Of a stretch of 64,000 nucleotides of DNA, positions 1 through 64,000 are shown one piece after another; the stretch's first letter is position 1; the number at the start of each line of letters is the position of its first letter. The stretch comes from Heterostelium album PN500. Taxonomy: Eukaryota; Evosea; Eumycetozoa; Acytosteliales; Acytosteliaceae. Location: assembly GCF_000004825.1 (NCBI RefSeq), contig NW_008805070.1, positions 1 to 64,000 of the forward strand, read 5' to 3'. Position numbers and translations under genes: made by a program. Under the pieces are notes generated by a model. It did not search any database. It was not told the DNA's origin and was given only the letters and a program-made list of their open reading frames with translations.

Positions 1-180
1 GCTTCAATCTTGGGGAGTACTCGGAGGAACTAGAACTTCCAAAAAGAAGAATTGTAAAGGTTCCAGTCCGATTGGAAAACGTAATGAAATAGTTCAAGTT
101 CCAATTATTAAAGAACGATCAGTTCTTCGTGGTTGAGTGCCAATGCGTCAAGGCCAACTTGGGAGTGACCTCCACCGTGT
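1..180 (+). other. possible coding relic cut by the window edge
   Basis: This stretch is visibly richer in G+C than the following 300 bases and reads as plausible protein in the frame starting at base 2, with Lys/Arg-rich and Val-rich segments and one in-frame TAG at about 89-91. The open frame resumes after the stop and runs to about 195. I do not recognise the protein. It may be the end of a gene outside the window, a decayed gene, or chance. Confidence 0.25.
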
Positions 181-515
181 CTAAAAAACAAAAACTATAT
201 TAAAAATAATAAAATAAAGTTCTAACTTGATTTTTACTTTTAAATTTTACATTTAAATAAATTTTTTTTTGTAAAAAATTTTGAAAAATTTTGAAATTTT
301 ATTTTTTTTTTGTAATTTTGTTGAATTATTTGGTTTTGCACTTGTTTAATTGTTATTTTTCCTATTTATCTAATAATATTTTTTTTGACATTGTTCATGA
401 ATTTATTTTCATTATTATTCCTATTTATCTAATAATATTTGACCATTGAAAAATCAAATTTTATATCTTTCTAAAAAAAATAATTAGAATTATTAGGTAG
501 TTAGCAAGATAAATA
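181..515. other. AT-rich intergenic stretch
   Basis: Mostly homopolymeric A and T. Two near copies of a short block around 'cctatttatctaataatatt' lie about 60 bases apart (about 360 and 420). A possible terminal mini-exon of the importin-like gene on the minus strand (about 470 down to 454) could lie here, since the frame carries across a GT-AG intron from 526 to 471. Nothing else is seen. Confidence 0.5.
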
Positions 516-3089
516 TTATGACTTACTAATATTCTCAAGTTCATGTTCTTTTATATCTAAAACACCTTGATGCTCTTCGATTTCGATTGATTGTTGCAAT
601 CTACTTATAATTGATTGACGGAGAGTTTCTAGGTATTCATTGGATGTCAGTGGATTATTGGAATGATTGTATTGAATTGTCATTTCTAAAAGCGTTGAAA
701 TTAATCCAGTTGAAGCATGTCTGATCACAACCGAAGGGAAATCGAGCAGTTTGTAAAGCTGTGTGATAATCTGTCCAATGTAAGGATGTATCTATAGATG
801 TGGTAGATCGGCAAGAATTTCAATTAAAGACAGTGTCATGTCGATGACTTCAATACGGTAGTTTAATGATTCCTTTGAGAGTTGTTTGATTTCATCCCAT
901 TGGAAGTCGAGAACATTGATCATCTGGTGAATGAGAAACTCATAGTGTGGCTGGAATCGGTCTTTAAGTATTTGAGCAAATCGAGTGATTGATCTTATGT
1001 AGTATTCCGATACCTTATTGGTGTGAGGTGGCATGTTTCTCTTAATTATCTCAACGATTTCCAATGAATGTTTGAAATCTTCATCGATCGATCCTTTAGA
1101 TTCCATGATTAGGATACTGATTGCTTCGAGAGCGGCACCAGTGGTACGACTTAGCGGATCGAATCGATCGCTTCGATGAATGATCGACATAAAGAATGGT
1201 AAGTATTCTTTGGCATGACTGGCGATGTTTGCAAACATTACTTCGCAAAGATTTGTCAAAACATTGACGACACCCTCTACAATGGCTGTAGGTAGTTCGA
1301 TATTCATATAATTAGCAAAATAATCTGTAATGTTACTTAATCGCTTATCGATTGTTGAATTTGCAACCCTGACGAGTGTCGTCAAGGTTCTTAATATCGA
1401 ATTTTGGACAATGGGATGACTGTCATTCAATTTCAATAGTGTATCCAAAATCTCGTTGGTTTGTTCTTCGTTTGGTTCCACTGTATTAAGCATAAAATGT
1501 GTCACTTCTAAATAGTTTTCTCTTAACAATGGTTCTGGATGTGTGAAATACTCAGAGAATGATTTAAATGCACTGCAGTCAGTTAATAAGTAGAGTTTTC
1601 AAATAGTGACGAAAACAGTATAATAGTATTTACCCAATAAAAGTATAATCTTTGATATATTCTTCGATAGTTATGGTTTCTAAATGAGCCAATCCAGCTA
1701 TCTTTTTCCAATCACCCGATACGACTACTATTTCTTTTAGTACTTTAAAATTTCTGTATACAAGTTGGGGAAGTGTAGAAACTAATACATATAAACAGTG
1801 AATTGCATATTTGGGAGCAGTTATCTCTTTTTCCTTTAATTAAAATAAATTAAAATACAGTTAATTCTCGATAAAATAGTTAATAATAATAAATAAAACA
1901 ATATTTACCTGTGATTCCCATTGTTTAATATCATCATCGCTCAACTTTAAAAACTGTGATAAAATAAAAGTAAAGAATTTCTCTTTGAGTTCTTCACCAG
2001 TGGCGTCGGATTGTAATGCACCGACCAGATAACCCAATAATTGTTCAATCACATCTATTTATTTATATATAAATATTATTAATTAAATAATTAGTTAGTT
2101 GATTATTATATATAAAGAAATAAGACAAATAATAAACATACTCTCATCCAACTGATTTGAATCAGCCAATTCAAATATTGCTTCATAGAAATTTAAGAAA
2201 CCTAATTCGTCGAATGCTTCATTATTGATAAAATCCTCATATCTCTAGAATATAATGAAAGTTAATTATGATCTAACAATATATATATATATATTTTAGT
2301 AATGATTATATTTACTTACAGCAGACAGATATCTTACAATTGGTTCACCGTCTATCTCTAAATCAAGAAAGTTTGAAAAGGTAATCTGAAGAAAAAAATT
2401 GATAAAGTACATTGTTGTATCGTTGATTTGTTCAAAAGTGATTTCGATCATATTTGAAAGTGATGATTCAAATTCATTGATTTGTTCTGATGATGCATTT
2501 GATTTTAAAATAAAATTGATCAATTCTAAACATGAATATCTGAATTCTATATTGTTATTCTTAATATATCTTTTTGATATTGATTGTAATATACTTTGAT
2601 ATTCATCTATATTAATTATTAAATAGAGAAGATTATTAGTTTGTTTATGAATAAATATGTTAAAGATAGCTTTTACCTATTTCATTTCGATGATTATGAT
2701 AAAGACTCTTGATGAATTCAATGATGATCGTGTTTATATTATAATTACGTTGCAATTCAAGAAGATCTAATGATTTCGATTGTAATTCAATCTTTGTTGT
2801 CAATGTTAAATCATTCCAAATCGTATTTGTTATATCGATGTGATGTGAATCTATTTCATATAAAACAAAGAAACAATCTTTAACAATCTATTATTATAGT
2901 AATATAGATTATGAGTATGAAATGAACATTAACTAATAAGTGATTACATACTTGTTTTTTAGTGAAATTTGTATTCAAAACATCGAATAGATCATTGATC
3001 AATTCATTTCTATCTTTATAGTCATCTAATACTTTTCTGATATCTCTTTCTCTTATTGTTTTGATTAATTGATTTAAATCTATACTCAT
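516..3089 (-). CDS. importin-5-like HEAT-repeat protein (copy 1), one in-frame stop
   Basis: Seven exons can be chained in frame on the minus strand: 3089-2952, 2887-2677, 2606-2320, 2244-2142, 2054-1909, 1833-1634 and 1572 onward. The start is the ATG of MSIDLNQL. The product is almost all amphipathic helices, as in HEAT-repeat karyopherins, and the C-terminal third resembles importin-5 (karyopherin beta-3), which carries cargo into the nucleus with Ran. A TAG at 794-792 lies in frame; reading continues in the same frame for about 90 more codons that still resemble the paralogue at 5.5-6.6 kb. The product is therefore either a truncated protein of about 620 residues or a recent pseudogene. 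Importin-5 proteins usually exceed 1,000 residues, so even the full frame is short. The family call rests on pattern recognition, not a search. Confidence 0.65.
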
Positions 3090-3434
3090 TTTTAAAACCA
3101 CTCATTATATATCTTTCATTCCGGTAACCTTTTTTTAAAAATCTTTGTAGAAATCTAATTTTTTTATTTTTTTTATTTTTAAAAAGATAATAAAGACTAA
3201 GTTTATAATTATTCACAGATCTGTGATTGTGTAATCTCAGATTAAGTACTAAAGATCATCATCTTTATTTTTCAAGTGATATTCAATCGATCGATGATGT
3301 GATTAAAATCACAGTCCTTTTCAAATCCTTCCCTCATCTTCATTAAGTGCTGCGATTTTTAAAGATAAAAGTTCAAGGTAAAAAACGGTATGTTCATTCA
3401 TTCATGAACATGTTTAATTTATAAACAGCCAAAA
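3090..3434. promoter_or_regulatory. shared upstream region of two divergent genes
   Basis: About 345 bases separate the minus-strand importin-like start from the plus-strand F-box/FNIP start. The region is AT-rich with T runs and a small direct repeat of 'attcatgaacatg' type near 3395-3415. Both promoters must lie here if the genes are expressed. No specific factor site is recognised. Confidence 0.4.
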
Positions 3435-5068
3435 ATGGATAAAGATAATGAAAATCATATTTTTGTTCATTTATCTCACCTCTTACTTTCAAATATTATC
3501 AAGCACCTAAATGATAATATAGACAAAATATGTTTTACTTTGGTTTGTAAACGGTGGTTCGATGAACGTGAGAGAATTCTTTTGTTTACTGATGGTATAG
3601 ACTGCTCAAAGAGGATACCTAGAATCTATATGAACTCGTACAGATCGATATTCGCAACACGAATAAGCCAAACCAAACAAACACTCCTCATATATTCAAA
3701 GGATAGAGATCACAGCTCATTTGATTATAAAATTCGATCAGGTAACTATTATTATTCAATAACTATTAATAATAAGTTACATAAAATATTATTATATACT
3801 AATATATTTTATAACGAATTACAGATACATTCTCTACATTTAATGAGATCAGTCCGAATTTTAACAAATTGGTCTTGAAAATGAATTCTTTGATTGACTG
3901 TCAACGTCTATATCAAATGATGTCATTATCAAATATTACAATCTTCAGAGGTTGCACTACAGTAAAGTATGGACTTCCAAGAAATTTAATAAAAATTACA
4001 TTTGCCCACCGATTTGATGAACCTCTGTTCAGAGGTTGCTTGCCGCCTACATTGAAGAAAGTCAAGTTTAATTGTTCATTCCCTAATTCCATTGAACCTG
4101 GAGTGTTTCCCGATACACTAGAGTGCTTAAAGTTTATGCCACATTTCAGTAGTAATACCGATAGAAAACCACATAGACTTGTTTCTGGCCTTCTACCACC
4201 CAACCTCAGAAAGTTTCGCTATTATCATAGCCACGATGAAGAACCAACCGATGATTTTGTACTTCCAAAGACACTAAACATTTTGGAATGTATACCATCA
4301 TCATGGGCGAAACTCACCAAAGATTTACCAAATCTTCACACAATATCTTTCAAAACAGTGGCGCCAATCAGTCATATTAATCTTGACAATCTACATCGAT
4401 CACTCACAACACTGAGATTTATTTCTCAAGTTAGATTGTTATCTTCAATTCCAATAACTGTCAAGAACTTGAATATCAGTAAAGCACACTATCATATCGA
4501 TTCACTTTTCCCAAATCGATCACTCTATCAGTTCGATTGACTCATAATCAATGCAAACAAAAGAGAATCACTTGCTGATTTAAAAATAAGGAGATTGGTT
4601 CTTTTACAATCCGAAAATACCCAGATCACCAATATCCCATTCGGAACAGAAGAATTGTATATCAATTGTGAACAAGAAAATACAACTGCAAAGATACAAT
4701 TTAACTTTAATAATGCAATACCATCATCAGTTAGAGAATTAGGGATCAACACAATTGTAATGCTAAACCCAAGAATAGTTCCAAGTTCAGTGGAGTCATT
4801 TGTTCATTGGAGTAACGAACGTATATTCAATTTTCCTGCACATCTCATTCCAGATTCAATTCAGGACTTCACTTGTTACTCAGTGTGTATTCCACTCAAA
4901 ATAAAGAACATTTATATATCCACAAAAAACAAATGTTCAATTCGAAAGCTTGATGAACAATATTATCTTATGGTTGGTCATCCAATTCAACGTTTCATTG
5001 CAACGATATTTCACAAATCAGAGATTGTCAAACATACTTTAATGGAAAGAATTCAAAGCCCAAAATAA
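3435..5068 (+). CDS. F-box/FNIP-repeat protein, interrupted by an in-frame TGA
   Basis: Exon 1 (3435-3741) starts with ATG and encodes an F-box-like helix bundle ending in a 'VCKRWF' motif. A GT-AG intron (3742-3824) joins it in frame to exon 2. The rest holds degenerate FNIP-type repeats, with motifs such as 'LPPTLKKVKF' and 'LPPNLRKF' spaced about every 22 residues. F-box/FNIP proteins are a large dictyostelid family, thought to be substrate adaptors of SCF ubiquitin ligases. A TGA at 4538-4540 interrupts the frame, but the same frame stays open from 4541 to 5068 with more of the same repeats ('IPSSV'-type). With the stop bridged there are about 516 residues. The gene is probably a young pseudogene or encodes a truncated product. 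Confidence 0.6.
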
Positions 5069-5514
5069 TATCCAACTGTTACACAATCCAGACAACAAGA
5101 GCACACTTGTCTGCACCTAATTATCAAACATCAATAATATTCAATAATATAAACCAGCCGAATCCAAACAAGGAAAAGGATTGCGACAACCATTGTCAAT
5201 CTTCACGCTCTAAATCAATAGTTTTGGAAGCACATAAGAATATAAAGTCTAGTATAATCATATTTCCAACTATTTATTTATTCTTTTTTGTATCCTATTT
5301 ACTCTAGATAAACTCTGAATAGACTAGGTTTTTTTTAAATTTATCTATCTATGAGATAGGAAAATAAAAAGAATATTAGATTTTGTTTTTTTTAAATAAA
5401 TCAAATATTTTTTAATATACTCCTGAAGAAATATTCTTTAAAATCAGCAACATCATCAACATCAGTAATGAATTATATTGTTTGAGCTTACTAACGATTG
5501 TTTGATTAATGTGC
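5069..5514. other. intergenic stretch, nothing recognised
   Basis: About 445 AT-rich bases between the converging FNIP gene and the importin-like pseudogene. A weak open frame (5107-5307) has no ATG at its apparent start and no recognisable product. It probably holds only the 3' ends of both genes. Confidence 0.4.
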
Positions 5515-6653
5515 TCATAGTTCCGACTCTTCAAATTCCCAAGGTGATTTGAGTGATTCTAAATCATAAATAAATGTGTTAGAATTGAGGTAGATCATTA
5601 ATATTTATGATTTAAATATCTTACTAATTTTTTCAAGAATAATTTCTTTGGTTTCCAATATATCTTCTTCGATCTAAATTGACTTTTGGAGTTTATTAAT
5701 AATAGATTGACGTAGTGTTTGGATGTATTCTTTTGTTTTGTTTAGTGTCTCTTTGCTATCTAAATCAGTGAATCCACCATGATATGTAATTGTCCTTTTA
5801 AATAATCGATAAAGCAACCGAGTTGATTCTTCTTTGATTTCAAATGAATCGAAATCGATCAATTTGAAAAGCTGAGTGACAATCTGCCCGGTGTAAGCAT
5901 GTATTGGCTCTTTGTTGGAGAGTATTTTAATAAAAGTAAGAGTCAATTTAATGATTTCAACATGTTGGTTTAATTCTGCCTCTGAGAGTTGTTGAAGTTC
6001 TTCATTGGTGATATCGAGAACATTGATAAAGTAGTGAATGAGGAATTCAAAGTGTGGTCCTTTAGAAATCAAAACAATCAATTCTAAACATGAATATCTG
6101 AATTCTATATTGTTATTCTTAATATATTTTTTTGTATACTGATTGTAATATACTTTGATATTCATCTATTTTATTATATAAATATTGTTATTAATAGTAA
6201 AGAAAAGAGTCAGTCAAAAATAATAAATTTAAAGTCAGCTGACTATATAGAAAGTAATAGTATATTTACCTATTTCATTACAATGATTATGATAAAGATT
6301 CTTGATGAATTCAATGATGATTGTATTTATATTATAATTACACTCCAATTCAAGAAGATCTAATGATTTCGATTGTAATTCAATCTTTGTTGTCAATGTT
6401 AAATCATTCCAAATCTCTTGTGAATCTATTTGATTTAAAACAAAGAAACAATCTTCAACGACCTATCATTATGTTAGTAACGAAATTGAAATAAGTTATA
6501 AAATAGATTACATACTTGTTTTTTAGTGAAATTTGAATTCAAAACATCGAATAGATCATTGATCAATTCATTTCTATCTTTGTAATCATTTAATACTTTT
6601 CTGATATCTCTTTCTCTTATTGTTTTGATTAATTGATTTAAATCTATACTCAT
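5515..6653 (-). pseudogene. internally deleted importin-5-like pseudogene (copy 2)
   Basis: This is a paralogue of the gene at 516-3089. Exon 1 (6653-6516) and exon 2 (6462-6270) match copy 1 closely, with the same splice phases and the same start, but exon 2 lacks six codons. Exon 3 begins at 6165, carries a one-base insertion in an A run near 6130, and then jumps from the sequence matching about 2520 of copy 1 directly to that matching about 950. The middle of the protein is therefore missing. The C-terminal part is open to a TAG at 5676-5674, where copy 1 has a Glu codon, and similarity continues beyond it through a plausible intron (5624-5559) to a TGA at 5517-5515. A frameshift, a large internal deletion and a nonsense codon together make this a clear pseudogene. 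Confidence 0.8.
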
Positions 6654-6796
6654 TTTTAACCACTCATCAATCTTTATATTATATTATGTTGTACAGTTTT
6701 AAAGTGATCTAATATTTAATAACAAAGAAATATACAAAAATATAATTTTAAAGATCATCTATGCTAAATTTTTAGATTTTTTTTACACAACTTACA

Positions 6797-8362
6797 ATGA
6801 ACAAACAATTATTCTTAAGATTATTTAATAACAAAACTTTGTTTTATATAATTTTTAACTATGCTAATTATATATTTAAGATAGTTTTGAAAAAGAATAT
6901 AGTTTTCAAATGGAATAAAGTTATTCTTTCACCAAGTATATTGGCAGGTAATGGATATTTAGAGTTGTTAAAACATTACGCCAATGAACATAGATACTCT
7001 ATTATCTACAATGCTTATAGTGTCTTGAATAACTCGATTATAGCAAACCATTTGAATATTATTAAATATTTATGTGAAGACTTGAAAGTAGATAGTTTAG
7101 CGAAGGATGATAAAGATAACTTGTTTAGACTTGCATCTCGATTTTCTAGATTACAGATCATCCGATATCTTGTTGAAGTGTGGAATATAGATTTAGATTA
7201 CTATGCTGCTTTTATAGAGTCACCATTATCCGGTGATATCACCATTGTAAAATATCTATCGGAACAGATAGCCGTTGCTGACATCAAACAGAATCGATAT
7301 CCAAAGACCGTGTTTGAAATGGCAGCGAAATCAGGAGATGTCAATATCTTAGAATGGCTCTATTCTAATCAATCGGTGTGTCACACTGCTGGTTGGGGAT
7401 CAGTTTATCACAGTGCAATAGAAGGTGGTCATTTACCAATGGTTGAATACCTGTTGGAGCGTAATAATCATAATAATAATATTAACAATAATATAAAACA
7501 GAGCTTGGAGTTAGATAGTTATCTACAACAAACACGTAAATATATCATTGATTTCGGAATTGAAAAAGATAAATTGGAAATAGTAAAACTATTGCATAGT
7601 GTTTGGTTTAAAAATCAAAATAAAGAATTTAAGTCGAACAATGCTTACAAGTTTGCTATTAACAATGGTAACTGTGAGATGCTCGAGTGGTTGGAGGAGA
7701 ATGTTGGCGGTTTCACTTCTTCTTCAGTGAACAGTGAAACATTAAACATTGCAGCTGCTAAAGGTAGATTGGATTTGGTTAAATGGATATATGGGAGATG
7801 TGGGGAACAATGTTTCAATTCTAACAACGATAGAGAATTCTCTGCTCTGGATTTTGCTGCTGCCAATGGACATTTTGAGTTGGTCATTTGGATGAATGAG
7901 AATATCAACTTTGGCGGATGTTCTAGTCCATCTACAAACGCAATAGACTATGCTTCAAAGGGTGGATATCTAGAGATCATTCAGTATCTTCATAACAACC
8001 GATATTGTTGTAGTGAAAAAGCGATGGATAATGCTGCCAAGTACAACCAATTTGATACTTTGAAGTGGTTGCATTTAAATAGAAGTGAAGGTTGTACTAC
8101 AAATGCAATGGACAGTGCTGCTAAATCAAATCATATAAATATTGTAAAGTGGTTGCATGAAAATAGGAGTGAAGGTTGCACAACTAACGCAATTGATAAA
8201 CCTTCTTTGAGAAGTGATGGAATAAGTATGATAAGATGGTTACTTGAAAATCGCACCGAAGGATTTAGTCAGCTAACTTTTTACACCTGCGAGGTGAGTG
8301 GATCATCTGACATTCGAAATTTACTACAAGAGTATAAACATCTGGCAAGAAATTTAGATTAA
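6797..8362 (+). CDS. dictyostelid ankyrin-repeat protein, intact
   Basis: A single-exon gene of 521 residues starting at ATG 6797. The N-terminus (MNKQLF..., hydrophobic, then 'SILAGNGYLELLK') is the leader shared by all four ankyrin loci in this window. The rest is a run of ankyrin-like helix-turn-helix units of about 30 residues with signatures such as 'NIVKWLHENRSEGCTTNAID' and 'AAKGRLDLVKWIYG'. A short Asn run sits near residue 225. These proteins form a very large dictyostelid family of unknown function, presumably protein-binding scaffolds. It is the only gene of the 0.4-8.7 kb array with no visible lesion. It lies head-to-head with the importin pseudogene, 143 bases away, where copy 1 of the array has the FNIP gene instead. 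Confidence 0.85.
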   Translation: MNKQLFLRLFNNKTLFYIIFNYANYIFKIVLKKNIVFKWNKVILSPSILAGNGYLELLKHYANEHRYSIIYNAYSVLNNSIIANHLNIIKYLCEDLKVDSLAKDDKDNLFRLASRFSRLQIIRYLVEVWNIDLDYYAAFIESPLSGDITIVKYLSEQIAVADIKQNRYPKTVFEMAAKSGDVNILEWLYSNQSVCHTAGWGSVYHSAIEGGHLPMVEYLLERNNHNNNINNNIKQSLELDSYLQQTRKYIIDFGIEKDKLEIVKLLHSVWFKNQNKEFKSNNAYKFAINNGNCEMLEWLEENVGGFTSSSVNSETLNIAAAKGRLDLVKWIYGRCGEQCFNSNNDREFSALDFAAANGHFELVIWMNENINFGGCSSPSTNAIDYASKGGYLEIIQYLHNNRYCCSEKAMDNAAKYNQFDTLKWLHLNRSEGCTTNAMDSAAKSNHINIVKWLHENRSEGCTTNAIDKPSLRSDGISMIRWLLENRTEGFSQLTFYTCEVSGSSDIRNLLQEYKHLARNLD

Positions 8363-8374
8363 ATCAATGTTTAA

Positions 8375-8455
8375 AATTTATTGTTGGTCATCCAATTCAA
8401 CGTTTCATCACAACGATATTGTTAAACATACTTTAACAGAAAGAATAGATCTAAT
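8375..8455 (+). pseudogene. relic of the 3' end of an F-box/FNIP gene
   Basis: About 75 bases closely match 4970-5055, the last codons of the F-box/FNIP gene, including the block 'ttggtcatccaattcaacg', with a small internal deletion. No coding frame of useful length remains. It follows the ankyrin stop codon directly and precedes an importin-like relic, which repeats the gene order seen at 3.4-6.6 kb. Confidence 0.7.
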
Positions 8456-8514
8456 AAATATTTAATTTTTTTGCATTTAAATAATGAAGAAACCAATTGA
8501 TTAAGTTTTTATGA

Positions 8515-8705
8515 AATTTTTTTGTCAAATCATTCCAAATTGTATCTGGAATATCGATTTGATATAAAAACAAAGAAACAATCTTTAATAATATAATAAT
8601 AGCATAAATTTGATTATGAATAATTAAAACTGATTACATACTTGTTCAAGTGAAATTAAAATTCAAAATATCGAATAGATCATTCCTATCTTTATATATT
8701 AAAAA
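8515..8705 (-). pseudogene. relic of importin-5-like exons 1 and 2 (copy 3)
   Basis: The stretch matches the region around exon 2, intron 1 and exon 1 of copies 1 and 2 (2800-3020 and 6400-6580). It keeps the block that reads 'aaacaaagaaacaatctt' on the plus strand and the exon 1 donor 'acatacttgtt'. Deletions and substitutions break all frames, and the start codon region is gone. It is a degenerate third unit of the tandem array. Confidence 0.7.
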
Positions 8706-8758
8706 AATAAGAAGAATCAAACACAATGATATTTATTATTATTTAAAAAGTGATATAT

Positions 8759-9484
8759 TTAAGCAGAGAGGATACCGAATGAGAATTGGGTCTTTCCATC
8801 TTGAACGAGATCCATGTTAGTTGGGAAACCCTCGGTTTGACGGAAACTGATGATACCGGTGGATGGATCGTACTTGAAGTAGACAGAACCATTGGCAACG
8901 GTTGCTCCTGGCCAGGCGGTTTGAGCTACAGTGATTTGGCAAACGATTTCAGAATCTGGTGGAGAGAGTTGTGGGATTGGACATTGGACATAGTCATCAC
9001 CATTCTTGCAAGTAACTGGATTAACTTGGTATGGAATGATGGTGAATGCATAGGAACCAGCTGGTGAACTAACCAATGAATCCTTGCAGACTAATTTAAC
9101 GTCAATGGCGTAGGCGAATTGGTTGGCAAGGACTTGGAACATTGACAAACCTTGGAGTGATGACAAGTCATTGTGGACACCTGATGGCAAGTTCTCGTGT
9201 ACACCTGGCTCTGGGTTGTAAACATCGTTGTGTTGGTAAGCATTTACCCAAACAGATGATCCAATGTTGCATGATAAGAACTTGTCTGCATAATGATTAT
9301 AGTAATAATGAAATGATTGGTTAAAAAAACTATTATAGAAACCAACTTAACTATAAAAGAACTTACCATTGTATTGATCATTTGGAGCGAAAGCAATGGT
9401 ATCACCTTCGTTGTATGTGACAGCGGTTCCAGTTAAGTTTTTAGAGGTGAAAAAGATAGCTTGAGTTGCGGTAGGAGTTGTCAT
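8759..9484 (-). CDS. cadA: DdCAD-1-like calcium-dependent cell adhesion protein
   Basis: Two exons, 9484-9367 and 9285-8759, join through a clean GT-AG intron in frame to give 214 residues. DdCAD-1 of D. discoideum has about 213. Recognisable conserved stretches are 'NDLSSLQGLSMFQVL', 'SYAFTIIPYQV', 'QLSPPDSEIV' and 'NGSVYFKYDP', in the same order as DdCAD-1. DdCAD-1 is a two-domain beta-sandwich protein without a signal peptide. It reaches the surface through contractile vacuoles and mediates early EDTA-sensitive cell-cell adhesion during aggregation. No signal peptide is seen here either. Acidic and Asn residues suited to calcium binding are present, but I did not map each site. The call is made with good confidence; orthology rather than paralogy is inferred. 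Confidence 0.9.
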
Positions 9485-10139
9485 TTTTCGATATTTGATA
9501 AAGTGATAATAAGTTCTTAAGTATTGCTGAGTTGATGAATAGAATTAAAATGAACCTGCAGTGAGTATTTATAGCATTTTAAAGCTTTTAAGAATCATTT
9601 AATATTTATTAATTTAAATTAAAATATATAGAAAAGACAAAATGATAGAATATCTTCATTTGTAATTCAACCAAAATGGGTTGACTCATTTGTTTTGATG
9701 CTTTTTCTATGACCTTTTTTTTTTGTCACACCACAATTTTAAATAAAAATAAATCTTGTAGATTAACCTTGATGAAAAATTTTTAAATCCAAATTACAAA
9801 TAAAAAACAGTTTTATCATTGGTTTGTTGAATTAGTATCTCCACATTTTTAAACATACAGACTCATTATTAGTTTGTGGTAGCTTAAATTAAAAATTCTC
9901 AAACCCCTGATTTTGAACATCAACTCATTCATAATTAAATGATTTTTATTTTTAGGGATTAATGGTATACTAAAGTTGTGAAGTCATATTAAATCAAACT
10001 TTTTTTACCGTTTTTCTGGTCAAATTACACTAATTATGATCATGATTAGCCAATGATATTATAATAAAGAAAAAAAGAACTGAACTGTTTGGAAAAAACT
10101 AAAAATATATTAATAATAATAGTCATTTTATTCATTTAT
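9485..10139. promoter_or_regulatory. upstream region of the cadA homologue
   Basis: A 655-base gene-free stretch, mainly A+T runs. It must hold the cadA promoter on its left side and the 3' flank of the ankyrin gene on its right. Several T-rich and 'ttggtt'/'tttgtgg'-type blocks are present, but no defined regulatory element can be assigned by eye. Confidence 0.4.
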
Positions 10140-11947
10140 TTATTTTAAAAGGTTGATATTATTACGTTTAATAAAAAGTTTTAGAATAATTATTGTTTTT
10201 CTGCTGGTGTTGTATTTTTCTAAATTAATAGATGTAACATACTTTGGCACACCAATTTTGTTCAATATCCATCTGAGAGTTCTTTCGTCACCTATTTCCA
10301 TTGTGTGTTCAAATTCCTCTTGATCGATCGAGAAAATACTTTGATAGTTAGAAAACAGCCAATCTAGGATATGTATGTGACCGAATCTAGCAGCTGTTTG
10401 AATGACGCCACGTATGCATTCTGGAACATCATCCTCAGGTGCTGCTTTCTTGAGCCACCATTGGACAGCTTCCAACTTTCCAGTCATCATACATTTCCAT
10501 ATTGTCGCCTGGCTATTTCGCAGTGTCGTATTGTCGTTTAGCCAACTTATCACATCGACCGATCCATTATTAGCAGCGCTATCAATAGACTCTTGTAAAA
10601 TAGATTTTAAACTATTGTTATCATTTTCAAATAGCCACTTTAACAATTCCAATCTTCCATTTCTAACAGCAAGATTCATTACAGCCTCTGTAACTTCAAA
10701 GGTTGTTATGCGTAGTAGCATTTTCATTAGCTCCACACTACCATTGTAAGCAGCATACTCAAGTGACTTGTAAGAGAATCCTTCCGATCTATTGGCAATT
10801 AACCAATTTACAATATCTAGTCGCTCAATTTTAATGGCAGAGTCAAACGCGTGATTGGTACAACCTTCACTCCTATTTTGATGTAGAAATACCATTGTTT
10901 CGAAATGACCATTGGCCGCGGCAAGATCCATTGCGTGAAAGGTCGCTCCTTCAGTTCTATTAAATGTAAATATCTAACAATATCCAACCGCCCAAGTTTA
11001 GCAGCCAGATCCAAAGCACTAGTATCAGTTGTACATGTAGTATTATTATTTATCCATTTCAACAAATCCAAGTTGCCATTCTCCGAGACTTCAACGATTG
11101 CTTTCAGCGAGTAGAAATGATTCTTACCTATCGATGAAACTAATAGTTTAAATATGTCAAACCGATCCTTCCTTATGGCGAGCAGTATAAGATCTCTAGT
11201 GCTGGAAAGACCTAATTGACTACACTGTATAACTAGATATTCGAGTACATGAAGATGTCCAGCTACCACTGCCTTTCTATACATTGTTCGATAGCACTTT
11301 TCTCGGATCGACCAATTTTCATCGATCCATTGGATGATCCCGATATTTCCTACAAAAGCGGCAGTATCAAATATATTATTTTTTGCCTCTAAATACGGTT
11401 TGGCTCCAATCAATTCAAATTTACCAGCCAAATACTTTAGTAGTTCTAAATTCTCTGAGAAAATAGATTCTACCATCGCAGTGTAGAACGACCATTTCTC
11501 ATCAGCCAAAGAACAAAAGTATTTGATTATATCGAATCTTCCAAGTCTTGATGCTCTAAAAAATAAAACATCTATTTCAAATTTATGATAGTTATAACTA
11601 TTATAATAATAATTATTATTATTAACATTATTACTATTGAGCTGTTGTTGGTGTTGCATTGATGTCATTATTTGCCATAGGTACTCTACAATATCCAATC
11701 TATCTACGGTGATTGCATTACTAATGGCAGGATAAAAGTCAGGCACTAAACAACAAGCTTTATATAGATCTTCAAACTGTATCAATTGATTTAGATATCC
11801 ATTTCCTGCCAATAGATGTGGTGAATCGATCATCTGATACCATCTATAGGTTTGTCTTCTTCCGATTTGACTTTGTAGAATATGAACATTATCAAATATC
11901 AATCTACTTAATACTTTATTATTAATTATTTGTTTAAAAGATATCAT
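10140..11947 (-). pseudogene. ankyrin-repeat gene with a one-base frameshift
   Basis: The ATG at 11947 opens a frame with the family leader (MISFKQIINNKVL..., 'HLLAGNGYLNQL') and ankyrin-like units. A short Asn/Tyr run lies near residue 115. Near 10961-10964 the expected sequence for 'YLHLNRTEG' (compare 'ttgcatttaaatagaagtgaagg' at 8080) lacks one A. The frame is lost there and resumes at once in the next frame ('NRTEGATFHAMDLAAANGHF'), running to the stop at 10140. Bridging the indel gives about 600 residues. The absence of other damage suggests a very young pseudogene or a base-calling error. No intron fits: similarity is continuous across the break. Confidence 0.75.
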
Positions 11948-12103
11948 GATTTGAATAAAAAAAAAATGGTGTGTAGTAAATGTGATATTTCATTTTGTGT
12001 ACTCCAAATTTTGCAAAAATTAACACAAATACACATGTTGGTTTAGTTAACTTGAATAAAGTTGGTGACTTAAAATACTTTCATTATAGACATAAAAAAA
12101 GCA

Positions 12104-12705
12104 ATGGTTTTTATTGGTTTTGGTAAGTATTATTTTATGAAAATGAACATGTGATAGTTCGTAACCATCCGAGTTTCAACTCGAACTACTATACGGTCAA
12201 TCGTTTAGGTACTGAAGATGGTGGCAAATATGACGAAAAACATCAAGGTTTGCGAAAGATTGTATATTAACAGAGAGTTACTTCTTCCAACCACTCGGTA
12301 ACAAGAAAGGATATACATTGCCAAAAGGCTATGGTATCAGTGTAAAATATGAAAACTCTACATACTACTTTACAGATTTCACTACCAATTTTCAGAATGG
12401 AACTTCGATAGATGACATGGGTTTCATACCTGCTGCAATAGCAGAAGACTATCGGTATGGGTGGTACAAAGTTATCAGTAAATTTTGTGCAGTCTATATC
12501 GAAGGTTTGTTTAAATACAAATTGAAATATTAACAGAGGTGTAATCATATTTCTAACTTTAGATTTATCCTATCTCTATTGATTGATTATAGCTGATCCT
12601 AGAAAAGTGTTTTCTAAAGGACATTTAGATACAGAAGAAAGGTTTTACACAATTAAAGAACTAATAGGTGCACATTTTAATAATCTCTTTAATTTTATCT
12701 TTTAA
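12104..12705 (+). CDS. small unrecognised gene that needs very short introns
   Basis: Four coding segments join in frame if three GT-AG introns are removed: 12123-12157 (35 bases, donor GTAAGT), 12248-12273 (26 bases) and 12505-12592 (88 bases). The result is about 150 residues from ATG 12104 to TAA 12705, rich in Tyr, Phe and charged residues, with no signal peptide or membrane segment. The largest block (12274-12504) contains 'GYTLPKGYGISVKYENSTYY'. I do not recognise the family. Without splicing the gene would be broken twice, so the alternative is a pseudogene with indels. It sits between the frameshifted ankyrin gene and the glycosyltransferase, convergent with the latter. Confidence 0.45.
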
Positions 12706-12767
12706 ATAAAAAGATAAAACAAAAAGAATAAATATTAATTTATTTATTTACAATTAATTTTAATTAT

Positions 12768-15700
12768 TTAATTATGTTCTTTTGCAGTATCCAATCCAAC
12801 TGGTGGTTCTTTGTTAACATTGGGTATATTAGATTTCTTACCACCACCACCACCCCCACCAATTGGTGGTTCCTCTAAATTATTATTATTATTTTGGTGA
12901 TCGAATCTAGATTTCAACTCTTCGTATTTCGAGTTGATAACTTCATTTTCATAGATATATTGGTCGAAATCTCGCTTAACTCTTTGGTGTTCCTCTTGGA
13001 GTTTAGACAGTTCATTGTGGATCCTCGACATATCTGCTTTGTCGGTATTACATTGATTGTGATAGTGTTGGTCGTCTTCCACTCGCTTGCGATGTGATTC
13101 CAGCTGTTTCCACGATTCTTCCGATTTCTTTTGCCATTTCATCGATTCGATTGCCTGAATCGCCATTTCCACACCGACTCCGTGCTTCAATGCCGATGAT
13201 GAGTATTCACCTCCAATGATGGAATCATCCTCCTGGTCTCGCTCACGCTTGTTGGCCGATGCCTTGCAAAACAGTGTTATCATTTTGTCACCCATGATAT
13301 CGAGATTGAAGAACTGCTTGATCTTCTCACGACAATTCTTGCCGAGATTCTTCATGTGCTGAGGATTGGTGATAAGTGACTCCAGAGCTTTCGAGTATTG
13401 GTCGATCTCTTGCTGACGATGCAACAGCATTGTCTTCTCAAGAAGGATACCTTCGTCTGGCGATACCAACTCACCCTGGCCACCGACTTTGGCACCGACA
13501 GGCACAACTCCCGCAGCCATAGCTTCGTAGAACAACATAGCGATTCCCTCCATCTTGCTTGGCAAAAACACAATATCCGATGCCGATATCAAACGTGGCA
13601 TATCGTAGAGCGGAACATTACCTAGCAACTTAACGTGGTCTGCCATGCCATTGCGTTGAACAAACTCCTCCATCTGCTCACGCAATGCACCGTCGCCACT
13701 AACCAAAGCGGTGAATGACAAGTTCTTAAGTATCATGTCTTTGAACACCTCGAGTGCAACCATCGGTTGTTTCTGCTCGGTCAATCTAGCGGCATACAGG
13801 ATAACGGTTTGTCCGGGTGGAATGGAGTATCTCGAGCGCACCGAAGATCGCTCCACCAAATTCATAAAGAATTCGTTGGTATCGACATTCACATAGGCAA
13901 CATCAATGTTATTCTTCAAGCTCTGAGCGTATCGAGTGTATTCCTTCTCCTGTTGTTTGTTTGCTTTGATTTGAAGATGGTTATTCACCATGTTGTTCGA
14001 GGACTGACCACCAGAGCTGTGAGAGAATCGCTGAGTACCTTTCTTGATCATCCATTCCTTCAGATGATCGGAAGAGACAATCGAGAGGTCAAGCTGAGAT
14101 TGCAACGACAGCGAATACCTTGCGAATCCACCATTCTTCCACTCATTCTCTTCCATATGAATGTAATCGACAATCGATGAATAAGGACAACGCTCGCGTA
14201 TGTAAGGAATAAAGAGATATCCAATTTCACTATTTGTAACCATAGTAATATCTATCCTTCTAGATTCAATTAAATAACATAGGAATCTTGGGAAATCATA
14301 TATTGATAAAAAGTTATTCAATATGAAAATATCTGATGTTAATCTGTTTTGAAAATAGATTTTGTTAGTTATTTATAATTATCTGAATATAATTTGAACA
14401 TACGATTTAAATTGATCTAACCATGGATTATTCGATTGTAAAGTTGCAACAATTGTTATTTCCCAACCTTTTTGAACCAATTGTTTAATTAGATTCAAAT
14501 TGAATTTATCAGCTCCACCAGTATTGAACCATGGCAAAATCAATAGTAATCTAGGACCAACCTTCTTTATAGGGTTATGGAAACTTAAAGTTGATTCTAT
14601 TTGATAGTTTCTATCTTTCTTTTCAATCTATTTGATAAATAGATAGTTAGTTTGTTGTTAATTTTAATCTAAAATTGAATTAACTATTAGAAAAACAATA
14701 ACGTTACTTTTGGGAATGCATTGGAATGAATCAATGGATATTTCAATTTGAATTGGGCAATGAGTTTTTCTTTCTTCTCTGTATTGAAATTGGACCATGT
14801 TTGCTTTGATGTCTCTGTATCTTTGCGACGATACCAATCGAGATACTCTGGGATGGTTTCTCCCCAGTAACCTTTCTCTGCCAGTCGCAACAGGAAATCC
14901 CAATCCTCCATGCCACCAATTATAGACTCGTCATAACCGTTGAATATCGGCGTCGATTGTGGTGTTGTGGCACCGCCAGCGGTCAGTGACTTTCCCTGAA
15001 CGGTAAACACATCCTTTCGGAACATAATCGTTGCAGTCACTTGATTCTCACTGAGAAATCCGGTTGACTGTTCGAATCCTTTGTTCCAAGTGTAGTTTTG
15101 TGCACCGAATCCCACAGTCAAGCCTTTTGCAAATTTAATCTCCGGTGTGGACTCCAACTTCCATGCCAACTTCTCGAGGGTGGTAGGTTCGATCTGGTCG
15201 TCGCCGTCCAGGAAGAACAGATAGTCACCACGACTATGACGAATACCAGTGTTTCTAGCTGCGGAGAGTCCACGATTAGAACTGTGTTTGTGAATGGAGA
15301 TACGTGGATCTCTTGATTTCCAATTCCTAAGGAACGACTCTAGCGGTGTCTCTGTAGATCCGTCGTCGACTACCAACACCTCAAAAGACTGAAGCGACTG
15401 TCTCTCTAGAGATAGAATCATCTCCTCAAGATACTCTATCTTTATATTATAGATTGGAACGATTACGCTTACAACTGGTTGTTGGCAAGAGAATGGATCA
15501 GCAGCAGCAGCAGCAGCAGCAGCAGTATTAATATTATTCCCACCACTACCACTACTACTTCCACCATAACCATCAGCAACTTCAAGTTCATAACGATAGT
15601 TTGTAAGTCGAGTGTTGGCGGCGGGAGTACATTCGTAGTCGAGATGGTCAGGTCCGAATACACAGCTGGTCTGCAGTTGTGATGGTGACGACAGTTGTTG

Positions 15701-15958
15701 GTAGACTGCAGAATTCTTGATGAATCCGAATCGACAGTACGATGTTAAGATTCGATCGGAATACTCCTCCTGGTCGGAATAAGAAACGGGGACACGCATC
15801 AACACCATGAGTATCAAGAAGATCGAAACGATAAACAAGAGAGTTACACCAACACACAGGATATTCCTCTTCCTACTGTAGACTCCACCACCTCCACTGC
15901 CACCGCCACCAGCAAGAATGTCAAGACTTTCCAATTTTTTATTATTTTCTATTACCAT
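12768..15958 (-). CDS. bifunctional GT2-GT4 membrane glycosyltransferase
   Basis: Three exons (15958-14708, 14627-14404, 14343-12768) join in frame to about 1,016 residues. After a Gly-rich start comes one membrane segment near residues 25-45 ('VGVTLLFIVSIFLILMVLM'), fitting a type II Golgi/ER enzyme. A family 2 glycosyltransferase domain follows: 'VSVIVPIYN', 'LVVDDGSTE', 'GLSAARNTGI' and 'YLFFLDGDD' (the metal-binding DxD). The second half is a family 4 (GT-B) domain, with 'LPWFNTGGADKF' at its N-lobe and 'ILYAARLTEQKQP' plus 'PSKMEGIAMLFYEAMAAG' (the E-x7-E motif) in the nucleotide-sugar lobe. A coiled-coil tail (about residues 880-970) and a Gly run end the protein. It probably adds two sugars to one glycan, but donor and acceptor cannot be read. 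The start is uncertain: an upstream ORF overlaps it. Confidence 0.8.
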
Positions 15959-16532
15959 ACTTATTTCTTGATTTTCCAAATGAAAACAATGAAGTGAAAA
16001 CACTTAACAAACCACAACATCCACCATCATAATTCGCTCTATTATTTCTATTCCTTCTTAATCTATTATTATTACTATTACTATTAACATGATTATTATT
16101 ACTATTATTATTTCTATAATTATTGCTATGATTATTATTATTATTATTATTATTATTTAATTGTCTAAATCTTCTTGAAGAATCATTATTATTGTTATTT
16201 AAATTTGCACCATTTAAACTTGTAGTTGATGTTGTTAGTATTGTATTTCCATTAGATGCTAATTCATCATAGATTTCAATGGAATTAATAGCTTCATCTT
16301 CACTGCTAGTATCTAAATAATCATCGTCATCGTCATCATAGCCGGATGACTCTTCATCTCTATCTGAACTACTATTACTATGATTGTTATTGGCTCCATT
16401 CAATCTATGATTGGGTGACATTGAGTTCATAGAATATCTTGTGCCACTGCTCGAGAGTGTTCTTTCTCTAACCACTGTAATTGGTGGTGATGTACTACTA
16501 CTACTATTAATATTATTATTATCTTCAATCAT
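15942..16532 (-). CDS. low-complexity ORF overlapping the glycosyltransferase start
   Basis: A 196-residue ORF from ATG 16532, rich in Asn, Ser and Asp, ending with 'GLLSVFTSLFSFGKSRNK'. Its last 17 bases overlap the ATG of the GT2-GT4 gene in another frame. Eukaryotic genes rarely overlap this way, so it is most likely the cytosolic N-terminus of the glycosyltransferase, separated by a one-base indel or an unrecognised splice. A separate small gene is the alternative. No GT-AG pair of reasonable size restores one frame. Confidence 0.45.
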   Translation of the reverse strand: MIEDNNNINSSSSTSPPITVVRERTLSSSGTRYSMNSMSPNHRLNGANNNHSNSSSDRDEESSGYDDDDDDYLDTSSEDEAINSIEIYDELASNGNTILTTSTTSLNGANLNNNNNDSSRRFRQLNNNNNNNNNHSNNYRNNNSNNNHVNSNSNNNRLRRNRNNRANYDGGCCGLLSVFTSLFSFGKSRNKYGNRK

Positions 16533-17095
16533 TTTTAATTATTTGATTAAAATAATACATAAATATAATTTATAATAGGATAATTAATAACTTTCATATA
16601 TATAAATAATAAATACTAGAATTTATATACAACAGGTTAAATCAAACATTCTCATAACATTATATAATATTTGACAAACATTGACTCATTTTGTGAGTAA
16701 AGTTGCAACTACACACTTCCCACTCTTCTGTTCTCTTCATTTATTTTTTGTACATTTCTTTTCTTTTACTTTGTTCTGTACTATAATGAATGTTGGTTGT
16801 GTTTCACTTTGTTTTACAAAAGTAACACCACTATTTATTTTTATATCACCACTAACAAACACATCTGATGAAAACAATGAAAAAAAAAAAAAAAAAAATA
16901 TTAATATTTGACCAATAAAAATAATAATAATTATGATATTTATTTAGATTAATATTTGTAAATATATTTAAACATTGTATGTATTATTGTTGTTGTTGTT
17001 GAAAAATAAAATAGAAATAGAAATAGAAATGATATGAATAATTGATATGAAAGTGGGTGAGCGGGAAAGGTGGGGGAGCAGCTACTGATTTAACC
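16533..17095. other. intergenic stretch, nothing recognised
   Basis: About 560 AT-rich bases. It holds the probable promoter of the glycosyltransferase/low-complexity ORF on its left and the 3' flank of a small minus-strand gene on its right. An A tract of about 20 bases lies near 16880. Open frames here have no ATG of their own or no coding character. Confidence 0.4.
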
Positions 17096-17389
17096 TTATT
17101 TAGGAGTTGGAGCCAAGTTGGCAACAACAACTGATTGAATTGGACTAATACTAGCAGTAGGAGTATTAGTCCGATCAACTACTTTTGGAATGGTAGTTGG
17201 TTCGACCTCTGGATTTCCTTTATTCTTGGCGAGTTCATCGACTTTTCGAACCAAATTATGGTGAGAACTGTCAATCTCAAGGTGCCATGGGTATAATACA
17301 CAGATCTGGAATCCTAGCGCAGATGACGCAAGTACACAGTTGAATAATGGTAGGTTCGATGCTAGTCTTGGGAATCTTGAAAGGACCAT
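17096..17389 (-). CDS. small protein with one hydrophobic segment, unrecognised
   Basis: A 97-residue ORF beginning MVLSRFPRLASNL, with a hydrophobic stretch at about residues 10-32 ('LFNCVLASSALGFQICVLYP'), then a charged segment and a Pro/Thr-rich tail. Base composition is higher in G+C than the flanks, as in real exons of this window. The basic N-terminus followed by a single membrane segment would suit a small mitochondrial inner-membrane protein, but that is a guess. I do not recognise the family. Confidence 0.55.
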   Translation of the reverse strand: MVLSRFPRLASNLPLFNCVLASSALGFQICVLYPWHLEIDSSHHNLVRKVDELAKNKGNPEVEPTTIPKVVDRTNTPTASISPIQSVVVANLAPTPK

Positions 17390-17494
17390 TGTTGATTGTT
17401 GATTTTTAATTCAATTAGTTGATTGTTGACCTTTCATAAATATACAAAAGAGAGTTCGTTAGTATCGAAAATTGAATACTCAACTAAAAATATA

Positions 17495-17525
<31 letters not shown>

Positions 17526-19059
17526 AGATCATTTCTATTCCATTAATGTTATTTTCAATCATATAAAATATTCCATAAAAAAATAAAATGACCAAAAGCA
17601 AACTTGGGTTCTTTTTAGAAATGAAATCAACATCAGGTTTACCTACCAAATGTAAAATGTATTGTATTTGTATGATGATTTTATTTTGGTGATATTAAAA
17701 TTGTAGATTAGATATAATAGTTATTCTTATTATTGGTACACTGTATATAAAATATAATAATAGGGAAAAAAGTTTATTGTCGTATTCTAACACGATTCAT
17801 TTAAAATATATAGCTAATTTAAGAAAATAATAATAAAAGAAAATAATATGATTTCAAGATATATCTCTTGTTTATAGTTTTTAGTATCTATGTTTGTAAA
17901 CAATTAATAAGAAATGGTTGAATGAACAATAATAAGGTGTATCCAAAAAAAAAATTTTGAAAAAAACAAAATTTAATTTAAAATAAATTAAATTGGTGGT
18001 TGGTCTTAAAATCACTTTTTAATCATTGAGTGCAATGGTTCACTTTAAATGGAACGGTTTTTATAACCAACCATAACTGAAGTTCTGAACTATAATACTT
18101 GTTTTTGGTTGAAGTTTTATTTATTATTCTTGCATACACATCTTCTCAAATAATCAATTATAAATGAAAATGTTTTATAACCAAATGATCATTTTGGAAT
18201 AAACATACAAAGAAAAAAAAAAAAAATACAAGAAAAACAAGCAAATTAAACAAAAAAAGCGATGTTTAGCTTTCATTTGATTTAAAAAATCATAATTAAA
18301 TTAAATTAGCGATGTTTAATATTAGTAAACAATTGATAAAGCATTGTAAATCAGATTTATCTCGAGATATCAGATTTATTTCATCATCAAATAGATGTAA
18401 TTCTAAGGTAATTGATCAATAAAGAAAGAAAGAAAGAAAGAAAGACCCACTACATGATAAAACTAAACAAAAATTGAATAAAATAAAATAATAATCTATA
18501 GATTAACTTTATGTTAAAAGATAATCATGGTTCAAACACACAACAAAACAGATCTGTGCTAATTAGTAATATCTATTCTTTGAATAAGCAACAACAACTA
18601 CTATCTAGTAACAACCAGGGTATGTATCAAAAGTATCGAAACAATACCAAATATGATCATCGAATGCGTAGAATCTATTTTAAGTTATTAAAAAACAACA
18701 TGTTGTTTTGCGTATTTTGTGGTTGGTATTAAAACAGGACATCGATTTGTGTTCTCTAAATACACTTTCATGTGGTGACATCAAGTTTATACAATCATCT
18801 CTTTTAAAAAAAAAAACAAATTTTATCTTTGAATTGTTGACGACCACCCCAACTTTCATTTTTAAATTAAATTTTCGAAAAAAAATTAAATTCACACTCA
18901 TTGTTAGATATTTTTATCTTATAATTTAAATCTTTATCATTATCTGTTATCTGTTAACTGTTTTAAAATAAGAGTTAAACATTAACTTTAATATTAGTTT
19001 TAAATAATTTTAGATTCTTTAGTAGTAGTAGTAGTAATAGTAAGAGTTTTAGTGATAAA
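17390..19059. other. long AT-rich region with a possible 5' exon of the next gene
   Basis: Mostly non-coding. A (GTT)n run lies at about 17492-17522 and a (GAAA)n run at about 18422-18446. An ATG at 18312 opens 32 codons that look like a mitochondrial presequence (basic, Ser-rich, ending near 'RFISSSNRC') and meets a donor at 18408. Splicing to the AG at 19043-19044 would keep frame with the metallo-hydrolase ATG at 19060. The implied intron, 637 bases, is long for this window. Another ORF (18511-18732) shows no coding character. Confidence 0.4.
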
Positions 19060-20054
19060 ATGGCAAATGTTACAGTATTCCCAGATATTGATACTGCCAC
19101 TGCACAGATCTTGATTGTCGATGAACAGACAAAGAACTGTGCAATTCTCGACTCGGTTCTCAACTATGCCGCTGCCTCTGGAAAGACGAGCACAACATCG
19201 ATCGATAAGATCTTGGCTGTCGTCGAGGAGAAGGGTTACACAGTCCAATGGATCCTAGAGTCACACATCCACGCCGACCACTTGTCAGCCTCCTACTACA
19301 TCAAGTCAAAGTACCCACAGGCCAAAACAGCCATTGGTGAAGGTGCACGTACCGTACAAAAGATATTCAAACACATCTTTAACCTCGAACACTCATTCCC
19401 TGTTGATGGAAGTCAATTCGATGTTCTTTGGAAAGGTAGGCATTAATATGTTGTTTTTATTGTTATTAATAATCAACTAACTTACTAACTAACTAACTAA
19501 CTAACTATTTATATATATTGTTATTGTTATTGTTATTTCTATTGTTTATGACTATGTTAGATGGTGATAAATTCCAAATTGGTAATCTAAATGTTAGTGT
19601 TATTCATACTCCAGGACATACACCAGCATGTGTTTCATATTATATTGAGAACGATTGTATATTTGTTGGTGATACTATCTTTATGCCGGATGTTGGTACC
19701 GCCAGATGCGACTTCCCAGAGGGTTCGGCCGTTACTTTGTTTGAATCGATGCAAAAGATTCTCGCATTGCCAGAGGCCACCAAGATCTATGTCTGTCACG
19801 ACTACCCACCAGCTGGAAGAGAGCTCAACTACCTTACCACTGTTGGTGAGCAACGAAAGAGAAACAAACACGTCAAGGATGGAATCAGTAGAGAGGAATT
19901 CATCGAAATGAGAACTGCAAGAGATGCCACCCTCAAAGCACCAAATCTCTTGCTTCCATCGATCCAAGTAAACATCAGAGCCGGTGAACTTCCAAAACCA
20001 GAAGACAACGGAATCGCCTACATTAAAATACCACTCAACTATTTGAAACAGTAA
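19060..20054 (+). CDS. persulfide dioxygenase-like metallo-beta-lactamase fold protein
   Basis: Two exons (19060-19435 and 19561-20054) give 289 residues. The metal site is clear: 'HIHADHLSA' (HxHxDH), 'HTPGHTPACVSY', 'VGDTIFMPDVGTARCDFP' and 'CHDY'. The order and spacing match the ETHE1/Blh branch, whose members use one iron to oxidise glutathione persulfide to sulfite, usually in mitochondria as part of sulfide detoxification. Length agrees with bacterial Blh proteins starting at the same point. An upstream in-frame Ser-rich stretch (19015-19059) and a possible far 5' exon at 18312 would add a mitochondrial targeting sequence. Glyoxalase II is the alternative family, but the 'MPDVGTARCDFP' block favours the dioxygenase. 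Confidence 0.85.
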
Positions 20055-20232
20055 TAATAATAATAATAATATTTAAAACTGTTTCATTTTCAATCAAAAA
20101 GCAACCAAATCAAATATATTTGTAAACTAAAAAAAAAAAAAAAACAAAACAATAACCATATTATTATTTTATAATGTTTTCTTTTATCTATTTTTTATCT
20201 TTATTTATTGATCATTATCTTTATCTTTATTA

Positions 20233-20613
20233 TTAACAATATATTTGTACAAAATACCAAGATCCATCTAAGTCGAGATCACCTGCTATTGCGGAGAATT
20301 TAAAAGTTGGATTTAAAATGTTTCTTGTACTGTTTGGTGATGTTATCCACATTTTATATGCAGAGAGTGCTGAATCTTTTGCAGTGACATGTGCGGTGTT
20401 ACCTGCTGCAGGAACACCTCTGACTCTGGTCAATCGTGAATCCTTATCGAAACCTCTGCTGCTTCTTGTTATTATAATATTGTACACCTGTTCCATTGCC
20501 ACCTGATAGACATTGAAATCGTATATAAAAGGTGGTAGATTCGCTCCCACTCTATAATCATTGATCATTCTAAATAAACTATTTTCTCTTGCTTTTGTCA
20601 TATCTTGTATCAT
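20233..20613 (-). CDS. CAP (SCP/PR-1 type) domain protein
   Basis: A 126-residue ORF with the pattern of a single CAP domain: 'RMINDYRVGANLPPFIYD' at the N-terminus, a conserved Thr-Ala-His region, 'ALSAYKMWITSPNSTRNILN' and 'GSWYFVQIYC' at the end. CAP proteins are mostly secreted and bind lipids or other ligands. No signal peptide follows the ATG at 20613, but the sequence just before it ('tttcaaag') could be an intron acceptor, so an upstream exon with a signal peptide may be missing. It converges with the dioxygenase gene, about 180 bases away. Confidence 0.65.
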   Translation of the reverse strand: MIQDMTKARENSLFRMINDYRVGANLPPFIYDFNVYQVAMEQVYNIIITRSSRGFDKDSRLTRVRGVPAAGNTAHVTAKDSALSAYKMWITSPNSTRNILNPTFKFSAIAGDLDLDGSWYFVQIYC

Positions 20614-21078
20614 CTTTGAAATATATATAAACTATTAATAATAATAATAATATTATTGTTTATTTATATAAAATAATTATTTTTAAACCTTTGATTATAC
20701 CTATGATTTAATTTTGATTATTATTTCTATCTATCTATCCCAATAATATAATATTGATTTCTATTTTTTTTATTTATATTTTAATTGTTTTTATTTATTT
20801 TATATGTCAAAAATAGTAATGATCAATTATTATTATAAATCTAATCAAAACAATCAATCCACCATCATAAACAATCATATGATTTATTTACCATTACAGG
20901 TTAATCACACTTTGTGTGTTCTGATAAACACATTTATATTTGTAAACAATATTTTTTGTGGTAATTTGTGGTGGATGTTGTTGTCGAAGAGTGGTGATTT
21001 GTGTGGTAAATTTTATTAGTGGAAACAATTTTTTTGATCATATTTGTTTTTGATACATTAAATGAACAAACAGATAAA
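20614..21078. other. intergenic stretch before the ankyrin pseudogene
   Basis: About 465 bases. The left part is pure A+T. The right part (20890-21010) is unusually rich in G and T, with 'tttgtggtaatttgtggtgg'-like blocks that could be promoter elements. A 71-codon ORF at 20804-21019 has no recognisable product. Confidence 0.4.
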
Positions 21079-22723
21079 ATGAATAAATCTTTGTTTTTAT
21101 TTGTTTTAAAAAATCAATATTTAAAAGATTTGATAATTAAAAGAATAAGATGGATACACAGAGATGTATTCAAGCAGAGAGAATACTATGGTTGGAATGA
21201 TGTTATTCAAAGACCAAGCTTGATGGTTGGCAATCATTACTTTCAAATGATGAAAGATTATTTTCAAGAAGAAATACAACAAAAACAAGAACAAGAAGAA
21301 GAAGAAAAAGTTAATACAAAAGATAAGAAATGGTTTAAAAGTATATTTCATTTCAAAAGTAAAGTTATTAGTAGAACAACAACAATAATAAGATCAACAA
21401 CAGTAGTGTTATTGTGGGAAGCTATGCAGATATCGGTAAAAGTTGATAGAATCGACTACTTTAAATACTTTGTTGAAGAACTAAGTCAAAATATGGAAGA
21501 TATACTTCCAGATGTTTGAAAGTTGCTCTCAAATATGAAAGATTAGCGATTGCCAAGTATATAGATTCACTTGAAAAGATAGATACATAAAACTACAATT
21601 TTATAGTCAGAGAAACAGAGATTGCATTAAGTAAAGAATGATTGATTGGATTGTGGAGAAACTCGATTGTAGTATCAAAGAAGGTATGGATGACAATACT
21701 GAAATCAGTATTATCAAAGATACAATGTTACGATTACAGTTGGAAAAGGCAGCTAGACACAATAGGTTGGATCTAATAAAGCATTTTGTCAATGAAAAGC
21801 GATATATACAGATTGAAGATAGTAATAATCTTTACAGGATAAAGAGAGAGATATCATCCAATGGAAATACAGAGATCTTGGATTGGTTATTAAGCAAAAA
21901 CGTTCGGTTCGATTCGATTGATCATGATCACTCAAGTTTTATGTTGTTGGCTGCAAGCAATGGACAATTCGATATGTTGAGGAAACTACATGCAGAAAAC
22001 ATTGGAATTTGTGGTGTCGGAGTAATTTATAGTGTTGCTTCAAGAGGTAACATGGAAATTCTAAAATGGTTGAATTTGAATCGCACAGAGGGTTGCAGCC
22101 GCAATGCAATGGATTATGCTGCAACTCATGGGCGCACTCACGTTGTAAAGTGGTTGCATTATAATAGAAGTGAAGGATGTAGTGGTAAGGCAATGGAGGC
22201 TGCTGTTTCTAATGGAAATATTGAGCTTCTTCAATTTTTAAATGAGCATAGAACTGAAGGATGTACACGCCAAACAATGACAATTGCAGTTAAGAAAAAT
22301 AATTTTCAGATGATCCAACAACAGAACTGAAAGATTTGATACTCATGCAATGGATATTTCAGTTCAACATGGATTGGATCTTGTTAAATGGTTTCATGAG
22401 CATAGAGATGAAGGATGCACTGGAAAAGCAATGTCTCTTTTATTCTTAAAGAGAGAAACACAATAGATTATTTGGAGATTCTAACCTATATATTGGATCA
22501 TCGACTTCATACAAATCTTATCAACAGATCTGGTCAAATCGAAATTTTTATAAAAGTGGTAACCTCAGACATTGAGAACAATCGTCTTTTATTGATTTTA
22601 CTTCAAAATAATAGTAATATATTTTCAGATAGTTTGGATTCAATATTATCCATTCTTTTTGATTATTGTAAACGTTGGAATTATAAGAATTCAAAAAAAA
22701 TATTAATAAAATTCAAAAAATAA
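21079..22723 (+). pseudogene. multiply broken ankyrin-repeat pseudogene
   Basis: The family leader (MNKSLFLFVLKNQYL..., 'LMVGNHYF') begins at ATG 21079. After a Gln/Glu-rich patch the frame is lost near 21515 and continues in another frame ('ALKYERLAIAKYIDSL'). It meets a stop at 21588-21590 and shifts again before 21638. A long ankyrin segment follows ('LKWLNLNRTEGCSRNAMDYA') and is broken once more near 22320 with loss of part of a repeat. The last piece ends at 22723. Three or more frame changes plus internal stops rule out sequencing error alone. It is a decayed relative of the genes at 6.8, 10.1 and 57.9 kb. Confidence 0.8.
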
Positions 22724-23043
22724 AAAACATAAAAATGACAATACCATATCAGGATTTAATGTTGCCTCATGTGGTAATTGTGTTGGGGTGTACGAAAATT
22801 TTGTAAAAACAAAAAAGTATATTTGGATTTAATTAATTAAAATTGTCTTATAATAAATAATGTAATTTTTTCAAGGAATTGTTAAAAACCAACTATAAAA
22901 AATTTTCAAAACATGTAACGTTACATATTGTAAAAGTTTGCTTTTTTAAAAATGAAATACTAAAAAATATTTTTTTTAACTTTCGCAACAATTTAAAATT
23001 TAAAATTTTTTAAATGAAATATCTATTTTAAAAATACTTCAAA
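22724..23043. other. intergenic stretch, nothing recognised
   Basis: About 320 bases, strongly A+T with runs of A. It must contain the promoter of the kinase-FNIP gene if that gene is expressed. No structure stands out. Confidence 0.4.
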
Positions 23044-25805
23044 ATGAATAATATCGAGCTAATAGATAAATTAATCAATGGAAAAAATGTATTGAAATTT
23101 AACAAATATTTCTCTGATATCACGAATGATATATTCATAGTTTTGGTTTATAATCACTTGAAAGATAGAGATAATGAGCAAGGCACCGAGCTAAATCATC
23201 ACATTAATTGGAAATATTAATCAAAATAATAATGTGATTGTAATACCAGATACTGTCGATACTCAATATCAATTAATAATAATAGATTCTTATCGAGTAG
23301 ATTTTGAATCCATATATGTGGAGTTATTAAACAAATCACGATCATACACAATCAATTTTGAAAACAATCATCTATTCAAATACAATATTGACTATTTCAA
23401 ACAATCTCATATCATTAATAACAAACGATATCATTCAATATCAAGATTTACAAACAGTAATGCTATCAATGATGTATATTTAGTGTGTGGTACTGATCAT
23501 AGATTGGTAAGATCAATTAGATATCTAATTAATCAATTGACAATTATAAAACTAACAAAATCAATTCAAAAGTATGTTTATAAAAAGATAAATTATAAAG
23601 ATTATCAGAAATCTTATGAAAGAGCTGAGAATGAAATCAAAGCAATGAAATTACTCAAAGGTAATCCAAGATTTGTTCAACTTGTTGACCATCATCATGA
23701 TAAAGACAATCAAATCTTTCATATCATCACTAAATATTGTAAAGTTGGTGATCTTTCCCAAAAGTATAAACATTTAACTGATATAAATCTGTATATATCA
23801 AATATTAAACAACATGACTTTTATCAAGCAATTAACCACTTTTATATTGAATATAAAAATAGAATCTTTCCAGAATCATTTATCAGTAATTATATTTCAC
23901 AACTTTTCAATATTCTTTTGGATCTTGATAAACATGGAATTGTTCATTGTGACATTAAACCATCAAATATATTCATTGATGAACCTGATGCTTATGGTAC
24001 TTTGATTCTTGGTGATTTTGGATGTTGTGAATTCATTGATCAATCAACAATTATTGAATATCAAGATACAAAAGAACATACTCTTGAAACAAATGATTTT
24101 AATTTAAAAACTATCGATCATGAAATATCGGAGCCAACTTTTTCAAATATAAATGCAACACGTGGAACTAAAGGTTATATTTCACCAGTAAGTAAATTTT
24201 ATTTATTTGATTTTCAATATAATTTTAACCTATTTAAAATAATAACACATAGGAAGCAAAGAACAGACAATATGCACAATCATGTGACATCTTTTCAATT
24301 GGATCAACAATTCTCAAATTATTATGTTGGTAAATACTCGAATAATCATTTTTAAAATATTATTATCAATCAGATATTAACGAGTTATTTTTGAATATTT
24401 AAATTGATCAGTCATCAAGATGATCGAAATAATCATCAACTATTCCAAACTAAACGTGAAATTAAGATTTCAGAATGCAGATATTCAAAACAATTGATTG
24501 AATTTATTCTCCGATTGTTGGATCAGAGTCCAAAGAATAGAGAATCATTGAATCAAATATTAAACAAATATATTGAAACTATCACCAATAATCAGATAAT
24601 TACATTCAATTTAAATACTCCATTTCATAATACCTCCGTCAATGTCACTGAGATCAATTTTGGAAATGAATTCAATCAAATATTATCAATCGGTGTCTTA
24701 CCTGAATCACTGAAATCATTGGTGTTTGGAAATGAATTCAATCAAATATTATCAGTTGGTGTGTTACCTAAATCACTGAAATCTTTGGTGTTTGGATATT
24801 ATTTCAATCAAATATTATCAGTCGGTGTGTTACCTAAATCACTGAAATCATTGGTGTTTGGATGGGAATTCAATCAAATATTATCAGTTGGTGTGTTACC
24901 TAAATCACTGAAATCATTGGTGTTTGGATTTGATTTCAATCAAATATTATCAGTTGGTGTGTTACCTAAATCACTTGAATCATTGAAATTTGGAAATAGA
25001 TTCAATCAAATATTATCAGTTGGTGTTTTACCTGAATCACTAGAATCATTAGTATTTGGAGATGAATTCAATCAAATATTATCAGTTGGTGTTTTACCTG
25101 AATCACTTGAATCATTGGTGTTTGGAATTGGGATTCAATCAAATATTATCAGTTGGTGTGTTACCTGAATCACTGAAATCATTGAAATTTGGAAATGAAT
25201 TCAATCAAATATTATCAGTTGGTGTGTTACCTGAATCACTGAAATCATTGGTGTTTGGATTTAAATTCAATCAAATATTATTAGTTGGTGTGTTACCTGA
25301 ATCACTTGAATCATTGGAGTTTGGATTTGATTTCAATCAAATATTATCAGTTGGTGTGTTACCTAAATCACTGAAATCATTGGTTTTTGGAATTGGATTC
25401 AATCAAATATTATTAGTTGGTGTGTTACCTGAATCACTAGAATCATTGGTGTTTGGAATTGTATTCAATCAAATATTATCAGTTGGTGTGTTACCTAAAT
25501 CACTGAAATCATTGGAGTTTGGAAATAGATTCAATCAAATATTATCAGTCGGTGTGTTACCTGAATCACTGAAATCTTTGGTGTTTGGAAATGAATTCAA
25601 TCAAATATTATCAGTTGGTGTGTTACCTGAATCACTGAAATCATTGAAATTTGGAAATGAATTCAATCAAATATTATCAGTCGGTGTGTTACCTGAATCA
25701 CTGAAATCATTATCAACGACGAACTACATCGATAGAAAAGATCTACCAAAACATATTGAAAACCTATTTATTGGAGGACAAAGAATAGATATCGACTCAT
25801 TCTAA
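23044..25805 (+). pseudogene. protein kinase with FNIP repeats (fnk-like), two frameshifts
   Basis: Starts at ATG 23044. A one-base loss near 23195 shifts the frame, after which the kinase reads on. It has a likely ATP-binding Lys in 'YVYKKINY', an alpha-C Glu in 'AENEIKAMKLL', the catalytic loop 'HCDIKPSNIFI' (HCD for HRD), 'LGDFGCCEF' (DFG) and, across an intron (24189-24253), 'GYISPEAKNRQYAQSCDIFS' (SPE for APE). A second intron lies at about 24340-24418. The C-terminal half is sixteen FNIP units, followed by a short unique end. D. discoideum has FNIP-repeat kinases (fnkA-fnkE), the obvious family. Unit 8 is displaced by an extra G near 25129, so the ORF breaks inside the array. All kinase motifs are otherwise kept, so loss of function may be recent, or the two indels may be artefacts. 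Confidence 0.75.
24661..25722 (+). repeat. sixteen-copy 66-bp FNIP tandem array
   Basis: Each unit encodes 22 residues around 'FNQILSVGVLPESLKSLVFG'. The first unit's 'ttcaat' is at 24671 and the last at 25662, a distance of 991, which equals 15 x 66 plus 1. The odd base is an extra G at about 25129, between units 7 and 8. Units differ mainly at the Lys/Glu position after 'LP', at 'KSL/ESL', and at the two residues after 'FG', and are otherwise nearly identical, which implies recent expansion or homogenisation. Confidence 0.95.
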
Positions 25806-26587
25806 ATTTGCTTTAAATCTTCAATTTTAATCAAGAGTGCAGATTTTAATAGTTAGACATTCATATTCAACACACAATTTATCCAATATCAGAGCCTTTT
25901 TGGATTCTCAAAACAATCAAATCAAAGAAGAATACATCATTGCTCTACATTTAAAACTCGGAGGAACATTTTAAATAAAAAAGATCACTTCGATTAAAAT
26001 CAGGATATAATTAATGCTTATTTATTATTTATTCTATTGAAATTAAAAGATATGAATTCAACTAATGTCAAATAGATATTCAATCTATATTCCAGTTATA
26101 TTCTCGTTCTCTGTTTAATCTTCTAGACTTTTACAGTACCGCTGAATCTCGAGTCTTAGCTTGTTTATCATATCTATTTGCTTTTTGATGATGTCGAACT
26201 TTTTACAGCTACGTGATATCCTCGTGGAGGAGGTGTGCGTTGGCATACTCGACTGTGCCAACATTCGTCTGCACTACAGAGGTTCTTCATGTACTAACGC
26301 CAGCTCTTTGTTGAATTACTGAGTTTCCTTTCGGATTTTAAGAAACTTCCTTTCAGAAAGAGAGAGTGGCTCCGGCAAGAGGAAAGGAGTAACAATCACT
26401 GTTCGTATACCCAAGTTGTTATCCAATGATATTAGATAATATAGATAATTAACACAATATTGTCTATTCAATTACCAACATACCAATATACAATTAACCC
26501 AATAATTATAATTACAATTCAGATAATTATATTCAACATATAATCCAGCTTACAAATCATCTAGATGATTTTATTATATTCAACGAA
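25806..26587. other. intergenic stretch with a GC-richer island
   Basis: Just after the kinase-FNIP stop, 25870-25975 looks like the decayed end of another FNIP-type gene. An island at about 26140-26400 is clearly richer in G+C. It is open on both strands over about 45-50 codons: plus strand from ATG near 26189, minus strand ending near 26119 with a Lys-rich helix. It does not resemble a gene I know. The remainder is A+T. Confidence 0.4.
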
Positions 26588-26908
26588 TCAACTATACCAC
26601 AATTCGGAGTAATAATATAAAATATGTTTGTTATCCGACTGGCTTGGAGCGACAGCAGAGGAGATCGGTAATTTGGAAGCAGCCAGAGTAGATTTGAATA
26701 AATCGGATGGGAGTGGATCAGGACGAGTGTTGTTGGGAGTAACGTCCGTGAACAACATAGAGGTTGATGGGATTGAATCATTATCATTATTGCTCTCGAG
26801 TTCATTCATCGTAAGATCATTTGTTGTGGTTGTTGTATCAGTAGGTGCTGCTGCACTACTGGTTGTTGTGGTTGTTGTTGTTGTTGATTGATCGGTTGGA
26901 TCTGACAT
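26588..26908 (-). CDS. short Thr/Ser-rich ORF, unrecognised
   Basis: A 106-residue ORF starting MSDPTDQS, with a Thr run, a Thr/Ala-rich stretch and an Asp/Asn-rich patch, then a segment with 'PSDLFKSTLAASKLP'. Codon composition is higher in G+C than the flanks. It may be the first exon of a longer gene, because the last dozen codons look random. No family is recognised. Confidence 0.4.
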   Translation of the reverse strand: MSDPTDQSTTTTTTTTSSAAAPTDTTTTTNDLTMNELESNNDNDSIPSTSMLFTDVTPNNTRPDPLPSDLFKSTLAASKLPISSAVAPSQSDNKHILYYYSELWYS

Positions 26909-27819
26909 TTCTTATTCAAATAATAATTAATAATAATATAATGTTTTTAATAATGTCTTTATATAATTTAATTCTTAGTTTATCTTTTGTTTATTTATTA
27001 ATCTTTGTTCTAATCATCTAATTAATTCTTGAATAGATTGAATGAATTGAATTAAAACTGAATGAATCTTTAACGTCGCGTTAAACTCAATATATTCATT
27101 ATTGAGAAGCTTGACGGCTGAGTGTTGAATACTTAATTCAGAAACAACAGATTCTAATTTAATTATTATTTCGATCTGTTGTTTTGAACTATTACTTATT
27201 TAGTTGATTTAATTAATTTAATTAATTATAATTGGTTATTACTATATGTTGGCTGGTGTATATTATTGATGTTGATTGATGGGTGCCGGCATTGCCTTGG
27301 CGGCTACCTTATTGTCCTTAGACAACAAAATACCAACAAACAACAGATATAAATATCACAGATAGAGATACAGAAAGGACAAGAAATATAGACAGAAGAT
27401 CTAATGTTAAATCTATAAACAAAACTAAATACTTTATTTAATTAACTATCTATCGTCATTCAATTAATTATTATGGACATCAGCAATAACAATAATAATA
27501 ATCACAAGTGTTCTTTAGAGAGCACACAGTATTGGATTTATAGAAGTACCATGATCACAAAGCTGCAGCTGTATGCCTTACATTACATCTCTCTACTTCG
27601 ATGATGGTGCGACTATGTATTTGTAGCTCAAAAATAGCTTCTGAAGCTATTTTCACCAAAGATGGATTATTTTTTTTTTTTTTTTTTTTTTTTTTCAAAA
27701 AAAAGATTTGTCATGATCAGTCAACAAATTGCAGGTATTGATATTAACCTGCTAGTTCGTGTTTTATATTATATTTACATTCTCACACAGGCCGTGAGAA
27801 ATATAGCCAAAAAATGTTA

Positions 27820-27894
<75 letters not shown>

Positions 27895-28265
27895 GCAAAG
27901 TTATAGTTATTATTAATTAATAAGTTGAGTTGTATTAGGATAGAATAGATCTAACAGTAGGGATTATTTAATTCACGATCTACTATCTTATCCTCATCTG
28001 AATCCATCTTTCTATAAAAAGTTTAAATTTAAAAAAAAAAGGAGTTGATAACCACTATTCCCACACTTCAGTGTGCAAGAAGGGTACAAAACAAAACTGG
28101 CCAGTCCCACCACTTTACCCTGCGCATTAATTTTAAAAAAAAATACGAACAGTAATAACAATAGTAGTAGTATTAGCATCTTGATCATTCAACAACCAGT
28201 AATAGCATCAAACCATCTACATCATCAAATAGCTCATTATATAAATAATAATAAATAAATCAAAG
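26909..28265. other. long intergenic region with inverted repeats and simple repeats
   Basis: It contains an 11-bp inverted repeat (27142-27152 with 27174-27184) and a G+C-rich patch near 27245-27340 that begins TGTTGG and ends CCAACA, like a very short LTR-type end pair. A 43-codon ORF (ATG 27473) is followed by a perfect 23-base palindrome (27631-27653), a T tract (27668-27696) and a (TTA)n run (about 27818-27893). None of this proves a gene. Confidence 0.5.
27818..27893. repeat. (TTA)n trinucleotide run
   Basis: About 75 bases of nearly uninterrupted TTA/ATT units. Such runs are common in dictyostelid intergenic and intronic DNA and are presumably length-variable. Confidence 0.95.
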
Positions 28266-28523
28266 CAAGAAACATTCCCATCTCTAATTGGAGATCGCTT
28301 TAGTCTTAGAAATGTTCTAAGTTGGAAACCGTTGTGGAGTGGCGAAGACGGTGAAACCAAGAAAAGACATGAAAAGATTTTGATTTCAAAAGATACAGGT
28401 ATAATATGTCTTGGTGATTCCAATAGAAACGATTATTCTGTTCATCATGCTGGTGGTACAATTATAAATATTAAAATATTAAAAAAACTACTATTATTAC
28501 GTATATTAATTTTAAAGTATTGA
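28266..28523 (+). pseudogene. stray copy of DNase II exon 6
   Basis: From 28266 the sequence is about 95% identical to 30337-30531, the sixth exon of the neighbouring DNase II gene, including a preceding 'aaag' acceptor. The frame is open through 'SGEDGETKKRHEKI' and the 'CLGDSNRNDY' motif to a stop at 28523. It even keeps a Gly-Gly pair ('HHAGGTI') that the main copy has reduced to one Gly. None of the other exons is seen upstream, so this is a partial duplicate or the last remnant of a lost tandem paralogue. Confidence 0.85.
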
Positions 28524-28735
28524 ATTTTGAAATTAAATTAATATCCCAAAAAAAAATGTTTTTTTCAGTTTTTTCCATTTTAGTACACCCCCAATATAAA
28601 GCACCCTATTTTTTCATTTAATTTGATACTTGTAAAAGCCAAATGATCAGAACGAATTTCGTTTTTCTATCTAGAAAGAGCTAGATTTTTGTGATCAGAG
28701 TTTACGAAGCCGATTTTCGTATTATAAACAAAGAA

Positions 28736-31071
28736 ATGATAGTTTTAAATAGATTAATATCTATACTATTTTGTATTTTTATATTTAACAATGTATGTTT
28801 AGCATTATCATGTAAGAACATAAAGGGACAAGATGTGGCTTGGTGGATTCATCTTGCAGATAGCAATGGAGGATCTTTAGATTATCAATATGGAAGAGGA
28901 CTTTATATGGATAGTAAACTAGGTACGTATTTTAATCATGTACTTTCAATATTATATATATATTAATAAATTAATATTTAACATAAAAAAATAAAAATAG
29001 ATCTTCGACCATCTACCTCATATACTTTTTTTACCGATTTAATGAAACTTCATACCAAACAAGGTGAAGGTCCAGTAATTTCTCCGCAAGTATGCTCAAG
29101 TAAAAAATACTTGGGAATGGAGTGGTATCATGATCAAGCTCCGGAAAAAACAAAAATTGATGCTGGTGATTTCTATCATGGTCATGTAAAGGTAAATTCG
29201 ATCGTTAACTACCCATTTCTTATCAACATAATTAATTAATTCTTTCTATTCATCTATAAGGCGTTGTATGTCTATGATTATACAGATCCAGATGAGAATA
29301 AATATACTGGTTTTTATATTTCACATTCAATGAGAATGCCTCATTTCACTTTGGACGACGGTCTATTCAATCCAAATGACAAAGGAGAGTTGAAAGCAAC
29401 TCAGCCATCGCAGCATGCTTTTTGTAACTCATTGGTTGGCAAGAAGAATCTTGACAAATTCTTTGATATTCTACAAAATACCAAAGCAGTATTGGTGAGA
29501 GCAAAAGACGATTGCAGATATTTTACCACGACTACTTCAATGGCCACTTCTCCTAATCTTCAAAAATGTGATGTAGAATGGACAAAGCATGTTCAACAAA
29601 AGAAATTCAATGAAGGTGTTAATGTAGACGGCGAGACAATTCTAAGGAGAGCTTTTAATGACTATAAAACTTATGAAGTTACAAAGAAATATTGTATGGA
29701 AAATGGAGGTCCTTTCAAACTTGGAGCATTTACTACTTATTCTTTCTGTAAGTTAAAATATAATCAACTCTACCAAATACTAATGAAAACAATAAGATGC
29801 TAGAAAGAAAAATGGTTGTAATTCGCATGGTAAAACCACCGATTTTTATAAACCAACAGATCAGCTTGAAAATGACAATTTAAACTACCAACTCTACAGT
29901 AAATGTTTTGCGGAAAGATATAACGATAAACTAAGGGACAAATCACAATTGCCAGATATCGATTTCGAAATGGATAAGATATTTGAAAATGTAGATCCAA
30001 CCAAGATTAGCAAGATGTCAACCACACATTGCAAAGCAGTGACTCGTTATGATACAAGTAACTTTGTCTGCAAGAAAGAGAAAACAGTTTGCAGTTTTAC
30101 TGATTTTGGAGTGGTAAATATATATATATTTTATTTAAAAAGTTTATATATTAATAGTTTTTAAATAGGATCCCTATCTATTGGTTGCTCGTAGTTATAT
30201 AAATGAAGGAGGTGACTTTTTCGTTAGTACTGATGTAAGTGTTATTATTCAATAAGAAAAAATATTTCAATTTTATTAATGTTTATTAACTTTTAATATA
30301 TTATATGTAATAACATATTGATTCAAATAATTAAAGCAAGAAACATTTCCATCTCTAATTGGAGATCGCTTTAGTCTTAGAAATGTTCTAAGTTGGAAAC
30401 CGTTGTGGAGTGGCGAAGACGGTGAAACCAAGAAAAGACATGAAAAGATTATGATTTCCAAAGAAGCAGGTATAATATGTCTTGGTGATTCCAATAGAAA
30501 CGATTATTCTGTTCATCATGCTGGTACAATTGTAAATATAAAGATTAAAAAAACTAAAATTATTTATTATTTATTAATATAAATTTCTTATTTTTTCATT
30601 ATTAATATTAAAAAAAACTACTATTAAAACGAATATTAATTTAATTTCAAAATTCAATCTATTATTTTAAAGTATTGTTTAAAGAATAATGCATTGGTAG
30701 ATAAAGTTCATGCTTCAATTGGAAACTATAATGAATATAGACAATTTTACTTTGGTTCACGTGGTAGGCTTGCTTTGAAACCACAATTGGTATTCGAGAA
30801 TATTCAACCTGCCTGCTATTTATACGCAATGAGCTTATACCATCCAATAGATACAGATGTTGCAGAGGATATGAAATTCTACAAACAGAGTGCTGCAGGA
30901 CCCAAGTTACAGAGAAGGTACCGTCCAGGAACATTATCCAACACCAAAAAGAGAGAGAATGAAGGTGAACTAGTAATGCATATCTTGCCACCTGGAGTTC
31001 GTTTCACCAGAAGTAATGCCAAGAAACTGAAAGAGGAAATCAAAAATATGGGCATTTATGATCAAAATTAA
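28736..31071 (+). CDS. DNase II family acid nuclease
   Basis: Seven exons join in frame: 28736-28922, 29001-29191, 29261-29747, 29797-30113, 30169-30234, 30337-30531 and 30673-31071, giving about 613 residues. The N-terminus is a signal peptide (MIVLNRLISILFCIFIF..., cleavage near 'CLALS'). DNase II landmarks: 'DVAWWIHLAD', 'HSMRMPHF' (the first H of the HSxP region), 'QHAFCNS', then in exon 6 'KRHEKIMIS' for the catalytic HxK and 'CLGDSNRN' plus 'HAGTIYC' for the family's C-terminal 'GD-NR ... GGGT-C'. These enzymes cut DNA in lysosomes at acid pH without metal, which would suit digestion of bacterial DNA. The protein is far longer than the usual 350-400: the second half is delayed by an insertion, and about 100 unfamiliar residues follow the domain. 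Confidence 0.8.
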
Positions 31072-31109
31072 ATTAAATTTAAATAAATAAATAAATATTA
31101 ATTTTATTA

Positions 31110-31141
<32 letters not shown>

Positions 31142-31243
31142 CAAAAACAAACATAATTTGAATGAACAAACGATTTAATTTGACCATCGCAGTTTAATAT
31201 TTAATAGACATATATATATATATATAGATAGATATACAAAATA

Positions 31244-32666
31244 ATGTCAGATAATAACAATAATAATAATAATGGAGAAAGTAGTAGAACATCAATGGTT
31301 GAACCATTGATTATAAGATTATTATTGACATCGGATTTACCGCGTAAACGATCGAATTCATACGAGTTTGCTGGTAGAACTTATATTGGATATTCAGAGT
31401 TAGCTTTCAATCTTGCAAAAGTTTGTAAGAGATGGTTTAAATTGGTGTCTTGTTCGATAAATAGTGTTGATATCGTTCAATTCGTAACAAATAACGATAA
31501 TACAGATCTGTCAGCATTGCTCATGATGATCAGAGGTGAACAGACCACCAAACAAAAGTTTCCTATCGTCAATAAACTACAGTCACTTACGATTAGAGGT
31601 GGCAACCAAGCAAACATTACCAGAGAGCTGATAGAAACGTTGGTGGACGAGCAAAAGGAAGGAAAGCTCGATGGAATTACATCGTCGATCGAACATGTCT
31701 TTGCCTTTACATTCGGAATGGGCGATATTCCCAGCGATTTCTACGATATGCTTGAAAACTGTCAGTCAGTGTTTCCATCGCTCGACTCACTCTCGTTGTA
31801 CAGAGACGATCGTCAAGAGGAAGCAGGCAGTCCGCTCTATCTGTTCTTAGTGGATCTACCTTGTTTCAACTACATCAAGTACTTGAATTGCCAGATTCAA
31901 CGCGACACCGAGGACGACAACGAAGAGAGCTCGTCTGAACTGCTCACCGCGCTCTCAAAGAATCCGTTTCTCAAGTTCTTGGATCTAACAATGAAAGAAG
32001 GTATGTCGATAGGTCGACTCGTTTACTATTTCGCATCGTGGAGCACCTTAGAGTATATAAAGATTCAATGCTACACTGGTGTCGGTGATATGACACAGGA
32101 AGGTCTCGATGCACTCTACATGGTGATGAGAGAGAACAACAAACTGAAAGATGTAAACTTTGGTAACTTGGGATTGGACGAAATGTCACTGGATACAAAA
32201 GATGGCATTCAACAAGCATTGGCAGCCAATAAGTGTATCATCAACCTCGATGTCAACTACAGCTTATTCTACACAAAAACCAAAAGCACCAATATCATCA
32301 GTCAAACCGTTCAACAATTTAAACTTGTACATAAATCATTTCAAGAGTTTAATGGTAAGTTGTTGAAATAATCAAATCAAATCGATTTATTTTAACCAAA
32401 ATAATAATAATTATCTATATATTTTAGATCAATGTAAATATGAAACAGTTACAGATTCAATATTAGAAATAATCAGTGGAAATACTCATCCAAATTTGAC
32501 AAATATGCATATTACATTTGTAGTTGGTGGAGAGGAACTAGATCAATTCAAACAAAGAGTAGTAGATGCACTATCAACAAACACAACTCTACGTTCATTT
32601 TCTTACAATACTTTTTGTGGTGGAACTATTAGTCCATCGACTGCTTTGCGATTTCCAACTAGCTAA
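31244..32666 (+). CDS. F-box/LRR-like protein
   Basis: Two exons, 31244-32354 and 32428-32666, give 449 residues. After an Asn-rich start, residues 20-75 have an F-box-like ending ('LAKVCKRWFKLV'). The body has leucine-rich repeat character ('KYLNCQIQ', 'FLKFLDLTM', 'LKDVNFGNLGLDEMSL') at irregular spacing. Dictyostelids have many such proteins, likely ubiquitin-ligase adaptors. The repeats are weak and the substrate is unknown. The gene is intact. Confidence 0.7.
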
Positions 32667-33179
32667 TCTAAATTTAAACAAAGTCTTTTACTAAAAAGCA
32701 AACTTTATTTTTAATGACGCAATCAATCATGCAAAAAAAAATCTTTTTTTTCGAACTGCTTTTGATCGATCACCACAGTAACGACTTGTCAAAAAAAACC
32801 CATCCCACACACTTAAACATTTTTTACATTTTTTTTCTTGAATTCACCCAATTTATAATGGGTTCATACGAAAATGTAACCTTGAAATATCAAAAAAATA
32901 GCAAAAAAGCCACCTTTAGATTTTTTATAATTTGATTTACTATTTTTTTGATTTTTACTAATTTAAACAACATGATCGATCTTTTCTTTTTTGTAAATCA
33001 ATCAACTTCAAATAAAATATTATAACATATCTAAATTATTTATTTATTTATTATTATTTATTTATTTTCAACTGTATTTTTATTTTTATTTTTAGATTTA
33101 TTTATTTATTTTTTGAAGTTACTAGTATAAAACAAAAAAGAAAACAAAAAACTTTTTTTTTTTTTAATATTAAAAACAA
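32667..33179. promoter_or_regulatory. upstream region of the G8-domain gene
   Basis: About 510 bases with long A and T runs and, just before the ATG at 33180, a 'tttttttttttt' tract followed by 'aatattaaaaacaa', a common dictyostelid promoter layout. An ORF at 32714-32935 is judged to be chance. Confidence 0.45.
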
Positions 33180-36100
33180 ATGAAGTTTGACACTTTATTT
33201 TATTTGACGAGTACCATTTTGGTACTATCAATGGTGGTATCGCTCAATTCCATAGTGGTATTGGCCGATTCACCATTGGGAGATGTAGAAGTAGGAGATA
33301 CCTTCTCTATGAAATCGGTGGAAGTCGAAACCACCTATAAATTCGAAAACGACGATTCACTCAAAGCACCAAAACTCAGTTTTTCACTCACCAGAGGTCA
33401 AGCTGAATTCAAAGATTTAGTTCACCAAGATCCAGGTACCACTAATTTCCGTATTGGTGTAAGATTATTTCTATTAAAAAAAACAAAATCAAACAAAATC
33501 ATTTATTTAAAAATATCTTTTTTTAATAGGCACCAACCGATGTAATTTCAAATGGTAGTAAATTATCATTCTCATTGTTCACTTTGATTTCATTTTTGTT
33601 GGTTAGCACTTTCGCTACAAAGAACAGAATGATTGTATTTTTAGCGATGTTGATTGGATTTTCCAGCTTTGTTTTTGCCATGAATATGACTGACTACAGT
33701 GTAACAGTTACTATTAGAGTACCATCTGGATATCTTTTCAAATCGATTTCATTGGAAACCTCTAGTGGTTCTCTCGATATGAGTGGTCTCCAAGCATCCA
33801 ACATCAATATCAATGCTTGTCATATGAAGGGTAATTTTTCAATTTTTACATCTTTTACTTTAATTATTTTTAACAAATTTAATTTATTTTTAATACCAAA
33901 ACTTAGCTTTCCCAATTAAATTTAATGGATTATCTGTTAGTACTTTAAATATTTGTTCTATCTCATCTGTTGATATGTATTCATTCCAAATGACCTCAAG
34001 TTCCAATGTTACCATTTCAACTGGTGATAAAGTTGATATTAGATTCATGGCAGGTTACACCGGAAAGTTGAATATTCAAACCAATAGTGGTGTCACTCCA
34101 TCTGTCAATGGAACATGTACTCTCAACTCTGATACCGTTAATGGTAAATTGGTTACAAAAGGTGCCTGTGGAACTTCCGATTCTACTCTATCTATCTCTG
34201 CTGATCTTGGTGTTAATATTTTCGCCATCCAAACTTGTCCTTTGAGTTCAACCTGGAGAGATCCACAACCATCTTCCGATGGTCCAGTCTCTCCAGCTAT
34301 CCCCACAGCTGCCAGCCCAGTAGTCTTCAATCTCCCATCGTATAACGATTGGACAATTACAGGTGATTGGTCTGAACCACTAATCTTCAGCCAATGTTCA
34401 GCCGGAGCAAAATCGAACGGAGTTGACGTTGGAGGTGCATTGAATGTTACAATCAACAGAGCATGGGGTCCTGATCAATACCAATTGGCTTCCATGAAAC
34501 AAAATTTCTATTTGCGTGCCGGTGAGAAGTATAATCTCCAAGTCGATCTACTCAGTACCGTTTCCAACCCTGCCAACTATTTATTCGGATTGCAAATCTG
34601 TGTATATGGATATTACAACAGCTCACGTGACAGAACTTGGATCGATCCAAAGCTTCCAAGTGAATGTGCCAACTTCCCTGGAACTGGTGCAGCCTTGGGT
34701 AACCCCAACACCTGGACATCTCACTCTCTCGACTATATCCCAACCAAAGATTTCCCAGTTTCTGTAGTTGGTATCAATCTCTTCTTGAACCAAACCAATA
34801 AGATCAACTCTGTATATTTCCGTAACATGAAATTTACAGTTGCTTCGAAACCAATTGTTAAACCCACTCTTCTCAACAAAGATTCGGAATTGGTAAATCT
34901 TAGAAAGCCAACCACCGGTCTTATGCCACAAGATCGTCTTACCTGTCCGCATCTCCAAAGTGGTTTGCTCCACTGGCATGATCCAGCCACCTGGAATGGA
35001 TCTGTTCCATCGCCATCCTCAGTTATCACACTCCCAGCTAATTCCAAAGTTCTCATCTCCTCATGTTCCATCGACCAAGATGCTGTCTACCAGAAAATTG
35101 TTATTCCAGCAAGCAGTGAATTAATTTTCTCTGATTCCAGCTACACTATGAACATTCACGATGTTGATGTCAAAGGAAAGCTAACAATGGGTTCTTCAAC
35201 TTGTCGTATGAATGGAAATATCGAAATTATTTTCCACGGACAGAAAACAACTTCCGACACCATCACCCAATATCTTGGAAGTAAAGGTATTGCTGTCTCC
35301 AGAGGTGGTTACATTAGTGTCCAAGGTAAACAATACTACAAAACTTGGTCGAGATTGGCAGCAACAGTCTATCCATATGAATCTATTATCTATCTCCAAG
35401 ACAATGTCAATTGGGAAGTCGGACAACGTGTTTTCATTACCACTTCCAAGTACGAAGATGAATTCGATCCACAAAACGAAGAGATGACTATTGCTGCAAT
35501 CAATGGAAACATCGTTCAATTCACCGAACCATTGCAATTCCTTCACTATGGTGGTCAAGAGTATCAAGCTGAAGTCGGTTTGATTTCACGTAGAATTATC
35601 TTCCGTGGTGCAGATGATTCCGATGCCCAACAATTTGGTGGACACGTCCTCACCATGTCGAACGGTCAATTCGCTGGAATCCAACTTACAAAGATGGGTC
35701 AACGTAATCTCAAGGGTCGTTATCCATTACATTTCCATTTGGCAGGTGTTGTAATCAATTCCTACATCTCTGATTGCTCCGTTGAAAAGTCATACTATCG
35801 TTGTTACACTGTTCATGGTACTCACCAGTTGGTAGTTGAACAAAACACCGCTTTCGACGCCACTGGACATTGCTATTATATCGAAGATGGTGTTGAAGAA
35901 AATAACACCATTGCCTACAATTTAGCAGCATATGTACATACCATTGGAAAACCAGCCGCTGGAAATTCACAACAAGGTGAACTATTCTATCAGAACAACG
36001 ATTTAACTCAACCTGCTGATAGTTCTGCTGGTTGTTACTACATTACAAACGCCTATAATCGTATTATTGGTAATGCTGCCAGTGGTGGTTGGGCATCCTA

Positions 36101-37745
36101 CTCATTCCCTAACCTTCCAAAACCAATTGGTAACTTTAAGAATATGACAAACTTTAGTCCGGAATCTAGAACAAGTAATTATTTTTAAATTAATGAACAA
36201 TTATATTATTACAATTTATTAACTATATTTATTATTTTATAGCTCTTGAATTCGATGGTAATTCAGCTCACTCTGCTGGATATTATTTCTGGTTTGGTTC
36301 ATGTATTTATTGTGGAGGTAAACTTTGGTATGAAAATCCAAATGTTGATTCTTTAACCTACAAATCCGGTAGACAAGACAGAGACACTCAAGATGTCAAT
36401 GGAAATCCAGTTTGGATGAGATGGACAAATATGAAAGTTTCACAATGTTCATCAGGTATTTATTTATCTTTTTTTAAATTTTATAAATTAAAAAAATTAT
36501 TAATATTTTTTTTTTAGGTGCAAATCACTGGGGTAATCAAATTGAAATCGATACCTATGAATCGCATGATAATAAGATCTCTGGTACTGTATTTGGTTCT
36601 GCTTGGATCAACAATGCAATTGTAAATGGTTTCTCTAACAATCCAGCTGATAATCGTATTGAATATTCAGATGTAATGGTAACTCGTCAAGGTATGTATT
36701 CATTTAAATATTTATATCATTTTATAAAATTATTAACATAAATTTGAAAAAATAATAATAATTAGGTTTCCAATTCTATGATACTGTTACACAAACAATT
36801 ATTACCAATATTAATTTCAGAAACTTTAAACATGATTCAAATGCTGCCAATCCAGAATCTGATAACAGTGTTATCGTTTCAATGACTCACTCTGATTTAT
36901 ACAAACCACAACAAATCTCTGCAACCAAAGGAATTACATTTACCAATGTCCAAAACACTCAACGTGTCGGTCATCAAATTCGTGAGACTGGATCAAGTAG
37001 ATATTTCAACTTTATCGATTGGGACGGATCCGTTTCAATGGTCTCATCTACACCAAAGATCGTTGGATCCAGTTTGAACTGGTGGAATTTCGATAGTTCC
37101 TGTAGATTCAATACCGATTGGGAGACATGGATCTGTGAACAAAACGGTCGTCAAGTTGGAAATATCCAAGTGGTCGCACCTGGTTTGATCTTTGATGACG
37201 GCAGCACTGAAGATACCTTTGTCAATGTTGGAAACTCTTCGTTGTTCGGACCAAATCTTCCACCAGGTCCACAAACAGCTTTCATCACCTCGAATGCCGG
37301 TATCACTGGTATCCTCGGAATGGGTTGGTATCTTAATTTCTACAATGGTGTGGCGCCACCCTCTTTCAGAGTGGATACACGTCAGGTTCCCTATGGACAA
37401 TACATTCTTTTGGCATTGACATACCCACCACAATCCACCTTTGTTATCAAAGCCGGTAACTCTTGGGACGATCAAAAATACTGGATCACATTGACCACTG
37501 CCAGTTCGCAATCTGGAGTTCTCAACGGTGATGGAACCAAATATTACTTTGACCCAACATCCAACAATCTCTTTATTAAGATTGTAAACAAACGTCTAAC
37601 CGATGACTCTCAGAAATTCACTCGTGGTGGTGTTAGCATCAGAGATTTGGATTGGGGATTCGGTTATTACATTACTGCTACCTGTCCTGTACAGACATGT
37701 GTTAGATCCGACACAACCGCCAAATATCCAACATGGGTAAATTAA
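33180..37745 (+). CDS. large secreted/membrane G8-domain protein
   Basis: Six exons (33180-33458, 33530-33830, 33907-36174, 36243-36455, 36518-36691, 36766-37745) give about 1,404 residues. A signal peptide starts the protein and a second hydrophobic segment lies near residues 105-145 ('FTLISFLLVSTFA', 'MIVFLAMLIGFSSFVFAM'). A G8 domain begins near residue 545 ('LHWHDPATWNGSVPSP') with its run of paired Gly and beta strands. A right-handed beta-helix-like region follows ('YPLHFHLAGVVINSYISDCS'), as in TMEM2/CEMIP and PKHD1L1. Family members act at the cell surface; CEMIP and TMEM2 bind or cut hyaluronan, but no such substrate is established for amoebae. The end at 'TWVN' may be an unspliced donor (gtaaat), so a further exon is possible. 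Confidence 0.8.
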
Positions 37746-37970
37746 TTTTTTATAATAAAATCAATTTATAAACAATTCACAGTTTAAAAAAAAAAACAAA
37801 TTAATTTAAAATAATACTAAAAGTTTTTTTTCAGTTTAAATATCTAGATAAAATTTTGTAAATCTATTATTTGTGAATGTTTAAAATTTGTGACACATTC
37901 TTTTTTTTTTTGATTCATTTATTTTATTTACATTAAATTTATTAAAATATATATATTTGATTAAATAAAA

Positions 37971-38459
37971 ATGTCTTTGTTAAAATTAAATTTTCAAACA
38001 TCAGCTAAAACTTATTGGAATCAAACATTTAGTGAAGATGCAACATTAAATGAAATGGTTAAACAATTGGAGGAAACAGGCAAATATCAACCAAATCAGA
38101 ATGAATATGTATTAATGTATGACGATCAAGTTCTCACAAACAGAGACCAAACATTAAAGGAACTCAGTGTAAAGAATGACGATCACTTTAACCTAGTCGA
38201 TAAAAAGCATTACAATAGCGATAAGGTTTTGAAACTTTTCGTTGAAAAATTAGACACACAAGATACACCAATCATTTTCGAAAATTTGAAACACTACCAA
38301 ACTATCCGATCTTTAATCAAAGAGATATCTGCTCTAATCAATGTAGATGCTTCAAAACTGGCAATTGTTTACTCTGGTAAAAGATTAAATGAATATAGGA
38401 CACTATCAAATTCGGCACTCTGTCAAGGTGAAACATTAAAATTATTAATTTTGAAATGA
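37971..38459 (+). CDS. protein with two tandem ubiquitin-like domains
   Basis: A single exon of 162 residues. Residues 1-77 and 83-162 both show a beta-grasp pattern: 'EYVLMYDDQVLTNRDQTLKE' in the first and 'LAIVYSGKRLNEYRTLSN' in the second, the latter matching the 'LIFAGKQLEDGRTLSDY' region of ubiquitin. There is no C-terminal Gly-Gly (the end is 'LKLLILK'), so it is unlikely to be conjugated and may instead dock to ubiquitin-binding proteins. Dictyostelid genomes have several such diverged tandem ubiquitin-like proteins. Confidence 0.75.
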   Translation: MSLLKLNFQTSAKTYWNQTFSEDATLNEMVKQLEETGKYQPNQNEYVLMYDDQVLTNRDQTLKELSVKNDDHFNLVDKKHYNSDKVLKLFVEKLDTQDTPIIFENLKHYQTIRSLIKEISALINVDASKLAIVYSGKRLNEYRTLSNSALCQGETLKLLILK

Positions 38460-38607
38460 ATTAATAAAAATAAATATCTATCATCTTCTAATTTTAATAA
38501 TTCTTTTACAGATTTTATTTTATTTAAATAAATATCACTAAAAACTTTGATATTATTGCAATATATATATTTATGATTTATCTCCATGTATAATAACAAA
38601 AACAATG

Positions 38608-38696
38608 GAAAACATAGTGAAGAAGCCTGTCCATTAAGAATGTTACATCGGACCTGGTTTGGTCAGATTCATATAGGGCTTCTCCACCATGTTTTC
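38608..38696 (-). ncRNA. candidate structured small RNA (20-bp stem hairpin)
   Basis: Arms 38608-38627 and 38677-38696 are inverted copies differing at two positions. On the plus strand these give A-C mismatches; on the minus strand both become G-U wobbles, so a minus-strand RNA folds into a continuous 20-bp stem. The 49-base loop contains a second hairpin (38647-38668: 7 bp plus one G-A, closed by 'tggttt'). The island is also richer in G+C than its surroundings. It could be a microRNA-like precursor, another small RNA or a tiny inverted-repeat element. Confidence 0.5.
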
Positions 38697-38926
38697 TACA
38701 TGCTAAAACTACTTTAATATTATTATGTAGATATATCTATTTGTGTAAAAAACTAATCACAAATAAACTAAAATAAAAATTTTCACAACTCACAACAAAA
38801 AGCTGTTTCGTTTTTTTTCCCTTTTTTCGTTTTTTTTTTTTTTTATTAATTTAATTTAATTATTTATAAACAATAAAGAAATAATTATTTATTTTATTCA
38901 TATATATATATTAAGGCTAATAGAAA

Positions 38927-39478
38927 ATGAAGATTTTAACACATAACATGATGGCTTGTACCAAGAGACAATGTGTCGGTAGAGGATTTCCATTGCTATT
39001 GGAGGTTAAAGATGTTTCGAAATTAGAACAAGAGTTTAACGTTGAATTTACAAAGAATATCTTTCCAAAGTTGGATTGGAAAGGTATTACAATGGTAGCT
39101 GCACAAGTAAGCAATCTAATTAGATTTGTGAAAGAAAAAAAACAAAGTAACATATCATTAATATAATATCTTTAGTTTAATTTAAATTTAGGTCCAATCA
39201 CAGAGAAATCAATTGAAGATGAAGAGTTTTTAAAGAATTTATATAATCTTTTATGTAATGTAAGTATATAACATGCTAATGATCATTATCACTATCAAAT
39301 AATTGATTTTAACACTCGACTACCTCTAATTCTACAACAATAGGTTAAAGTAATGACAGGTCAATTGACATGTCCAAATTGCCAACGTGTATATCCAATC
39401 GACCAAGGTATCCCAAATATGTTATTAAAAGAAGATGAAATTTATCAAGATATTCAACCTGAACAACAACAACAATAA
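38927..39478 (+). CDS. trmt112: TRM112 methyltransferase activator
   Basis: Three exons (38927-39146, 39192-39259, 39344-39478) give 140 residues. The start MKILTHNMM, Cys11 and Cys16, the 'CPNC' pair and '[12 protein letters not shown]' near the end match TRM112 in order and spacing; the four cysteines bind zinc. TRM112 is the obligate partner of several methyltransferases acting on tRNA (Trm9, Trm11), 18S rRNA (Bud23/WBSCR22) and release factor eRF1 (Mtq2/HEMK2). A short Gln run ends the protein. Confidence 0.92.
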
Positions 39479-39534
39479 TAATAATAATAAAGTTAATCTA
39501 ATATAATATAATATAAGTATGTTGCGAGTTTGGT

Positions 39535-40353
39535 TTATTGTTGTCGAGGTGTATTTGATGAATTAGAAGTTGTTGATGCTTGTGATTGATTAGATGATTG
39601 TTGTTGTTGTTGTTGTTGTGATACTATTGCACCTGGTACTTCAAGTTGACCACCTGATCGTCTTGCAATACGATCGGTACGTTCGTTTGGTGCGATCTCT
39701 CTGAATGGTGACAATGACTTTAGGTATTCTGTAGCGGTCTGTTGCTCGGGTCTTGAAACTTCCTCTACCAGTCGGTTGTAAAGTGAGGTATCGATCGGTG
39801 ACAGTTTCAAGTTGTTCTTGTTGATGAGATCGGTCAACTCTTTGGCTTTGGCTAGTTGTGAGCCGGGTGCCCCGGGTGCGGGGTTCTTTGCTATGAAAGC
39901 ACGGTACACCAGATGACCGGTTCCCGCAATGACACTACCGGCAAATGCACCTACGGGCGCCTGTCTCATTCCTCCGAGAAGACCAGAGGTGATACCGCAC
40001 GACACTGCACCGCTCGCCAACGCGTTGGAGATGCCCGGAATGAACATACGATGATCCAAAAAGTAAGAGGTTGCCTGATAGGATGTTCCAATGAATGTCA
40101 TATTGATCACCGATTTCAACAGTGAAGAGACACGATCTGTGTTCTTAAAGAACACTGGTATCGCCAGACCCATAGCAACGCCCGTTACCAAACCAAACTT
40201 TGCACCTTTCCATGTGTAGTCTCCTATTGTTTCATGCTGAGGATGTAATATCTCAAACACTCTATCCATTGCTTTCTTTTGTGTAATAGTAATATTATTA
40301 CCATTATTATTATTATTATTGGTGTTATTATTTATATTGTTATCACTCGACAT
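39535..40353 (-). CDS. Tim17/22/23-like small-membrane-segment protein
   Basis: A single-exon protein of 272 residues with an Asn-rich start and a Gln/Ser-rich end. The middle (about residues 45-155) has several short glycine-rich hydrophobic segments ('GLVTGVAMGLAIPVFF', 'ALASGAVSCGITSGLLGG', 'VGAFAGSVIAGTGHLVY') like the four-helix Tim17/Tim22/Tim23/PMP24 superfamily of mitochondrial and peroxisomal membrane proteins. The exact branch is not clear. It could be a mitochondrial translocase-related protein or a dictyostelid-specific member. It converges with trmt112, 56 bases away. Confidence 0.6.
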   Translation of the reverse strand: MSSDNNINNNTNNNNNNGNNITITQKKAMDRVFEILHPQHETIGDYTWKGAKFGLVTGVAMGLAIPVFFKNTDRVSSLLKSVINMTFIGTSYQATSYFLDHRMFIPGISNALASGAVSCGITSGLLGGMRQAPVGAFAGSVIAGTGHLVYRAFIAKNPAPGAPGSQLAKAKELTDLINKNNLKLSPIDTSLYNRLVEEVSRPEQQTATEYLKSLSPFREIAPNERTDRIARRSGGQLEVPGAIVSQQQQQQQSSNQSQASTTSNSSNTPRQQ

Positions 40354-40564
40354 TTTTATAGATTATGATAAATCATTTAATTTAATTTAATTTATTTTCA
40401 AAAGAAAAATGATGTTAACTTTTTTTTTTTTTGTTTTTTTTAATTAAAGCTTTGATCTTACATTTATAATATCATAAGGGTAAAAACAAACAATTAAACT
40501 AAAGACAATTTTAAATTAATTTGATCATCAAATCAATATTGTAATTATTTTTAATATTGAATTT

Positions 40565-40595
<31 letters not shown>

Positions 40596-41083
40596 CATAA
40601 ATATTACTTATATATATATTATTCTTTTATTTATTTAAAGGTTTGAATCACATCACCCTAAATTTGTATATATTTAAATATAAAACAATTATCTATGAAC
40701 AAATAAATTCAAAAAATCAAAAAAATCAAATAAAATTTCTAACAGCAAAAAAATTTGAATTTTTTTGTTCTTTTTTTTTTTAATAAAACAAACTTCTTTT
40801 GATCGATAGCATTTTTTCAATATTTAAATAATAGTAAAGTAATATTACTTTGTTTTCTTTTGTTATTTTACATTTACTTTATTTAAAAGTAAAAAAAGTA
40901 ATATTATTATTTTATTTTATAAGATCAAATCCAAAACCACTCAAAGTAAAAAAAACAAAAAATTAAAAACTTAATAGACAGAGTTTAAAAGTTAAAAGTT
41001 TAAAAAAGTTAATATCTGTAGAGTAGAATAGAATAGTATAGGAGGGTGACCAACTAATATTATAACAAGGAGATAAGCAAGTA
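40354..41083. promoter_or_regulatory. shared upstream region of Tim17-like gene and taf8
   Basis: About 730 bases between divergent genes, with A tracts near 40564-40589, T tracts and an 'aaagtaatattac'-type motif repeated near 40835 and 40885. Both promoters must be here. No defined element is assigned. Confidence 0.45.
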
Positions 41084-42566
41084 ATGAGTGATGCATATGC
41101 TAGAGCACTCTGTAGGGTAGTAGTTGCCCAAATTACAAGAGGATACAGATTCTCTGCGATCAGTCAGTCTGCATGTGAAGCATTGACAGATATCATTGGA
41201 TTATGTATGTTGTTAAACCTGTTATATTACAATTACATATTATATAAATATGTCTGTTTACTTATATACTTTTATTTAAATATATATATATTAAAGATGT
41301 TGAGGAAATAGGTAGTAGAGCACATCAGTATTGTGAATTGGCAAGTAGAACAGAATGTAACTTTCACGATGTTCACGAGGCATTCTTGGATATGTCGATC
41401 GATATGAATGAGCTACACAAGTTTTTGATACAGGCAGAGGAGATCCCCTTTGCAAGAACCATTCCCCCATTCCCACTGTCAGCACAAAAGATAACCGAGG
41501 CTCAACAGCAACAACAACAAAAACAACTAACAACCACTATAAATAATATAAATACATCAACATCATCAACAACATCAAATTTAAATAACAATAATAACAA
41601 TAACAATAATAATAAAGAAGAAAATGAACAATCATCTTCATCTACAACAACAACAACAACAAATAACAATAGTAATAACAATAGCCAAACAAATACACAA
41701 CAACAAACCTCAACCCAACAACAAGAATTACCACCACATATTCCATCATTTTTACCGAGTTTCCCTGATAAACATACTTACGCAAAGACACCTGTAAGTA
41801 AACTGATGTTATAAAAGTTAATTGAATCATATTAATTAACTTGATATTAATATTATTATTATAGCTGTTTGGGGAGGTTGTAACAGATTCACATACATTA
41901 AAGAAAACAAAGAGTAAACAAAAGAGAAAGATAGAACAGACGTTAACTAAATTATCGACTATTACAACACCCCAACCTATCACATCGTATGATATGAAAG
42001 ATCAACCTCGACAATCAAGTAGAAAGTCAAAGAAAGATAGAAATGGGCATCACAGAAGCGATAGAAATAGAGATAGAGATAGAGAAAGAGAAAGAGATAC
42101 CAATGGAAATACTAATGGTAATGGTAATGGTAATGGAACAACTGGTGATGAAGTTATAATGGATGATATAAATAATAATAATAATAATAATAACCAAAAT
42201 GGAAATAATGTAGCAAAAGAAGATGAACAACAACAACAACAACAACAACAACAAATTAATACACCGACACCATTACATGATATAAATACATCGTTTTACA
42301 TTAAACACGATGACGATTTGAAAAAGATTGAAGACGTTCCCACTAGAAGAGCTCTGCTATCGGAGGAAGACAATGAACGTGTCAAGAAGAAACTAAAGTG
42401 TGAGAGAATCCTTTCGATGACTCACGAGAATACTTCATCTTCGCTCAACTCTGCCGCTAATTCATCTTTGGCCGCCGGTAACATCAACGATGAAGACCAA
42501 AAAGAAAACAGTAAACAGAACAGCAGTAATTCAAAGGATATCATATTAGAAAGAGAAAAGATATAA
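41084..42566 (+). CDS. taf8: TFIID subunit TAF8
   Basis: Three exons (41084-41204, 41297-41793, 41865-42566) give 439 residues. Residues 1-80 are a histone-fold (bromo-associated) domain ('ALCRVVVAQITRGYRFSAIS', 'YCELASRTECNFHDVHEAF'). The proline-rich TAF8 signature follows ('HIPSFLPSFPDKHTYAKTP'), separated by long Gln and Asn/Thr runs. TAF8 pairs with TAF10 in TFIID and helps assemble the complex. The C-terminal half is low-complexity with a basic patch. Splice phases are clean. Confidence 0.9.
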
Positions 42567-42732
42567 TAGAGTATAGTATATTTAGAAATAAATAATCACA
42601 ATGAATCAATGAAATATTATAATATATAATAAATAAAAAACCTATAACATAATATTTTTATATTTATAAATATTATATAATTAATAACAACAACAATATA
42701 TGTTACTAGATATTTATATTTTATTATTATTA

Positions 42733-44223
42733 CTATGACATATCTTCTCTCCAGATACAAGTTGGTGGAAGACATCCAAATTCCTCTACCCATGTATCTT
42801 TTACTGATTGCTGAATTCTAGCTAATGATTTATAGTGTGATTCTTTGTCTGATGTGATCGTCAGAGAACTGAATACCATTGCCATCACTTGATCTAGTAT
42901 ATTCATAGTTGGTTTCGGTGGAATCAAGTCAGTGTCTTGATTCATCTTTTCAATATCGTCATTATCTTTCTTTTCTTGATCTATTTCCTCTTGCCCTTCA
43001 TCATCTTCATATTGATCATCATCGTAATCAATATCATTATTACTATTACTATTAATGCTATTATCGATTTTTTTATTATTCTTTATTTCATCATCACCTT
43101 CATTATCTGCTTCATCTATATACTCTTCACTTTCATGATAACTCTGTTGACCATCTTCATCATCATCTTCTTCTTCTTGCTCTTCTCTTTCTTGCCTACT
43201 ATTCTTATCATTTACATTAGTATTCTTTATATCCTCTATTTCATCTTCTTCATAATCTTCATCTTCATTATTATCATAACTATATTCTTCTTCACCATTA
43301 TCTTCTTCTTCACCTTGTTGTTGATTATTATTACTATTACTGTTATTATTATCAAATATTCTTTTATCATTTAAATCTATTCCTTCAGTTATATTAATAG
43401 ATTGTTGTAGTTTGTCGATTATACGCTTGGTGATTTCTTTTTCATGTTTCTTGTAGAGTGCTCTTTCATAACGTTTGATCTCTTCTTGTGCTTCGATGTC
43501 TTCCTCCTCGAGTAGCAGCTTGGCGGTCGGACCGAGAATCTGCTGTTCCATGGCCATGAACTCCAATGCCAGTGCCATCTGATGTTTGTAGGTGATCGAC
43601 TTGTTGCACTTGGCAATATATACACACTTTAGGATATCGACACTCTTCCACTCGGTACGCTCCTTGATCTTTCGCCACATCTCGCTCACCAAAAAGTCAC
43701 CCACCACCATCGGGTACGTCAGCATCGAGAAGAAGTCACCGTTTGACTGCTGCTCCAACTGTTTGATATCGTCACGCCACCGCTTGTTCGTCGAGTGAAA
43801 TGCCAATCCTCGTTGCCAGAGATCCTCGGTGACTCTGGTGAACGATTCATTCGATTCGTTGATCTTCTTCACCAGAACATCAAACAATCGTTCACCGGAC
43901 AACTTGTTCTCTTCGTTGTTCCAACAGACATGACCATCAGTAAACTTTGTAAAATTAACCAATATAATTGGTTCTTCTATATCTACTTCTTCTTCCTTTT
44001 TAATTTGTTGTTTTTGTTGTTGTATCTGTTGTTTACTTGATGATGACGACGTCGCCGATTCATTCAATCTTTGTTTCTTCTTCTCTTCTTTTATCTTTAA
44101 TAGCTTTGTTCTATTGACCAAAATATCCATAGATTCATCTATGTATTTATTTATTTGATCTTCATTATCGTCTGCATCCCAAGCAACAGGTACATCCAAA
44201 ATCTTATCTATCTGATCGCTCAT
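42733..44223 (-). CDS. acidic protein of unknown function
   Basis: A single exon of 496 residues. A helical first half (residues about 95-285) has 'VNFTKFTDGHVCWNNEENK', 'MVVGDFLVSEMWRKIKERTE' and several charged helices. The second half is an extreme Asp/Glu/Asn-rich region (about 300-440), followed by a short helical end finishing in 'PTCIWREDMS'. The acidic tract suggests a nuclear or histone/RNP-associated protein, but that is inference. I do not recognise the ordered domain. It converges with taf8. Confidence 0.7.
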   Translation of the reverse strand: MSDQIDKILDVPVAWDADDNEDQINKYIDESMDILVNRTKLLKIKEEKKKQRLNESATSSSSSKQQIQQQKQQIKKEEEVDIEEPIILVNFTKFTDGHVCWNNEENKLSGERLFDVLVKKINESNESFTRVTEDLWQRGLAFHSTNKRWRDDIKQLEQQSNGDFFSMLTYPMVVGDFLVSEMWRKIKERTEWKSVDILKCVYIAKCNKSITYKHQMALALEFMAMEQQILGPTAKLLLEEEDIEAQEEIKRYERALYKKHEKEITKRIIDKLQQSINITEGIDLNDKRIFDNNNSNSNNNQQQGEEEDNGEEEYSYDNNEDEDYEEDEIEDIKNTNVNDKNSRQEREEQEEEDDDEDGQQSYHESEEYIDEADNEGDDEIKNNKKIDNSINSNSNNDIDYDDDQYEDDEGQEEIDQEKKDNDDIEKMNQDTDLIPPKPTMNILDQVMAMVFSSLTITSDKESHYKSLARIQQSVKDTWVEEFGCLPPTCIWREDMS

Positions 44224-44822
44224 TGTTGTTTAACTCGTAAAAACATCGCACAAATTTTTAATTAAATGAACTTAAAAAAAAAAAAAACAAATAAAATGAA
44301 AATGAAGAATATAACAAAATGGTTTTCAAAATAATTGTAAAGATCATACTTCATTTACTTTTTTTATTTAAGAAAATACTTTATTGATTTTTATTTTTTA
44401 TAATCATTAGATACTTTTAATTTTAATTTACACAGTTATCTTTATAAATTATTTGGAAGTTTTTTTTTGAAAGTTTCTAAAGTATGTTAAGAAAAAATAA
44501 AAACATTTTAAAAGTAAATCATTATTAAAAAATAAAATTTGATTAACTTCAAGTTTGAAAAAGATATATCAAAAAATTTGTTCCTAACCATTTCCTAAGT
44601 TTTTATATCGAACATTATATATAAAATATAGGGAAATCGGTGCTAAGATTCGTTAGAAACGCCTAATTGGGAATCCCCTACATATGTGTCCAACATTCAA
44701 ATTTTTATTCAAATTTTTTATTTAATATACCATACTAAAATTTAATTAATTAAAGAAACAACCTCGAAGAACCTGTTCTTGGAAGAGATCAGGTACAACG
44801 AAATATAATTTAATAATTTTTA
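44224..44822. other. intergenic stretch, nothing recognised
   Basis: About 600 A+T-rich bases. A patch around 44630-44690 is richer in G+C ('cctaattgggaatcccctac') but does not fold into a tRNA or another RNA I recognise. It must contain the promoter of the acidic-protein gene. Confidence 0.4.
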
Positions 44823-45130
44823 TTTTGTTTTATTTTTCTTTTTACAAAATGGTTTCCCTATTTGGAATTAAATAATTACTCCAATATTCGCACTCAATCC
44901 AGCAGGACATGTACTATTTTCTGGGAAATCTCAAATTTCAGTCCATTATCGTTCCATTCGTATCCATCTTGACAATGGAATAAATTAAACACTCCTTCAT
45001 CATCACATCGAATAAAATTTTCACATCTATCTGGATCCGGTTTCATACATAAACGAGGAGCGGGGCAACCTTTTGATACTTAGTCACAATCACAACGAGG
45101 ATCACATGACTGAGAATTTACTAAAAGTTA
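44823..45130 (-). pseudogene. chitin-binding type-2 (peritrophin-A) gene copy, broken
   Basis: An inverted copy of the gene at 45713-46074. The second exon reads 'CDPRCDCD', then a TAA (plus-strand 'ctta' near 45080), then 'VSKGCPAPRLC', 'CENFIRCDDEG' and 'FHCQDGYEWNDNG': the six-Cys peritrophin-A pattern. A one-base insertion near 44938 then shifts the frame away from the conserved '(C)DFPENSTCP' ending. No signal-peptide exon is found. It is a pseudogene, but its two ends are nearly identical to the plus-strand copy. Confidence 0.8.
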
Positions 45131-45251
45131 TAAAAATATTTTCAGTAGACTTTTTGTAAATTGGAATAAAAGTGGTAAAAAATCACTTTTCCTACAATAC
45201 ACAAAGATTTATTTATTTTGATTTACAACCGATATAGATCTTTTCATATTT

Positions 45252-45356
45252 AAAAATGTTATTTCATTTTATAGGTTGGGTTTTTTCAAAAATAATGAGA
45301 GAATACAAAAAAGATGTGCAAAAAAAACCCAACCTATAAAATGAAATAACATTTTT
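45252..45356. repeat. perfect 35-bp inverted repeat (hairpin)
   Basis: 45252-45286 and 45322-45356 are exact reverse complements, with a 35-base A-rich spacer. A transcript of either strand would form a 35-bp perfect stem. It sits in the spacer of the larger inverted duplication but is not centred in it. Possible readings are a small-RNA precursor, a miniature inverted-repeat element or a recombination footprint. Confidence 0.9.
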
Positions 45357-45712
45357 TCCATCTGTCATTGAATGGAATTAAACAAGTAGAAATATATATT
45401 AAATCCAAATTAAATTTCTACTTGTCTTAAAGATTGTTGATGTGAGAACTGTGAAAAATCCATTAGAATAATTTCACGTGTTACCCAAAAAAACTATTTT
45501 TATTTTTCAAAAATATTGTTTTCAAACCAATTGGAAAATCTGTCATGTATTTTATTTTTGCAAACCTATCAAATGTGGTGTTTATCTCTATTGCGGGAGG
45601 GATAAAATGAAATTAGACAAATATATATATAATTCATTCAGAGTAAATCTTTTTACATTATTTCACTTTAATAGTATCAATTAGATTACTAAAGAAATAT
45701 TTCTTTTTAAAA

Positions 45713-46074
45713 ATGACATCAAAGATAGTTTTATTATTTTTATTTTTTACAATTGTTATTTTTGGTAAATATTGAAATTGAAATCAACTTTTAAAGTTAA
45801 CCTTTTTATTGAACCAAAATTTAAATTATATAATTAAATAATTAAACTTTTAGTAAATTCTCAGGAATGTGATCCTCGTTGTGATTGTGACAAAGTATCA
45901 AAAGTTTGCCCGGATCCTCGAAATTGTAAGAAACCAAATCCAGATGGTTGTGACAGTTATATTGAATGTGATGATGGACTGTATTATGAAGTCTATTGTC
46001 AAGAGGGTTTATATTGGAATAATAATGGACAAATTTGTGATTTCCCAGAAAATAGTACATGTCCGCTGGATTGA
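45713..46074 (+). CDS. small secreted chitin-binding type-2 protein
   Basis: Exon 1 (45713-45764) encodes a signal peptide (MTSKIVLLFLFFTIVIF). A GT-AG intron of 89 bases leads to exon 2 (45854-46074), for 90 residues in all. The mature part has 'CDPRCDCDKVSKVCPDPRNC' and then the peritrophin-A/CBM14 pattern: 'NPDGCDSYIECDDG', 'VYCQEGLYWNNNGQICDFP' and a final Cys. Such domains bind chitin or similar glycans; here they might bind cell-wall or slime polymers, or microbial chitin. Compared with its inverted copy, one base is missing near the end, so the protein stops at 'CPLD' instead of continuing for about ten residues. Confidence 0.75.
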
Positions 46075-46236
46075 GAGCGAATATTGGAGTAATCATTTAA
46101 TTCCAAATAGGGAAACCATTTTGTAAAAAGAAAAATAAAAAAAAATAAAAAATCGCCAGGAATTCAACAGTGAAGTGCTAATCCAATGTTTTTTTTTTTT
46201 TTTCATCATTTTTGTTCGAAATCAGCACTATCACTC

Positions 46237-47224
46237 ATGTTGAAACAAACATTAAATAATTTATTGTTAAAGAAGATTCAACAATATCAATAATATTAAT
46301 ATTATTGGCACTTGTATTACGAATCAATCAAAGAAGTTATGTTCAAATAGTTTAAGATTGACAACAACAACATCATCATCATCATCAGTAAGAACCTATT
46401 ATACACGTGTGTCAGCCATCAATCAGTACAATGGTAATGTAGTCTGCATTGATTCACGTGCTAAAAAAGGTGGTGGTGGTGGTGGCGGTAAGAATGACAA
46501 AAAAGAGAAAGAAGTAGCTTATGACTCTGTGAAGGATGTCGATCTCAACACTATGAAGTCATCGTGCGATGCCACCGTCGACTTTCTTCGTAGAGGATTC
46601 GGTAATATCCGTTGTGGAAGAACCGGACCTGAACTTCTTGATCTCATCACCGTAGAGACACCGAACGGTCCAATGTCAATGAATCAAATTGCAATGGTTA
46701 CCATCAAAGATCCATTAACCTTACATCTTACTCTATTCGATCCATCTGTAAGTTTTTTTTCTTTAAAATCAATCGATTGCTATCATGTTAATTTATTAAC
46801 CATATTGTTATATGTTTATAGCTATTAAAACATGTTGAAAAAGCATTAAGATCTAGATCAGATCTTGGAATGAGTCCACAGATTCAAGATCAATTTATTA
46901 AATTAACATTACCAAAGTATGTTTAATCAAACAATAACTAACTAGTTATTTAAGGTTACTAATCTATTTCTTTAATAAATCAATAGACCAACACAAGAAC
47001 TTAGACAAAATCTTATTAAATCGGTTAATAACTTGAGTGAACAAGCAAAGGTTAGCATTAGAAGACACAGAAAAGAAGGAATGGATTTGATAAAGAAGAA
47101 ATACAAATTGATCAAAGACGACGAGCAAAAGATTGATAAGAACGTTCAAAAGATCACCGATGACTACATTGCAACTCTTACTAAACTGACAGATGCTAAA
47201 ATTAAAGAGATCAATACAAATTAA
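46237..47224 (+). CDS. mitochondrial ribosome recycling factor
   Basis: Three exons (to 46747, 46822-46916, 46987-47224). The core matches RRF: 'DATVDFLRRGFGNIRCGRTG', 'PELLDLITVETPNGPMSMNQ', 'LTLPKPTQELRQNLIKSVNN' and 'KVSIRRHRKEGMDLIKK'. The Arg in 'VSIRRHR' is the residue that contacts ribosomal RNA. RRF splits post-termination ribosomes with EF-G2; eukaryotic copies serve mitochondria. The long open frame has no ATG near its start. An ATG at 46237 begins a presequence-like peptide but is one base out of frame with the rest, at about 46268-46271. Either a short unseen intron or an indel explains this. Confidence 0.85.
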
Positions 47225-47459
47225 ACATCAAACAAAGTCGTTTAAATATAATTAAATAAATATAATTTGTTAACCTTGTTAATAATTATATTATATGTTA
47301 CAATATAATATAAAGTGTACAAAACAATATATAGTTTGATTTTCAATTGAAAGTTTGTTTAACTCTTATAATATTTTTATATACTAATTAACTAATATTA
47401 TCTAATCTAGATATTAAATTCTTTTTTGTATATATATATAATAAAATACACTACTAATA

Positions 47460-47540
47460 TTAAGATGAATTTGCAGTTTCCTCATTATTATGACTATTAT
47501 GATAATGACCATCTGCTTTTTCATATATTAATAAATCTAA

Positions 47541-47583
<43 letters not shown>

Positions 47584-49842
47584 TTAATTATATTAGTTAC
47601 AAATTTGTAATTTAAACATAAACTAATTATTACTAACTAAAAACTTACAAGCTTGTTTATCAGTGTTACCACCGAAACTATCGTGATAAGCCTCTTTCTG
47701 TGAAGTATAGGAAATATTGGAACCATCACATTTAAACCATTGTTTACGTCGTCGGATGTAAAGATAGAAATGACCGTTGTCGTAGGATTCCTGTGTCGAG
47801 CCGGTGTGACACAAGATACCCTTGATGCGGTACTTTGTTTGGTTGACTGGGATGAATTTCTTTGGGAAGGTGAAACGGTCACATACCTTGACGGTGCGGT
47901 GGTGCTCTGGTTGGTAGTCGGTTCGGTCAAGCTGTATGATAAAGATATCGGGCATATTCTCAAACGTGATGATAGTCTCAAAAGTATTATTGCCAAACAC
48001 CTCGATATTGTGCTGATAGACCTTCAACGATTCCTCCAAAGAAATGAAACCTTTGACCGGTAGTATTATATTTACAAACTTTTCATTGTGTGTCTTTACC
48101 GACTCGATATTTCCCTGTTTATCTAAAATCACCGATGTCTGTGATAAATCACCTTCAAATATTTGATTTATACATATGTTTTGTTCATAATTTGTTATTT
48201 TCGAAATCTATTTAAATAGACAAGAAAAAGTTAATTAGTTATAAATAATAATAATAATAATAATAATAACAATACTAAATCTTATAATAATAATAATAAT
48301 CATACTCTAGATATCTCTTCAATTAAAGAACATAAAATGATGTTAAGAATCTCTGCAGAGTCTGAACAATGACCGATCATAGTTTGTAGTGGATTCAACT
48401 CTGTTGTCTGCGAACCCATTTCCATTGTTGTAAATATATTAGCAAGACATTGTGTAAATGGAAATCCAATTCTACCTCTAAGTTTTAAAAGTACCTATGA
48501 TATTATTATATAACGTATTGTTAGTATCATTATATCTATATTCGATCGAAAAGATAATAATAATAATAATAATTACTTGTTTTAATGGTGATATATGATA
48601 TAATAATTGAACAACAGATAAAAGTGAACAATTGTTGTCGGATTCGGCTAGACCTACTAGACCTGTTCGTACCCAAGAGGCAGATGCATCGGAGACACGA
48701 AGTGGACCGTCGTTGTTGATCAACAGTCGCGGTCCTTGTGTAGATGATGAGAATATACGTGTGCCTTTCTCCCAGTAGATACCCGAGTTATTGTTGCTCA
48801 TGATGACATATTTGTATTCGAATTTGATGGGTTGCGGTGCGTATAGTTGTCCAATCCACAAGGTATAAGGTATTCCAACCTGAGCGATTGGAATCATCTG
48901 TATTGAATTCTGTAGATCCGATCCAAAGAACTGGCTGACCAACAGGATCGAATGACAATCGGTATTTCCCTCGTCGGTGACAATGAATGTACATATCTGT
49001 GCTGGATAGATAGGAAGTGGATGGGGATCCAGTGGATGCAAGAAACAATACTCTCGCTCACACATCATATATTGATTGTTGCTATTGAGTCGACTGCTGC
49101 TGGCGGTACTACTGCCACCGGGTGATGACGAGTAGGAATAGGAATTGAATGTCAATGTCGATTGTAGCTGTTGTTGTTGATAGTTATTGAGTTGCAGTTG
49201 TTGATCCAACATTGGAAGTATCGGCTGATTCGACTGGAAGTCGAGCGTTGGACACACTCCGTTGCCGCCATTCCACTCATCGCGAATCTCAATGAAGATG
49301 TCGTCGGACGACGACGAATGACTGTTGGGATCGGACCAGAGCATGAACGAAACTTTATGATTACGATCGGATTCCCAGTTGGTCTGGTAGTTTCCATAGA
49401 GAATGTATTTGTACTCGATGTCGATGTACTGCGGAGACACTCCCTTGAGGATGGGTGAGAGTGATTGATTACTATTGAGATGGAATGACGATGACGACGA
49501 CGACGCTGCACTACTGCTTGTCGGTGTCGAACTAGCACTATCGTTATCAGAGTCATCGTTGTCATTGTCGTTGCTGTCCGCAGCTATACCGTTGTCTTGA
49601 TTGCTGTTACTACGCATCAAACCGAACGACGGTTCCAAACGGAATTGATTCTTTGGCAGCGAGCTTGGTAGTCCTTCACAGTGATACTCGCCAATCCACC
49701 AGTCGCCTTCAGTCCACTTCATCTCAATGCCGACCTCGGGATTCCAATATCCCAGGCCTGGCACCGATCCTGCAATCTTTAGATACTGTCCATATTCAAC
49801 TTTTTTCTGTACATAAAACTTTATAATTATTCTTTTCTTCAT
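47460..49842 (-). CDS. CBM20-CBM20-ubiquitin protease fusion
   Basis: Four exons (49842-48577, 48494-48306, 48207-47649, 47536-47460) give 696 residues. Two starch/glycogen-binding CBM20-type modules come first: 'QYLKIAGSVPGLGYWNPEVG' with 'KYILYGNYQTNWESD', then 'PIKFEYKYVIMSNNNSGIYWE'. A Ser/Asp-rich linker separates them. A USP domain follows, from the Cys box 'GLVGLAESDNNCSLLSVVQ' to the His box 'SYDNGHFYLYIRRRKQWFKC' and the usual ending 'AYLLIYEKAD'. The catalytic Cys and His are both present, but the Cys box is diverged (DNNC for GNTC). A carbohydrate-tethered deubiquitinase acting on glycogen-associated proteins is one reading. A (GA)n run lies in the last intron. Confidence 0.85.
47541..47580. 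repeat. (GA)n microsatellite in an intron
   Basis: About 40 bases of GA repeats directly at the acceptor side of the last intron of the CBM20-USP gene. On the coding strand this is a CT-rich polypyrimidine tract, so length changes could affect splicing. Confidence 0.9.
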
Positions 49843-51207
49843 ATTTTCAATTTGAAGAGTAGAGAGAAAGAGAATTGAAAAGTATTCTAAATGAAAAAAT
49901 TAGATATCTAATTAAAAATGAAAAAACTAAAATTAAAAAATCATAAAAAAAAAAAAAAAACTAAAAATAGAAAACAAATGATTAGATAGATATCTATTTA
50001 TGATTGATTTGATTTGATTTGATATGATTTGATTTGATTTACAAAAAGAAAAACTAATATATATTACATAAATAGATTCGATTTCGATTTGGTTGTTGGA
50101 GAAAAAAAGATAAACAAAAAAATATACTTATAAATAACGAAATAAACAAAAAAAAAAAACAAATAAAGTTTATTAATAAAAAAGTGAAAAAAAATAACTT
50201 AAATTTTCGATATTAACAACCAACTAATTTTTGATGAATAAAAGGAAAGGTGTCGCCTACTAAATGATTAACAACACCTTTTCAAAAAATAATTAAATTT
50301 CAATTTTTTCGTGGGAAATTTAAAAATTCGAAATAAATCGAAATCATTTTCCAATTTAGATTATTTTTTGTTACAATAATGATTAATTTTTTTCGATGCT
50401 GATTGTGGGGTTCTTCACAAAATTTTTTTATAAGTCAACGCATAGAGATAAATAATAAAATAAAATATCAAACCTTGTTTGATTTTAAAATTAGATAAAT
50501 AGAAAGCATTTAAAATATAAAGTTGTTTTATTCTTTTAAAAAAATTGAAGAGTTTGTATTCCACTCAAATGTCAGGTAAGAATGTAAATGTTGACGGCTT
50601 AGCAGATGATACCCAGATACTGAAAGTATTCAAAGAGAAAGAACGGAAAAGGCCACTGAGGTGCTGTTGCGGACAGTTTTATCTTCGGAACCATAACATT
50701 GCTAGATACATACTACTTCTTGAGTTTCTCAGTATTCTATATCGATTCCGACGGGTTGTATTCCAGTTCATTAAATTTACTAATTTTTCAAAATAAAAAA
50801 TGTGAAACAACCTCATTATACAATTAATTAAATAAAGTTTAATATTATCTAACAAGTTAATTTTTTTTTTTTAAATATTGGTTTTATTTGAGATTGATTT
50901 TATATAAATATTTAATACTAATACATATCTATATATCATCAAATTTTAATTTTACAATAAAAAAACAAAAAATTTTAAATTATCATAAAGATAACAAAAT
51001 TAAACAAAACTAAAAATATATAAATAAAGTTTATTTATTATTAGTCTAATAATAGACTTTTGATGAGAAACAGAAAATCGAGAAGCCAGAAGTTTTTGTC
51101 TCCCTTTGTATAAAAAATAATTCGCGAAAATTTTAAAAAAAAACAAATCTTTTAATTTAATTTGTGTATTTTTTTAGTTTCATTAATACAGATATAGATT
51201 ATTAAAG
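49843..51207. other. long AT-rich region upstream of two divergent genes
   Basis: Contains promoters for the CBM20-USP gene (left) and HSBP1 (right). A short tandem of 'gatttgatttgat' units lies at about 50010-50040, an 8-9-bp hairpin at 50247-50283 ('aaaggtgt ... acacctttt'), and a 6-bp stem 'agtctaataatagact' near 51040. An ORF with ATG 50569 (75 codons, Cys/Arg-rich middle 'RPLRCCCGQFYLRNHN') could be a small exon or a decayed gene. It is not recognised. Confidence 0.45.
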
Positions 51208-51763
51208 ATGGACGAAAAGAATCAACAAGCACAACAAGCACAACAACAGCAACAACAGCCACAAGCACAAGCTCAAGGTCAACAAATGGATGCTCTTGAT
51301 ATGTCAACTTTCGTACAAACACTGCTAGAGCAAATGGTAAGATAGTATTAGTAGTTTATATAAGTCGTAGAGCTATCACTATGACTTTAGTTTGTTATTC
51401 AATCGTAAAACACAGATAAAATTAGTCTAACATTAGTTTTTTCTGTAAAAATAAACAACCAACAACAACAGCAATCTAGATTTGAATCTATGTCTGATTC
51501 GATTTTAAAGAGAAGTAAGTTCTTATTTTTAAATATACAAAGATATCATATAATCTAATAGTTAATTCATTCATTCATTCATTTAAATGAAACTCTTTAA
51601 ATAAATAGTTGATGAAATGGGTAGCAGAATAGATGAATTAGATAAATCGATAAGTGATTTGATGAACCATGCAAATATACCACCAAATTCTGTACCATCT
51701 CAAACATCAACAACACAATCATCAGCATCAACATCAACAGATCAAAAAACTGAAAATCAATAA
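51208..51763 (+). CDS. hsbp1: heat shock factor-binding protein 1
   Basis: Three exons (51208-51336, 51472-51514, 51609-51763) give 108 residues. After a Gln/Ala-rich start, the core 'MSTFVQTLLEQM', 'QSRFESMSDSIL' and 'IDEMGSRIDELDKSISDLM' is the coiled coil of HSBP1, which forms trimers and is known to restrain HSF1; HSBP1 has also been tied to WASH complex assembly in Dictyostelium. The tail is Ser/Thr/Gln-rich. All heptad hydrophobic positions look kept. Confidence 0.92.
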
Positions 51764-51860
51764 TAATATATATATAAATAACATAAACAAAAAACAAACA
51801 AAAAAAAAAAGTTTAAATATTAAATAAAAGTAATTGTATTTTGTAGATTAATCAAATCAA

Positions 51861-53805
51861 TCAATTATCTCTATTTATTTGATCTATTTGATTATTATCT
51901 AATCCAACTACTTGTTTCTGAAGTAATTCTTGATTCTTTGCTTGCTCTCGTTGTGCAAGATGTGGGTTGAGTGTTGAATTGAAGAGTTCCGGTCGTTGCT
52001 TAAAGAGATAGGCACGACCACTGTTGATTAGCTTTGTGAGTGGTCGAATCGATGTCTCTGAAGTGAATAGCTGGAATTCGTGGGCGATCTCACGACACAG
52101 CTGCTCTTGCTTCTTGGTACGTGTTTTCAGTTCGTGTTCGAGTGTCTCGTCGCGTGACTCTTCAAATGTGTGACGTGGCATGCTAAACTGCTCGATGATC
52201 GTGTCGACTGTTGAGCGAAGTGGCTGCTGAATGGCGAACGGGTCGACAAACGCTGCGGGCACCGCGCCGTTAATCAACTCCTCCGGCGACGGAGCAGCCG
52301 CCGACTGTGGTATATACTTGGCTACCTCTTTCGGCAGTGGATGCAGTGCAAGCCATCTTGTAGACGGACTCTTCTTGAACCAAATTGCCTGTCGCCTACT
52401 ATAAGATCTTGTAGCCGATTGAAATTCCATTAAAAAGTTTATTGTATCTATTATACCTATATCTGACTATAAATATATGTTATCAATTGTTGATAACATG
52501 TTAGATATTAAATAAATACTAATTAACTAATTAACTAACTACATACATTCATTGGTGTTAGCAATATATTTATACATTGTTTATAACCTATCGATCTTGA
52601 AACTTGAGAGTGTGGAGATAAACCATTTAGCAGTACCTCTACAACCTCTTTTATTAAACCATTCTGTATCATTAGCTCACAACGATGATTCAGTATATGC
52701 ATCAATGAATCTCTTCTTGTCGTTAAATAAAAAGATCTAAAATCATAACTATCATTTACTTCTCTCCCTATTATTATATAAAATTGTTAATCAATCATCA
52801 TATGAGTAGTAGTCAATGAAAATATCTTTTTTATGTACATACGTTGTTTCTTAAAATCTGAATACTTTAAACCGGTTTGAGAATAAATATAAAAGCTTTT
52901 CGCCAATCTTTTATAATCGTTTCTATTAATTGTTGTTGCTGACTCTGGATCTATATCTTTTAAGATGGTTGCACTTTTTAAATAAGGAAAAAACAAAATG
53001 TTTGGTTAGTTACAACTATATAAGTTGTTAAGCTAAGTTAAGTTATAACTTACACTCTATACCAATTGTTTTCGGCTCTTAAACGTTCCTCTATCATTGC
53101 GAGAGTGTTACGTTCCTCTTCGATGTGAATGGGATAGTCGTTGATTCCATTGATGAGACTGTCGATGTAGAAACCACAGCCACCCACGACAATCGGTATT
53201 TTACCACGTGCCAAAATATCGTTGATTGCATTCATTGCCAGCTCGTGATACTGCTTGACATTGAAGTCGTCGTTCAACTCCAGTATGTCAAAGAGATGAT
53301 GAGGCACCTCGTCTATACGACCTTTGTTACTGCCGATGTTTAGATGTTTGTAGATTTGTACCGAGTCGGCACACACGATCTCACCGCCCAGATTCTTGGC
53401 GAGCTGGAGTGCCATCGCCGACTTACCAATACCGGTTGCACCACTGATAATCATAACCTTCTTTTTCAACTCCATCGATGAACTGTCTGTCATTGAAGAT
53501 ATACTATTCGACAGTAGAGTTGATGACGATGACGATGATGTTCCCATTTTCGATCGATATGAGTTATTACCACTACTACCATTACTACCACCACTATTTA
53601 CAAAAACATTAACTTTGTCATTAACGATATTATTTAAAAATTGATGTGGTGGTGGTGGTGGTAGTGTTGATGATGTCGATGATGAATATCCAATACCAAA
53701 CGTCGATTTGCTATTATTTATGAATAGTTTTGATGATATGACATTATTTATGCCACTACAACTCTGCTTTAACATGAAGTTACTACCTCTAAGATAGTAC
53801 ATCAT
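51861..53805 (-). CDS. tRNA isopentenyltransferase (MiaA/TRIT1 family)
   Basis: Four exons can be joined in frame (53805-53054, 52973-52839, 52736-52543, 52462-51861), about 560 residues; the last two donors are uncertain. The P-loop is 'ISGATGIGKSAMAL', followed by 'ADSVQIYKHLNIGSNK', 'PHHLFDIL' and 'IVVGGCGFYIDSLI'. The C-terminal part keeps 'RCELMIQNGLIKEV', 'GYKQCI' and 'SATRSYSRRQAIWFKK'. The enzyme adds dimethylallyl to A37 of tRNAs, and turnover of such tRNAs yields cytokinins, which act as spore signals in D. discoideum (iptA-C genes). A long Ser-rich N-terminal extension may target mitochondria, and about 180 residues follow the last conserved motif. Confidence 0.85.
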
Positions 53806-55037
53806 TTGTTTCTTTACAAAAGTTGAAATGTTCTGTGTAATGTTGTTGAAAACAAATTAATTGATGGACATTAATTTATCGACAAATTTTCTCCTTTTTA
53901 ATTTTTTTTTTTTTTTTTTGCAAAACTATGATGTTAAAATTAAATAAATCGGATCTTGTCTAATAATATCTGTTATAAAAAAATGACAATTTATTAACTT
54001 TGATTTTGTTTTTTTAACTTCTCACATTTAAATTTATTGTAATTCTCAAATACCACATAGGATTGTAAATATAAGATTCATAATTTGATCTCTACAGTAT
54101 CTGCCTTTAGTGATGAAAACGAGATGTTTGTTCAGTAATGAAAGTTTAACCAAAATTAATATTCTAAATTGAACTTAATAATATTTGTTTATTTTTTTAG
54201 GTTTTGATATAGTCCCAATGTAAAAACCCAAATATAGAAATTGTGATCAATTACAATTGTACTTCTATTATCTTAAAGACATCAGATACTTTTTTAGATC
54301 AATTAAGATATTTCCTCTTCTTTTTTGTTCTGATATTTCATAATTTTAAAAACTGTTAAAAATAAGGTTGAATAATAGAATAAAAGAAAAGAGAGACAAG
54401 AATGATCATTCATTTTTTAGTATTGTTTGTAAATCAACAACAACAACTGCAAACATCACGATACCTTTAACAAAAAAAGTAAATGTTTAATTTGATTTTA
54501 ATAAATTGCCCATTACAATGATGAAAAAAAAATGTAGAGAGCAGATTTTTTTAAATAATTTAAAATAAAAATAGAAAAGGAAAGTACTGTCGTCACAAAA
54601 GGAGGTAACTTTAAAAAAAAAAAAAAAAAAATCTATTATTTTATTTTAAAGTATTTTTTTTTTTTTTGACAATGTTGTTTTTTTCTTCGATTCAGAAGAA
54701 ATCCGACCGCATATTTGAGTGAGTGTGTGTGAGGTTGTCAAGTGAAGATTGCGGCTCAAAAATCAAAAGAAACAGACAGAATTTACAAACTTTCAGGCGT
54801 GCCTTATCTCAATTCATACCCACCACATCGATTCCTCTAAAATCCAAACCACCATTTCCTTTATCAACAATTCTCTCTAAACTTTTGATTCCTCTAACAA
54901 CACAATAACAAAAATCAACAAATCATTTTATCATTTCATTTGCTAGAAATTATATTATCTCTTCTCTCTTCACTATTTTTATCTCACTTATCAAATGATT
55001 TGATTTATAACTACTAGTTTTATTTGAAAGAAGAAAA
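53806..55037. other. long intergenic region between divergent genes
   Basis: About 1.2 kb with A and T tracts (for example near 53900, 54612-54630 and 54650-54668). From 54690 to 55037 the sequence is less extreme and C/A-rich, as expected for a 5' UTR and promoter of the CLN5-like gene. A 61-codon ORF here (54723-54908) lacks coding character. Confidence 0.45.
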
Positions 55038-56466
55038 ATGAATAGAAATATATTTAAAAATAGTTTTGTAGTGACAATTTTGTTATTGTTCATTTTGTCG
55101 TCTTCTTCGGAAGTCGGTGCATTCGACTATGACGAAGATATCGAAGTCTACTATGTAGAGGCACCACTCTTAAAAGCAATGTTCGGTGACTTGCTCGAAA
55201 ATTTCAAAGCTTTTCATTCTGGTGTTTATTTTTATGCAACGTAAGTAATAAATTCAAACACACAATAGCAAATTCAAAAACAACAACTTCAACTTCAACT
55301 TCAACTTTGATAATATTGATATTTAGATCTAATAATTAAGTATATTCTAATTAATTATAATAATTTATATATAGAGAATCAAAAGAAAGTTTTACATTGG
55401 ATTATGTTGCATCTCCAAGTATTTTGGGTGCAGTGTTTCCACAGGTGAATGAAACCACACAGGATATCATTTGGATGAGCAATGGAATTGTCCAGTTCAA
55501 TACAGATTTCAATCAGTCGTACTGGAGCAGTGGACAACAGTATATTATGACGGTGAACGGTGAGACCTTTGCCAAGTATCTCTGCTGGGCAGAGCTCTAC
55601 AACCAGACCAATCCGTTTTACAATCTCTTTGAGGTGCGTGACAACGTCACACTCGAACTGTACTTGAGCTCATCGATCTGCAACGACTTTGTGTGGGCGA
55701 CGTTCGAAGCACTCTACAACCTCGGCGGTGAAATTCCCGAAGCCACCACCACTCCTCCATCGCGTGACTTTATCACGTTGTACGTCACCAAAGAGCCGTA
55801 CGCAATTACCGACCCTGAGGACCCAGCCACCTGGGATCAACTCATGAGCTTCTACGAGAAGATGCAATTGCAACCGAATGAAACGGCTATCCAATTCGTA
55901 TCGTCGCTGGTACAGGCATTCTCTGGTAACTTTTATTACTATCGATCACAAGTATACTACAATCTTTCATTGACCGCACGTGAACCACTCACCTACTCGC
56001 CAGCAGCACTACCATCCGGACCACGTGAACCATCCGTTGTCAAATTTGCACAAGGTTGCAAACTTCCACCACCCTTAAAGACACATAATGGTATTGGTGG
56101 TGGTTGGATATTTATCATTGTGTAAGTTGTTGTTGTTTTATGTATATATATATATATATATATATTATATATTTCCAATGTTTAACTTACTTATTGTTGT
56201 TTATTATTATTATTAGATTATTCTCTTGCTCAACAGTATATATAGCAGGTGGACTCATTTATAATGTTCAAGTGAAAGGTGAACCATTGTCAGCCAATGC
56301 TCTACCAAACTATAATGCATGGATGTCACTGAGTGGATATGTTAAGGATGGTGGATTGTTTATTGTTTCAAAGGTTAGAGGTGGTAGCGGTGTCACTCCA
56401 GGTGGAAATTACACTTCATCTGATGATGTTGCATATCATCAAATTAATAATCAAGATGATGATTAG
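55038..56466 (+). CDS. CLN5-like lysosomal protein with a receptor-type membrane tail
   Basis: Three exons (55038-55240, 55375-56121, 56217-56466) give 399 residues. A signal peptide is followed by clear CLN5 similarity: 'DEDIEVYYVEAPLLKAMFGD', 'DIIWMSNGIVQF', 'SSICNDFVWATFEALYNLGG' and several N-glycosylation sites. CLN5 is a lysosomal glycoprotein mutated in Batten disease and reported as a BMP synthase. Unlike soluble CLN5, the domain here is followed by a membrane segment ('GGWIFIIVLFSCSTVYIAGG') and a tail with 'LPNYNAWMSLSGYVKDG' and a final 'YHQIN'. That pattern resembles the membrane-proximal tail of CI-MPR/ATG27-type receptors. The protein would then be anchored and cycle between Golgi and endolysosomes. 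Confidence 0.85.
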
Positions 56467-56847
56467 TGATAAAACCCTTTCCAACAACAACAACAACAAT
56501 AACAACAATAACAACAAATCTTTATACGTACTATACATATATACTAATAATAATAAATCAACATCTTTTTCAATGACAGGTTATTACTCTATATCATATC
56601 ATAATCATCATGTAGATCGATTAGATATTTGATATCAGTAGTATAACTTTCAAAAACAATAATATAACACAATTGTCTTTTAAATTATTATTCTTATTAT
56701 TATCATTATCATTTAATGTATATTTAACATAACATTTTGTTTTATTATTATTATTATATTTAAGATATATTTAGCACTTAAATATATCTTTATCTTGTTC
56801 TTTCCTTTTCTTTTGATTTGGTTTGGTTTGAATGATTATTATCAAAT
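56467..56847. other. intergenic stretch between convergent genes
   Basis: About 380 bases of 3' flanks with short Asn-codon-like runs (caacaacaataac) and A+T. The plus-strand ORF reaching 56632 is a shadow. A small inverted repeat ('taagatatatttagc' near 56761 with 'aatatatctt' near 56780) may be a transcription end structure. Confidence 0.4.
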
Positions 56848-57706
56848 TTATACAGTTGTTATATTTGTAATAGTTTGATCTGTTGTTTGTTGTTGTTGAT
56901 CTTGTTGTTGTTGCTGTTGCTGTAACTCTTCAACAGTAGGTGGTTGTAATGGATTAGTTGATGCCATTCTATTCTGTCTATAATATTGCCAATGATAAAA
57001 TTGTTGTTCATGAATATACTCTGTAAACATTAAATGTATTAGTTCCTATTATAATGATTAGATGGAGTTTGTGTTAGTTCTAAATGATCACAGTTATACA
57101 GTTATGAATAATTAGTTATTAGTTACATGTCTGAATTTCTCTTGTTGTAATAAATCTAAAAAGTATAGACTTTGAGGATAAACGATGAACTTTGAATACT
57201 CTGGTTGCTTCCAATACTGAAGATAATTTAAATAGTTTACAAATGCTTTATCTTGGAAGTATCTATTCTGTGCTAAATCTGTTTTAATAGTTATTATAAT
57301 AATAATAACAATTAGTATCATATCATATCATATCATATCTTATCAATTGAGGTGATCATATCATCATTCATTTTTGATAGTTACAATTTAAATAACGTGG
57401 ATTAGATAAACATTGTACGAATTCCAATTCCATCATGAATCTCTGATGGTTTGCTTCTTCAGCTAGTTGATCTGCTTCACTCGATGCTTGATCGTCAGTC
57501 ATTGTAGATGTAGGTGTTGTTGGTGATGTTGTATTTGTAGCATTATTTGTGGTTGTGGTTGTTGTTGTTGTTGTTGTGGTTGGAGTAGTAGTTGTTGTTG
57601 CAATATCATCATTCATAATTTCATCTTCATCTCCAATACCACTACCACTACCACTGCCTATATTACTATCATCTTCTAAACTCATAGGTGTATTATTACT
57701 CGACAT
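56848..57706 (-). CDS. med31: Mediator subunit MED31
   Basis: Three exons (57706-57385, 57278-57127, 57045-56848) give 223 residues. After a Thr/Asn/Asp-rich N-terminus, the SOH1 core is unmistakable: 'RFMMELEFVQCLSNPRYLNY', 'LAQNRYFQDKAFVNYLNYLQ', 'YWKQPEYSKFIVYPQSLYFL', 'FRHELIHLM' and 'EQQFYHWQYYRQNR'. MED31 sits in the Mediator middle module and links activators to RNA polymerase II. A Gln run and Thr-rich end follow. The intron 2 acceptor is the one at 57047-57046; the stronger-looking AG 29 bases later would break the conserved helix. Confidence 0.93.
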
Positions 57707-57888
57707 TGATTGGTTAGCTAACCAAATTTCTATTGATAATAATATTAGCAAAAAAATAAAAAAACAAGATAGTTAATTAATGATCACACAGAGAAATAAT
57801 GAAGTTACTTTTTTTTTTCTAGAAAAAGCAATTGATTTTTAGAACTAGTCGTTTTAAAAATATATATGTTGACTATTTTTCGTTCAAG

Positions 57889-59625
57889 ATGAATGATACC
57901 TTATGCAGTGTTTTATTTAATAGAGTGTTGTTCAAATCAATTGTAATAAGGGAAAAGATATTTAAATATATATATTATATAAATACGATATTGAATTATC
58001 AAAAGGAAAAGTTAATTAGATGTAATTGGTATGATCTAGCTTGTTTTCCAGATCAGTTAATTCTATATAACTATATAGATAGATATAAAAAGATATTTAA
58101 TTATATATTTAAAGGTGAGCATGAACACAAACTAGATTCATTGGTTTATTATGATTTTAGAAAGTTTTATTTAAAATCACTGTTGACAGCTTCGAGTGTT
58201 GGTAATTTGGAGTTGATTCGATTTGTTACAGAACATCAGGAAATCACCAACGATGAAATAGATTATCAATCGATATTGGATGTTGCAGTGGAGTATGGAC
58301 AGTTATCGATTGTCAAGTTTATCAATGAACTACCTCGTAGCGATAAGTACTACTTTAAGAGTGTAATAGATAAAATATGCAGAGGTAAACATCCACATCT
58401 CTACATGGAGATGTTACAATGGTTCAAAGACAATCGGACAGAACAGTGTACTCGTAAATCATTGGAAGATGCGACACGCAAAGGAGAGTTGGAGGTTGTC
58501 ATGTGGTTGGTCGAAAACTATAGCCATTGTCTAAGTAATTTACATAGAAGAAACATCGTGACATTTGCTGCGCAAAGTGGGAATCTACAGCTTGTGAAAT
58601 GGTTGGTAGAAAAAGATATTGGTGATGGTAGTGTGTCGGCAATTGATTCTGCCTCTCAAAAAGGAAATCTTGAAATCATAAAGTATCTAGATGGTGTTCA
58701 GAGAGCTGCTGATGATACTACTAGTGGTGATGACCAACGAAACTACAGTACTGCAATGTATGTGGCGATGGCAGAAGGACACTTTGAAATAGTACGCTGG
58801 TTCAATGAAAATCGATCGGCAGCTGTAAGATATCAATATCGGGTTGTAATGGAGGAAGCTTGTAGAATTGGTAGTTTGGAGATGGTCCAATTTATCTATA
58901 GAGAATATGAGAAGGCGGTGGTGGAATGCGGACAGGCCGAGATACAACCATTTTCAGACAAAATAATGCATTTTGCAGCAATCTATGGATTTAAGGATGT
59001 AGTGGAATTCCTCATGGAGTTGGAACAGCAAAATAAAATTGTAAAACAATTTGTGTATATGGATACTGTTTCGGCAATGGCAAAGTTTGAAATATTTAAA
59101 TACCTCTTTTCCAAAGGCATCGTTTATAAACTATCGAATAAGTCATTCGATGACTTTGCAAGGTATCGAGATAGCACTGCACTTGAGTGGTTCAAGCGGA
59201 ATACAAAGTTGGAGTGTTCGTCACATGCCTATTTCAATGCCATACAATTTGGAAATCTAGAGAATGTGATATGGATCCACGAGAATACAACGCATTCTCT
59301 CGAGTCAAAACACATGGATGATGCAGCAACTAGAGGTTATCTTGATATCCTATGCTATCTTCATGACAATGGTGTTCAGTGTTCTACCAATGCAATAGAT
59401 TATGCCTATGATGTATCGATAGTAAAATGGCTATACAACAACAGAACTGAACGATGTACCAAACGAGGCATTGATCATTCAATTACACACCAAAACATTC
59501 CAAAGTTGAAATTCCTTGATCAAAACATAAAAGATTTCAAATATACCCAATTATCTAAAGATAAGAATAGCAAATGTAACTATTTCATACCAAAACTAAA
59601 ATTTATTAAAGATCATTCATTATAA
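57889..59625 (+). CDS. dictyostelid ankyrin-repeat protein, intact
   Basis: A single exon of 578 residues from ATG 57889 (an open extension to 57832 has no ATG). The family leader ('LFNRVLFKSIVIREKIFKYI') is followed by about fifteen ankyrin-like units with cores such as 'GNLELIRFVTEHQE', 'GELEVVMWLVENYSH' and 'YNNRTERCTKRGIDHS'. It has no lesion. With the 6.8 kb gene it is one of two intact family members here; the other two are broken. Function is unknown. Confidence 0.85.
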   Translation: MNDTLCSVLFNRVLFKSIVIREKIFKYIYYINTILNYQKEKLIRCNWYDLACFPDQLILYNYIDRYKKIFNYIFKGEHEHKLDSLVYYDFRKFYLKSLLTASSVGNLELIRFVTEHQEITNDEIDYQSILDVAVEYGQLSIVKFINELPRSDKYYFKSVIDKICRGKHPHLYMEMLQWFKDNRTEQCTRKSLEDATRKGELEVVMWLVENYSHCLSNLHRRNIVTFAAQSGNLQLVKWLVEKDIGDGSVSAIDSASQKGNLEIIKYLDGVQRAADDTTSGDDQRNYSTAMYVAMAEGHFEIVRWFNENRSAAVRYQYRVVMEEACRIGSLEMVQFIYREYEKAVVECGQAEIQPFSDKIMHFAAIYGFKDVVEFLMELEQQNKIVKQFVYMDTVSAMAKFEIFKYLFSKGIVYKLSNKSFDDFARYRDSTALEWFKRNTKLECSSHAYFNAIQFGNLENVIWIHENTTHSLESKHMDDAATRGYLDILCYLHDNGVQCSTNAIDYAYDVSIVKWLYNNRTERCTKRGIDHSITHQNIPKLKFLDQNIKDFKYTQLSKDKNSKCNYFIPKLKFIKDHSL

Positions 59626-60667
59626 ATATTTTAAAGTGAAGATAATACATTGTTGTTTATTAAAATTTTGTTTATTTATCTTTAAAAGTCTTAAATAATA
59701 ATTTCATATGTTCCACATATGTTGTATTATTATTAGATGTTTACTGATATTGATCTAACATCATTCGAGAGGGGTCTCCATATAACATCAGATACCGATA
59801 ATATTATATATTTCGGTTTTTTTTTTTTTCTTTATTTTAATTAAAAATGTGGTTGTTGCCAGCTCAGCTATCTCTAGCAATCAGATATACGATGACAGCC
59901 CGAAGACCATATCAATCTGACACCCTTTTAGGACGAGGGTCTCTATATAACATCATAGCTGGATATTGTTATACTAAATTTTGTCAAAATTATGATTTGT
60001 AAGTTGTATACCGTTAGCTTAAGTTATTGTTGATTTCGTTAAATCTTATGGGAATCTTCTGTAAAATTGTCAAAAAAGGAAGATCTTGGTGTTCATGAAA
60101 AAAAAAAACGATTTCGAAAATGATCTCGAAAAGTGTGCATTTTTTTGCCGAAACTTACCAGAGTTTTATTTTTTATTTTAAAATCATATAATTAAAATTT
60201 AATCAACAATTATTTATTTCAAAACAAAATATACATTTTGTATTATATTGTCTAAATTTAGATGTTTTAATGTTAATTGAAATAAAACAGGAAAAAAAAA
60301 AAAAGAGTAAAAAATTTAGCTAGCCAAATGAATGAACGATTTTGGTGGAAATAAGGATAAACAGTCATTTAAATGATGTAAATAACATTTTAAATGAGAC
60401 ACAAATGGGTGGTTTTTTGATTTGATATAGTTCTCTTTATTAAAACATTTATAAATTTAGACATTGAATTGCTCTGTAAAACCAACAAAAGGTTTAGATC
60501 GTATTACAGTTGAACAGAAAGAGGTATCTGTTAAAATTTTGTTTATTTATTTATCTTTTTAAAGTTTTAATAATGATTTCATATGAGTTAGTTGTTGTTG
60601 GTTATTTTATTGCATCTTTAATAGTAAATTTCTAAAAAAAGGTTGTATTATTATTATGATGTGCTAT
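59626..60667. other. long intergenic region with a duplicated motif
   Basis: About 1 kb. A motif close to 'gagggtctctatataacatca' occurs at 59767-59790 and again at 59935-59955 in the same orientation, bracketing a patch richer in G+C (59860-59930). The flanks 59640-59700 and 60535-60580 also share 'ttaaaattttgtttatttat' and 'aataatttcatatg'-type sequence, so a local duplication of 3' flanks is likely. No gene is recognised. Confidence 0.5.
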
Positions 60668-61276
60668 CTATTGATTAGGATCAAAACTTTCAATGTGTGT
60701 ATTTGTAACCTTTTTGATTCTTCTCTTTTTCTCTTGTTTCTCAACGTTTTTAACTTTAATTGTTTTGGTGGTTTCGTATTTCTCCACAGGTGTTAGGCCG
60801 GCCTCTCTCATTACATTCTCTAAATCGACTTCGATCGGCACTTCCACTGATCCCCAGAGACGTACCAGCTCGTCGCTACATGGCACTCTATATTTCTCAT
60901 CGTTGTAGTATATCTTTTCCGATTTAGAGTTTGACGAGATCACCGAGTAGATAGATTTAGACTGCTTTAGTTTATTGACATCGTTTTCTGCATTTGCATA
61001 GGAAGCTTTGAGATCTTCCAACAAGATGCCTTCTGGTTGCCGTGAGAGTAGCTCTAGTATATCATTTTGATTCTTTACTTGGTACTGAGGTATATATCTA
61101 AGTGTTTTATCATTTAAAAACTCTATGAATGTATTCTGTTTGAGTGATTGTAATAATAAATGATTATTATATAGATTGTGACCTGTAGAGTTATATAGAT
61201 CTTCAAAAGTAATGTATTGGCCCTCTAATAGTTTTAAATGTTTAATGATTTCAAAGTTAACAAATTCTAATGACAT
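60668..61276 (-). CDS. gtf2e2: TFIIE beta subunit
   Basis: A single exon of 202 residues from ATG 61276. It reads as the TFIIE-beta winged-helix core: 'LRYIPQYQVKNQNDILELLS', 'EGILLEDLKASYANAENDVN', 'KIYYNDEKY', 'ELVRLWGSVEVPIEVDLENV' and a basic C-terminus with 'KKVTNTHIESF'. TFIIE-beta helps recruit TFIIH to the RNA polymerase II initiation complex. The protein is shorter than animal versions (about 290 residues), mostly at the N-terminus; an upstream exon is possible but none is obvious. Confidence 0.85.
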   Translation of the reverse strand: MSLEFVNFEIIKHLKLLEGQYITFEDLYNSTGHNLYNNHLLLQSLKQNTFIEFLNDKTLRYIPQYQVKNQNDILELLSRQPEGILLEDLKASYANAENDVNKLKQSKSIYSVISSNSKSEKIYYNDEKYRVPCSDELVRLWGSVEVPIEVDLENVMREAGLTPVEKYETTKTIKVKNVEKQEKKRRIKKVTNTHIESFDPNQ

Positions 61277-61611
61277 ATTAGTGATGCAAAGTTGTTGCAA
61301 AAACAATGTTATAACAATTTAAACAGATATTTATATGCACACATAAATAAAAGTGAGACTCACTTTTATTTATAGTTTGTAAAATCCATTCCCTCAACAA
61401 AAACAAAAAAAAGTAAAAATTTTTTCTTTTTTCTAAATAGGATTGCAAAGATGGTTTTTCTTGGACCAGAAAGGAGACCATCGATCGATATCAATCGAAA
61501 ATCATAAAAAAAAAAATTGAATAGATAAATCAATTCTTTGTATTATATAATTAATATAATATCAATTATTTATTTAATAAATAGGTGAATTAACTGCTCA
61601 ATAATTAAGGA

Positions 61612-62019
61612 TCAGTTTTTCTTTAGACCTTCAGAGTAACTTTCCTCTGATGCTATTTTGGTCATCAATTTTTCACACTTTTCCTGGATTATCAAAAATT
61701 GATCCGCTTTCACCATATCCTCTATTATCTCTCTTATTTTCAGAAAATGACATTGATAATCCTCTCTTTCAGTTTTCTTCTTTTTGTATAGAACTATTTC
61801 TCTTGAAATCTTGTTAATGTTTTGAATATTCTTGTCAAGGTTATGGTGATACTGTGTGACCACGTCTTGAAACTCTTCTCTGTGCTCTGGTTTCAAATCT
61901 TTGATATCTGTGTATCTGAGAACTTCCGTTAAATGTTTGTCGATATCTAGAGTGACGGAGGTTAGAATTTCAATGTCAATATATGGGGTCTTTAAGTCAA
62001 CTTTAGATAAATCTCCCAT
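61612..62019 (-). pseudogene. truncated copy of the 62.8 kb membrane-protein gene
   Basis: A 135-residue ORF (MGDLSKVDLKTPY...) about 75-80% identical to the N-terminal half of the plus-strand gene at 62842-63695, including 'TVTLDIDKHLT'/'SVTLDIDKHLT', 'LKPEHREEFQ' and 'IASEESYSEGLKKN'. It stops with TGA exactly where the partner has TGG (Trp), and no similarity is visible past that point. It keeps the helical, coiled-coil-like part but lacks the membrane segment. It could be a truncated soluble variant rather than a dead gene. The family is not recognised. Confidence 0.6.
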
Positions 62020-62841
62020 CTTGGTTTAAATTATAAAATCCTTTTAGTTAATAGTTTAAATAATTATTTGTGAAGAATATTTATGAATAAATAAATAAAT
62101 ATGATTAATTAAATCAAAATTTATTTTATTCACCTCATTCTTTGGAACTTAAATTGTTAATTAAATATTCCCAAAAATAAACAATAATTTATTAACATTT
62201 TATATTGCAAAGTATCTAAATTTAGATAAAGAAAGTTATCAATAACCACTCTAACAATCAAAACTTAAACATTTAATTATTTTGATTGTTAGTGTGTTTA
62301 ATCTAGTGTATATCCTCTTACCATTCTCAATACTATGCTTCTTTCTTATTTTTTTTAAATTTAAGACTAATATATTATTGGTTTTATAATACATAAATTT
62401 TCTTCTGTCTGTTTTAACCTTTTCAAAAGAATTTTTTATTTGAAAATCTAAACAATTAAAGCCAAAAGTTTGAGAAACAAGAGAAAAAAAGAAGAATTTA
62501 AAAGATTACAAATAAAGATATATCCAAATCAATAAAGATTTCTAAAAATAGATTTAAATGGTAGATCAAAAAAAACAAAATGAAAAAACTTATTTTTCTA
62601 ATTTTTGGGTCGGAGTAAATTTATTTTTACACCCAACCGTTGTAAATCAAATAAATAAGTTTTCAAACTGAATGAAGTGTTTAATTTGATTAAATTTATT
62701 TGATTAGATTTATTTTGAATAGTTTAATAAAAACTTTTTAATAACCATATATATTTATTTTAAATATTTATATTTGTTAAATAAATTGATTAAAAAACAA
62801 TAAACTTTTTTTAATAACCAAAAAGATTTAATAGTTAAAAG
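62020..62841. promoter_or_regulatory. shared upstream region of an inverted gene pair
   Basis: About 820 bases between two divergently transcribed paralogues. It is highly A+T-rich with T-rich tracts on both sides and short oppositely oriented copies of 'ttaatagtttaaata'/'tatttaaactatt'-type sequence near 62045-62060 and 62715-62735. Both promoters must lie here. Confidence 0.4.
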
Positions 62842-63695
62842 ATGGGAGGAAAATTAACTAAAATTGACTTAAAGAGCAAGTATTATGATATTGAAAAGCA
62901 ACTTACCACAGTCACACTGGATATCGACAAACACTTGACTGCTGTTCTCAGATCCACGGATATCAAAGGTTTGAAGCCAGAACACAGAGAAGAGTTTCAA
63001 GAAGTGACCACACAGTATCACCATGACCTTGACAAGAAGACCAACAACATTAAGAAGATTTCAAGAGAAATAGTTCTATACAAAAAGAAGAAAACTGAAA
63101 GTAGAGGAATTATCAACGTCATTTGCAGAAGATAAGAGAGATAATAGAGGATATGGTGAAAGAGGATCAATTCTTGAAAATCAAAGAAAAGTGTGAAAAA
63201 TTGATGACCAGTATAGCATCCGAGGAAAGTTACTCTGAAGGTCTCAAGAAAAACTGGAAGATGATAACTGGAGGTCTAATTGCTGCTCATGTTGGTGCTT
63301 TGTTGGTTGGTTTGGTTGTGTTGCATTTGATACCAATTGTCAATATTGTACTTGGACTTGCAACCTTAATTGCAGTTTGTTTTGCAGCAATAGCAGCAAT
63401 TGCTAGTGCTGCGGTACTATTGTTTTTTGGTACCAAGGCAATGGATTCACTAAAGAAGGACTTCCAGAACCTAAATGATATATTGCATCGTTTGAATAGT
63501 AATTCAAATCAAATTCATTTTGCACTAGGAAAGATTAAGGGATTGGAAGAGATGCCAGATTTAAACGATCTTGAAACATTTATTCCAGATATCGAACAAG
63601 CTTGCATAAATTTTGATCAAGTTGTCAATGAACAGCTTTCTAACCAAATTCTAAATATTAGAATCCCTTTCTTTAATATTAAAGCTCAGAGATAA
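62842..63695 (+). pseudogene. small coiled-coil/membrane protein gene with a frameshift
   Basis: ATG 62842 opens MGGKLTKIDLKSKY..., a helical domain of about 90 residues. Near 63100-63125 small indels relative to the minus-strand copy (two extra bases, one missing) shift the frame. The product continues in the next frame as 'KIREIIEDMVKEDQFLKIKE' through 'SEGLKKNW', a hydrophobic region of two closely spaced membrane segments ('GALLVGLVVLHLIPIVNIVL', 'AAIAAIASAAVLLFFG') and a helical tail to 63695. Bridged length is about 285 residues. No intron explains the break. The family is unrecognised. The hairpin-membrane layout suits a membrane-shaping or channel-like protein, but that is speculation. 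Confidence 0.6.
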
Positions 63696-64000
63696 ATTGG
63701 TTCAACTTTTTCCAAATTTTACAGAAAATCATTTTAAATAAAAATAAATAATTAAATAACAAAATATTTTCGTAATTTAAAAGTAATTTTGAAAAGCATC
63801 AAATCTCTCAATTGAATTAAAAAATAAAAATAAAAATTTAACAATTGATAAAATAACTAATTATAAATAAATTTAATTAGATATATATTTAGTTTTTCTT
63901 TATTGTTTTTTGTTAATGATATTTGTGAGGAATTTTATCTCCAAAAAATAGATCTGACGGATCCAAAAAATGAGCTATACTGATTTTGGACAACTTGATT
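63696..64000. other. window end, nothing recognised
   Basis: About 300 A+T-rich bases after the last stop codon. The final 60 bases ('gatctgacggatcc...') are slightly richer in G+C and may enter the next gene. Confidence 0.4.

Follow-up and report, generated by a model that had tools for sequence, protein, structure and literature searches.

In laforin a CBM20 with a Trp-Lys-Trp site stands at the N-terminus, ahead of a Cys-dependent hydrolase, and this CBM20 is described as binding glycogen (PMC6116066). In TgLaforin the CBM20 is split by long linkers and spread over about 325 residues, and W29, K206 and W278 are predicted to come together in a single site; its binding of maltohexaose is reported to be weak (apparent Kd 20 mM) and to be abolished by K206A and by W278A, and the W29A protein failed to fold (PMC9254107). 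Since the TgLaforin module does bind maltohexaose, a split CBM20 can still work. A second point of comparison comes from the ubiquitin system in the form of RNF213, a very large AAA+ protein. RNF213 likewise carries an N-terminal CBM20 (PMC12203941, PMC12440826), a region for which the results on recruitment to pathogens are described as ambiguous (PMC12203941). It is a ligase, and thus a writer of ubiquitin, whereas the members of the USP family are proteases, or erasers.

Ubiquitin and storage sugars have been brought together biochemically by HOIL-1, which ubiquitinates glycogen and maltose in vitro; ubiquitin-maltose is cleaved by USP2, OTUD1, Cezanne and ATXN3 and not by OTULIN (PMC11962058). 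As of 2022 the ubiquitination of glycogen in vivo was described as being without evidence (PMC9527308), and a 2025 review describes many non-protein ubiquitin substrates as having no identified deubiquitinases in cells (PMC12203941). Keyword searches of open-access papers brought up no title, abstract opening or passage that names a protein joining CBM20 to a USP domain, although such a protein may be annotated in protein databases or in literature beyond that scope; in PMC6260743, PMC11051031 and PMC13147768 the terms shared with the topic are unrelated to it.

A gene of this type is predicted in Heterostelium album PN500, in a window of 64,000 nucleotides (the whole stretch of DNA that was analysed, positions 1 to 64,000 of contig NW_008805070.1). 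It lies on the minus strand with its ATG at 49842 and the end of its stop codon at 47460, so the coordinates 47460..49842 given in the original prediction are correct. The coding sequence of 2,091 bases specifies 696 residues, arranged as CBM20-1, linker, CBM20-2 and USP. Splice sites picked by eye from the sequence yield four exons (49842-48577, 48494-48306, 48207-47649 and 47536-47460) separated by introns of 82 bases (48495..48576; GTAATTAT..TATCATAG), 98 bases (48208..48305; GTATGATT..TTAAATAG) and 112 bases (47537..47648; GTAAGTTT..CTCTTTAG), and GT..AG borders are found in all three introns. The third of these contains a GA/CT dinucleotide repeat tract at 47540-47580. The AT content is 73-89% in the introns and 55-77% in the exons, ranges that overlap because exon 4 reaches 77% and intron 3 has 73%.

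Exon 1 (48577..49842, minus strand) is a single open frame of 422 codons that holds both CBM20s and the Cys box of the USP domain, and the fusion of the modules to the Cys box can therefore be read directly from the DNA; assignment of the remainder of the USP domain depends on the three introns. Codon usage was scored with a training set of 4,673 codons from five other long frames of the same genome, in which stop codons are absent so that frames with stops are penalised. The frame of the gene was the best of six in 12 of the 13 windows (60 codons each, overlapping) into which exon 1 was divided, the exception being the last, where a reverse frame was slightly higher (-0.06 versus -0.08), and it was likewise highest in exons 2 and 3 (the scoring covered exons 1-3). 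The protein has no Met in the interval between 348 and 446, so any start that produced the USP domain by itself would sit inside CBM20-2 or would drop the catalytic Cys. With both CBM20s and the Cys box in one exon and this stretch free of Met, separate CBM20 and USP transcripts appear unlikely. Judged from the DNA, the CBM20-USP pairing is a real and unusual one that joins two known families.

The identities of the domains, which the original prediction gave as CBM20-type modules before a USP, were borne out by Pfam searches with the whole protein: CBM_20 scored 58.6 bits (E 5.5e-16) over three stretches, and UCH scored 79.6 bits against a cut-off of 23.9 (E 3.8e-22) and covered the profile from position 1 to 254 of 254. 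With E values up to 1 allowed, the whole protein matched no further Pfam family, and it had no match in NCBIfam, a collection made for bacterial and archaeal genomes. No confirmed relative emerged from bacterial and archaeal genomes when two CBM20s of this genome served as single-protein queries, or from viral contigs when the whole protein was the query, these being collections without eukaryote genomes.

CBM20-1 occupies 49333..49842 on the minus strand (about residues 1-170, from Pfam and glucoamylase alignments). A low-complexity insertion at about residues 61-134, with much Ser, Asn and Asp, divides it, and in the intact protein Pfam CBM_20 matches it at residues 6-47. When the 74 residues from 61 to 134 are removed, the module scores 49.8 bits, above the CBM_20 cut-off, and among solved structures it matches the starch-binding domains of glucoamylase (2vn4, E 5.6e-5; 1ac0, E 0.0089) and of the cyclodextrin glucanotransferase 4jcm (E 0.00097). 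Trp33, Lys145 and Trp156 align to Trp, Lys and Trp in both 2vn4 and 1ac0. We take these three residues to be CBM20 binding site 1, an assignment that agrees with the three residues named for TgLaforin, while Tyr17 (Tyr in 1ac0, Phe in 2vn4) and Trp49 (Trp in 2vn4, unaligned in 1ac0) presumably lie near the second binding site. A weak Pfam match to RickCE_N in the stretch where CBM20-1 passes into the linker (17.3 bits, cut-off 27, E 0.004) was taken as chance. In pairwise comparison with the other CBM20s of the genome, CBM20-1 scored 44.3 bits with L040 and 26.9 bits with L039, a GH77 glucanotransferase that we take to be DPE2-like. L039 resembles the window protein in having two N-terminal CBM20s, the first of which carries a shorter insertion in the same place, before the EYKY strand; it differs in that GH77 follows the CBM20s where the window protein has USP. 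Long linkers split the CBM20 of TgLaforin in a similar manner (PMC9254107).

CBM20-2, at 48700..48984 on the minus strand (about residues 287-381), is degenerate. By itself it scores 20.8 bits against the CBM_20 cut-off of 23.3, in a match limited to its C-terminal half; a piece that also includes the end of CBM20-1 reaches 30.3 bits and so passes the cut-off, and we prefer the lower figure because the higher sum takes in part of CBM20-1. Compared by hhalign with a profile of four other CBM20s from the same genome, CBM20-2 gave 95%, again in the C-terminal half, which marks it as a relative; exon 1 taken whole gave 88%, with the match falling on the first half of CBM20-1, and a control consisting of the linker at residues 197-282 gave 0.1%. 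Among solved structures its only CBM20 relative was a glucoamylase at E 0.62, and its best match within the genome is the second CBM20 of L039, weak at 32.3 bits and 36% over 44 residues. The pairwise scores with L039 are weak and disagree between the two modules, and we do not claim a DPE2 origin for the pair. Lys344 and Trp357 are kept in CBM20-2 and the first Trp of site 1 is absent. The module probably folds like a CBM20, with binding that is weakened or nil. The proposal of two CBM20-type modules holds, with CBM20-1 split and CBM20-2 degenerate, and the binding aromatics named as a check on it are present in CBM20-1 (W33, W156) with one missing in CBM20-2.

The USP/UCH catalytic domain (residues 396-676) and a short C-terminal tail lie at 47460..48657 on the minus strand (exons 1-4, from Pfam UCH and an alignment with USP7). 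In that alignment Cys405, His631 and Asp646 are all kept, and we take them to be the equivalents of the USP7 triad, reading the familiar USP7 numbering on the alignment; the catalytic Cys and His of the original prediction are thus both in place, together with the third residue. Chains of USP7 (HAUSP) were the best match in a search of solved structures (E 1.3e-9), followed by USP28, USP9X and USP25. The likeness to USP7 is confined to the USP catalytic domain: the window protein has CBM20s and, by Pfam, no MATH or ubiquitin-like domain, and its Cys box has Glu in place of Asn. In a comparison with 29 of 30 USP loci taken from the UCH matches of the genome (the window's own was left out, and several of the loci overlap) the best of the 29 was L009 (C25:412660), at 62 bits and 21.5% identity over 353 positions, a locus that its Cys box and flanks suggest to be USP7-like. 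Pfam also gave 12.4 bits to a phage tail collar domain within the USP domain, a weak match that was taken as chance.

It is at the Cys box, GLAESDNNCSLLS, that the domain departs from its family. Glu400 stands five residues before Cys405 where Asn is usual, so the protein lacks the canonical Cys box, a feature that is typical of USPs and not strictly defining for them, and the motif CSLLS is found where C-Y/F-x-N-S/A is expected. A scan of 32 loci on both strands, with identical matches counted once, returned 15 lines: 10 canonical, four off-motif and the window. Apart from the window, 10/10 Cys boxes recognised in the genome have Asn at position -5, a count limited to USP loci with a Cys box by the scan pattern, and the window has the only Glu among the 11. 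The His box of the window reads GHF, with GHY in the other 15 of 16 lines (30 loci; the pattern requires GHY or GHF), and Asp646 is followed by Gly. Deubiquitinase activity is plausible but uncertain, given the abnormal Cys box with Glu for the usual Asn. This abnormality goes unmentioned in the original prediction, whose interpretation is supported in part: as a possibility, the coupling of a glucan to the removal of ubiquitin has the support of the sequence.

The genome supplies a setting in which other CBM20s, USPs and glycogen enzymes can be compared; the match lists are lower bounds. CBM_20 gave at least nine matches at at least six loci. Besides the window these include the GH77 glucanotransferase with two CBM20s (L039), one CBM20 frame without other Pfam match, and another in which the CBM20 is followed by a Ser/Thr/Pro-rich stretch. 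At L041:3327-6440 a single 1038-codon frame combines ankyrin repeats, CBM20, a GDE1-type C2 and GDPD, and at L043 matches to CBM20, GDE1-type C2 and GDPD occur in neighbouring separate frames, which are probably exons of one gene. UCH gave at least 38 matches, and among the matches listed CBM_20 adjoins UCH at the window only; in the next closest pair, on C4, they are about 27 kb apart. For the second UCH family, UCH_1 (PF13423), at least nine matches were found, and the window is not one of the nine listed. At least one locus for glycogen synthase and at least two for phosphorylases were found.

The original prediction had likened the protein to the laforin/malin system of animals. The likeness to laforin is that of an N-terminal CBM20 with a Trp-Lys-Trp site placed before a Cys-dependent hydrolase; the difference is that the catalytic domain of laforin is a glucan phosphatase and that of the window protein belongs to a deubiquitinase family. 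The laforin-type architecture of CBM20 followed by a dual-specificity phosphatase is absent from the window protein, in which Pfam detected no DSP domain. No laforin is seen in the genome either, since none of the 28 listed DSPc matches (at least 28 exist) comes closer than 60 kb to a CBM20, and the analogy with laforin and malin is a loose one. On the side of the ligases, IBR domains of RBR ligases gave at least 19 matches, and the 19 listed do not show a sugar-directed ligase. For the RZ finger, which occurs in RNF213, there are at least two matches on contig C10, candidates from which we conclude nothing.

Seven of ten neighbouring frames scanned with Pfam gave a match, among them ribosome recycling factor, IPP transferase and CLN5, and nothing in the matched neighbours points to glycogen or ubiquitin. 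The ribosome recycling factor gene, perhaps mitochondrial, lies at 46271-47224 on the plus strand (RRF 37.4 bits on the frame 46271-46825, the last exon by eye) and is convergent with the CBM20-USP gene, the 3' ends being about 240 bases apart. A frame of the IPP transferase family, perhaps a tRNA isopentenyltransferase, is found at 53053-53856 on the minus strand (90.2 bits), a relative of CLN5 (ceroid-lipofuscinosis neuronal protein 5) at 55364-56122 on the plus strand (47.8 bits), and a protein with a G8 domain (102.7 bits) and a CEMIP-type beta-helix (157.1 bits) at 33894-36185 on the plus strand.

These observations lead us to propose, with about an even chance of being right, that the gene encodes a USP-family deubiquitinase that has its own glucan anchor and is held by it on glycogen. 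The domains, the one reading frame, the triad and the binding residues come from the sequence, and from them we infer glucan binding, activity, substrates and location. CBM20-1 would use its Trp-Lys-Trp site to bind the alpha-1,4-glucan chains of glycogen, CBM20-2, being degenerate, would add a weak avidity or serve as a spacer, and the USP domain would take ubiquitin off conjugates on or near the glycogen particle, the simplest substrates being ubiquitinated glycogen enzymes. A glycogen-anchored deubiquitinase is favoured by a UCH profile matched over all its 254 positions and by the retention of Cys, His and Asp, by the alignment of Trp, Lys and Trp of CBM20-1 to 2vn4 and 1ac0, and by the absence from the protein of any other Pfam family over cut-off. 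It is favoured too by the glycogen synthase and phosphorylases of the genome and by the presence of its other CBM20s on GH77 and GDPD-type proteins, and the split CBM20 of TgLaforin is described as still able to bind (PMC9254107). Against it stand the abnormal Cys box (Glu400, CSLLS) and the missing first Trp of CBM20-2.

The Cys box makes a pseudoenzyme the main rival, one that we think rather unlikely. The USP fold would then bind ubiquitin and hydrolyse little or nothing, and the protein would be a scaffold tying ubiquitinated cargo to glycogen, for example in glycogen turnover. Asn of the USP7 Cys box is part of the oxyanion hole and Glu400 takes its place; the altered motif after the Cys, the isolation of the window among the 11 recognised Cys boxes as the only one without Asn, and the Gly after Asp646, where many USPs have Asp, point the same way. 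However, all three residues of the triad are kept, and CYLD and USP53/54 are active USPs despite non-canonical Cys boxes. Doubt may instead fall on the anchor, and mainly because of CBM20-2 its specificity for glucan may have been lost or altered: the CBM20 region of an active deubiquitinase might bind, in place of storage glucan, a protein partner, a glycolipid or a sugar on the surface of bacteria. The organism is presumably an amoeba that feeds on bacteria, and RNF213 offers a parallel, the results on the part played by its CBM20-bearing N-terminus in recruitment to pathogens being described as ambiguous (PMC12203941), but the residues of the Trp-Lys-Trp site are kept in CBM20-1 and we regard such a ligand as distinctly improbable. 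We give hardly any credence to an error of annotation or assembly that has run separate CBM20 and USP genes together: the sequence does come from one assembly, yet the 422-codon exon with both CBM20s and the Cys box, its lack of Met between 348 and 446 and the codon usage of 12/13 exon 1 windows all tell against it.

A glycogen-anchored deubiquitinase might also have a more specialised task. In a reading to which we attach only a slight chance, the protein would be a dedicated eraser of ester-linked ubiquitin on glycogen, in which CBM20-1 holds the glucan and the reshaped USP site cleaves the oxyester between ubiquitin and C6 of glucose. Its place among the candidates is owed to the description of many deubiquitinases, USP2 among them, as acting on oxyesters (PMC9527308, PMC11962058), and its premise, glucan-linked ubiquitin in Heterostelium album, is a hypothetical substrate.

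A deubiquitinase that brings its own glucan anchor would be a natural candidate with which to approach both the question of glycogen ubiquitination in vivo and that of the missing deubiquitinases. Were its substrates proteins only, it would still join glycogen storage to ubiquitin signalling in a direct, physical way. If it does erase ubiquitin from glucan, it would be the missing counterpart to the sugar-ubiquitinating ligases and would imply that the ubiquitination of glucans occurs outside animals.
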